Assembly (NCBI GenBank): GCA_017508825.1
Contig: JAFWRC010000128.1
Coordinates: forward strand, 1 to 40,110
DNA length: 40,110 bases
Direction: 5' to 3'
Source of the DNA: Lachnospiraceae bacterium
GTDB taxonomy: Bacteria > Bacillota > Clostridia > Lachnospirales > Lachnospiraceae
The notes under the pieces are model-generated. The model was not told the DNA's origin, did no database searches, and saw only the letters and a program-made list of their open reading frames with translations. Shown here one piece after another: positions 1 through 40,110 of this stretch. The translations under genes and the position numbers were made by a program. The number at the start of each line of letters is the position of its first letter. Position 1 is the stretch's first letter.

Positions 1-11
1 CTAATGCAAAT

Positions 12-53
12 AAAAAATCTCCGAAAGCCTTTATTTGTGGGCGTTTCAGAGAT
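12..53 (-). terminator. Rho-independent terminator of tRNA-Glu
   Basis: On the minus strand, just after the tRNA 3' end, arms ATCTCTGAAACGCC and GGCTTTCGGAGAT pair with one mismatch and one bulge. A run of six T follows (12-17 on the plus strand as A). This is a standard intrinsic terminator for the single-gene tRNA transcript. Confidence 0.8.
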
Positions 54-63
54 TCATTCAGCG

Positions 64-135
64 CAGCTCGTAGCGGAATCGAACCGCTGTTTCCGCCGTG
101 AGAGGGCGGCGTCTTAACCGCTTGACCAACGAGCC
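64..135 (-). tRNA. tRNA-Glu (anticodon CTC)
   Basis: Read on the minus strand this is a 72-nt cloverleaf. The acceptor arms GGCTCGT and ACGAGCT pair over 7 bp, ending in a G-U pair at 1:72. The D-loop contains TGGTCAAGCGGTTAAG. The anticodon stem is CCGCC/GGCGG with loop CTCTCAC, and the T-arm carries GGTTCGATTCC. The anticodon bases are plus-strand 100-102 (GAG), giving CTC, which reads the Glu codon GAG. The 3' CCA is not encoded; the discriminator G is followed by CGC, so CCA must be added after transcription. The gene stands alone between its own promoter (155-183) and terminator (12-53). The CTC isoacceptor is less common than TTC, which would also read GAG. Confidence 0.95.
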
Positions 136-154
136 ATAAGTGCCGTACTTGATG

Positions 155-183
155 ATAATACTACAGTACCGGATAAAATGCAA
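155..183 (-). promoter_or_regulatory. Sigma-A promoter of tRNA-Glu
   Basis: On the minus strand the -35 box TTGCAT (178-183) and -10 box TATTAT (155-160) are separated by exactly 17 bases. Transcription would start near 148, about 13 bases before the mature tRNA 5' end at 135. Confidence 0.7.
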
Positions 184-223
184 GCACTTTTTTTGTTTTT
201 TTGTATTTTTTTGAAAAAAGCTG

Positions 224-274
224 CCACAGGGACGGTTCTGTGGCTCATTTTGAGCCGGAGAACCGTCCCTGTGG
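224..274. repeat. REP-like palindrome (GGGACGGTTCT family)
   Basis: Perfect 16-bp arms CCACAGGGACGGTTCT (224-239) and AGAACCGTCCCTGTGG (259-274) enclose a second stem GGCTCA/TGAGCC (242-247, 251-256) with a TTT loop. A longer relative lies at 39916-39993 and shares the core GGGACGGTTCT. It sits between divergent genes (tRNA-Glu and deoB). From general knowledge, palindromes with this core are scattered through Clostridia genomes and resemble REP elements mobilised by Y1 tyrosine transposases. No transposase is present here. Confidence 0.8.
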
Positions 275-292
275 TTTGGGTGGAGATGTATC

Positions 293-321
293 TTTTCGGA
301 ATGACAGGTGTATGCTACAAT
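293..321 (+). promoter_or_regulatory. Probable promoter of deoB
   Basis: The -10 box TACAAT (316-321) is preceded by TG at 313-314, making an extended -10. The -35 at 17-base spacing (TTTTCG, 293-298) is weak. It lies 54 bases upstream of the deoB start codon. Confidence 0.4.
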
Positions 322-374
322 GTAATGGATTAAATGTATGGTCGGCTATACGAAATATTCAGGAGGACTTGCAG

Positions 375-1529
375 ATGAAACGAGTATTTATGATCGTGCT
401 GGACAGCATGGGGATCGGTGAGATGCCGGATGCGGAACAGTTTGGGGATGCCGGGAGTAATACGCTGAAGAGCTGCGCGACCAGTGAGAAATTCCATATG
501 GATAATATGAAGGATCTGGGACTGTTCAATATCGAAGGCATCGACTGGAGCGAAGGTGCGAAGGAGCCGAAGGGCGCGTATGCGCGTATGGCGGAAGCAT
601 CCCGGGGGAAAGATACGACAACGGGACACTGGGAGATGGCGGGGATCATCTCCAGGAATCCGATGCCGACTTATCCGGGCGGTTTCCCAAAGAAAGTGAT
701 GGATGAATTTGAGAAACAGACCGGCAGAGGCTGGCTGGTGAATAAGCCCTACTCCGGCACGGCGGTCATCAATGAATACGGTGATGAACACGTAAAGACC
801 GGCAAACTGATCGTGTATACTTCTGCGGATTCGGTGTTTCAGATCGCGGCGCATGAAGATCTGGTGCCGCCGGAGCAATTGTATGAGTATTGCCGCATCG
901 CCAGAAAGATCCTGCAGGGCGATCATGCCGTGGGCCGTGTCATTGCCAGACCGTTTATCGGAAGCGGTAACGGCAATTATACCCGTACGCCCAGACGGCA
1001 CGATTTTTCACTGGAACCGACGGGGACAACGATCCTGGATCAGGTGATCGAAGCGGGACAGACCGTGCTGGCAGTGGGTAAGATCAAGGATATCTTTGCC
1101 GGACGCAGCATTTCGGATTTTGTGTATACCGAGAATAACGCCGAGGGCATCGAGCGTACACTGGAATATATGGACCGGGATTTTGAAGGACTGTGTTTTA
1201 CAAATCTGGTGGATACGGATATGATCTACGGCCACCGCAGGGATATCGACGGTTATGCAACTGCGCTTTCCTATTTTGATGCCAAACTTCCGGAGATGCT
1301 TTCAAAGATGCGTGAGGAGGATATCCTGATCATCACGGCAGATCACGGCTGCGATCCGGGGTACACAAAGACCACGGATCATACCCGGGAGTATGTGCCG
1401 TTTGTGGCTTACGGAAAAAATGTACCGGCGGGAGATTACGGCACAAGAGAGACCTTTGCCGATATCGGCGCTACCGTGCTGAAATACCTGGGGATCCCGC
1501 GGAAGATTGCAGGAACGGCGATCTTTTAG
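375..1529 (+). CDS. deoB: Phosphopentomutase DeoB
   Basis: Interconverts ribose 1-phosphate/deoxyribose 1-phosphate and the 5-phosphates, linking nucleoside salvage to the pentose phosphate pathway; cytosolic. The product is 384 residues, normal for the family. It belongs to the alkaline phosphatase superfamily: an N-terminal metal ligand (D10 in IVLDSMGIGE), the DTTTGHWEM motif at residues 80-88 (T83 is the probable phosphorylated Thr by family comparison), and the C-terminal metal motif TADHGCDPGYTKTTDHTRE. The ATG at 375 was chosen because AGGAGG lies at 361-366. The reading frame stays open back to 201, but that part runs through the palindrome at 224-274 and has no ribosome-binding site. 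It has its own extended -10 promoter and probably is monocistronic or reads into degV. Confidence 0.95.
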   Translation: MKRVFMIVLDSMGIGEMPDAEQFGDAGSNTLKSCATSEKFHMDNMKDLGLFNIEGIDWSEGAKEPKGAYARMAEASRGKDTTTGHWEMAGIISRNPMPTYPGGFPKKVMDEFEKQTGRGWLVNKPYSGTAVINEYGDEHVKTGKLIVYTSADSVFQIAAHEDLVPPEQLYEYCRIARKILQGDHAVGRVIARPFIGSGNGNYTRTPRRHDFSLEPTGTTILDQVIEAGQTVLAVGKIKDIFAGRSISDFVYTENNAEGIERTLEYMDRDFEGLCFTNLVDTDMIYGHRRDIDGYATALSYFDAKLPEMLSKMREEDILIITADHGCDPGYTKTTDHTREYVPFVAYGKNVPAGDYGTRETFADIGATVLKYLGIPRKIAGTAIF

Positions 1530-1602
1530 CGTATAATGTACTGTAAGCAGAACGCTGTTTTGAAAGATGTAGTATTAAAAACTACATTAGATGACATTCT
1601 TC

Positions 1603-1631
1603 TTTACATTGCCTTCGCGGTATGCTAGAAT
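1603..1631 (+). promoter_or_regulatory. Sigma-A promoter of the DegV gene
   Basis: TTTACA (1603-1608) and TAGAAT (1626-1631) with a 17-base spacer ending in TATGC, so the -10 is also TG-extended. It lies 92 bases upstream of the start codon. Confidence 0.7.
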
Positions 1632-1723
1632 AAGCCGTGTTATGTAAAGCGAACCGTTGCATCCCGGCACGGACGGAAATGAACGGAGCTCCGGGAGGGA
1701 GACGGTACAACAGGAGGAAGAGT

Positions 1724-2596
1724 ATGTATAAGATTTTAACGGAAAACACCTGCGATCTTTCGCTGGAATGGCTGCGTTCACACGATGTCGGTCTTTTGTA
1801 TCTGAGCACCATCGTGGGCGATACCGTGTATAATGCGGAGAATCCGTTGGATAACAAGAAGTTTTACCAGATGCTTAAAGAAGGGGCGAAGCCTTCCACA
1901 TCCCAGGTAAATGTGGATGAAGCAAAGAAGTGGTTTGAAGAGCACATCAATGAAACCGATCAGTTTCTGTACATCGGGTTTGCATCCGGCCTTTCCGGCA
2001 CCGTGAACAGTGTAAAGGTGGCGGTATCGGAGATCCTGGAGAAATATCCGGACAAGCAGATCGAGATCGTGGATACGCAGACGGCTTCGGCCAGTGAAGG
2101 TTTGATGGTCGTACGTGCCGTGCAGATGCGCGACGAAGGAAAGTCGTTTGAAGAAGTGACCGCGTGGGTGCGGGAGTACAGTCCTTTGGCCTGCACGCTC
2201 TTTACGGTAGATGATCTGATGGATCTGTGGCGTGGCGGACGTGTCAAGAAATCCAGTGCGATCGTCGGCAATCTGGCCGGGATCAAGCCGATCCTGTATC
2301 TGGATGATGCGGGCAAGATCCAGACGGCAGAGAAGATCCGCGGACGCAAGAAGGCGCTGACGACGCTGGTGGATTATCTGGAAGAGCTGGGCGAGCCGTA
2401 TAAGGGCGAAAACGGGAAGATGCTCGTGATCGCTCACGGAGATGCTCTGGAAGATGCGGAATTTTTAAGGAATGAGATCGAAACGCGTCTGGGCTATCAT
2501 AACTTTATGATCACCAATGTGGGCCCGATCATCGGAACGCATACCGGCGCCAGCATCATTGTGCTTTCCTGTTTCGGAAAAGCGCGCTCCAGATAA
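1724..2596 (+). CDS. DegV family fatty-acid-binding protein
   Basis: A 290-residue DegV (FakB-like) protein. Members bind a fatty acid and, with the kinase FakA, present it for phosphorylation to acyl-phosphate for phospholipid synthesis. Features seen: the N-terminal ILTENTCDLS strand-loop, the TSQVNVDEA segment (TSQ loop), GFASGLSGTVNS, the C-terminal HGDALEDAEFL and GPIIGTHTGAS. The last is the conserved head-group loop of the family. The ATG at 1724 is preceded by AGGAGGAAG (1712-1720); an in-frame upstream start at 1637 lacks a ribosome-binding site and lies next to the -10. No fakA homologue is adjacent. Lipid specificity cannot be read from sequence. It is followed 36 bases later by a secreted transglutaminase-like gene, probably cotranscribed. 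Confidence 0.9.
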   Translation: MYKILTENTCDLSLEWLRSHDVGLLYLSTIVGDTVYNAENPLDNKKFYQMLKEGAKPSTSQVNVDEAKKWFEEHINETDQFLYIGFASGLSGTVNSVKVAVSEILEKYPDKQIEIVDTQTASASEGLMVVRAVQMRDEGKSFEEVTAWVREYSPLACTLFTVDDLMDLWRGGRVKKSSAIVGNLAGIKPILYLDDAGKIQTAEKIRGRKKALTTLVDYLEELGEPYKGENGKMLVIAHGDALEDAEFLRNEIETRLGYHNFMITNVGPIIGTHTGASIIVLSCFGKARSR

Positions 2597-2632
2597 AACG
2601 TTGTGTGAGCATTTACGAAAGACGGGTGGCGG

Positions 2633-3637
2633 ATGAAGAAGAAACATTTATGGATATCAGCGGCTGTATTCTTTCTCCTTGCGTTGACTTTTCTGCCGAT
2701 CAGAGCGATGGCAGCGCCGCAGCAGATGCCGGACGGCAGTGTTTTTGATGCGGAGTTTTATGCACAGCAAAACCCGGATGTGGTCGCAGTGCTGGGCACG
2801 GATCCCACGCTGTTATATCAGCATTATCTGACCTGCGGACAGGCAGAAGGACGGCTTCCGTATGCAAAAGAACTTGGGCCGGATTATGCACAGGCCCGTA
2901 TCAAGGTGTTTTCGGCGGTGATCATCGCCGGCACCGTATATGAAAACGGCGTTATCACGGAATCCAGGCCGGGATATTGCAAAGTGGAATATCCGGGCGG
3001 GGATACGATCTGCACGGGACGGTTTTCGACTTCCACCGATGAAGCAGCGCTGTTTGACGCGCAGCGTTATGCAGCAGACAATCCGGATATCGCAGCCAGT
3101 GTCGGCACGTCAAAAAATGCGTTATGGAATCATTACAAGAATTATGGCGTGTATGAAGGAAGAGCGGCTTATGCGACAACGCCGAACGGAAATGCCAAGC
3201 TTGCCGTGATCGATATCGTCTCGCAGATCACCAATGTTACGATGAGCGAGCGCGAAAAGGTAAAAGCGGTTCACGACTGGATCATCAATAATACTACTTA
3301 TGGCACCCTGAGCGGACGTCAGGATCAGTTTATGACCGGCGTGCTCTATCAGAGACAGGCGGTATGCGCCGGATATGCAGATCTGTTTTCCTATGCGATG
3401 ACGGTTCTCGGAATACCGTGCGAAATGGTGACCGGTTACGGCGAAGGCGGAGACCACGCCTGGAACCGTGTATTTATTGAAGGTGAGTGGAAATACATCG
3501 ATGTGACCTGGGATGATCCGATCATCTACTATAACGGCGTGCGGAAGGAAGTGCTGAACTATAACTATTTCCTTCTTTCTGCGCAGGAGATGGAACAGGA
3601 TCACCAAACTGTCAGAATTTTCAGATATTATCGTTGA
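2633..3637 (+). CDS. Secreted transglutaminase-like protein with two NPD/HYxxxGxxEGR repeats
   Basis: 334 residues. Residues 1-28 are a signal peptide (Lys-rich start, hydrophobic core, AMA cleavage site). Two copies of a ~40-residue repeat follow, at about 38-77 and 139-179. Each reads FDAxxYAxxNPD, then a Gly, then L..HY...G..EGR; such repeats occur in exported clostridial proteins. A transglutaminase-like domain covers about 195-310 with a Cys-His-Asp triad: C245 (AVCAGYAD), H275 (GDHAWN) and D290 (DVTWDD). It could act as a peptidase or peptide cross-linker at the cell wall; the substrate is unknown. The C-terminus stops about 25 residues after NYNYFLLSAQEM, a little abruptly. A terminator lies at 3641-3684. 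The same triad occurs in the lipoprotein at 5489-6832, on the other side of prfC. Confidence 0.85.
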   Translation: MKKKHLWISAAVFFLLALTFLPIRAMAAPQQMPDGSVFDAEFYAQQNPDVVAVLGTDPTLLYQHYLTCGQAEGRLPYAKELGPDYAQARIKVFSAVIIAGTVYENGVITESRPGYCKVEYPGGDTICTGRFSTSTDEAALFDAQRYAADNPDIAASVGTSKNALWNHYKNYGVYEGRAAYATTPNGNAKLAVIDIVSQITNVTMSEREKVKAVHDWIINNTTYGTLSGRQDQFMTGVLYQRQAVCAGYADLFSYAMTVLGIPCEMVTGYGEGGDHAWNRVFIEGEWKYIDVTWDDPIIYYNGVRKEVLNYNYFLLSAQEMEQDHQTVRIFRYYR

Positions 3638-3640
3638 CAT

Positions 3641-3687
3641 AAAGCGTGAATTGTTCGACTAAAAGCGAATGGTTCACACTTTTTGTT
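3641..3687 (+). terminator. Rho-independent terminator after the transglutaminase-like gene
   Basis: The 17-nt arms at 3641-3657 and 3666-3682 pair with three G-U pairs and one C/A mismatch around an 8-nt loop. The right arm runs into a T-rich tail (TTTTTGTTT). It lies four bases after the stop codon. Confidence 0.65.
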
Positions 3688-3728
3688 TGAAACAATAGAA
3701 TTAAATGTAGTTGTATACTAGTTTCATG

Positions 3729-3757
3729 TTGCTATTTGCATGAAAAAGGAATATAAT
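3729..3757 (+). promoter_or_regulatory. Sigma-A promoter of prfC
   Basis: TTGCTA (3729-3734), 17 bases, TATAAT (3752-3757). The predicted start is near 3764, leaving a leader of about 57 bases before the TTG start codon of prfC. Confidence 0.65.
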
Positions 3758-3820
3758 GTAATGAAACAGGATACTGTGTTCTTTTTGTGAGCCGGTATTA
3801 CGTGGGGAGGAGAAAGAGTT

Positions 3821-5410
3821 TTGGCTTCATTATCGGAAGAGATCAGCCGCAGACGGACTTTTGCGATCATTTCGCATCCGGATGCAGGTAAAACCACTTT
3901 GACAGAAAAATTGCTGCTGTACGGAGGCGCCATCAATCTGGCGGGTTCCGTAAAGGGAAAAGCGACTGCAAGACATGCGGTTTCGGACTGGATGGAGATC
4001 GAGAAGGAAAGAGGTATTTCGGTCACTTCATCCGTTCTGCAGTTTGAGTATGACGGATATTGCATCAATATCCTGGATACACCGGGACACCAGGATTTCT
4101 CGGAAGATACCTACCGTACGCTGATGGCAGCGGATTCTGCGGTCATGGTGATCGATGCATCCAAGGGTGTGGAGCCGCAGACCAGGAAGCTGTTTAAGGT
4201 CTGTGCGATGCGCGGGATCCCGATCTTTACGTTCATCAACAAGATGGACCGCGATGCGCTGGATACCTTTGATCTGCTGGACAATGTGGAAAAGGAACTG
4301 GGCATTGATACCTGTCCGGTGAACTGGCCCATTGGATCCGGTAAGAACTTTAAAGGCGTGTATGATCTGAAAAAGAAGGAACTGGTAGTTTTTTCTGATA
4401 CGGAAAAGGGTACCAAAGAAGGTACCACGGAAGAGATCGCGGACATTGATAAGATCCACGAATTCATTGGTGCGGAGGCATCGGAGAAACTGGATGAAGA
4501 ACTGGAACTGCTGAGCGCGGGTGCGGATTTTGATCTGGATCAGGTACGTGCCGGCAAGCTGACACCGGTATTCTTCGGATCGGCGCTGACCAACTTCGGT
4601 GTGGAGTATTTCCTGCAGCACTATCTGCATATGGCGATGGCACCCAGCGGACGTGTTTCGGAAGGCAAGGTAGTGGAACCGGCAGAAAACGGTTTTTCTG
4701 CGTTTGTCTTTAAGATCCAGGCGAATATGAACAAGGCGCACCGTGACCGTATCGCCTTTATGCGTATCTGTTCCGGCAAGTTTGATGCGCAGATGAACAT
4801 CAAGCACGTGCAGAGCGGACGTACGATGCGTCTGCAGCAGCCGCAGCAGATCATGGCCGATGAGAGAAAGATCTTAAGTGAAGCCTATGCCGGCGATATC
4901 ATCGGTGTGTTTGATCCGGGTAACTTTTCCATCGGGGATACGGTATGTGAACCGAAGGAGAATGTACGCTACGAAGGTATCCCGACCTTTGCACCCGAGC
5001 ATTTTGCAAGGGTACGTCAGGTGGATACCATGAAACGGAAACAGTTTGTAAAAGGTGTGGAGCAGATCGCGCAGGAAGGTGCGATCCAGATCTTCCAGGA
5101 GATCGCTTCCGGTATGGAAGAGATCATTGTCGGAGTGGTAGGTGTGCTGCAGTTTGATGTGCTGAAGTACCGCCTGGAGAATGAATACAACGTAGAGATC
5201 CGGCTGGAACCGTTGCCGTATGAGCATATCCGCTGGATCGTGAACAGGAACGAAGTGGATGTCAAGAAACTGACCGGTACTTCAGATATGAAGAAAGTAC
5301 AGGATCTGAAAGGCAATCCGCTGTTGCTCTTTGTAAATGCATGGAGTGTCGGCATGACAGAAGAGCGCAATCCGGGACTGCAGCTGAGCGAGTTCGGCAA
5401 GGACTGGTAA
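3821..5410 (+). CDS. prfC: Peptide chain release factor 3 (RF3)
   Basis: GTPase that removes RF1/RF2 from the ribosome after peptide release; cytosolic. 529 residues, standard length. The G-domain motifs are G1 HPDAGKTT (19-26), the switch region with RGISVTSSV, G3 DTPGH (86-90) and G4 NKMD (140-143). The order and the KERGISV segment match RF3 rather than EF-G or the TypA/LepA families. The C-terminal part holds the domain-2 barrel and the RF3 segment around GVLQFDVLKYRLENEY. The start is TTG at 3821, supported by GGGGAGG at 3804-3810; no better ATG lies near. The rare start codon may hold expression down. Its promoter is at 3729-3757. It is followed 78 bases later by the lipoprotein gene. 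Confidence 0.95.
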   Translation: MASLSEEISRRRTFAIISHPDAGKTTLTEKLLLYGGAINLAGSVKGKATARHAVSDWMEIEKERGISVTSSVLQFEYDGYCINILDTPGHQDFSEDTYRTLMAADSAVMVIDASKGVEPQTRKLFKVCAMRGIPIFTFINKMDRDALDTFDLLDNVEKELGIDTCPVNWPIGSGKNFKGVYDLKKKELVVFSDTEKGTKEGTTEEIADIDKIHEFIGAEASEKLDEELELLSAGADFDLDQVRAGKLTPVFFGSALTNFGVEYFLQHYLHMAMAPSGRVSEGKVVEPAENGFSAFVFKIQANMNKAHRDRIAFMRICSGKFDAQMNIKHVQSGRTMRLQQPQQIMADERKILSEAYAGDIIGVFDPGNFSIGDTVCEPKENVRYEGIPTFAPEHFARVRQVDTMKRKQFVKGVEQIAQEGAIQIFQEIASGMEEIIVGVVGVLQFDVLKYRLENEYNVEIRLEPLPYEHIRWIVNRNEVDVKKLTGTSDMKKVQDLKGNPLLLFVNAWSVGMTEERNPGLQLSEFGKDW

Positions 5411-5488
5411 GGATTGACGGGGAGAGTCAGGGATTGACAGCAGGCGCGTGACATTACCGGAAGGGGGAAGGACCCCCGGGGGTGAAGT

Positions 5489-6832
5489 ATGGGAAAAGAA
5501 ACGAATGGCAGAAAGGCGTTGTTGTCAGCGGTACTGATCGTATCGATGCTGTCTGCTTGTGGCAGAACGAAGGTGGCTGACGCAGATGCGCAGGCGCCGC
5601 GTGTCAGCAAGGGAACCATTGAAGCATCCGATATCGGTCTTGCGGAGACACCTGCGCAGGGAGAGGAAGCGGGCAGTACAGCCGGCGCTTATACGCTCCC
5701 GCAAAAGACCGGATACGAAGCCCCGACTTCTACGGAAAACCGTACGATCGTACGCAGCAGCCGTGTGGATCTCGAGAAGGCGCGTATTTCCATCGGGATC
5801 ACGGAGACCGAACTCAAGAAACGGATGCGCGAGCAGGCGGGCAATTATTTCTTTGACCTGATGGAAGCGGATCAGCAGCTTCTGTACACGGAGATCCTGA
5901 TGGTGCTCGAAAAGCACGGGGAGAATATCCTGATCTCAGCCAAAGACGCGGATACTCTGAAGAAGGTATTTCTGTGTGTATTTCAGGATCATCCGGAGAT
6001 CTACTGGATCGACGGATACGGTTACAGCCGCTATGGCAGCGGTGACAATTGCTACTTCACCTTCAGCGGAAAGTATACCTACAGCAAGGAACAGTGTGAT
6101 GCGTATCAGCCGATGATCGATGCGTTTGTTTCCAAGTGTGAATCTGGTCTGCCGCAGGGGGCAAGGGATTACGAAAAAGTAAAGTATGTCTACGAATATA
6201 TCATCCAGAAAACGGATTATGACCTGACCGCGCGGGATAACCAGAATATCCTTTCCGTATTTCTTTACGGCGAATCGGTATGCCAGGGATATGCAAAAGC
6301 AGTGCAGTATCTTCTCAAGGGTATGAATGTGCCCTGCACCATGGTTGTGGGGAAGGTAAATAACGGTGAGGGTCATGCCTGGAACCTGGTCAATGTAGAC
6401 GGATCGTATTACTACGTAGATGCGACCTGGGGAGACGCAGGATATATCAGTAATGCGGATGAGGGCGATACGCTTCCGAACGGTGTGAGTTATCATTTCC
6501 TGAATGTGACGACGGAAGAGATGAACCATACGCATACGCTGGATAATGTGATGCCCATGCCGTACTGTATCGCAACGGATGCTAATTATTATGTACGTGA
6601 AGGCGATTACGTCATCGGTTATCAGCCGTCCAAGCTGCAAAAGCTTTTTGAAGAAGCGATGAGCGCCGGAGAAAAATATGTCAGTTTCAAGTGTTCTTCG
6701 GAAGCGGTTTATAATCTGTGTGTGACCAAGCTTCTGGAGAAACAGGAAGTGTTCGACTACCTGCCGGCCGGAGCAAAATCGGTGGATTATTTTACAGATG
6801 AGGATCTGTATATCATCTCGTTCTGGTTTTAA
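5489..6832 (+). CDS. Transglutaminase-like lipoprotein
   Basis: 447 residues with a lipoprotein signal peptide: a basic start, a hydrophobic stretch and the lipobox LSAC, with C24 as the lipidated residue. A low-complexity Ala/Thr/Glu-rich linker follows to about residue 90. The transglutaminase-like domain covers about 225-335 with the triad C265 (GESVCQGYA), H296 (GEGHAWN) and D311 (VDATWGD). The protein would be anchored on the outer face of the membrane and act on wall peptides or proteins; the substrate is unknown. GGGGGTGAAGT just upstream provides the ribosome-binding site. It probably depends on the prfC promoter, since no convincing promoter appears in 5411-5488. The domain resembles that of the protein at 2633-3637, but the N-terminal architecture is different. 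Confidence 0.85.
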   Translation: MGKETNGRKALLSAVLIVSMLSACGRTKVADADAQAPRVSKGTIEASDIGLAETPAQGEEAGSTAGAYTLPQKTGYEAPTSTENRTIVRSSRVDLEKARISIGITETELKKRMREQAGNYFFDLMEADQQLLYTEILMVLEKHGENILISAKDADTLKKVFLCVFQDHPEIYWIDGYGYSRYGSGDNCYFTFSGKYTYSKEQCDAYQPMIDAFVSKCESGLPQGARDYEKVKYVYEYIIQKTDYDLTARDNQNILSVFLYGESVCQGYAKAVQYLLKGMNVPCTMVVGKVNNGEGHAWNLVNVDGSYYYVDATWGDAGYISNADEGDTLPNGVSYHFLNVTTEEMNHTHTLDNVMPMPYCIATDANYYVREGDYVIGYQPSKLQKLFEEAMSAGEKYVSFKCSSEAVYNLCVTKLLEKQEVFDYLPAGAKSVDYFTDEDLYIISFWF

Positions 6833-6841
6833 TATCATCAA

Positions 6842-6870
6842 TTGAAATATATAAAGTTATGTGTTATACT
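6842..6870 (+). promoter_or_regulatory. Sigma-A promoter of the asp23-nusB-recN operon
   Basis: TTGAAA (6842-6847), 17 bases, TATACT (6865-6870). A strong match, only 9 bases after the previous stop codon. No other equally good promoter was seen between here and recN. Confidence 0.75.
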
Positions 6871-6905
6871 AGGCGTTGATCAGTTTCTGAAATTGATCAA
6901 CGCCT
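6871..6905 (+). promoter_or_regulatory. Perfect 12-bp dyad at the transcription start
   Basis: AGGCGTTGATCA (6871-6882) and TGATCAACGCCT (6894-6905) are exact inverted copies around an 11-base spacer. The dyad begins immediately after the -10 box and ends 8 bases before the AAAGGAG ribosome-binding site. It has no T-run, so it is not a terminator. It could be an operator for a dimeric repressor or a 5' stem-loop of the leader. Confidence 0.6.
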
Positions 6906-6930
6906 GGTTATGAAAGGAGAGTTTTCGGAA

Positions 6931-7308
6931 ATGGAAACAAACAATATCACGTTGCGCGCAGATGAAAACAACGTCGGTTCGGTTCAGATCGCGGATGATG
7001 TCGTATCCATGATCGCGGCGCTGGCAGCTTCCGAGGTGGAAGGTGTGAGTTCTGTGGTAGGAGATATCACGAACGAGGTGATGAGCAAGGTCGGTATGAA
7101 AAAACTGACCAAGGGTGTGCGCGTAGACCTTCTGGATAACAAAGTGAGCATCGATCTGTCTATTATGATCGGCTTTGGTTATCCCATTCCGGAAACCAGC
7201 CGGCTGGTGCAGGAAAAGGTGAAAAATTCCGTTGAGACGATGACCGGCCTTACGGTAGAAGATATCAATATCCGTGTAGCAGCGGTCAATATGTCTAAGG
7301 TAAAGTGA
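6931..7308 (+). CDS. Asp23/Gls24 family envelope stress protein
   Basis: 125-residue Asp23/Gls24 (YloU/YqhY-like) protein. Family members are small, abundant, membrane-associated proteins tied to envelope or fatty-acid homeostasis. The sequence VGSVQIADDVVSMIAALAASEVEGV is at the N-terminus; the family's VRVDLLDNKVSIDLSIMIGFG region is central, and VEDINIRVAAV is near the end. The ATG at 6931 is chosen over an in-frame ATG at 6910 because AAAGGAGAG (6913-6921) lies between them at the correct distance. A yqhY-type gene directly upstream of nusB is a conserved Firmicutes arrangement. It is the first gene of the operon, with nusB beginning 3 bases after its stop. Confidence 0.9.
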   Translation: METNNITLRADENNVGSVQIADDVVSMIAALAASEVEGVSSVVGDITNEVMSKVGMKKLTKGVRVDLLDNKVSIDLSIMIGFGYPIPETSRLVQEKVKNSVETMTGLTVEDINIRVAAVNMSKVK

Positions 7309-7311
7309 TCC

Positions 7312-7788
7312 ATGAGCAGAAGGGCAAACAGAGAAAAAGTATTTCAGGTATTATTCAGCGCGGATTATTACGCGCCGGAAGAGATGGAGGAACAGATCCG
7401 TCTCTTTTTTGCGGATGAAGAAGAGCGTTTCTTCGAGAAAAAAATGGAAGAAGCGGAAGCAAAGGGTGTAAAGGGAGCACCGGAGGAGCTGATCCTGCCG
7501 GCTTCTTTTGCGAAGAGTCGTGAAGAAGTGACCAAAAGGGTAGAGAGCATTCTGCCGCTCATTCCGGAACTGGACAAAAAGCTGGATGAGAAGATCGACG
7601 GATGGGATACTTCCCGTATCGGCCGTGTGGAACTTACGGTCTTACGACTGGCTCTTTATGAAATGCTGTATGACGACGAGATCTCGGAAGCGGTAGCGAT
7701 CAATGAAGCCGTAGAGATCGCAAAAAAATACGGGCAGGAAAAATCGTCTGAGTTCATCAATGGAGTATTGGCGAAGTTTACGGCCTGA
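7312..7788 (+). CDS. nusB: Transcription antitermination factor NusB
   Basis: Binds boxA RNA with NusE (S10) during antitermination of rRNA operons. 158 residues, slightly longer than typical NusB because of an acidic Glu/Lys-rich insertion at about residues 34-60. Conserved features are the N-terminal RREKVFQVLF-like helix (here RRANREKVFQVLFS) and the C-terminal core WDTSRIGRVELTVLRLALYE, then AINEAVEIAKKYG and FINGVLAKF. The last motif is highly typical. The start ATG is 3 bases after the asp23-like stop, so translation is probably coupled. Confidence 0.95.
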   Translation: MSRRANREKVFQVLFSADYYAPEEMEEQIRLFFADEEERFFEKKMEEAEAKGVKGAPEELILPASFAKSREEVTKRVESILPLIPELDKKLDEKIDGWDTSRIGRVELTVLRLALYEMLYDDEISEAVAINEAVEIAKKYGQEKSSEFINGVLAKFTA

Positions 7789-7803
7789 AATGAGACATTG
7801 TCT

Positions 7804-9150
7804 ATGGCAAAGAATGTTTATTCTGTATCACAGGTAAGTTCTTATATAAAAAACATGTTCGACCAGGACTATATGCTTTCGAGCATACAGGTCCGGGGCG
7901 AGATCAGTAATCTGAAATATCATAATTCCGGTCATATTTATTTTTCACTGAAAGATGAAAAGGCAGTCATTGCCTGTGTGATGTTTCGTTCATCCGCGGC
8001 GTCCTTAACTTTCCGAATGCAGGAAGGCATGGGCGTGGTGGTGAGCGGCAGCATCAGCGTGTATACGGAAGGCGGCAGATACCAGATCTACGTCAACCGT
8101 GTCGTGCAGGAAGGCCAGGGCAACCTTGCCGAGCAGTTCGAACGGCTGAAGGCGCGGCTGGAGGAAAAAGGACTGTTTGCGCCGGAATACAAACAGCCGA
8201 TCCCGTTTTATGCAAGAAAAGTCGGTATCGTAACGGCGCCGACTGGCGCGGCGGTGCGGGATATCATCAACGTGGCAACCAGAAGGAATCCTTATGTACA
8301 GCTGATCCTGTATCCGGCAACGGTGCAGGGGGAGACGGCAAAGGAGAGTATCGTGCGCGGGATCCGGGCCCTGGAAGCCTATGGCGTGGATGTGATGATC
8401 GTGGGGCGCGGCGGAGGCTCGATCGAGGATCTGTGGGCATTTAATGAGGAGGTCGTGGCACAGGCCATTTTTGACTGCAGCGTGCCGATCATCAGTGCCG
8501 TGGGGCATGATACCGATTATACGATCGCGGATTTTGTCGCGGACCTGCGGGCACCGACGCCTTCGGCTGCAGCAGAGCTTGCGGTAGCGGATATCCGTGA
8601 GATCCTGGCACAGAAGGACGGTTTTGCGCGCAGGCTGGAGTTTGCGATGAGCGCCGTGACCGGACGGTACCGGCAGCGGCTGGAAAATGCCGGCGAACGT
8701 CTGAAGCAGCATTCGCCGAAGGGGCAGTTAAATACGCTGCGGGAACGTGCCGTAAGGCTGGAGGATGCTTATAACGGGACGATGAATTACCGCCTGGAAC
8801 AGGCGCGTCAGCGCGCGGAGCGTATGCAGGAGCGCATGATCCCGCTGGCAGAGCGCCATCTGCGGGAGAAAAAGCTGCAATACGAGAGAATAGAACAGCG
8901 GCTGCAGCCGGCGATGGAGAAACTGCTGCAGGAGAGAAAGGCAAAGTTTACGATCCTGCTGGAACGTATGAAGGCAAGATCACCGCTGGACCGGCTGGGA
9001 GGCGGATATGTTTACCTTTCGGATACGAAGGGGCAGGCCATCCGGGAAACGAAGCAGGTGAAGGCGGGCGATGAACTGACGCTGCGGCTGAAGGACGGCC
9101 GGATCCGGGCAGAGGCGAAGGAAGTAGTAACGGAAAGTGGGGAACAGTGA
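7804..9150 (+). CDS. xseA: Exodeoxyribonuclease VII large subunit
   Basis: Catalytic subunit of exonuclease VII, which degrades single-stranded DNA from either end. 448 residues. An N-terminal OB-fold (about 1-100, with GEISNLKYHNSGHIYFSLKD) precedes the nuclease region with TAPTGAAVRDI, the VGRGGGSIEDLWAFN motif and GHDTDYTIADFVADLRAPTP, followed by a long Arg/Glu-rich coiled coil and the C-terminal RLGGGYVYL segment. The start could be TTG 7798 or ATG 7804; neither has a strong ribosome-binding site, and ATG was preferred. It overlaps xseB by one base (TGATG). Confidence 0.95.
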   Translation: MAKNVYSVSQVSSYIKNMFDQDYMLSSIQVRGEISNLKYHNSGHIYFSLKDEKAVIACVMFRSSAASLTFRMQEGMGVVVSGSISVYTEGGRYQIYVNRVVQEGQGNLAEQFERLKARLEEKGLFAPEYKQPIPFYARKVGIVTAPTGAAVRDIINVATRRNPYVQLILYPATVQGETAKESIVRGIRALEAYGVDVMIVGRGGGSIEDLWAFNEEVVAQAIFDCSVPIISAVGHDTDYTIADFVADLRAPTPSAAAELAVADIREILAQKDGFARRLEFAMSAVTGRYRQRLENAGERLKQHSPKGQLNTLRERAVRLEDAYNGTMNYRLEQARQRAERMQERMIPLAERHLREKKLQYERIEQRLQPAMEKLLQERKAKFTILLERMKARSPLDRLGGGYVYLSDTKGQAIRETKQVKAGDELTLRLKDGRIRAEAKEVVTESGEQ

Positions 9151-9386
9151 TGGCAGAGAAGAAAACAGAAAAGAAAACGGAACAAAAGGAACGGAGTCTG
9201 GAGGAGAATTTTGCTTTTCTGGAGGAAACCCTTCAGAAACTGGAGAGCAATGAGATCCCTCTGGAAACGGCATTCGGGCTGTATGAGGAAGGTATGCGTG
9301 CTCTGAAAGCGTGCAACGAACAGATCGACAGTGTAGAGAAAAAAGTATTGTTATTGCAAAGTGATGGGTCAACCGATGAATTTTAA
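9150..9386 (+). CDS. xseB: Exodeoxyribonuclease VII small subunit
   Basis: 78-residue small subunit that binds the XseA coiled coil. After a Lys/Glu-rich N-terminus it shows the family core SLEENFAFLEETLQKLES, then ETAFGLYEEGM and ACNEQID. ATG 9150 overlaps the xseA stop (TGATG), typical of translational coupling and fixed stoichiometry. Its 3' end overlaps the start of ispA. Confidence 0.93.
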   Translation: MAEKKTEKKTEQKERSLEENFAFLEETLQKLESNEIPLETAFGLYEEGMRALKACNEQIDSVEKKVLLLQSDGSTDEF

Positions 9387-10305
9387 AGAAGAATTACAAA
9401 ACAGAACGGCGGAAGCAGAGCGCGTGACGATGGCGTTATTGCCGGAGGTGAGCGGCTATGCATCGACGGTAATGGATGCGATGTGCTACAGTGTAGGAGC
9501 GGGCGGAAAGCGTCTGCGTCCGGTGATGATGCAGGCGGCTTACGAACTGTGCGGCGGTAAAGGCACAGTCGTGGAATATTTTATGGCAGCGCTGGAGATG
9601 ATCCACAATTACTCGCTGGTGCATGATGATCTGCCGGAAATGGACAATGATGAACTGCGCCGCGGAATGCCGACCACGCATATCAAATACGGCGCGGGAA
9701 TGGCGGTACTGGCCGGAGACGGTCTTTTGAATTATGCCTACGAAACGGCGATGAAGGCATTTGCGGAAGCAAAAGGCGCAGAGCGGGAAGGCTGTATCGA
9801 GGCGCTTGCGCTGCTGGCGGAAAAAGCAGGTATCTACGGCATGGTAGGCGGACAGTGTCTGGATGTGGAAGCGGAAGAAAAGGGACTGAGCCTTACACAG
9901 GAACAGATCCTGTATGTATATGAGAACAAGACAGCAGCATTGCTGCAGGCGGCACTGGGATGCGGCGCGGCTCTGGCCGGTACGGAGATCTCCGGGAAGA
10001 ACCGTGAGGATCTGCAGAAAGCCGGCTACGATCTGGGAATCGCGTTCCAGCTGCAGGATGATATACTGGATATCGAGAGTACGACCGAGGAACTGGGCAA
10101 ACCGGTAGGTTCGGATGAGCGGAACGGCAAAAAGACCTATGTGTCCTATCTTGGGATGGATGCCGCAAAGCAGGAACAGGCAAGGCTTTCGAAGGAAGCG
10201 GCGGCCCTGGTACGGGCGCTGGAAACGGATGGCAGCGAGCGGGCCGAAGAGGCAAAAGAGTTTCTGGCGGAATTGATCGAGCATCTGGTGGAACGACGGA
10301 AATAA
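9376..10305 (+). CDS. ispA: Polyprenyl (farnesyl/geranyl) diphosphate synthase
   Basis: Condenses isopentenyl diphosphate with allylic diphosphates to make C10-C15 (possibly C20) prenyl diphosphates for undecaprenyl carrier synthesis. 309 residues. The first Asp-rich motif is DDLPEMD (84-90), preceded by GGKRLRP. The second is DDILD (228-232) in FQLQDDILDIES. The two-residue insertion in the first motif (DDxxxxD) is the pattern of bacterial short-chain farnesyl diphosphate synthases. The start is ambiguous among GTG 9361, ATG 9364 and ATG 9376, all overlapping xseB. ATG 9376 gives the usual N-terminus. The gene next to dxs places the two isoprenoid steps together. Confidence 0.9.
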   Translation: MNFKEELQNRTAEAERVTMALLPEVSGYASTVMDAMCYSVGAGGKRLRPVMMQAAYELCGGKGTVVEYFMAALEMIHNYSLVHDDLPEMDNDELRRGMPTTHIKYGAGMAVLAGDGLLNYAYETAMKAFAEAKGAEREGCIEALALLAEKAGIYGMVGGQCLDVEAEEKGLSLTQEQILYVYENKTAALLQAALGCGAALAGTEISGKNREDLQKAGYDLGIAFQLQDDILDIESTTEELGKPVGSDERNGKKTYVSYLGMDAAKQEQARLSKEAAALVRALETDGSERAEEAKEFLAELIEHLVERRK

Positions 10306-10332
10306 TAACGGTAAGCCGAACGGGGGAGAGAT

Positions 10333-12249
10333 ATGTCAAATAAGAAAACGGATAGTGAACAGATCCTGGCAATGGAAGACGGGCCGATCCTGGACCGTAT
10401 TCAGGGGCCGAATGATATCAAAAAACTTTCAAAGGAAGAGTATCCGCTGCTGGCGGCAGAGATCCGGGAATTTCTGATCAGTTCGATCAGCGAGACCGGC
10501 GGCCATCTGGCATCCAATCTGGGGGCGGTAGAGCTTACCATGGCGCTGCATCTGTCGCTGGATCTGCCGGAGGATAAGATCATATGGGATGTGGGACACC
10601 AGTCCTATACGCATAAGCTGTTGACCGGCCGACGGGAAGGTTTCCGCACGCTGCGTAAATACGGCGGTATGAGCGGTTTCCCGAAGCGCAAGGAAAGTGA
10701 CTGCGATGCATTTGATACGGGACATTCTTCGACGTCCATCTCGGCAGGGCTTGGTCTGGTAGAGGCCAGGGAACTGAAGGGAGAAGATTATACGGTTGTT
10801 TCCGTGATCGGTGACGGTTCGCTCACCGGCGGCATGGCTTTTGAAGCGCTGAACAATGCCGCAAAACTGCGTAAGAATTTTATCATCATCTTAAATGACA
10901 ACAATATGTCCATCTCGGAAAACGTAGGCGGACTTTCCAATTATCTGAACTCCGTGCGTACGGCGGAGAAGTATCTGGATCTTAAGGAAGGCGTGTACCA
11001 GTCCCTGATGCGTTCCGGCAATGAGAAGATGGTACGGACGCTGCGCAAGGCAAAATCCACGGTAAAGCAGATGATCGTGCCTGGCATGCTCTTTGAGGAT
11101 ATGGGCGTTACCTATCTGGGACCGATCGACGGACATGACGTGCCGCGGCTGATGAAGGCGATCCGCTATGCGAAGCGCGTACAGAGCGCGGTGATGATCC
11201 ACGTACTGACGCAGAAGGGCAAGGGTTACAGTCCGGCGGAGAAACACCCGTCCCGTTTCCACGGCGCTGAGCCTTTTGATGTGGCGACCGGCATGCCGAA
11301 GAAAGTACGGGAGAAGGCAAACTATACGGATGTCTTTGCAACGATGATGTGCAAGCTGGCTAAGCAGAAGCCGGAACTGGTGGCGGTATCGGCGGCCATG
11401 GCGGAAGGCACGGGGCTGAAGCGTTTCGCCAATATGTACCCGGACCGATTCTTTGATGTGGGTATCGCAGAGGAGCACGGGGTGACATTTGCGGCGGGAC
11501 TGGCAGCCGGAGGGATGCACCCGGTGGTGGCGATCTATTCGTCGTTTTTGCAGCGCGCCTATGACCAGATCCTGCATGATGTGTGTCTACAGGGACTGCC
11601 GGTGGTATTTGCGGTAGACCGCGCGGGCCTGGTAGGTTCCGACGGTGAGACCCATCAGGGCATCTTTGACCTGACCTATCTGTCTTCCATTCCCGGTATG
11701 ACGGTGATGGCGCCCAAGAACAAATGGGAGCTGGCGGATATGCTGGAATTTGCCCTGGAGCAGGAAGGCCCCTGCGCGATCCGCTATCCGAGAGGCGAAG
11801 CCTATGACGGCTTAAAAGAAAACCGTGAGCCCATGGCTTACGGAAAGTGCGAAGTGATCGATAAGGATGAGGAAGCGCAGATCTGTCTGATCGGTGTGGG
11901 CAGTATGATGAAAACGGCAGAGGAAGTATGTGAAAAACTGCGGGCGGAAGGACACCGCTGTACGCTCATCAACGCACGTTTCGTAAAACCGCTGGATCCG
12001 GCGATGGCGGAGTATGCCCGCGGCAGCAAACTGGTGGTCACTTTGGAGGAAAATGTGATCACAGGCGGTTTCGGAGAACAGTTCCGGGAGCTTATGGATG
12101 CGCAGGTACCGGCAGAGGTGCGGCCGAAGCAGCTGTGCATTGCATTGCCGGATTCCTATGTCGAGCATGGTAATGTGGATATCTTAAAACACGAGACGGA
12201 GATCGATGCCGAGAGTGTTTATTATCGTATACTGGAGGCGCTGAACTGA
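10333..12249 (+). CDS. dxs: 1-deoxy-D-xylulose-5-phosphate synthase
   Basis: First enzyme of the MEP isoprenoid pathway: joins pyruvate and glyceraldehyde 3-phosphate using thiamine diphosphate. 638 residues, normal length plus a short N-terminal extension. Seen: DVGHQSYTHKLLTGR, the thiamine diphosphate motif starting GDGSLTGG (GDG at 160-162) and ending LNDN, then HVLTQKGKGY, FDVGIAEEHGVTFAAGLA with the catalytic Glu, and the transketolase C-terminal domain. GGGGGAGAG precedes the ATG. It overlaps tlyA by one base (TGATG). Its neighbour ispA uses the pathway's products. Confidence 0.97.
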   Translation: MSNKKTDSEQILAMEDGPILDRIQGPNDIKKLSKEEYPLLAAEIREFLISSISETGGHLASNLGAVELTMALHLSLDLPEDKIIWDVGHQSYTHKLLTGRREGFRTLRKYGGMSGFPKRKESDCDAFDTGHSSTSISAGLGLVEARELKGEDYTVVSVIGDGSLTGGMAFEALNNAAKLRKNFIIILNDNNMSISENVGGLSNYLNSVRTAEKYLDLKEGVYQSLMRSGNEKMVRTLRKAKSTVKQMIVPGMLFEDMGVTYLGPIDGHDVPRLMKAIRYAKRVQSAVMIHVLTQKGKGYSPAEKHPSRFHGAEPFDVATGMPKKVREKANYTDVFATMMCKLAKQKPELVAVSAAMAEGTGLKRFANMYPDRFFDVGIAEEHGVTFAAGLAAGGMHPVVAIYSSFLQRAYDQILHDVCLQGLPVVFAVDRAGLVGSDGETHQGIFDLTYLSSIPGMTVMAPKNKWELADMLEFALEQEGPCAIRYPRGEAYDGLKENREPMAYGKCEVIDKDEEAQICLIGVGSMMKTAEEVCEKLRAEGHRCTLINARFVKPLDPAMAEYARGSKLVVTLEENVITGGFGEQFRELMDAQVPAEVRPKQLCIALPDSYVEHGNVDILKHETEIDAESVYYRILEALN

Positions 12250-13058
12250 TGGCAAAGACGAAGGAACGCCTGGATGTACTGCTGGTAAAACTCGGGTTTG
12301 CCGAATCCAGGGAAAAGGCGAAGGCGCTGATCATGGCCGGAGATGTATTTGTCAACGGACAGCGTGAAGACAAAGCAGGTACATCCTTTGCGGAGGAAGG
12401 ATTAAAGATCGAGGTGAAGGGAAATACGCTGCGCTATGTGAGCCGTGGCGGCCTGAAGCTGGAAAAGGCCCTGCAGGTCTTTCCCATTGATCTGAACGGG
12501 AAACTCTGCATGGATATCGGTTCTTCCACCGGCGGGTTTACGGACTGCATGCTGCAAAACGGCGCCGCAAAAATATATGCCATCGATTCCGGGACAAACC
12601 AGCTGGCGTGGAAGCTGCGCAGTGACGAGCGCGTGGTCTGCATGGAGCAGACCAATTTCCGTTATGTGACGAAAGAGCAGATCCCGGAAGAGATCGATTT
12701 TGCTTCTGTGGATGTTTCGTTTATCTCTCTTTCCAAGATACTTCCGGCGGCGTATCCCCTGCTGAAAAACGATGCCGAAATGGTATGCCTGATCAAGCCG
12801 CAGTTTGAGGCAGGCCGGGAGCAGGTTGGTAAAAAAGGCGTGGTACGTGATGCCAAGGTGCATATCCAGGTCATCCGCGATGTGATCGCTTCGGCTGTGG
12901 AAAACCATTTTTCCGTACTCGGGCTGGATTATTCCCCGGTACGCGGACCGGAAGGGAACATTGAATATCTTCTGCATATCACCAAAAGGGAAGCGGACCC
13001 GGCGCAGATCGATGTGAATGCACTGGTTGCAAGCGCGCATGAGGATTTAAAAGAATGA
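12249..13058 (+). CDS. tlyA: TlyA family rRNA 2'-O-methyltransferase
   Basis: 269 residues. N-terminal S4 RNA-binding domain (about 6-65, RLDVLLVKLGFAESREKAKALI) followed by an FtsJ/RrmJ-type SAM methyltransferase domain with the SAM motif DIGSSTGGFTDCML and SVDVSFISL. Homologues methylate 2'-OH groups of cytidines in 16S and/or 23S rRNA and were once called hemolysins. The rRNA targets in this organism are not determinable from sequence. It sits between dxs and nadK with one-base and four-base overlaps, a conserved clostridial arrangement. Confidence 0.93.
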   Translation: MAKTKERLDVLLVKLGFAESREKAKALIMAGDVFVNGQREDKAGTSFAEEGLKIEVKGNTLRYVSRGGLKLEKALQVFPIDLNGKLCMDIGSSTGGFTDCMLQNGAAKIYAIDSGTNQLAWKLRSDERVVCMEQTNFRYVTKEQIPEEIDFASVDVSFISLSKILPAAYPLLKNDAEMVCLIKPQFEAGREQVGKKGVVRDAKVHIQVIRDVIASAVENHFSVLGLDYSPVRGPEGNIEYLLHITKREADPAQIDVNALVASAHEDLKE

Positions 13059-13891
13059 GAAGATTTTGCATTATCTCCAACAGCATCAAAGATACCGGGC
13101 TGAAGGTGGCTTATCGTGTAAATGCCTGTCTGGCAACGCTGGGGGCGGTGTCAAAGGTATATGACCTGGTGGAGATGGAGAACGATCCGGTCGTTCCGCA
13201 GGATACCGAGGCGATCCTGGTGATCGGCGGGGACGGAACGCTTCTGTCCGTAGCCAAGAATACGATGCATCTGAAACTTCCGATGCTCGGTATCAATCTT
13301 GGCGCGATCGGTTACCTCACGGAAGTGGAGGTTTCGGATATCGAGATCGCATTAAAGCGCCTGATCGCCGATGATTATTCCATTGAGGAACGGATGATGA
13401 TCGCCGGCCGGTACGAAGAAGCAGGCGGCAGAACGGCAGAAACCAGCTATGCATTAAACGATGTGGTGATCTCCCGCAGGGGCGATATCCAGGTGATCAG
13501 CTATCGTGTCTATGTCAATAATAAATTCTTGACGGAACAGAGGGCGGATGGTATTATAGTGAGCACGCCTACCGGGTCTACCGGTTACAATCTTTCTGCG
13601 GGCGGCCCCATTGTGAAACCGGATGCAAGACTTTTGGTTTTAACACCGATCTGTCCCCATACTCTCAATACCAGAAGCATTATATTGTCAGCAGAAGATG
13701 TGGTAAAGATCGAACTGCTGCCTACCTACAGTCAGAAACAGGTGGAAGCCGGTTTTTTCATTGACGGAGCGGCCAAAGGGATCCTCGGACCGGAGGATAT
13801 CGTTGTGGTATCCGGGACCGACCGCGTTACGAGGATCATCAAACTGAGCAATGACGGGTTCCTGGAAGTGCTGCAGCACAAGCTTCAGTAA
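13055..13891 (+). CDS. nadK: NAD kinase
   Basis: Phosphorylates NAD to NADP using ATP or polyphosphate. 278 residues. The diagnostic GGDGT motif is at 58-62 (D60 is the catalytic Asp), followed by GINLGAIGYLTEVE, the NDVVISR segment, and the glycine-rich motif starting DGIIVSTPTGSTGY. ATG overlaps the tlyA stop as ATGA. In many Clostridia argR lies between this gene and recN; here only 50 bases separate them and no regulator gene fits. Confidence 0.95.
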   Translation: MRRFCIISNSIKDTGLKVAYRVNACLATLGAVSKVYDLVEMENDPVVPQDTEAILVIGGDGTLLSVAKNTMHLKLPMLGINLGAIGYLTEVEVSDIEIALKRLIADDYSIEERMMIAGRYEEAGGRTAETSYALNDVVISRRGDIQVISYRVYVNNKFLTEQRADGIIVSTPTGSTGYNLSAGGPIVKPDARLLVLTPICPHTLNTRSIILSAEDVVKIELLPTYSQKQVEAGFFIDGAAKGILGPEDIVVVSGTDRVTRIIKLSNDGFLEVLQHKLQ

Positions 13892-13941
13892 CAGAGGCGG
13901 ACCGGGTAGGTGAATATCGTTTTTAGGAGAATAGTAACAAA

Positions 13942-15621
13942 ATGCTGGAAAGTGTAAGCGTAAAGAATCTGGCCCTGATCCGGGAAGCGGAGATCAATTT
14001 CGGGAAGGGTTTGAATATTATGACCGGTGAGACCGGTGCCGGTAAGTCTATCATCATCGGCTCGGTCAATTATGCGCTGGGTGCAAAGGCGGATAAGGAC
14101 GTGGTGCGGGAAGGCGCAGAGTACGCCCTGGTCGAGCTGGTCTTTCATCTGGAAAATGAAGATACGATCCGTAAGGTGCGGGAACTGGATCTGCCGGTAG
14201 AAGAAGACGGCACGGTGATCATCAGCCGCAAGATCGGCGCGACACGCTCACAGATCCGTGTGTGCGGGGAAACGGTGACCGTAAAACAGGTACGGGAACT
14301 GGCGGCGCTTCTGATCGATATCCATGGACAGCATGAGCACCAGTCGCTGTTAAAAAGTACGCGGCACCGTGAACTGCTGGATGCCTATGCGGGTGAAAAG
14401 ATGGATGCTCTGCTGGCAAAGATCGCAGAAGCATACCATGCGTATGTTGCGGCAGAAGAAGATCTGAAGCGTCTGACGATTGATGATGCAAAGCGGCAAA
14501 GGGAACTGTCCCTGGCGGAATACGAAGTGTCTGAGATCGAAGCAGCCAATGTCGTTGCAGGCGAGGAAGAAGAGCTGCAGAAGAAGCACCGCAGAATGAA
14601 GAATTCCAAGAATACCTTTGATGCTCTGCAGAAGGTATCGGAAGCACTGAATGCGGACGGTGGCGCACTGGCACAGTTAGACCGTGCCATCCGTGAGTTG
14701 CACGCGGCAGCATCGCTTGACGATGCACTGGAAGAGAGTGCGGAGCAGCTGGATACGGCGGAAGAGATGCTTCGGGATATCCAGAGATCACTGGATGACT
14801 ATATGGAAGAGGCGGCATTTGATGAGGAAAGCTTCGCACAGATCGAAGAACGCCTGGATGTGCTGGACAAGCTGTGTATGAAGTATGGCGCAACCACGGA
14901 AGACGTACTCGCTTACCTGGAGGAACAGAAGAAGAAACTGGAGGAACTCTCGGATCTGGATGCAACGCTGTCAAAGCTGCGGGTGCAGAAAGATGCCGCG
15001 CAGAAAGCGCTGGATGACTATTGTGCAAAGGCACATACCCTTCGCGAAAAACAGGCACGCGTACTGGAGACGGAGATCATACAGCATCTGGAGGATCTGA
15101 ATTTCCTGAAGGTCGGTTTTGAGATCCGTATAGACCGTACGGAAAATTACAGTACGCATGGGTATGATAATGTGGAGTTTATGATCTCGCTCAATCCGGG
15201 CGAGAAGAAACGCCCTCTTGCGGACGTGGCCAGCGGCGGTGAGCTGTCCCGTATCATGCTGGCGCTCAAATCCGTCTTTGCAAAAAAGGACGAGATCGAA
15301 ACCCTGATCTTTGACGAGATCGATACCGGTATCAGCGGTAAAACGGCATGGAAGGTATCGGAAAAGATGGCGGGCTTAAGCCGGGAACACCAGCTGATCT
15401 GCATCACGCATCTGCCGCAGATCGCAGCGATGGCAGACCATCATTTCCTGATCGAAAAGGGCGAGAATGACGGCAAGACGGAGACCGGGATCTCGGCGCT
15501 GCAGGAAGCCGATCGGGAAAAGGAACTGGCGCGTATGCTGGGCGGCGATACCCTGACGGATGCGGTGCTGGGTAATGCAAAGGATCTGATCGCGCAGGCA
15601 CAGGCGGCCAAGGAAAAATAG
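13942..15621 (+). CDS. recN: DNA repair protein RecN
   Basis: SMC-like ATPase acting early in double-strand break repair. 559 residues, full length. Walker A GETGAGKS is at 29-36. The central part (about 170-370) is a long coiled coil rich in Glu/Ala/Leu. The C-terminal half carries the signature ASGGELSRIMLALK and Walker B LIFDEIDTGISG, followed by ITHLPQIAAMADHHFLIEK. The operon appears to end here. No convincing hairpin terminator follows; glgA starts 121 bases later from its own promoter. The usual downstream partners spoIVB and spo0A are absent. Confidence 0.96.
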   Translation: MLESVSVKNLALIREAEINFGKGLNIMTGETGAGKSIIIGSVNYALGAKADKDVVREGAEYALVELVFHLENEDTIRKVRELDLPVEEDGTVIISRKIGATRSQIRVCGETVTVKQVRELAALLIDIHGQHEHQSLLKSTRHRELLDAYAGEKMDALLAKIAEAYHAYVAAEEDLKRLTIDDAKRQRELSLAEYEVSEIEAANVVAGEEEELQKKHRRMKNSKNTFDALQKVSEALNADGGALAQLDRAIRELHAAASLDDALEESAEQLDTAEEMLRDIQRSLDDYMEEAAFDEESFAQIEERLDVLDKLCMKYGATTEDVLAYLEEQKKKLEELSDLDATLSKLRVQKDAAQKALDDYCAKAHTLREKQARVLETEIIQHLEDLNFLKVGFEIRIDRTENYSTHGYDNVEFMISLNPGEKKRPLADVASGGELSRIMLALKSVFAKKDEIETLIFDEIDTGISGKTAWKVSEKMAGLSREHQLICITHLPQIAAMADHHFLIEKGENDGKTETGISALQEADREKELARMLGGDTLTDAVLGNAKDLIAQAQAAKEK

Positions 15622-15665
15622 TCCGTCAATTTCTTTGATATCGTGTAAAATATACAAAAAAATAC

Positions 15666-15694
15666 TTTGCAAACACCTGATGATAGTATATAAT
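15666..15694 (+). promoter_or_regulatory. Sigma-A promoter of glgA
   Basis: TTTGCA (15666-15671), 17 bases, TATAAT (15689-15694). Perfect -10 box. The predicted transcript starts near 15701, about 42 bases upstream of the glgA start codon. Confidence 0.7.
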
Positions 15695-15742
15695 ACATAA
15701 AGAACTATAGTTTTCGGCATGTCCGGATTTGGAGGGAAGGTA

Positions 15743-17197
15743 ATGAAGAATATTCTTTTTATTGCATCTGAAGGTGTACCATTCATCAAGACCGGCGGCC
15801 TGGCCGATGTGGTCGGATCTCTTCCGAAATGTGTAGATAAGAAATACTTTGATGTGCGTGTGATGCTGCCCAAGTATACCTGCATGTCCCAGGCCATGAA
15901 AGATAAGATGACCTACAAAACGCATTTCTATATGGATTTCCATTGGAAGAACGAGTATGTGGGCATTCTGGAAGCCGAAGTAGACGGCGTAAAGTACTAT
16001 TTCATCGATAATGAGATGATGTTCGGCGGTTTCCGCCCCTACAGCGGCAATTTCTATGATGATATCGTAAAATTTGCATTTTTCTCCAAAGCGGCGCTTT
16101 CCGCGATCCCGCTTCTGGATTTTGAACCGGATCTTCTGCACTGCCATGACTGGCAGACCGGCCTCGTACCGGTCTATCTGAAGGAGCGTTTCCGCAACAA
16201 TCCGCTGTTTGCCCGTATGAAGACCGTTATGACGATCCATAACCTGAAATTCCAGGGGCGGTGGGATGTGAAGGAGATGCGTGACATTACCGGTATCCCG
16301 GCAGATTTCTTCACGCCGGACAAGCTGGAGAGTTACCATGATGCCAATCTGTTAAAGGGCGGCCTGGTATACGCCGATGCGATCACCACGGTTTCCGATA
16401 CCTATGCGGAAGAGATCAAGACGCCGTTCTACGGGGAAGGTCTGGACGGCCTTTTGAAAGCACGCAGCAATGACCTGCGCGGTATCGTCAACGGTATCGA
16501 TTATGAAGAATATGATCCGGCCAAGGATAAACTGATCCCGTTCCGCTATGATACCAGGAATTTCCGCAAGGAAAAGATCAAGAATAAGCGAGCCTTGCAG
16601 AAGGAACTGCATCTGGATGAAGATGATAAGACGATGATGATCGGGATCGTTTCACGACTGACCGATCAGAAGGGGCTTGATCTGATCGCTTATATTATGG
16701 ATGAACTGTGTCAGGATGCCGTACAGATCGTGGTACTCGGTACCGGTGAAGAGCGTTATGAGAACATGTTCAAGCACTTTGACTGGAAATACGGCAATAA
16801 GGTGTCTGCGAATATCTACTATTCCGAAGAGATGTCCCACAAGATCTATGCGGCCTGCGATGCGTTTCTGATGCCGTCCATGTTTGAACCCTGCGGTCTG
16901 TCGCAGCTGATGGCGCTGCGTTACGGTACCGTACCCATTGTTCGCGAGACGGGCGGCCTGAAGGATACGGTGGAGCCATACAATGAGTATGACAGCACCG
17001 GGACCGGATTTTCCTTCCAGAACTACAATGCGCACGAGATGCTGGCAACGATCCGATATGCGGAGAAGATCTATTATGACAAACGCCGCGAGTGGAACAA
17101 GATGATCGACCGCGGGATGGCGGTAGATTTCTCCTGGCAGGTATCTGCGGGAAAATACCAGGATATGTACGACTGGCTGATCGGAGAGAAAGCATAA
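15743..17197 (+). CDS. glgA: Glycogen synthase (ADP-glucose type, GT5)
   Basis: Adds glucose from ADP-glucose to the growing alpha-1,4-glucan. 484 residues. The GT5 signature KTGGLADVVGSLPK is at 16-29 (K16 contacts the nucleotide sugar by family knowledge). HCHDWQTGLVPVYLK and TIHNLKFQG follow. The C-terminal domain has SRLTDQKGLDLI and PSMFEPCGLSQLMALRYG with the conserved E-P-C-G, then the ETGGLKDTV segment. ATG 15743 is chosen because GGAGGGAAGG is at 15731-15740; an ATG at 15719 in frame lacks a site. The gene is isolated from other glg genes and has its own promoter and terminator. Confidence 0.95.
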   Translation: MKNILFIASEGVPFIKTGGLADVVGSLPKCVDKKYFDVRVMLPKYTCMSQAMKDKMTYKTHFYMDFHWKNEYVGILEAEVDGVKYYFIDNEMMFGGFRPYSGNFYDDIVKFAFFSKAALSAIPLLDFEPDLLHCHDWQTGLVPVYLKERFRNNPLFARMKTVMTIHNLKFQGRWDVKEMRDITGIPADFFTPDKLESYHDANLLKGGLVYADAITTVSDTYAEEIKTPFYGEGLDGLLKARSNDLRGIVNGIDYEEYDPAKDKLIPFRYDTRNFRKEKIKNKRALQKELHLDEDDKTMMIGIVSRLTDQKGLDLIAYIMDELCQDAVQIVVLGTGEERYENMFKHFDWKYGNKVSANIYYSEEMSHKIYAACDAFLMPSMFEPCGLSQLMALRYGTVPIVRETGGLKDTVEPYNEYDSTGTGFSFQNYNAHEMLATIRYAEKIYYDKRREWNKMIDRGMAVDFSWQVSAGKYQDMYDWLIGEKA

Positions 17198-17216
17198 AAA
17201 ACACTGATGATCAAAG

Positions 17217-17245
17217 GGTTCTGTCGAAAGACAGAACCTTTTTTT
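17217..17245 (+). terminator. Rho-independent terminator of glgA
   Basis: Stem GGTTCTGTC / GACAGAACC (17217-17225, 17230-17238) with a GAAA tetraloop, followed by seven T. It lies 20 bases past the stop codon. Confidence 0.95.
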
Positions 17246-17258
17246 GCTATAGGGCGCG

Positions 17259-17280
17259 AGCGTTCTGCAAGCAGAACGCT
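17259..17280. repeat. Inverted repeat AGCGTTCTGC / GCAGAACGCT
   Basis: Ten-base perfect arms separated by AA lie 13 bases after the glgA terminator. ATTTTACT follows, so it could weakly back up termination. The right arm with flanks (AAGCAGAACGCT then a T-rich run) recurs at 1545-1561 downstream of deoB, without a full left arm. The rest of 17281-17470 is AT-rich and holds no gene. Confidence 0.5.
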
Positions 17281-17368
17281 ATTTTACTATATAAGAAAAC
17301 ATTTTTTATAACTCCCATAAAAATACGTTATGTCAAGCGTAACTTACATGGCTGCAATTTAACGTTGC

Positions 17369-17397
17369 TTGTAATTAAGGGTAAATTGTGGTATTTT
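17369..17397 (+). promoter_or_regulatory. Possible promoter of the ABC/MoxR/VWA operon
   Basis: TTGTAA (17369-17374), 17 bases, TATTTT (17392-17397) in the AT-rich gap before 17471. Both boxes match 4 of 6 positions. A promoter is expected here because a strong terminator precedes, but the exact one is uncertain. Confidence 0.3.
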
Positions 17398-17470
17398 GTT
17401 ATTTGGTGAAAATTGTTTTGTTACATTTTCACGATAAGATTTCTTATAGGAACCAGAGAGGCGGGAGAAG

Positions 17471-19417
17471 ATGTTAAAGAGCAGGGAAAGAAATAAGGGA
17501 TTCTTTTTCGGAAAAGTGTGGTCTGCACTGATGGCCGGCCTGTTGATCGTTATCACATGCGTATCTGCGGCATTGCCGGTACATGCAGGGGATGAAGATT
17601 ATGATGTGTCGGCAACGGGAAAACTGACGGACGGAGGCAAGACAGCCAATGTTGTGGTGAGCCTTACAAATCATGGAGATGATTTCGGCGGTTATCTGAG
17701 ACTGTGTGTTACTGAAAAATACAGTCATAATGAGCATCTGAATGCATACGAATGCTATATTGCCGTGGCAGAAGAGGAAACGGAAAATGTAACGATCAGT
17801 TTTCCGGTGATCGAGGGCATGGATCTGGAGAATGCCACATTTGAAGTACAGATCCTCAACGAAAAGAAGACACCGTTACAGTATGAAAAACTGTACAAGC
17901 TGTTCGATGCGGATGCATCTTCCCACATCGGGATTCTCTGCGATGATCCGAGCGCATTGGATTATCTGGTTAATTATAATTCATCGGCGTACGGATACTA
18001 TTCCTATGGAAATAACGACCGGAAATGGGAGAGCCAGGCGTTGATGCCGTCGGAACTGACGGATGAGATCACATTAAATACGATCTCTATGATCGTGATC
18101 GATGATTATGATGTTTCTTCCCTTAAAAAAGAAGAGATCACGGAAATCGAGGAATGGGTGAAAGAAGGCGGCATTCTGGTGATCGGTACCGGCGAGAATG
18201 GGGATGAGACATTTGATGCATTTGATCAGCAGATGATGGAAGCCACCCTGGCCAGTCGTATGCCGTATGATGATTACAGTTACTATGCGAACAACGGTTA
18301 TATCATGTTCTCGGATATCAATTACGGATCCTCTTATGTACAGAATATGGCAAGAGATGCCCGGATGAAAACGGTAGGCCGCGGAGGTATCGTGCTGGCA
18401 CAGTTTTCACTTACGGATCCGGACCTGGATCGTCCCTATTTTGCGGGGGATCTGTTTAGTACCACCTCTTCTTTTTTCAGTACGGCAAATGTTAAGAATT
18501 ATGTTTTATCCGACTATGAGCTGAAACGGATTTTCGGTGTGATGCAGGGACAGGCAAAACTGAATGCCGGACTGCTGTCTGCGATCGTTGTGATCTATGT
18601 GATCCTGGTCGGACCGATCCTGTATCTGGTACTCAAGAAATTTGACAAGCGTGAAAAGATCTGGTACGCCGTACCGATCATGTCCTTTGTGTTTGTTTTG
18701 CTCGTATTTATTGCCAGCCGTGGTTTCACCGTGCGTAACCGTATGTTTGAAACGATACGTGTGGCAAAAGCGGACGGTACCGGACAGGAAGCAGATTATA
18801 TCTTCGGTTTTTCTGCAAGCCAGAAGCCGTGGACCATCACCCTGGATGATGATATGACAACTGCAGGACCACTTCTCCTGGAGGATAATTATCTCGATAA
18901 TGCTTCGAATGACCAGTTCCACTGTCTGACCAGCAGAAACCCGAAGGGGGTGCAGATCCAGTATCGTCCCACGCAGGTGTTTGAGAGCGCATATTTAAAA
19001 TCCAGACAGCCGAATCCGGACGAATACGGAGCGCTGGAGTATGAACTTGAGCTGAAACGTTCCGGTATCACAGGCACGATCGATAACGATACAGATTATG
19101 ACTTTGATTATGTGCTGGTGGTATGTGACGGCTACTATCAGATCATTCCGGATCTGGAGAGCGGCGATCAGTATACACTTTCCGGTTACGGAAGAAATTC
19201 GTATTCCAATCCGGGAGATCTGGCGGCATTTGCCAGAAAACTGTACGATCAGGAAGACTACCGTTATGCAAAGCTGATGGCGGCATTGACGATGGCGGCC
19301 CATGAACTGCAGGGCGAGAGCAGTTTTGTGGTAGGCGTCACCTCTTCGAAGGAGAAGATCCTGCAGGGTGTCGGTAACAGTGAAGAATCATTTTTGTGTA
19401 TATACGCGGCGAAGTAG
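17471..19417 (+). CDS. Exported membrane protein with amidotransferase-like region, first gene of the ABC/MoxR/VWA operon
   Basis: 648 residues, function unknown. A basic N-terminus and hydrophobic segment (about 15-40) end in VHA, a likely signal peptidase site. A beta-rich domain (about 45-145) follows. Region 150-250 alternates strands and helices (IGILCDDPSALDYL, MIVIDDYDVSSL, GGILVIGTG), reminiscent of the class I glutamine-amidotransferase-like fold in GldG/DUF4350-type proteins beside ABC transporters; no catalytic Cys is evident. Two transmembrane helices at about 368-388 and 397-417 are joined by a Lys-rich cytoplasmic loop. The remaining C-terminal domain would again be outside. GGGAG lies just before the ATG. 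The next gene, an ABC ATPase, starts 12 bases after the stop. By analogy with Gld-type systems it may be an accessory subunit of that transporter. Moderate confidence in the architecture, low in the function. Confidence 0.7.
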   Translation: MLKSRERNKGFFFGKVWSALMAGLLIVITCVSAALPVHAGDEDYDVSATGKLTDGGKTANVVVSLTNHGDDFGGYLRLCVTEKYSHNEHLNAYECYIAVAEEETENVTISFPVIEGMDLENATFEVQILNEKKTPLQYEKLYKLFDADASSHIGILCDDPSALDYLVNYNSSAYGYYSYGNNDRKWESQALMPSELTDEITLNTISMIVIDDYDVSSLKKEEITEIEEWVKEGGILVIGTGENGDETFDAFDQQMMEATLASRMPYDDYSYYANNGYIMFSDINYGSSYVQNMARDARMKTVGRGGIVLAQFSLTDPDLDRPYFAGDLFSTTSSFFSTANVKNYVLSDYELKRIFGVMQGQAKLNAGLLSAIVVIYVILVGPILYLVLKKFDKREKIWYAVPIMSFVFVLLVFIASRGFTVRNRMFETIRVAKADGTGQEADYIFGFSASQKPWTITLDDDMTTAGPLLLEDNYLDNASNDQFHCLTSRNPKGVQIQYRPTQVFESAYLKSRQPNPDEYGALEYELELKRSGITGTIDNDTDYDFDYVLVVCDGYYQIIPDLESGDQYTLSGYGRNSYSNPGDLAAFARKLYDQEDYRYAKLMAALTMAAHELQGESSFVVGVTSSKEKILQGVGNSEESFLCIYAAK

Positions 19418-19429
19418 GGGGAGAGAGAA

Positions 19430-20521
19430 ATGCTGTATTTAGGAAATCTGAGTAAAAGTTACGGCAAATTTCTTGCCGTGAATAATCTGTCATTACATGT
19501 ACCGAAGGGAGATCTGTTTGGCTTCGTGGGGCCGAACGGCGCGGGAAAAACAACGACGATCCGTATGCTGTGCGGTCTGCTGAAACCCAATTACGGTACC
19601 ATCCATATCAACGGCTATGAGCTGAAGCATCAGTCGGAAGCAGTGAGACGGTGCATCGGTTATGTGCCGGATTTCTTCGGAGTATATGATAATCTGAAAG
19701 TAAAAGAGTATATGGAGTTTTACGGCTCTATTTACGGGATCGGTGATGATAAGATCCGGAAGATGACCGGGGATCTGCTGGATCTGGTAAACCTGGCAGA
19801 CAAGGAAGAAGTGTATGTTGATACGCTGTCCCGTGGTATGAAACAGAGACTGTGTGTGGCGCGTGCGCTTTTGCACAACCCGCAGCTTCTCGTTTTGGAT
19901 GAGCCGTCCTCCGGTCTCGATCCGAGAGCGCGTGTGGAAATGAAGGAACTCCTGATGAACTTAAATTCCATGGGGAAGACGATCATTATCAGTTCCCATA
20001 TTCTGGCGGATATCGCAGAAATGTGTAACAGCGTAGGTATCATGAACAAAGGTCGTCTTGTTACCGCGGGCCGGATGGAAGATATCCTGGGTCTGGGACG
20101 GAACGAGCACCATCTGATCATTCAGATCCGCAGCGATATGGATAAAGCTGTGGAACATATGCGGGAGCTGCCGGAAGTATCCGTTGTATCGGTTCGTGAG
20201 AATGAGATCGTGATCAATTTTACAGGTACCGATGAGGAAGTGAACCGCATTATGATCACGCTGATGCAGGCAGGCGTAATGGTAGGCGGATACCATCGTG
20301 AGGAATCTAATCTGGAGACCCTGTTTATGCAGCTGACCGGTGTGAACCCGATGCAGCTGCAGAACAATATGGCGCCGCAGGACATGCCGGAGGCACCGAT
20401 GGGAATGCCGAATGCAATGGCGCAACAGCCGATGGGAATGCCGAATGCGATGGCACAGCAGCCGGCAGGAATGATGAATAACGGGAATATGCAGCAGGGA
20501 GGTGCGGGATGGAACGCATAA
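19430..20521 (+). CDS. ABC transporter ATP-binding protein (ABC-2 type) with Met/Gln/Pro-rich tail
   Basis: 363 residues, cytosolic ATPase. Walker A GPNGAGKTT (34-42), signature LSRGM (133-137), Walker B LLVLDE (153-158), D-loop SGLDPR and switch ISSHIL. The domain resembles GldA/NatA-type ATPases of ABC-2 exporters. Residues about 305-363 form an unusual Met/Gln/Pro/Asn-rich tail containing two exact 11-residue copies of MGMPNAMAQQP (20399-20464). Its 3' end overlaps the permease gene by 13 bases, so the two are surely one transporter. The tail is not part of the normal fold and resembles tails on the two following proteins. Confidence 0.93.
   Translation: MLYLGNLSKSYGKFLAVNNLSLHVPKGDLFGFVGPNGAGKTTTIRMLCGLLKPNYGTIHINGYELKHQSEAVRRCIGYVPDFFGVYDNLKVKEYMEFYGSIYGIGDDKIRKMTGDLLDLVNLADKEEVYVDTLSRGMKQRLCVARALLHNPQLLVLDEPSSGLDPRARVEMKELLMNLNSMGKTIIISSHILADIAEMCNSVGIMNKGRLVTAGRMEDILGLGRNEHHLIIQIRSDMDKAVEHMRELPEVSVVSVRENEIVINFTGTDEEVNRIMITLMQAGVMVGGYHREESNLETLFMQLTGVNPMQLQNNMAPQDMPEAPMGMPNAMAQQPMGMPNAMAQQPAGMMNNGNMQQGGAGWNA
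20399..20464 (+). repeat. Two 33-bp tandem repeats in the ABC ATPase tail
   Basis: Units 20399-20431 and 20432-20464 each encode MGMPNAMAQQP and differ only at a few third positions. This suggests a duplication kept at the protein level. Confidence 0.8.
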
Positions 20522-21867
20522 AGAATATCAGGATCAACCCGATCGTGAAAAAGGATCTTCGCGTGTTGTCGCGCAGTATGAAGATCGCATGGGGATTGTT
20601 TGCATATGAAGCGGTACTGCTGATCGCATTTTTGTTTGCGATCTGGATCATTTTTGAAGAGTTCAGCGGGTACGGTTATTCTGCGGATTACCAGGCATTT
20701 GTGGTTATGTTCCCTGTTATTTCCGTGATGGAATTCGGTATTATCGCGTTGTTGATGCCGATCATGACGGCAACCGCCGTATCCGGAGAAAAGGAACGGC
20801 AGACCTTTGATATCCTGCTTACTACGGTAATGACACCGCGTGCGATCATCCGCGGAAAAGTTGCATCTGCCGTGATCCGTGTGATGGTGTTTATGGTGGG
20901 AAGCATCCCGCTGATGGCCTTGTCGTTTACACTGGGCGGTCTGAGCTGGATCAACCTGTTTATTACAATGATCGCCTTTTTGATCTTTGCGATACTGACC
21001 GGGTCTTTGGGAATCTTTGCATCTACCCTGACCACAAAATCCATTACAGGTATCATCCTGACTTATGTATTTTACTTCGTGTATGCCAATGCATCCACGG
21101 TCCCGACGCTGATCATTCTTTTTGCATCCGGCTTCAGCAGCACCGGTTCCGTTTCCATGTTAATGTTGTTAAACCCGGTGTCGGCGATCACGCAGATGTT
21201 TGCTTTGATGCTTGGCGGCAATGATCTGTTTGGGGCCGGTATGAACTCAAGTATTACCGGATGGATCTGGGTGGCACTGGCCGGCGCGGCCATGATCGGA
21301 TTCTCCATTCTCTTTCAAGAACTGGCTGCGCGCAGGATCGATCCGCTGCATGGGTATGTAAAGGATACAAAGAAAAAGAAACAGCCAACGGTAGCATTGG
21401 ACCGGTCGCAGCCGAAGCAGGTGCCGGAGAACTGGACACCGGGGCAGCAGAATGTAACACCGGCACAGCAAAACGGAATGCCGTCAGAGACGGCAGGGGC
21501 AGCAGCACCGCAGAACATCACACCCGTTACGGAACAGCCGGGACAATCCGTGGCACCGGTTACGCAGTCGATTGCGCCGGAAGTACAGCCAATTGCACCG
21601 GTTACGCAGTCGATCGCGCCGGAAGTACAGACAATTGCGCCGGTAACGCAGCCGATCGCGCCGGAAGCACAGCCAATTGCACCGGTAACGCAGCCGATCA
21701 CACCGGAAGCACAGACAATTGCACCGGTAACACAGTCTGTTACACCCGAAGTGCAGCCGGTCACACCGGAGACCCAGCCTGTTACAAATGACGTGCCGAC
21801 AGTACAGAGCAGTATAACCGATAACCGTAGCGTCACAGATACCACAGGAGGACAGGAAAATGGATGA
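20509..21867 (+). CDS. ABC-2 type transporter permease with Pro/Gln/Thr repeat tail
   Basis: 452 residues. An N-terminal membrane domain (about 20-275) has about six hydrophobic helices with the pattern of ABC-2 permeases: a first helix after KKDLRVLSRS, then VSGEKERQTFDILLTTVMTPRAIIRGK, the typical cytoplasmic coupling segment. From about residue 285 the protein is a low-complexity tail in which a 14-residue unit (V-T-Q-x-I-A-P-E-x-Q-x-I-A-P) is repeated about five times, ending in more divergent copies. The tail follows the last helix and a Lys-rich stretch (KDTKKKK), so it is probably cytoplasmic. ATG overlaps the ATPase gene. The substrate is unknown. Confidence 0.9.
   Translation: MERIKNIRINPIVKKDLRVLSRSMKIAWGLFAYEAVLLIAFLFAIWIIFEEFSGYGYSADYQAFVVMFPVISVMEFGIIALLMPIMTATAVSGEKERQTFDILLTTVMTPRAIIRGKVASAVIRVMVFMVGSIPLMALSFTLGGLSWINLFITMIAFLIFAILTGSLGIFASTLTTKSITGIILTYVFYFVYANASTVPTLIILFASGFSSTGSVSMLMLLNPVSAITQMFALMLGGNDLFGAGMNSSITGWIWVALAGAAMIGFSILFQELAARRIDPLHGYVKDTKKKKQPTVALDRSQPKQVPENWTPGQQNVTPAQQNGMPSETAGAAAPQNITPVTEQPGQSVAPVTQSIAPEVQPIAPVTQSIAPEVQTIAPVTQPIAPEAQPIAPVTQPITPEAQTIAPVTQSVTPEVQPVTPETQPVTNDVPTVQSSITDNRSVTDTTGGQENG
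21559..21768 (+). repeat. Five 42-bp tandem repeats in the permease tail
   Basis: Starting at 21559, five consecutive 42-base units encode V-T-Q-[SP]-[IV]-[AT]-P-E-[VA]-Q-[PT]-[IV]-[AT]-P. Each can be seen as two 7-residue half-units. A more degenerate copy continues to about 21800. Such arrays can change copy number by slippage or recombination. Confidence 0.85.
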
Positions 21868-23611
21868 AAAAGCCTATCTCTTACAATGGATCAAAAAAGT
21901 ACAGAAGCGTATCAATGCAGGCATCCTTTTAAGACGCAGCCTGGAAGGGCTGTGTATAGGACTTCTGATCGGAACGCTCGTTGAGGTATATGCATATCTG
22001 CGCCCGTTCTATTATGCGCATGTCTGCTCGATCCTGGCGGTAGTACTCGGACTCGTTGTAGGGATCGTGATCGGCTGTGTGCAGCGCAGGGATATGCATG
22101 CGGCAGCCGGCAGGATCGATGGCTTTGGATTAAAAGAACGTGTCGCAACAGCTTATGAAGCGCTGGATTCGGATGACCGTATTTCCCGGTTGCAGCGCAG
22201 CGATGCGGTACAGGGCCTTTCACGTGTGGAACAGTCCATCCGCATCCCGCTTCAGATCGGATGGTACCGGCTGGTCATGCCGCTTCTTTTGCTTGCTCTG
22301 ATGGCGGTATTCTTTATACTGCCCAGTGAGGCCAGAGCGCTTGCAAAAGAGAAGCATCAGGTCGACAAAATGATCGAAGAAAAAGAAGAGGAGATCGAAG
22401 AAGCCATCCAGACATTGGAGAATATCGACAAAGAGGAACTGACGGATAAAGAACAGCAGCAGCTTCAGGATATGATCGATTCTCTGGAATCTTCCTATAA
22501 TGAGATGCAGCAGGCGGAAACACTGGAGGATTTTGAGCGCGCCAATCAGAAACTGGATTATCGTTATGAACAGATCTCGGAAGCGCTGAACCAGATGGCG
22601 CAGAATGTGGAACAGAGAGAAGCCTCGAATCCGAGTGATCCGCAGGCTACTCCGACACCGACACCTACCCCTACCCCGACTCCTGCGGGCGGTCCGCAGG
22701 GACAGGACGGCCAGGACGGGGATGAAGGGGATGGCAGCCAGGATCAGAATCAGAGTGGCCAGGGCCAGAATCAGAACCAGAGCGGCCAGAGCCAGAGTAA
22801 TGCCACCAGCCAGCAGTTACAGCAGGCAGCACAGCAGATGAACAGTCATCTCAGCACCGGCCAGAACAATCAGCAGCAGAACCAGAACGGCCAGAATGGT
22901 CAGAATAACCAAAACGGTCAGAATGGCCAGAACGGGCAGAACGGCCAGAACGGTCAGAATAACCAGAATGGTCAGAACGGCCAGGACGGTCAGCAGGGCC
23001 AGAGTGGTCAGAATGGCCAGGATGGCGGTCAGCAGCCGGGCGGTCAGGATGGTCAGCAGGGCCAGGGTGGTCAGCAGGGCCAGGGCCAGCAGCCGGGTGG
23101 TCAGGATGGTCAGGATGGCGGTCAGGACGGTCAGGGCGGTCAGGATGGTCAGGGCGGCCAGGATGGTCAGGGCGGTCAGGATGGTCAGCAGGGCCAGGGT
23201 GGTCAGGACGGCCAGGGCGGAAACGGAAACCAGCCGGGTGGCCAGGGCGGAAATCAGCCGGGCGGCCAGGGCCAGGGAGATGGCCAGGGCGACGGCCAGG
23301 GTGACGGAAACGCAGCCGGCGGTGGCGGTCAGGGCCAGAGCAGCGGCGGTAACGGCGCCGGTTCACATCATGATTATGTGAGCCTGCCGAATGCGGATGG
23401 CGATGACGGTGATCTGTACGGGAACCGTATGTCGGGCGAGGACACCGGATATGCACGTTATGAGAACGGTGTCGGCTGGGCCGGTAATCATGTGGATTAC
23501 AACAACGTAATGGGCGAGTATTCGGAACGCGCTTATCAGGGAATCGAGAGCGGCCGTTATCCCAGCGGTATGGAAGATGTGATCAAAGAGTATTTTACTT
23601 CTTTTAACTAA
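21860..23611 (+). CDS. Membrane coiled-coil protein with long Gly-Gln-x low-complexity tail
   Basis: 583 residues, function unknown. Two hydrophobic helices (about 31-48, 53-74), a cytoplasmic segment with Arg/Lys, and a third helix (about 136-154). Residues about 160-252 are a Glu/Gln-rich coiled coil. A TPTPTPTPTP linker follows, then about 240 residues of almost only Gly, Gln, Asn and Asp, including runs of G-Q-N and G-Q-D/G-Q-G triplets. The last 70 residues return to normal sequence and end in SGMEDVIKEYFTSFN. Basic residues before helix 1 suggest N-in, so coiled coil and tail would lie outside. Overall order (helices, coiled coil, disordered Gly/Gln region, short ordered C-terminus) is reminiscent of DUF4175-like proteins encoded beside moxR and DUF58 genes. 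AGGAGG precedes the ATG, which overlaps the permease stop. Confidence 0.8.
   Translation: MDEKAYLLQWIKKVQKRINAGILLRRSLEGLCIGLLIGTLVEVYAYLRPFYYAHVCSILAVVLGLVVGIVIGCVQRRDMHAAAGRIDGFGLKERVATAYEALDSDDRISRLQRSDAVQGLSRVEQSIRIPLQIGWYRLVMPLLLLALMAVFFILPSEARALAKEKHQVDKMIEEKEEEIEEAIQTLENIDKEELTDKEQQQLQDMIDSLESSYNEMQQAETLEDFERANQKLDYRYEQISEALNQMAQNVEQREASNPSDPQATPTPTPTPTPTPAGGPQGQDGQDGDEGDGSQDQNQSGQGQNQNQSGQSQSNATSQQLQQAAQQMNSHLSTGQNNQQQNQNGQNGQNNQNGQNGQNGQNGQNGQNNQNGQNGQDGQQGQSGQNGQDGGQQPGGQDGQQGQGGQQGQGQQPGGQDGQDGGQDGQGGQDGQGGQDGQGGQDGQQGQGGQDGQGGNGNQPGGQGGNQPGGQGQGDGQGDGQGDGNAAGGGGQGQSSGGNGAGSHHDYVSLPNADGDDGDLYGNRMSGEDTGYARYENGVGWAGNHVDYNNVMGEYSERAYQGIESGRYPSGMEDVIKEYFTSFN
22875..23340 (+). repeat. 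Degenerate short-period tandem repeats encoding Gly-Gln-x
   Basis: Region built from 9- and 18-base variants such as GGTCAGAACGGCCAGAAC and GGTCAGGATGGTCAGGGC. They encode G-Q-N early and G-Q-D/G-Q-G later. Codon use alternates GGT/GGC and CAG throughout, so the DNA is also highly repetitive and prone to length change. Confidence 0.85.
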
Positions 23612-23660
23612 AATGAATAACGAAAACGAATGAATCAAGCGAGGGGAGAAAATTAGAACG

Positions 23661-24629
23661 ATGAATGAATATGATGTAATGCAGCAGAAGTTACTGGCCT
23701 GTGAATTTGAGATCGGACGTGAGATCATCGGTCAGCGTGATGTGATCCGAAGCGTGATGCTGGCCATCCTGTCCGGCGGCAATGTTCTTCTCGAAGGTAT
23801 GCCGGGACTCGGTAAAACACGACTGGTCAACACGATCAGCCATGTGCTGAACCTTTCCTTTAAGCGTATCCAGTTTACGCCGGACCTGATGCCGGGTGAC
23901 ATCACCGGTACCAACATCATGGAGAGAAGCGAAAGCGGTTCGGCATTCCGTTTTGAAGCAGGCCCGATCTTTGCAAACATCATTCTGGCAGACGAGATCA
24001 ACCGTGCGACGCCGAAAACGCAGTCTGCGCTGCTCGAGGCCATGCAGGAACATATCGTAACCGTCGGTAATGTGAGCCACAAAGTACCGGAACCGTTCTT
24101 TGTACTGGCTACCCAGAACCCGATCGAGACCGAAGGTACCTATCCGCTTCCGGAAGCACAGCTGGACCGTTTTATGTTCAAGATCATGGTTCCTTTCCCG
24201 ACCAAGGAAGAACTGGCGGGCATCGTGGGCTTGACGGAATCCGTGCAGCAGGGCGCAGCACAGACGGTACTGAACGGAGATGAGCTGCAGCAGGCGATCC
24301 AGATGGCAAAAGAGATCAAGATCGCCGATGCGGTCATGGATTATATTCTGGACATCATGATGGCCACTCACGGCGGCAACAAGTATGTACGTGAAGGCGC
24401 CAGCCCCCGTGCGGCACAGGCGATCATCCGCGGTGCCAAGGCAAGAGCCTTTATGGAGGGACGTTACAATGTATCCTTCGAGGATGTGGATACGGTAGTG
24501 CCTGCAGTACTGCGTCACCGTCTGATCCTTTCCTTTGATGCGGTATCGGATGGCGTGAATGAAGATATGGTAGTAGCAGAGATTATCAAGAACGTGAAAG
24601 CACAGATGGTGGCACAGAATCATGTTTGA
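23661..24629 (+). CDS. MoxR family AAA+ ATPase
   Basis: 322 residues, cytosolic. Walker A EGMPGLGKT (45-53), Walker B IILADEINRA with D111/E112, then TPKTQSALLEAMQE and the sensor-1 region ATQNPIETEGTYPLPEAQLDRF. These are signatures of the MoxR/AAA_3 group. MoxR ATPases act as chaperone-like remodelers of VWA-domain partner proteins or of complexes they carry. Here the partners are next door: DUF58 and the giant VWA protein. GAGGGGAG lies 12 bases before the ATG. It overlaps the DUF58 gene by 8 bases. Confidence 0.95.
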   Translation: MNEYDVMQQKLLACEFEIGREIIGQRDVIRSVMLAILSGGNVLLEGMPGLGKTRLVNTISHVLNLSFKRIQFTPDLMPGDITGTNIMERSESGSAFRFEAGPIFANIILADEINRATPKTQSALLEAMQEHIVTVGNVSHKVPEPFFVLATQNPIETEGTYPLPEAQLDRFMFKIMVPFPTKEELAGIVGLTESVQQGAAQTVLNGDELQQAIQMAKEIKIADAVMDYILDIMMATHGGNKYVREGASPRAAQAIIRGAKARAFMEGRYNVSFEDVDTVVPAVLRHRLILSFDAVSDGVNEDMVVAEIIKNVKAQMVAQNHV

Positions 24630-25500
24630 TGCGGAGTATTACGGACGACTGGCCAGACTGAAACTGGCAGTGGACAAAAAGAGTAATGCGGCGCTTCTGG
24701 GCAGCCGGAAATCGGTACGTAAGGGCAGCAGCGCCGAGTTTTCCGATTTCAGGGAATATATGCCCGGCGATGATATCCGGTCCATCGACTGGAATGCCTA
24801 TGCGCGTCTGGATCGTCTGTATATCAAAGAATATATGGAAGAGAAGGAAAGCTGTGTGAGCATCTTTCTGGATCTGTCCAAGTCCATGGAATATGGCGAA
24901 AAGAAAAAGTCGGAGCTTTGTGAAGAACTGGCGGCGGCTTTGTCTTATATTGCGCTGATGAATATGGATCACGTGGTGCTGTATGACCTGGCGGATGTGA
25001 GCCGCAGGCACTCGGCTTCCGGCGGACGTGCCGGATACCGCGATATGACGGCGTGGCTGGAGCGGCTGGAACCCGGAGAGCCGGCAGATATCCTGCGCAG
25101 TGTGCAGAATGCCGGCCGTATGCAACCGGGGCTTTCGATCATTATGTCGGATTTTCTGAGTGAGGATTTCGTAGAGGATGATTCGAAGCTGGCACAGGTG
25201 ATCAAGTATCTGCAGTTCAAAAAGCAGAAAGTGGTGCTTTTGCACATCATGGCAGAAGAGGAGCTGGAGATCGACCTGTCCGGTACGTACTATCTGATCG
25301 ATTCGGAAAATACGGATTCGAAGCTGCGGGTGACGATGGATGCGGAAGCCGTGAACAGCTATATGGAAAAACTGGAAGAGTTTACGGGAAGTCTGAAACG
25401 CTGCGCAAAGAAACTGAATGCTTCCTATCATCTGTGCAGTACGAAGGATCGATTTGATAAGATCGTATTCGAAGAACTGCGTGATATTTATGAGTTTTAG
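24622..25500 (+). CDS. DUF58 (VWA-like) protein
   Basis: 292 residues without membrane segments. The DUF58 hallmark REYMPGDDIRSIDWNAYAR is at 44-62. A VWA-like MIDAS D-x-S-x-S follows directly at D84-S86-S88 (FLDLSKSM). DUF58 proteins accompany MoxR ATPases in a very widespread gene pair and are thought to be its substrate-adapter or client. Overlap with moxR (ATG inside the last codons) indicates coupled translation. The next gene begins 19 bases after the stop. Confidence 0.93.
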   Translation: MFDAEYYGRLARLKLAVDKKSNAALLGSRKSVRKGSSAEFSDFREYMPGDDIRSIDWNAYARLDRLYIKEYMEEKESCVSIFLDLSKSMEYGEKKKSELCEELAAALSYIALMNMDHVVLYDLADVSRRHSASGGRAGYRDMTAWLERLEPGEPADILRSVQNAGRMQPGLSIIMSDFLSEDFVEDDSKLAQVIKYLQFKKQKVVLLHIMAEEELEIDLSGTYYLIDSENTDSKLRVTMDAEAVNSYMEKLEEFTGSLKRCAKKLNASYHLCSTKDRFDKIVFEELRDIYEF

Positions 25501-25519
25501 AGAAATAGGGTAAAGGATC

Positions 25520-28500
25520 ATGTCATTTACAAGTCTTTGGCCGCTGGCATTTTTGGCGGCAATACCGATCATCATCATATTGTATATCTTAAAGCCCAGG
25601 GGAAAGGATCTGGAGATCTCTTCCAACATCCTGTGGCAGCATCTGTTCAAAAACCGTCAGTCCAAGACGTTTTTTGAGAAGTTTCTGCATGAGATACTGA
25701 TGTATCTGCAGATCGTGATCATGTGTCTTCTGATCCTGTCGCTGATGGCGCCTTTTGTGATGATGCGTTCCAGAACGGGAGCCAGCACGGTACTGATCAT
25801 TGATACATCACTTTCGATGCAGCATAAGAATCCGGACGGCAAGACCAGACTGGAAGAGGCGAAGGAAGAGGCATTGGCGTTTGTCGGTTCTGCCAGCGGT
25901 GAAGTCAGTCTGATCACCGTAGGCAGCGAAGCTAGGATCCTGCTGACCAATTCCACAGACCGTAACCGTATGCGGGATGCCATTAACAGTATCGAAGGTA
26001 CCGATCAGGAAGGCAGCGTGGCGGAAGCCTATCATCTGGCGTCCACGATGGAATGTGATACTGCGACGATCCTGACGGACGGTGAGGGCGTAAAGATCGC
26101 TTCGGAATTTGCGGAGAATATCCACGCGGAAGTGATCGATGTCGGTGAAGCCGTAAATAACGTATCACTGGACTATCTGGCATATTCGGAGACCAATCAT
26201 GATGTGGCGGCCCGCTTCACTAATTACAGTGACGGCAAGGCTTTTCTGGATATCACGCTGTATGATGCGGCCGGAAATATCCTGGCAGACCAGGAGACAT
26301 CCGTGGAGGCAGGCAAGAGCGGATCCGTGCTGTTTTCGGATATCCGCACGGAAGACAGCTATCTGCACGCGGAGCTCTCGGCGATCCGTTTTGAGACAGA
26401 TACCAACAGCAAGGACAGCCTTGCCATCGATAACAGTGCATTTGCCCTGACACAGCGTGCCGGGGAGACGAAGGGTATCCTGATCAGTCAGGGCAATACC
26501 TTTGTGGAACGCGCGTATTATGCGGTGACCGGCGAAGACCTGACCAAGACGCTGTCGGATGGCGCATTATCTGCCGGAAGCTATAATGTCGTGATCTACG
26601 ACGCAGGATATGAACCGGTCGGCGCCAAGGGCGGCCGTGATGAGAGGGAAGGCAATACCTCCACTACGCTTGATCAGATGCGCTTTGTAAATAGTGGCGG
26701 AACGGAAACCCTTTCCCATGTGGTGGTCAAAGTACACAGTTCCGAAGTAACCCCGGGACTGGGAGATTTTACATTGGGCGCCAATACGGTGCAGGTGTTT
26801 GATCTGCCGGAATGGGCCACTTCGTTTATGGAAGTGGATGGCAAATGTGTCGGCTACTATGGTATTAACGGCGATCACAAGGAAGTTGTGGTCGGCCTGG
26901 ATGTGCGTGAGACGGACTTTGCGGTAAAGGCAGAATTCCCGGTCTTTATGGCAGGTTCCTTATCCTATCTGGCAAACCGGAGCCTTTTGGCACAGGATCT
27001 GTATCAGGTGGGAGATGCTCTTGTATTTAATCCTTCGGCTGAAGTGGCTGCGGATGAGATTCTTTTTTATCCGGTTCCGGAGGATGGTGAAGGCATGCCG
27101 TCCGTGATGGCGGATACCACCAAAGCAGGTCTGTACCGGATCACAGGTGGCGATAAAACGGAATATCTGATCCTGCGTGCGGCATCGGCCGGACATGACG
27201 GACGGATCGTAGCGGAGGATATCAAGGGCAGCGGCACAATGAATGCCGTACGCGCAAGGCGCGGGATGCGTAATTTCCTGCTGATCCTGGCCTTTATCCT
27301 GTTGATCGTTGAGTGGATCCTGTATGTACGCAAGATGAACTATAAGAAGAAGTTTTATCTGATCCTGCGTACCGTGCTTCTGGCGCTGCTGATCCTTTCG
27401 CTTCTGGGACTGCGGCTGCCGAAACCGACCAAAAATGTGACAACGGTATTTCTGGTCGATATGTCAGTCAGCGATGAGGAAAATATCAAAGAATTTGATG
27501 ATTTCATCGATGAGCAGCTGGCGCATATGCCGAAGAATAACCGCTATGCGATCGTAACTTTCGGACGCAGCGCGACGGTGGATCAGTTTGTTACGGATCG
27601 TGATATGTATATGGGACTGCGTGCAAAAACGGATGCAACGGCGACGAACTATGAGATGGCACTGCAGCGCGCGGCATCCATGCTCCCTGCAGACGGTGCC
27701 GGACGTATCCTGGTGCTTACCGACGGACGTGAGACGGCCGGTAATATCGATAATGCGGCTTCGGTCTTCCTGTCAGATGACATCGCGCTGGAATCAATCC
27801 TGATCCCTGCAGTCAGCGGTGACGACTGCTATGTCAAGGCCGTGGATATGCCGGAGACACTGCATTCCGGTGAAAGCTATTATATGACGGTTTCCGTGGA
27901 AAGCAATTACGAAACGAATGCGGAGATCGTGCTGACCAGCGGCGGAAGGGAAGTAGCGCGTGAGGCGGTACGTCTGCAGCGCGGCAGCAATGAATTTGTC
28001 TTTGAAGAAACGGTATCGGCGGATGAGGTGGAGACCTATGAGGTGCACGTAGAGGCGCCGGGCGATACCTGTGCGGAGAATAATGCGTTCAGTGCGTATG
28101 CGGAGGTCGAAGATGCTCCGAAGGTTCTGATCCTCAAGGGTAAGAATGAAGGCGGAAACGCCTTTGAAAATGTACTGGATGCCGCCCATGTCAATTATGA
28201 GTTTTTAAGACCCGGCAAGGCCCCGACTACGCTGCACGATCTGCTGCAGTATAAGGCAGTTATTCTGGAAAACGTTTATAAAGATGAATTACCGCAGGGT
28301 TTTCTGGATAATCTGGAGACGTATGTCAAAGATTACGGCGGCGGTTTCTGCGCCTGCGGCGGTGAAGATTCCTTTATGCTGGGTGGTTATAACGACAGCC
28401 CGATCGAGACGGTGCTCCCGGTCAATATGGAACTTCGCGGAACGCTGGAGATCCCGTCGACCGCGATCGTTATGGTCATCGACCATTCCGGCTCTATGAC

Positions 28501-30001
28501 AACCTATGCCGGAAACGGCGCAACTTATCTGGACGTGGCAGTAGAAGCGGCGAAGCGAGGTGTACAGAGCCTGCGTCCGGAAGACCTGGTAGGTATCCTG
28601 GCATTTGATGACCGTTATACCTGGGCGCATCATATCTCGAATGCATCGGATAAGAAACGGATCGAGAGTGATATCAACAGTATCACGGACGGTGGCGGCA
28701 CGGAGATCAAGCCAGCGCTGGAAGAGGCGAGAAAGGAACTTGGCGGATGCACTGCGGAGGTCAAGCATATCATCCTTCTGACCGACGGTATGGGTGAAAC
28801 CTATGATTTTTCGGATGTGACAGATAAGATCAACCGTGACGGCATTACGCTCTCTACGGTTGCAGTCGGCGCGTACTCCGATACGATGCTGATGCAGCAG
28901 CTGGCCAATGACTGTGGCGGACGTTATTACTTTGCCGACGTGGATACGGATATCCCGAGGATCTTTGCGCAGGAAGTGTATATGGGCGGAGATACCTATA
29001 TCAAGAACGGTGAGTATAATGTGTTCCCGCGCATCAGCCACGAGATCACCAACGGGCTCTTTACGGAAGGCTGGTACAATGTACACGGGTATATTGCAGC
29101 ATCCCCCAAAACCGGAGCTTCGGAACTGCTGGTGAGCGGTCTGGACGATCCGATCCTGACGGTATGGCAGTACGGTCTGGGTAAGACGGCGGCATGGAAC
29201 ACGGATGTAGACGGCGGATGGACGGCAGCATACTCCGGCGAAGAAAACTACGCGGAACTGTGGAAGCGTATCATCGACTTTATTGCGGGCACACCCAATA
29301 TCGGTGAGGATTATCTGGAGGTGGACAGCAAGGACGGACGTACGGTATTGACCTATCATACGGACGAATATAATGATACGACCGGCATTGACGGTATCTT
29401 TACGGCGCCCGGCGGAAATACCGGAAATGTGGAGTTTACGACTGCGGAACCGGGAGTATTTACCGCAGAGATCGACAGCTTAGAGACCGGTCTCTATAAC
29501 ATCAGCGTGCGCCGTAATGATAACAATGAAGTGACCGGCGCCTTTACGACGGCAACCGTGGTACAGTACAGTGATGAGTACCGTTTTGATGTAACGGAGG
29601 TGAAGTATCGCTCCTTTATCGATAAGTACGGCTCCTGGATCGATCTGGATACCAATGTATGGCGTCCGATCCAGAGCAACCGCAGCGGCAGCTTTGATCT
29701 GACCAATATCTTCCTGATCATTGCGATCCTGCTGTTTTTGATGGATATCGCGGGAAGGCGCTTCGGCTACGATCCGGTATTCCGGAAGAAGAAAAAGAAG
29801 GTAAAAGCCGGCACGGTTGAGCAGAGTGCGGATCTGACACCGCAGGAGACGACAGTGGCGCAGGAGGCTGAACCGGTACCGCAGGCAGCAGCAAAAACCT
29901 CGACGAAGAAGGCAAAGCCGAAGAAGGAGTCGAATGACGATGATCCCGCCGGACTGGATACCTCGGCTCTGCTGAAAAAGAAACAGGACAGGAATATGTA
30001 A
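25520..30001 (+). CDS. Giant membrane protein with three VWA domains (BatA-like N-terminus)
   Basis: 1493 residues. The N-terminus matches the BatA/aerotolerance type: helix (about 6-24), LKPRGKDLEIS loop, helix (58-82), then VWA domain 1 with MIDAS DTSLSM (D95). After a beta-rich region come two helices (about 583-602 and 613-632) separated by YVRKMNYKKK. VWA 2 follows with DMSVS (D647), then an amidotransferase-like stretch (about 865-965; VLILKGKNEGG, YVKDYGGGFCACGGEDSF), and VWA 3 with DHSGSM (D988). A last helix lies at about 1394-1412, followed by a Lys-rich cytoplasmic tail. Positive charges consistently place all VWA domains outside. It looks like a fusion of a BatA-like protein with a second membrane VWA protein. 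Probable client of MoxR in envelope function; the actual role is unknown. Confidence 0.85.
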   Translation: MSFTSLWPLAFLAAIPIIIILYILKPRGKDLEISSNILWQHLFKNRQSKTFFEKFLHEILMYLQIVIMCLLILSLMAPFVMMRSRTGASTVLIIDTSLSMQHKNPDGKTRLEEAKEEALAFVGSASGEVSLITVGSEARILLTNSTDRNRMRDAINSIEGTDQEGSVAEAYHLASTMECDTATILTDGEGVKIASEFAENIHAEVIDVGEAVNNVSLDYLAYSETNHDVAARFTNYSDGKAFLDITLYDAAGNILADQETSVEAGKSGSVLFSDIRTEDSYLHAELSAIRFETDTNSKDSLAIDNSAFALTQRAGETKGILISQGNTFVERAYYAVTGEDLTKTLSDGALSAGSYNVVIYDAGYEPVGAKGGRDEREGNTSTTLDQMRFVNSGGTETLSHVVVKVHSSEVTPGLGDFTLGANTVQVFDLPEWATSFMEVDGKCVGYYGINGDHKEVVVGLDVRETDFAVKAEFPVFMAGSLSYLANRSLLAQDLYQVGDALVFNPSAEVAADEILFYPVPEDGEGMPSVMADTTKAGLYRITGGDKTEYLILRAASAGHDGRIVAEDIKGSGTMNAVRARRGMRNFLLILAFILLIVEWILYVRKMNYKKKFYLILRTVLLALLILSLLGLRLPKPTKNVTTVFLVDMSVSDEENIKEFDDFIDEQLAHMPKNNRYAIVTFGRSATVDQFVTDRDMYMGLRAKTDATATNYEMALQRAASMLPADGAGRILVLTDGRETAGNIDNAASVFLSDDIALESILIPAVSGDDCYVKAVDMPETLHSGESYYMTVSVESNYETNAEIVLTSGGREVAREAVRLQRGSNEFVFEETVSADEVETYEVHVEAPGDTCAENNAFSAYAEVEDAPKVLILKGKNEGGNAFENVLDAAHVNYEFLRPGKAPTTLHDLLQYKAVILENVYKDELPQGFLDNLETYVKDYGGGFCACGGEDSFMLGGYNDSPIETVLPVNMELRGTLEIPSTAIVMVIDHSGSMTTYAGNGATYLDVAVEAAKRGVQSLRPEDLVGILAFDDRYTWAHHISNASDKKRIESDINSITDGGGTEIKPALEEARKELGGCTAEVKHIILLTDGMGETYDFSDVTDKINRDGITLSTVAVGAYSDTMLMQQLANDCGGRYYFADVDTDIPRIFAQEVYMGGDTYIKNGEYNVFPRISHEITNGLFTEGWYNVHGYIAASPKTGASELLVSGLDDPILTVWQYGLGKTAAWNTDVDGGWTAAYSGEENYAELWKRIIDFIAGTPNIGEDYLEVDSKDGRTVLTYHTDEYNDTTGIDGIFTAPGGNTGNVEFTTAEPGVFTAEIDSLETGLYNISVRRNDNNEVTGAFTTATVVQYSDEYRFDVTEVKYRSFIDKYGSWIDLDTNVWRPIQSNRSGSFDLTNIFLIIAILLFLMDIAGRRFGYDPVFRKKKKKVKAGTVEQSADLTPQETTVAQEAEPVPQAAAKTSTKKAKPKKESNDDDPAGLDTSALLKKKQDRNM

Positions 30002-30004
30002 TCT

Positions 30005-31741
30005 ATGGCATTTGACGGAATTACCGTGGCTGCGGTCACAAAAGAACTGAATGATAAGCTTTCGGGAGGGCGGGTCTACAAGATCGCCCAACCGGAAGAA
30101 GATGCGTTATTACTTACCATCAAGACACAGGGCGGACAATACCGGTTGTTATTGTCCGCCGATGCGTCCCTGCCGCTGGTCTATCTGACGGACGTCAATA
30201 AACCGAGTCCGATGACGGCACCGAATTTCTGCATGGTCATGCGTAAGCACCTGCAGAATGCCAGGATCCTTGGTTTTTCCCAGCCGGGACTGGAACGCAT
30301 CATCCGTATGGATGTGGAACACTTGAATGAAATGGGGGATCTGTGCCAAAAAACGCTGGTGATCGAGATCATGGGCAAGCACAGCAATATCATCCTGATC
30401 GATGAAAAAGACACCATCGTAGACAGTATCAAGCACATCTCGGGTATGGTCAGCTCGGTACGTGAAGTTTTGCCGGGACGGCCTTATTTTGTTGCGCAGA
30501 CCGTTGAGAAGGAAGATCCGTTGCTGGCATGTGCAGAGGATTTTCTGGGCGGACTGCAGGGAAAGAATATGCCGGCAGATCGGGCGCTGATGACCTGTTA
30601 TATGGGTATCTCACCGCAGATGGCGGGAGAGACCGTACGGCTTTCCGGGGTGGATGCAGAGAAGGATATCCAGAGTATCTTAAGTGATGCGGAAGAGACC
30701 GAACGGCTGTGGCGTGCCTTTTCCGACGTGATGCGTCACGTAAAGATCGGTGAGTTTTCGCCCGTGATCTATTATGAAAACGGCGCACCGCAGGAGTTTG
30801 CGGCTATGGATACCGGGATGTACGCGGAGAAGAAGACGTATGAAAGCATCTCTCTTCTGCTGCAGAACTATTACGCAGAGAAAGAGGCCATTGTACGTAT
30901 CCGCCAGCGCTCCACGGATCTGCGCAGGATCGTGCAGACAGCAACGGAACGTAATGCAAAGAAGCTGGAGTTGCAGGAAAAACAGCTGAAGGATACAGAG
31001 AAACGGGAGAAGATGCGGCTGTACGGCGAGCTCCTGAATGCATACAGTTATCAGGTGCCGGCAAACGTTAAGGAATATGAGGCGCTGAACTACTATGATA
31101 ACACGACGGTAAAGATCCCGATGGACGAGACGCTGACGGCAGCGGAAAATGCAAAGAAGTACTTTGATAAATACGGGAAGCAGAAGCGTACCTTCGAGGC
31201 GCTGACCGGACTGGTGGAAGAGACCAGGGCAGAACTGGAGCATCTGGAAAGCATCCAGGTAGCGCTGGATATCGCGCGTAAGGAGGAAGATCTGATCCAG
31301 ATCCGGCAGGAACTGGTAGATTGCGGGTTTATCCGCAAAAAGAGCGGCGCGAAGAAAGAGAAAGTCACCAGTAAGCCGCTGCACTATGTGACAGAGGACG
31401 GTTTCCATATCTATGTGGGCAAAAACAACTACCAGAACGAGGAAGTGACCTTTAAGATCGCCAACGGCGGGGACTGGTGGTTCCATGCGAAGAAACTGCC
31501 CGGATCTCACGTGGTGGTACGGACCGAAGGAAAGGAACTGCCGGATCGTGTTTACGAGCAGGCGGCCGCGCTGGCAGCCTACTATTCCAAGGCGGCGGAT
31601 CAGGAAAAGGCTGAAGTGGACTACCTGCAGCGCCGGGATGTCAAGAAGCCGGCAGGCGCTGCCCCGGGCTTTGTGGTGTACTACACCAATTATTCCATGG
31701 CGGTACGCCCCGGTATAGACGGCCTCACCCAGGCGGAATAA
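30005..31741 (+). CDS. rqcH: Rqc2 homologue RqcH (NFACT protein)
   Basis: Binds stalled 50S-peptidyl-tRNA complexes and recruits tRNA-Ala to add C-terminal Ala tails to incomplete proteins (ribosome quality control). 578 residues. N-terminal NFACT-N domain (MAFDGITVAAVTKELND, GGRVYKIAQPEEDALLLTI, IEIMGKHSNIILID), a coiled coil (about 290-440), and C-terminal NFACT-R with DGFHIYVGKNNYQNEEVTFKIA-type residues and WWFHAKKLPGSHVVV. Often annotated as fibronectin-binding protein. It starts 3 bases after the VWA gene, so it may be transcribed from the same operon, although its role is unrelated. Confidence 0.95.
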   Translation: MAFDGITVAAVTKELNDKLSGGRVYKIAQPEEDALLLTIKTQGGQYRLLLSADASLPLVYLTDVNKPSPMTAPNFCMVMRKHLQNARILGFSQPGLERIIRMDVEHLNEMGDLCQKTLVIEIMGKHSNIILIDEKDTIVDSIKHISGMVSSVREVLPGRPYFVAQTVEKEDPLLACAEDFLGGLQGKNMPADRALMTCYMGISPQMAGETVRLSGVDAEKDIQSILSDAEETERLWRAFSDVMRHVKIGEFSPVIYYENGAPQEFAAMDTGMYAEKKTYESISLLLQNYYAEKEAIVRIRQRSTDLRRIVQTATERNAKKLELQEKQLKDTEKREKMRLYGELLNAYSYQVPANVKEYEALNYYDNTTVKIPMDETLTAAENAKKYFDKYGKQKRTFEALTGLVEETRAELEHLESIQVALDIARKEEDLIQIRQELVDCGFIRKKSGAKKEKVTSKPLHYVTEDGFHIYVGKNNYQNEEVTFKIANGGDWWFHAKKLPGSHVVVRTEGKELPDRVYEQAAALAAYYSKAADQEKAEVDYLQRRDVKKPAGAAPGFVVYYTNYSMAVRPGIDGLTQAE

Positions 31742-31756
31742 AACAGTAACTTTGCC

Positions 31757-31836
31757 TTCCCCTTGAAGGGGAACATACATTATTAAACTTGCCTTCCCCC
31801 CTTTGGGGGGAAGGTGCCCGAAGGGCGGATGAGGGG
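31757..31836. repeat. Intergenic palindromic repeat element (CCTTCCCC family)
   Basis: Three consecutive hairpins: TTCCCCTT/AAGGGGAA (31757-31773), the perfect 10-bp CCTTCCCCCC/GGGGGGAAGG with TTT loop (31792-31814), and GCCC-GAA-GGGC (31816-31826), then GGATGAGGGG. From general knowledge, repeats with this AAGGTGCCCGAAGGGCGGATGAGGG-like layout recur widely between genes in Clostridia. Two elements of similar layout lie at 40016-40099. It fills most of the 99-base gap between rqcH and the Nudix gene and may also end rqcH transcription. Confidence 0.75.
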
Positions 31837-31840
31837 GAAT

Positions 31841-32422
31841 ATGGCCGAAGAAATCTTAATACAGGACAAACTGGAAAACATGAAAGTAGAGCGTCTGAAG
31901 CGGACCGAGATCGCTAAGGGCGCTATTCTTACGTATTATCACGATACGGTAAAGATCCCGAACGGGCATATCTGTGAATTCGATTTTCTGGGACACCAGG
32001 GAGCGGCGGCAGTCCTGCCGGTCACCGCGGACGGAAAGCTTTTAATGGTACGGCAGTACCGCAATGCACTGGACCGCTTTACCCTGGAAATTCCCGCGGG
32101 TGGGCTGGAAGGGCCGAAGGAGCCGACCAGGGAAGCGGCTGCAAGGGAACTGACCGAAGAAACCGGCTTCGTGGCGGGCAAAATAGATTTTTTGATCTCC
32201 GTAGTATCGGCAGTAGCCTATTGCAATGAAAAGATCGATATCTATCTGGCGCGGGATCTGCAAAAGAGCGAGCGTCATCTGGATGCGGATGAATTCATCA
32301 ATGTGGAAGCGTGGGACGTATCCGATTTGCTGGAACTGTGCTACAACGGGACCATACAGGATGCCAAGACCGTCGCTGCGGTCATGGCTTATCAAAACGG
32401 CATAATGTCGGGGAGGTTTTGA
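31841..32422 (+). CDS. Nudix hydrolase, ADP-ribose pyrophosphatase type
   Basis: 193 residues. The Nudix box G-x5-E-x7-REL-x-EE-x-G is complete (GLEGPKE, then REL and TEETGF, about residues 87-109), following VRQYRNALDRFTLEIPAGG. That preceding segment is typical of ADP-ribose pyrophosphatases, which split ADP-ribose into AMP and ribose 5-phosphate. The start ATG 31841 is served by GAGGGGG (31831-31836), which belongs to the repeat element just upstream. A GTG at 31814 in frame lies inside the repeat and is rejected. It overlaps the next gene by one base (TGATG). Confidence 0.9.
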   Translation: MAEEILIQDKLENMKVERLKRTEIAKGAILTYYHDTVKIPNGHICEFDFLGHQGAAAVLPVTADGKLLMVRQYRNALDRFTLEIPAGGLEGPKEPTREAAARELTEETGFVAGKIDFLISVVSAVAYCNEKIDIYLARDLQKSERHLDADEFINVEAWDVSDLLELCYNGTIQDAKTVAAVMAYQNGIMSGRF

Positions 32423-33102
32423 TGAAAAAAGCGGTGATCTTTGATATGTTTGAGACGCTGGTAACTCTATTTGAAGGCAAGACCTATTTCGGGGAAAATA
32501 TCGCTGCCGATACCGGCGCGGATCCGGTACAGTTCCGGAAAGAATGGAATGCGATCGAAAAGGATCGGAGCATCGGAACCTATACGATTGAGGAAGGACT
32601 GACGATCGTCTTTAAAAAGCTGGGGATGTATACGGAAGAGAAAGTAAAGCTTGCAGCATCCAAAAGGATTGCAGCTCTGGATGATACCTTTTCGAATATC
32701 CCGGCGGAATCCATTCAGTTACTGAAGGCTTTAAAGGCGGAAGGGATCAGGATCGGACTCATCACCAATACCTTTAATGATGAACGGGACAAGATCCGGG
32801 AGTGTCCGTTATTTCCGTTCTTTGATGTGGCATTGATCTCCTACGAGCAGGGGCTCTGCAAGCCCGATGAAGAGCTGTTCCGGCGTATGACGGATGCCCT
32901 GCAGGTGTCCCCGGAAGAATGCCTGTATGTGGGCGACGGCGGATCCAGAGAACTCTATGCAGCACGCGACTACGGAATGCAGGCAGTGCAGTGTACCTGG
33001 TTCCATGACCGGGCTTTCGAACCGCACATCCCATGCCCGCTTCTTGCGGAATTCCCGCATGCAGACCATCCGATGGAGATCGTGGAATATGCCCGTGCGT
33101 AA
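32422..33102 (+). CDS. HAD superfamily hydrolase
   Basis: 226 residues, HAD subfamily IA. Motif I is FDMFETLV: D9 is the nucleophile but the usual second Asp is Phe, as in haloacid-dehalogenase-like members (D-x-F/Y-x-T-L). Motif II LITNT, motif III Lys in GLCKPDEELF and motif IV VGDGGSREL are all present; a helical cap lies at about 15-90. The substrate cannot be assigned: phosphatase, nucleotidase or dehalogenase-like activity are possible. GGGGAGG (about 32409-32416) precedes ATG 32422, which overlaps the Nudix stop. Confidence 0.88.
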   Translation: MKKAVIFDMFETLVTLFEGKTYFGENIAADTGADPVQFRKEWNAIEKDRSIGTYTIEEGLTIVFKKLGMYTEEKVKLAASKRIAALDDTFSNIPAESIQLLKALKAEGIRIGLITNTFNDERDKIRECPLFPFFDVALISYEQGLCKPDEELFRRMTDALQVSPEECLYVGDGGSRELYAARDYGMQAVQCTWFHDRAFEPHIPCPLLAEFPHADHPMEIVEYARA

Positions 33103-33117
33103 GGAATGAAATATGTC

Positions 33118-33146
33118 TGTACAATTTCAGAATAATATGATAAAAT
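33118..33146 (+). promoter_or_regulatory. Promoter of the TIR/SPFH operon
   Basis: TGTACA (33118-33123), 17 bases, TAAAAT (33141-33146). The -10 box matches 5 of 6 and the -35 box 4 of 6. The predicted start near 33153 gives a ~98-base leader that contains a terminator-like hairpin. Confidence 0.5.
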
Positions 33147-33181
33147 CAACCGTGGTTTGACAACGGGCGATGACAAGCAGA

Positions 33182-33212
33182 AAAACACATCCGAAGAACA
33201 GATGTGTTTTTT
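33182..33212 (+). terminator. Terminator-like hairpin in the leader of the TIR gene
   Basis: AAAACACATC (33182-33191) and GATGTGTTTT (33201-33210) pair over 10 bp around a 9-base loop, and the T-run extends to 33212. It is placed 80 bases after the HAD stop, but also downstream of the predicted promoter of the next operon. It could therefore end the rqcH-Nudix-HAD transcript or attenuate the TIR operon. Confidence 0.75.
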
Positions 33213-33250
33213 GATGTTTGCGAACACGGAATGAGGAGAGGAAGTAAGAC

Positions 33251-36142
33251 GTGGAAGAACTGATCTGTAAAAACTGTGGTGGTACATTGGAGTTTAAAGA
33301 AGGGGATAAGGTCGCGGTCTGTGACAGCTGTGGCAAAAAGATCACACTCCCCCGCTTTCAGAGTGATGTAAAAAAGAATCTGTTTAAACGGGCCAGCCGC
33401 CTGTTGCAGGAGAAACAGTTTGATAAAGCTATGGAGTTTTATGAAGATGCACTGAAGGAAGACGCCGAGGATCCGGAGGTGTACTGGTCTCTGGTGCTGT
33501 GCCGTTATGGGGTGGAGTATGTGGAGGAAGCTTCGGGGAAGCGTGTCCCCACGATCCATCGGATCCAGGAGACCCCGGTACTGGTGGATGAATCCTATAA
33601 GAGCGCATTGGAATATGCAGATGAAGAACAGAAGGAGATCTACGAAGCGGAAGCGGAAGAGATCGAGCGCATTCAGAGTGCCTACTTAAAGATCGTACGC
33701 AGTGAAAAGCCTTTCGATGTGTTCATCTGCTATAAAGAGACAGATGAGAACGGAAAGAGAACGCAGGATTCCGTACTGGCGAGGGAGATCTATGACCGCC
33801 TGTCCAATCAGGGGATCAAGGTGTTCTATGCTCCGGTTACCCTGGAAGATAAACTTGGAGAGGATTATGAACCGTATATCTTTGCTGCCCTGCAGTCTTC
33901 CAAAGTCATGATCGCTCTCGGCACTAAGAAAGAGTACTTTGAAGCGGTCTGGGTACGCAATGAATGGAGTCGTTTCCTGTCGATCCTGAACCGGGAAAAG
34001 AAGGAAAAAGGAAGCACGAACCGCACACTGATCCCGGCATATAAAGATATGGATGCTTATGATCTGCCGACGGAATTTGCACGTCTGCAGGCGATGGATA
34101 TGGGGAAATTGGGCTTTATCCAGGACCTGTCGGATGGTATCAACAAGATTCTTCGGGCCGGAAATAAGGAAACGAAGGCACAGGCTTCCACAGCTGCGCC
34201 GGCGGCTTCCAATGAGATCCTGAATCTGGAAAAGAGAATGTTCAATTTCCTGCAGGATGGGGATCGAAAAAAAGCGGAGGAATATGCAGAGCGTATCCTG
34301 GACAAAGATCCGGATAACGGCAAGGCATATCTGGGACATCTTCTGGTGGAAGCCGGATGCAGAAATGTGAATGATCTGAAAATGAGCCCGAAACTGCTGC
34401 CGGAATACAGATACTTTACCAATGCAATGGAAAAGGGGGATGCGCAGCAGAAAGAAATGCTCATGGCTATGACGCAGGCCGTAACACAGCGCATCGACCA
34501 GGAGCGGCAGGATGCAAAATATGTGGAAGGTATGCGGAAGCTGCAGAAAGCGATCCATACAAAGGATGAGCAGGCGGCAGTCAATGCGATGCATGCCTTT
34601 AAGCAGATCCCGGACTGGAGAGATGCCAAGGCAAAAGCAAAAGAGAGTGAAGAGCTTGCCAATGAGATCCGTGCGGAAAAGAAGAAGGCAGCGGATGAAC
34701 AGGCGGAAAAAGAACGGAAAAGACGCCGCAGAAAGCTGATCACCAAGCTGGTGATCGCGGCATCGATCATCCTGTTCATCTGGTTTATGTTGTACGGAAG
34801 GCGGGATATATCACTCAGCAAAGCAAAGAAAATGATCCGAAACGAGCAGTATGAAGAGGCCTACGATATTTTGAGAAGATTGGGAGAGTATAAAGGAGCC
34901 TCCTCTTTGATCGTTTCCAATATCTGTGAGCGGGCAAATGCGCAGATCGATGCCGGAAATACGGATGCTGCAAAGGATCTTCTTATGCCTTATCTGGAAT
35001 CTCCGGATGCGCAGGAAGTAATGCGTCGTGTGAATTATGAATACGGAAAGGCGGCTTTGGCAAGGAATGATTATGATGCCGCGTATTCGTATCTGGCTGC
35101 AAGCAGTTCTTATGAAGATGCGGATACTCTGATCGCAGAGAGTAAGTATACCCGTGCGGAAGAGGCGTTTGCTTCGGAGAATTTAGATGAGGTATTTGAT
35201 CTTCTGAATGGTCTGGAAACGTATAAAGAGGCGCCGGCTATGTTGCAGGCGGCACACTATAAAGCCGGGATAAATGCATTATCGGAAGAAAACTACGGAT
35301 CGGCATTGATCCATTTTCATAAGGCCGGAGATTATGAAGACAGTCTGGCGCAAAGGGATGAATTGTTAGAGGGAACACTGGCACTGGGAATTTATCTTCC
35401 GGCTTATAAAGTTCTGCTGGAAACCGATCCGGAACGGGCGGAGGAGTTGTTAAGTGAGCAACCCTGGCTTGGGATCATGTATGCTTCTATCGGAAGTACG
35501 GTTGAACTGGGTTCCTTTGAACAGGATAATGATAAGGATAACGGAGCCGAGCCGATAGAATGGATGGTAATGGATTATCGGGATGGAAAATATCTGCTGG
35601 TATCCCGATACAATCTGGATTCCAGAGCGTTTGATGAAGAGAAAGAGGCGGAAGGACTGACCTGGGAGAACAGTGATATCCGGGAGTGGTTGAACGGCGA
35701 ATTCATGAATGTGGCATTTACCGATGGAATCCGTAGACAGATTTCGGAAACAGTGAACAGTAATCCGGATATGTCGATTGAAGCAATGGTGGAGGAATTT
35801 TCGGTTCCCGGCGGATTGGAGTATATTGAAGATTATCAGGGATATGAGAACGGTGAGGATACGACTGACAGAGTATTTCTGCTGAGCTATCCGGAATATG
35901 TGAGATATGGTCTGGTCGACAGCCAGCCGGAGGATACGAGTTATGCAAGAGATCGGGTGAACAAAGCCGGTGGTGACGGCGCCTGTGTCTGGACCAGAAC
36001 GATCGCAAATCAGGATTCTCCGATCTTTCAGATCGGGGATGGCAGGGTCTATTGGGGATACGGTATGGGACTTACCAGTGCATGGCACAGTTATAATGCG
36101 AAAGGCATCCGTCCCGCACTTTGGTTTAGTGTAGAGGATTGA
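33251..36142 (+). CDS. Zinc-ribbon/TPR/TIR/transmembrane/DUF6273-like receptor-type protein
   Basis: 963 residues. A zinc ribbon (C6, C9, C24, C27) and a TPR-like helical region (about 38-75) precede a TIR domain (about 154-290) starting FDVFICYKETDENG. E238 in VWVRNEW matches the position of the catalytic Glu of TIR NADases by family comparison. TPR-like helices follow, then KERKRRRRKL and one transmembrane helix (about 496-516). Beyond it come helical repeats with Y-x-D-A/S motifs and a C-terminal DUF6273-like domain (about 763-960; WMVMDYRDGKYLLVSRYNLD, WENSDIREWLN, VFLLS). There is no signal peptide, and the strong positive charge before the helix predicts TIR inside and DUF6273 outside. 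GTG start with GAGGAGAGG upstream. Probable sensor with a signalling or NAD-consuming effector domain; ligand and activity are unproven. Confidence 0.85.
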   Translation: MEELICKNCGGTLEFKEGDKVAVCDSCGKKITLPRFQSDVKKNLFKRASRLLQEKQFDKAMEFYEDALKEDAEDPEVYWSLVLCRYGVEYVEEASGKRVPTIHRIQETPVLVDESYKSALEYADEEQKEIYEAEAEEIERIQSAYLKIVRSEKPFDVFICYKETDENGKRTQDSVLAREIYDRLSNQGIKVFYAPVTLEDKLGEDYEPYIFAALQSSKVMIALGTKKEYFEAVWVRNEWSRFLSILNREKKEKGSTNRTLIPAYKDMDAYDLPTEFARLQAMDMGKLGFIQDLSDGINKILRAGNKETKAQASTAAPAASNEILNLEKRMFNFLQDGDRKKAEEYAERILDKDPDNGKAYLGHLLVEAGCRNVNDLKMSPKLLPEYRYFTNAMEKGDAQQKEMLMAMTQAVTQRIDQERQDAKYVEGMRKLQKAIHTKDEQAAVNAMHAFKQIPDWRDAKAKAKESEELANEIRAEKKKAADEQAEKERKRRRRKLITKLVIAASIILFIWFMLYGRRDISLSKAKKMIRNEQYEEAYDILRRLGEYKGASSLIVSNICERANAQIDAGNTDAAKDLLMPYLESPDAQEVMRRVNYEYGKAALARNDYDAAYSYLAASSSYEDADTLIAESKYTRAEEAFASENLDEVFDLLNGLETYKEAPAMLQAAHYKAGINALSEENYGSALIHFHKAGDYEDSLAQRDELLEGTLALGIYLPAYKVLLETDPERAEELLSEQPWLGIMYASIGSTVELGSFEQDNDKDNGAEPIEWMVMDYRDGKYLLVSRYNLDSRAFDEEKEAEGLTWENSDIREWLNGEFMNVAFTDGIRRQISETVNSNPDMSIEAMVEEFSVPGGLEYIEDYQGYENGEDTTDRVFLLSYPEYVRYGLVDSQPEDTSYARDRVNKAGGDGACVWTRTIANQDSPIFQIGDGRVYWGYGMGLTSAWHSYNAKGIRPALWFSVED

Positions 36143-36168
36143 TGTAACAGATCAGGGAGAGATGATCC

Positions 36169-36981
36169 ATGGCTAAAGTATGTTCGTTTTGCGGAAAAAA
36201 GGCAACACTGGGATTGAGCTATCATGCTTTTCGGGGCGGAGGGTACTGTTGCAATAACTGCTGTGCAGGAGTTCATGTGCTTTTTAAGCAGCTGTCACAA
36301 TGGAGTGTAGATGAGTTTCAGGATTATCTGGCCTATCGGAATGCGTATGAACAGCAATTTGTCAGTATCTTTAAACCATTAATCAATTATGGCGCCATGC
36401 TGGTAGATCCGGAACACGGTTTGTTTGCACTTTTGGACAGATGGAGCTATGAGCTGCTTCCCAATCCGTATAGTCAGCAGATCTTTGAGATTTCTGCGGT
36501 GAAATCCTACAGTATCACAAATAAAGTGGATGAAGAATGGGTAGAGGGCGTATTCGGATCTACATTAAGGAGTTATTATACCATCTATATCAATATTGAA
36601 ATGGCCAGACCCAGGATCGCATATAATGGTTTCCAGCTGATCTACCGTGCACAGGAACATGAACTGCCGTCCCTTAAACTCATTGAACAACAGTTTGCAA
36701 GCTGGAATCCGAATCTGTTGAGTTCAGATCCGCTGGATCAGCAGAGAATACTGCAGGAAAGACAACAACAGGCATTGCAGCAGGAAATGGCAGTGCGGAC
36801 GGCGAGAGACTACCGGATGTTTCTGGGAATTCCGGAAAATGAGCAGTTGACGCCTGCATTATTGCAGAACTATAAGAACCGTAAGATCAGTGCCCTGCTG
36901 AATACCACAAACGATTTTTCGGCGATGGACCGGGTAGAAGCAGCGGCGGGATTTCTGATGAATTATTATCATCTGTCATAA
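36169..36981 (+). CDS. Cys-rich zinc-finger protein (DUF4428-like N-terminus)
   Basis: 270 residues, unknown function, no membrane segment. The N-terminus carries Cys pairs C5/C8 (CSFCGKK), and C27, C28, C31, C32 (YCCNNCC), consistent with a small zinc-binding domain like the DUF4428 finger. The middle (about 60-170) is mixed alpha/beta. A Gln-rich helix (about 200-225; QQRILQERQQQALQQEM) leads to a C-terminal helical region ending MNYYHLS. GGGAGAG precedes the ATG, 26 bases after the TIR gene. Probably a cytosolic partner of the TIR and SPFH proteins, since all three carry zinc-binding N- or C-terminal modules. Confidence 0.75.
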   Translation: MAKVCSFCGKKATLGLSYHAFRGGGYCCNNCCAGVHVLFKQLSQWSVDEFQDYLAYRNAYEQQFVSIFKPLINYGAMLVDPEHGLFALLDRWSYELLPNPYSQQIFEISAVKSYSITNKVDEEWVEGVFGSTLRSYYTIYINIEMARPRIAYNGFQLIYRAQEHELPSLKLIEQQFASWNPNLLSSDPLDQQRILQERQQQALQQEMAVRTARDYRMFLGIPENEQLTPALLQNYKNRKISALLNTTNDFSAMDRVEAAAGFLMNYYHLS

Positions 36982-37011
36982 AGCATACATTTGGAAAGGA
37001 TGGTACAAAAA

Positions 37012-38361
37012 ATGAGAATTGTAGATGTCGTTCATTATCAGGGCACACCGGATTACCTGATCTGGAAGTTTCCGGAGGAAAACTTTAACACGCAATCAAG
37101 ACTGCAGGTTCCGTTAGGACAGGAGGCGATCTTTTTCAGCAACGGACAGGCAATGGATGTGTTCGGGCCGGGTGAGTATACGCTGACGACCGACCGGATC
37201 CCTCTGCTGGCGGATTTTATCAAGAAACATATCTCCGGTGGCGTGGATATGTACCAGAGCCAGGTATATTACATCAATAAGGCCGAGGCTCTGTCCATGA
37301 AGTGGGGAACCCCGGATAAGGTCATGATCCAGCCGAACGGCGTACCGATGAAGCTGGGCGCAGGCGGAGATATGTCACTTCAGGTTACGGACTCCGCGGT
37401 GTTTTTGCTGAAACTGGGCGCAAATAACCTGGATAAGGAACATTTTGTTGCGCAGATGCGGGAAAAACTGAATACCAAGATCGGTGACTATCTTGCCAAT
37501 ACGGTAGCGGATCTGAATGTGGATATTTTTGATCTGGATAAGCACCGGATGGAGTTTTCCGCAAAACTTCAGGAAATGCTGGCAGCGGATTTTGAAATCT
37601 ACGGCGTATCGCTGCTGCAGTTCAATGTTTCCAGATTTGTACTACCGGAGGATGATCCGAACTATCAGAATATGCTCAAGAACCGCGCAGACAAGGTGAA
37701 TGCCCTGGATGCGAAGAAGATTGAGAATGACCGTAAGATGGTGGAGCTGGAAGGCGCGAAAGATCGTATGGAGATCGAAAATGAAATGAAGCGCCGGTCT
37801 ACCGAAGCAGATGCCGATGCGATGGAAACATGGGAACTTCGAAAGGCGGAGATCGCAGCAAAGAGACAGATCATGGAAGCAGAGGCGATGAAGGCGAAGC
37901 GAGAGCTGGAAGGCTATACCTATCAGGAGGAGCAGAGTTATAACATTGCCAAGACCTTTGCAGATAAGCAGGGTGGCAGCGATATGGTAGGTCTGGGAGT
38001 AGGCCTGGGCGCTATGACCGGCATCGGTGCCAGTGTAGGTTCCTATCTGAGCGGCAGTGTAACGCAGGCGATGGCCGGAACTGCTGCACCGCAGATGAAA
38101 CCGCAGTCTGATGGAAAAGTGAAGTGCAGCAAGTGCGGCGCAGAATTGCCGGAAAATGCAAAGTTCTGTCTGGAATGCGGTGAAAAGGTAGTCGTCCTGC
38201 AGGAGAACGAGATGATCTGTCCTTCCTGTGGTAAGGCTACTCCGAAGGGCAAGTTCTGTATGGAATGTGGCGCACCTTTGGCAAAGAAATGTCCGAACTG
38301 CGGACAGGAAGTACCGAGTGGCGGCAAATTTTGTCTGGAATGCGGAACGAAGATGGAGTAA
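37012..38361 (+). CDS. SPFH domain protein with three C-terminal zinc ribbons (YdjI-like)
   Basis: 449 residues. The N-terminal SPFH-type domain (about 20-240) lacks a signal or membrane helix and begins with IWKFPEENFNTQSRLQVPLGQEAIFF, as in the B. subtilis YdjI / 'virion core protein-like' family. A long charged helix (about 225-310) precedes a Gly-rich hydrophobic stretch (MVGLGVGLGAMTGIGASVG). Then come three zinc ribbons of the form CxxCG-(9-11)-FCxECG: first at C372/C375/C386/C389, two more to the end. Start ATG 37012 is preceded by GGAAAGGA; a TTG at 36991 is in frame but lies before that site. YdjI homologues sit in membrane-stress operons with PspA-like proteins; here the partner is a TIR protein. 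Likely a membrane scaffold. Confidence 0.9.
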   Translation: MRIVDVVHYQGTPDYLIWKFPEENFNTQSRLQVPLGQEAIFFSNGQAMDVFGPGEYTLTTDRIPLLADFIKKHISGGVDMYQSQVYYINKAEALSMKWGTPDKVMIQPNGVPMKLGAGGDMSLQVTDSAVFLLKLGANNLDKEHFVAQMREKLNTKIGDYLANTVADLNVDIFDLDKHRMEFSAKLQEMLAADFEIYGVSLLQFNVSRFVLPEDDPNYQNMLKNRADKVNALDAKKIENDRKMVELEGAKDRMEIENEMKRRSTEADADAMETWELRKAEIAAKRQIMEAEAMKAKRELEGYTYQEEQSYNIAKTFADKQGGSDMVGLGVGLGAMTGIGASVGSYLSGSVTQAMAGTAAPQMKPQSDGKVKCSKCGAELPENAKFCLECGEKVVVLQENEMICPSCGKATPKGKFCMECGAPLAKKCPNCGQEVPSGGKFCLECGTKME

Positions 38362-38368
38362 GCAGAAT

Positions 38369-38938
38369 ATGAAAAAAATTGGATTGAAATGTCTGGTGCT
38401 TTTCTCAGCCCTGTTCTTATTCGGCTGCGGAAAGGGGGAGACTACACGGGAAGATGGACAGTCCCAAAGCGAGTACGAAAAAGAACGAGCGGAGGCATTT
38501 AATAATCTCCGCGGCAATTGGAGCCTCACCAAAGTCTATGATACCGAAAGCGGGGAGATGGTTGACTGGCTCCGGACACAGGATAAGATCGCATCTACCG
38601 GTCAGGATCTGGTTTCGGATTCCTTGGGAAACATAGGAGAAGGGATCTCTAATCTGGTAGATAAGACCGGCGTATTCCATCAGGAGACCGGGATCACGGT
38701 AACTTCGGAAGAGATCAACCTGGAAGAACTGGGCCGTGGAAACTATAAGGTAGAAGAATTTGACTTCCGGATCGAAAACGAAGAAACGAATGCATATTAC
38801 TTCGTTATTTCTGATTCGCAGAATAACGGTTTCGAAGTGGTCTATTACCCTGCCGATAACAGTATGGTCATCGAAAATCTGGTTAGCGGTGAAGCAGACC
38901 CGGAAAGCATTAAACTGTTTGAAAGAGCAGTACAATAA
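38369..38938 (+). CDS. Small lipoprotein, last gene of the TIR/SPFH operon
   Basis: 189 residues. Lipoprotein signal peptide with lipobox LFGC (C20). The mature part begins with a charged Glu/Lys/Gln segment, then RGNWSLTKVYDTESGEMVDW, a lipocalin-like or DUF-type 'amount of product left after treatment' pattern seen in many small clostridial lipoproteins, ending in a beta-rich C-terminus. No family was recognised with confidence. The start ATG is 7 bases after the SPFH stop. The stop codon overlaps the left edge of the terminator hairpin at 38937-38978. It would face outside, like the predicted sensor domain of the TIR protein. Confidence 0.8.
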   Translation: MKKIGLKCLVLFSALFLFGCGKGETTREDGQSQSEYEKERAEAFNNLRGNWSLTKVYDTESGEMVDWLRTQDKIASTGQDLVSDSLGNIGEGISNLVDKTGVFHQETGITVTSEEINLEELGRGNYKVEEFDFRIENEETNAYYFVISDSQNNGFEVVYYPADNSMVIENLVSGEADPESIKLFERAVQ

Positions 38939-38978
38939 TAAGAATAACGGCAGGCGTTTGCCTGCCGTTATTCTTATT
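38937..38978. terminator. Perfect 19-bp bidirectional terminator
   Basis: Arms 38937-38955 and 38960-38978 are exact inverted copies with a GTTT loop; the outer part is A/T-rich (AATAAGAATAA / TTATTCTTATT) and the inner part G/C-rich (CGGCAGGC / GCCTGCCG). Symmetry lets it act on both strands, between the convergent lipoprotein and pgeF genes. Confidence 0.9.
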
Positions 38979-39052
38979 GCGCGTCTGATGTAAGGGAATA
39001 TGCCGCTGTCGCAGCTGCGTCAGGCGTAAGTGTTCAGCAAGCGGAATACTTT

Positions 39053-39835
39053 TTAGCATTCGGGAATCATGATCACAGCGGCCTGGCTGCCGCGGTTCCC
39101 ATTGGTATAGCGGTGCGACCAGTATCTCTCCGGAAGACACATGGTGCAATCTTCGATCACTTCTACGTGATCTTCCGAAATGCCTGTTCTCAGCAGGCAT
39201 TTTTTTAATACCCCTTTCAGATCGAGCATGTATTTACCGTTTTCTTTTAGTATATAAAGGTCGCACTCATCCGTGCATAATAATGTATTTACAGCTTCGA
39301 TCACTTCCGAGCCAACCTCAAAACAGCACTTTCCGATGGCAGGCCCGATACAGGCACGGATCTGCTCTTTTTCGGCGCCGCATTCCAGCATCTTTTCAAC
39401 GGCGACTTTTTCGATATCGGCAACGGTACTGCGCCAGCCGGAGTGAACGGCTGCAACCACCCGGTTCTTTTCATCCGCCAGCAGGAGCGGAATACAGTCA
39501 GCGGTAAAGACGACCAGTGGTACTCCGGGAGTGGAGGTAACATAACCATCCGCCTCATAGAGCGTTCCATATCCGTACGCCGGTCTTGCATTGTCCGCAT
39601 CAACGATCATTACGTTGTTGCCATGTACCTGTTTGCCGCAGACAAACGGAATCTTCTTAATACCACAGGAGTCAAAAAAAAGCCGGTAATTCTCCTTCAC
39701 ATTTTCCGCATCATCCCCGCGGCTCATCCCCAGATTCAGCGACGCAAATATGCCCTCACTTACGCCACCGGTCCTTGTTGAGAATCCATGCGGGAAAGTG
39801 ATCAGATGTGATTTTATCGTGTTGATCTCACTCAT
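39053..39835 (-). CDS. pgeF: Peptidoglycan editing factor PgeF (multicopper-oxidase-like 'laccase' family)
   Basis: 260 residues from the ATG at 39835. PgeF (YfiH/YlmD/LACC1 family) removes wrong amino acids such as L-Ser from the UDP-MurNAc precursor and has purine nucleoside hydrolase/phosphorylase-like activities. The His-Cys-His metal site is visible: GKQVHGNN, FTADCIPLLL and VHSGWRS, with CIGPAIGKCCFEVG nearby. The N-terminus has the typical HGFSTRTGGVSEG. AAAGG lies 11 bases before the second ATG; the longer start at 39853 (six more residues) is also possible. It is convergent with the TIR operon and has a strong promoter at 39870-39898. Confidence 0.92.
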   Translation of the reverse strand: MSEINTIKSHLITFPHGFSTRTGGVSEGIFASLNLGMSRGDDAENVKENYRLFFDSCGIKKIPFVCGKQVHGNNVMIVDADNARPAYGYGTLYEADGYVTSTPGVPLVVFTADCIPLLLADEKNRVVAAVHSGWRSTVADIEKVAVEKMLECGAEKEQIRACIGPAIGKCCFEVGSEVIEAVNTLLCTDECDLYILKENGKYMLDLKGVLKKCLLRTGISEDHVEVIEDCTMCLPERYWSHRYTNGNRGSQAAVIMIPEC

Positions 39836-39869
39836 GTAAGTTCTGCCTTTCATTCATATTCACCGAAAT

Positions 39870-39898
39870 ATTCTAAGGGATTTTACTTTGTACGTCAA
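39870..39898 (-). promoter_or_regulatory. Sigma-A promoter of pgeF
   Basis: Minus-strand TTGACG (39893-39898) and TAGAAT (39870-39875) with a 17-base spacer. The transcript would start near 39863, leaving a short leader. Confidence 0.7.
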
Positions 39899-39915
39899 AT
39901 TCGGGTTTATCGAGT

Positions 39916-39993
39916 CGGCGAGCCACGGGGACGGTTCTTGTGGCTAAAGATCTTCGATCTTGTTGCCACAAGAACCGTCCCCATGGCTCGCCG
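39916..39993. repeat. Long REP-like palindrome (GGGACGGTTCT family)
   Basis: 29-base arms (39916-39944 and 39965-39993) pair with one mismatch. The core CACGGGGACGGTTCTTGTGGC is related to the element at 224-274. The loop itself contains AAGATC/GATCTT. It lies upstream of pgeF, outside the promoter. Confidence 0.85.
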
Positions 39994-40015
39994 AGATGTA
40001 TCGACAACCACCACA

Positions 40016-40099
40016 TCGCAAGGGCTCCCCCCACGTTCGTGGGTCCCCCCTCGCGAATATCCTAAGGCATCCTCCCGCAAGCGGGCCCCTCCTTAGGAT
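40016..40099. repeat. Two tandem nested palindromes
   Basis: First unit 40016-40056: outer arms TCGCAAGGG/CCCTCGCGA with one mismatch, then C-rich internal loops, then inner stem CCCAC/GTGGG (40030-40043). Second unit 40059-40099: perfect outer arms ATCCTAAGG/CCTTAGGAT, C-rich internal loops CATCCT and CCCCT, inner stem CCCGC/GCGGG (40074-40085). Both share the layout outer stem, C-rich bulge, GC hairpin. No gene is seen in 39854-40110. Confidence 0.75.
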
Positions 40100-40110
40100 G
40101 AACAACCGGA

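What the first reader, a model, noticed from the sequence alone, without database searches (positions are those of the whole stretch)
33118..38978. TIR / zinc-finger / SPFH / lipoprotein operon as a candidate undescribed sensing or defence system
Four genes lie between one promoter and one strong terminator. Three of the four products carry zinc-binding Cys clusters (TIR protein N-terminus, the 270-residue protein N-terminus, the SPFH C-terminus with three ribbons). TIR domains are NADase or signalling modules in several anti-phage systems. SPFH proteins scaffold membranes, and the YdjI-type relatives belong to membrane-stress operons. None of the known TIR partners (such as a ThsA-like effector) is present. 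That this is a defence or envelope-stress system is inference.
Basis: partly seen in the sequence, partly recalled or inferred. Interest (0 to 1): 0.8.

Follow-up and report, generated by a model that had tools for sequence, protein, structure and literature searches.

The report
Bacterial Toll-like receptor on SPFH scaffold
The operon encodes what looks like a bacterial counterpart of an animal Toll-like receptor, with a variable sensor outside the cell, an immune-type TIR domain inside and a membrane-scaffold partner; it is one local example of a module scattered through many gut bacteria and may sound the alarm against phage or other attackers.

Summary
The four genes are real. Across Clostridia the conserved unit is not the four genes but SPFH, usually a small membrane protein, and one or more ZnR-TPR-TIR receptors: SPFH lies beside TIR in 53 of 79 named loci, SPFH plus partner in 16 of 20 unnamed TIR genomes. 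In 391 class genomes TIR is in 21, strong SPFH in 38, both in 18 (p=8e-18). The 270-aa protein and lipoprotein were found only here and in one relative. The TIR half is constant, the rest variable (tandem copies: median identity 65% against 33%), and charge flanks put TIR inside in 74 of 81. Glu238 is kept in 152 of 152. Parts of the operon moved recently between two species. One module follows phage lysis genes; ORFs nested in modules include SIR2, RES, TIR, HEPN and RT. Sampled flanks look mainly housekeeping: no clear defence island. Likely a membrane immune receptor; enzyme activity, ligand and phenotype are untested.

The parts
33105..33146 (+). upstream block conserved in relative G117, with promoter-like TGTACA-17-TAAAAT (33118-33146)
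   Evidence: not above chance by the scan
33181..33211 (+). leader hairpin followed by a T-run (terminator- or attenuator-like)
   Evidence: sequence and fold
33251..36142 (+). TIR receptor: zinc ribbon (aa 6-27), TPR, TIR (157-286), membrane helix (about 497-518), outer TPR-like region, DUF6273 (778-958)
33962..33964 (+). codon of Glu238, putative NADase catalytic Glu
   Evidence: 152 of 152 relatives with the column; aligned with the E of CWCQYEL in a TLR15/TLR2 TIR
34739..34804 (+). predicted membrane helix; family-wide charge bias puts the N-terminal side inside
35582..36124 (+). DUF6273 domain, predicted outside
   Evidence: C-lectin-like model in PMC10743442
36169..36981 (+). 270-aa zinc-finger protein, distantly like a DUF4428 protein
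37012..38361 (+). SPFH/Band_7_1 protein with three C-terminal zinc ribbons
38369..38938 (+). lipoprotein (LFGC lipobox by reading), no family match
38936..38979 (.). 20-pair inverted repeat, terminator-like on both strands

Best explanation
The operon is a local version of a widespread clostridial module in which an SPFH oligomer, usually with a small membrane partner, carries one or more single-pass TIR receptors. Seen in sequence or predicted from it: a constant ZnR-TPR-TIR half predicted to be cytoplasmic, one membrane helix, and a variable half predicted to be outside (DUF6273, RCC1, LRR or lectin-like), genetically tied to SPFH. Inferred: the outer domain binds a ligand such as a phage particle or an envelope fragment; receptors cluster on the SPFH lattice, their TIR domains self-associate, and NAD+ is split through Glu238, leading to dormancy or death, or to an ADP-ribose signal for helper effectors that some other loci carry. 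In this window the TIR is probably its own effector, and the 270-aa protein and lipoprotein are lineage-specific accessories.
For: SPFH in 53 of 79 named loci, in those 53 always on the TIR strand and within 2.7 kb; partner in 48 of 79. Of 20 non-own class genomes with TIR, 16 have SPFH and partner beside it (in three the partner matches weakly, 37-38 bits). Class profile p=8e-18; genus, strong SPFH only, p=3e-5. SPFH and TIR distances correlate (r=0.49, 0 of 2000 permutations, 74 pairs; relatedness of hosts not controlled). Topology: inner flank more positive in 74 of 81, equal in 6, less in 1. Glu238 152 of 152. Post-helix domains: DUF6273 43, RCC1 8, LRR_5 3 of 69. Tandem copies: inner half median 65%, rest 33%, 47 pairs in 21 loci. 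Transfer: dS 0.04 in the 270-aa gene, 0.07 in the lipoprotein, 0.01 and 0.06 in two inner TIR segments, against 0.62-0.89 in three flanking genes; outer TPR segment 1.42. Nested ORFs: SIR2_2 2, DUF4365 2, one each of TIR, RES, FRG, HEPN, RVT, ParE among 43. Partner tail fused to a TIR in G111. One module beside phage lysis genes.
Against: No activity, ligand or phenotype is known. Shown families of 145 sampled neighbours are mainly housekeeping. 5 of 14 TIR genomes in the genus and 3 of 21 in the class lack a strong SPFH, so SPFH is not obligatory; with all SPFH hits to 1e-10 counted, the genus association falls to p=0.012, as four genomes have a weaker SPFH and no TIR. This operon lacks the usual membrane partner. 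In the window protein itself the charge bias across the helix is small (about +7 against +5 by hand count). Of 138 distinct uncut TIR proteins 23 have no predicted helix and 26 have several. Matches to solved TIRs are weak and no structure could be predicted. A Glu at this place also occurs in TLR TIRs that are not thought to be NADases (alignment; the activity statement is recalled). No match in 50,697 phage or 72,556 plasmid records (one query sequence). dN/dS in the outer part is below 1.
Confidence: 0.55

Rival explanations
1. Envelope-stress or membrane-repair module: SPFH plus membrane partner is a general chassis that recruits clients (PspA in B. subtilis, TIR receptors or other zinc-ribbon proteins here); TIR acts as a scaffold and the system adjusts the envelope rather than killing the cell.
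For: YdjI with YdjG/H brings PspA to the membrane (PMC8581546, abstract). In 11 of 18 fetched stretches around SPFH genes without this TIR beside them, another zinc-ribbon protein is adjacent, by reading; the own genome has such a set on another contig. Housekeeping-type flanks.
Against: Glu238 invariant; nested NAD-using, RNase-like and RT ORFs; strongly varying outer parts; no PspA detected in the genome.
Confidence: 0.25
2. Contact or competitor sensor: the lectin-like outer domain recognises other bacteria, host glycans or antibacterial proteins and triggers a TIR response, without a role against phage.
For: Outer domains are of surface-protein type; many record titles name gut or rumen samples.
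Against: One copy beside phage lysis genes. The two DUF6273 papers whose passages I read report it in phage proteins, which does not say what this copy binds.
Confidence: 0.15
3. Chance neighbours with no joint function.
For: The four genes as a set were seen only in two genomes.
Against: SPFH-TIR linkage in many genera and correlated divergence.
Confidence: 0.03

Closest known systems
Animal Toll-like receptors
   Same: Predicted outer sensor, one membrane helix, inner TIR; with a TIR-only profile the one solved match is a TLR15/TLR2 TIR
   Different: Zinc ribbon and TPR precede the TIR, the chain runs N-in, outer parts are DUF6273/RCC1/LRR_5/lectin-like and the partner is SPFH; with the longer profile plant TIRs (RUN1, AT1G72930) rank above it. 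Common descent with TLRs is not claimed
Thoeris (ThsA/ThsB)
   Same: TIR protein; NAD-based output possible; some loci nest SIR2-like ORFs
   Different: No ThsA here; receptor predicted to span the membrane; SPFH and membrane partner instead
B. subtilis ydj operon (PspA-YdjG-YdjH-YdjI)
   Same: SPFH protein with integral membrane partners (PMC8581546 abstract); Band_7 with zinc ribbons (PMC11237479 passages)
   Different: Client is a TIR receptor; no PspA detected
DGR-linked conflict sensors (PMC10907252, passages)
   Same: Lectin-fold sensors, some joined to TIR
   Different: No repeat pair in window 33000-39300; variation here looks like exchange of segments

Membership tests
Thoeris | ThsA effector gene beside the TIR gene | tested here: not met
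   ORF list and PADLOC scan of the four proteins
Thoeris | ThsB-type TIR | tested here: not met
   Pfam to E 0.05 gives TIR_2 and no ThsB_TIR for the window protein
Thoeris | cyclic ADP-ribose signal | not testable with these tools
   needs assay
PSP/Ydj envelope-stress operon | PspA in operon or genome | tested here: not met
   PF04012: 0 of 1 own genome (89.7% complete); found in 9 of 14 control genomes
PSP/Ydj envelope-stress operon | SPFH Band_7-type protein with zinc ribbons | tested here: met
Catalytic TIR (NADase) | conserved catalytic Glu position | tested here: met
   equivalence with SARM1's Glu is recalled
Catalytic TIR (NADase) | NAD+ cleavage | not testable with these tools
   needs assay
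Toll-like receptor (by layout only) | outer sensor, single membrane helix, inner TIR | tested here: met
   prediction only; bias small in the window protein itself
Known anti-phage systems in PADLOC 2.0 | confident match of a component | tested here: not met
   only PDC-S66 at 2e-4 over aa 121-240
Defence island gene | neighbours enriched in defence genes | tested here: inconclusive
   few hits among the 25 of 51 families shown for 145 neighbours, no formal control; nested ORFs look richer
DGR target | template/variable repeat pair nearby | tested here: not met
   window 33000-39300 only, repeats of 40 nt or more

The most novel reading that the evidence does not exclude
Gut Clostridia carry a large, horizontally moving repertoire of Toll-like transmembrane receptors: a constant TIR half wired to an SPFH membrane lattice and a readily exchanged outer half, sensing phage or rivals at the cell surface before or during entry and answering through NAD+.
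Probability: 0.45. Interest if true: 0.92.

Novelty: new variant of a known kind. Interest (0 to 1): 0.74.

Why it matters
The bacterial TIR immune proteins I know of (recalled) sense inside the cell. A common family with the sensor outside and TIR inside, tied to a raft-like scaffold, would give bacteria a surface-receptor form of TIR immunity and a test case for what SPFH proteins scaffold. The variable outer domains give a ready list of candidate ligand binders in gut species.

Tried and rejected
Four-gene unit as the conserved system: rejected. PSP operon: rejected, no PspA detected; the 'Tir' in the PMC11237479 passages is the CesT/Tir chaperone, not the TIR domain. DGR diversification in the window: no repeat pair. 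Positive selection on the outer part: dN/dS stays below 1, so recombination fits better. Lipoproteins as a usual neighbour: 13 of 298 near genes against 45 of 1125 others, p=0.74. Empty-site test at pgeF: uninformative, since in the relatives examined pgeF lies in other surroundings (10 of 27 loci examined). Solved-structure searches for DUF6273, partner and SPFH gave nothing useful. First distance-correlation scripts failed or used only 6 pairs; redone. The topology and tandem-copy figures (49 of 52; medians 63% and 28%) came from scripts that took the last instead of the best domain line; they are replaced (74 of 81; 65% and 33%).

Rows dropped: I left out L081, L101, L118, L246, L247 (repeats of other loci) and L112 (left out without need); searches also left out the sets without this TIR, L172, L173, L188; searches kept L112. 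ORFs in scripts are from a simple longest-ORF caller, so a few of the 43 nested ORFs may not be genes.

Literature: ten searches over the open PMC library listed no paper that I recognised as describing a TIR-SPFH module; most hits were seen only as listings, and long hit lists were cut. Passages were seen of PMC7159879, PMC11237479, PMC10743442, PMC11792537, PMC8635717, PMC13142454, PMC10907252, PMC8195603; of PMC12578639 and PMC8581546 abstract and outline. Most subscription papers are not held.

Full report
What is there. The first is more than a TIR protein: a zinc ribbon and TPR, a TIR domain, a Lys/Arg-rich stretch and one hydrophobic helix at about 497-518, then TPR-like repeats and a DUF6273 domain. 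The third is an SPFH protein of the Band_7_1 kind with three zinc ribbons. The second (270 aa) has no Pfam, NCBIfam or PADLOC match at the limits used; in the 150 fetched loci its only relative besides the G117 copy is a DUF4428 protein in G119 (28% over 127 aa; Pfam name). The fourth is a lipoprotein without family. The end hairpin is strong; the promoter is not above chance by the scan, and a terminator-like leader hairpin sits between it and the first gene.

What is conserved. The 270-aa protein is in 1 of 100 family genomes (the own one) and, as a close relative, in 2 of 35 genus genomes, with a weak match (2e-5) in a third. The lipoprotein was found only in the same relative, G117, among 150 fetched loci. 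In those 79, 53 have an SPFH gene, always on the TIR strand and within 2.7 kb, and 48 have a small membrane protein of one family; three examples of it have no Pfam match over the curated cut-off. Of the 26 loci without SPFH, 22 are shorter than 20 kb. That set is biased to close matches, so I also used 391 genomes drawn evenly from the class: TIR (E to 1e-40) in 21, strong SPFH (E to 1e-60) in 38, both in 18, Fisher p=8e-18, or 7e-17 without the own genome. Of the 20 non-own TIR genomes, 16 have SPFH and partner beside TIR, the partner matching weakly (37-38 bits) in G236, G142 and G420; the others are G237 (3.3-kb contig), G235, G410 and G504. In the genus, TIR is in 14 of 35. All 9 genomes with an SPFH over 300 bits have TIR, 8 with both side by side and one (G111) with them at contig ends (p=3e-5). 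Four more genomes have a weaker SPFH and no TIR; counting these, p=0.012. Five TIR genomes have no SPFH match, and their TIR proteins have several C-terminal helices. SPFH and TIR distances correlate over 74 pairs (r=0.49, highest of 2000 permutations 0.26); host relatedness is not controlled.

Receptor layout. Of 138 distinct uncut TIR proteins, 89 have one predicted helix after the TIR half, 23 none and 26 several. In 81 single-helix proteins with at least 100 residues beyond it, the inner flank averages +4.7 and the outer +0.8; the inner is more positive in 74, equal in 6, less in 1. In the window protein alone the bias is small (about +7 against +5, hand count). Of 69 post-helix parts scanned, 43 match DUF6273, 8 RCC1, 3 LRR_5, many TPR; one has a weak C-type lectin match just under Pfam's cut-off. 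Published modelling likens DUF6273 to a C-type-lectin fold and finds it in hypermutated phage proteins (PMC10743442, PMC11792537, passages). A lipoprotein beside the TIR gene of G104 also has a DUF6273-like part, which fits an outside location. In 47 pairs of neighbouring TIR copies from 21 loci the inner half is 65% identical at the median and the rest 33%; the inner half is the closer one in 46; examples reach 91% against 33% and 85% against 22%.

Movement. Window and G117 differ at dS 0.62, 0.89 and 0.63 in three flanking genes, but at 0.04 in the 270-aa gene, 0.07 in the lipoprotein and 0.01 and 0.06 in two inner segments of the TIR gene. The TIR domain (0.32), SPFH (0.25) and DUF6273 (0.20) are in between, and the outer TPR segment reaches 1.42. 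The shared block starts at 33105; the HAD gene upstream is absent from that place in G117. This reads as recent transfer with mosaic exchange; dN/dS is below 1, so it does not show positive selection. A viral-collection contig (L327) carries SPFH, partner, a 153-aa ORF and the TIR receptor (504, 326 and 546 bits) after a weakly tail-fibre-like gene, an endolysin and a DNA-invertase-type recombinase. Relatives of that recombinase gave four hits at three distinct places in the fetched loci. Searches of 50,697 phage and 72,556 plasmid records with one query found nothing.

Output. Glu238 is kept in 152 of 152 rows with that column, out of 209 distinct rows that include fragments. It aligns with the Glu of a TLR15/TLR2 TIR (E=2e-4); its match to the catalytic Glu of SARM1 is recalled. 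43 ORFs sit inside modules on the same strand. Pfam names SIR2_2 in 2, DUF4365 in 2 and TIR, RES, FRG, HEPN_RiboL-PSP, RVT and ParE in one each; others are metabolic (short-chain dehydrogenase 2), regulatory or unnamed (25 of 30 families shown). PADLOC finds RT_UG26, a ThsB-type TIR and candidate families. In G111 the soluble tail of the membrane partner is fused to a TIR domain. By contrast, the families shown for 145 sampled genes within 4 kb (of 631 candidates) are mainly housekeeping, with a handful of defence matches such as AbiEii; that sample includes some nested ORFs, the tallies are cut at 25 families, and there is no formal control. So the defence reading rests on nested ORFs, movement and variability, not on islands.

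The chassis. SPFH genes also occur without this TIR: in 18 fetched stretches, 11 have another zinc-ribbon protein adjacent by reading, and several of the rest end at contig ends. The own genome holds such a set on another contig. B. subtilis YdjI brings PspA to the membrane with two membrane proteins (PMC8581546, abstract). SPFH plus partner may thus be a general platform on which a TIR receptor is one client.

Verdict. I commit to a membrane TIR receptor on an SPFH platform, most likely for defence (0.55). Enzyme activity, ligand and phenotype are inference. No description was recognised in ten searches of the open library, which lacks most subscription papers.

Noticed in passing
G000:C19 (L172:8561-13141): Own genome has a second, diverged SPFH-membrane partner pair followed by a 270-aa zinc-ribbon protein and a 551-aa two-helix protein; similar sets in G112, G132 and G313.
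   Followed up: partly
L187:1583-2464: Soluble tail of the membrane partner fused to an N-terminal TIR domain.
   Followed up: partly
L327:307-10463: Module follows weakly tail-fibre-like, endolysin and recombinase genes on a viral-collection contig.
   Followed up: partly
L310, L311, L312: SPFH and partner followed by a zinc-ribbon protein with three helices and no TIR of this family; possible alternative client.
   Followed up: no
L259:937-14456: Three TIR genes and a TIR fragment with RES and UG26-type reverse transcriptase ORFs between them; an FRG match among the nested ORFs probably belongs here too (FRG seen as a tally only).
   Followed up: partly
window 33181-33211: Terminator-like leader hairpin between the putative promoter and the TIR start, identical in G117.
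   Followed up: no
window 23661-30001: MoxR/DUF58/BatA-like operon (named by sequence reading only) upstream, with no seen link to the module.
   Followed up: no
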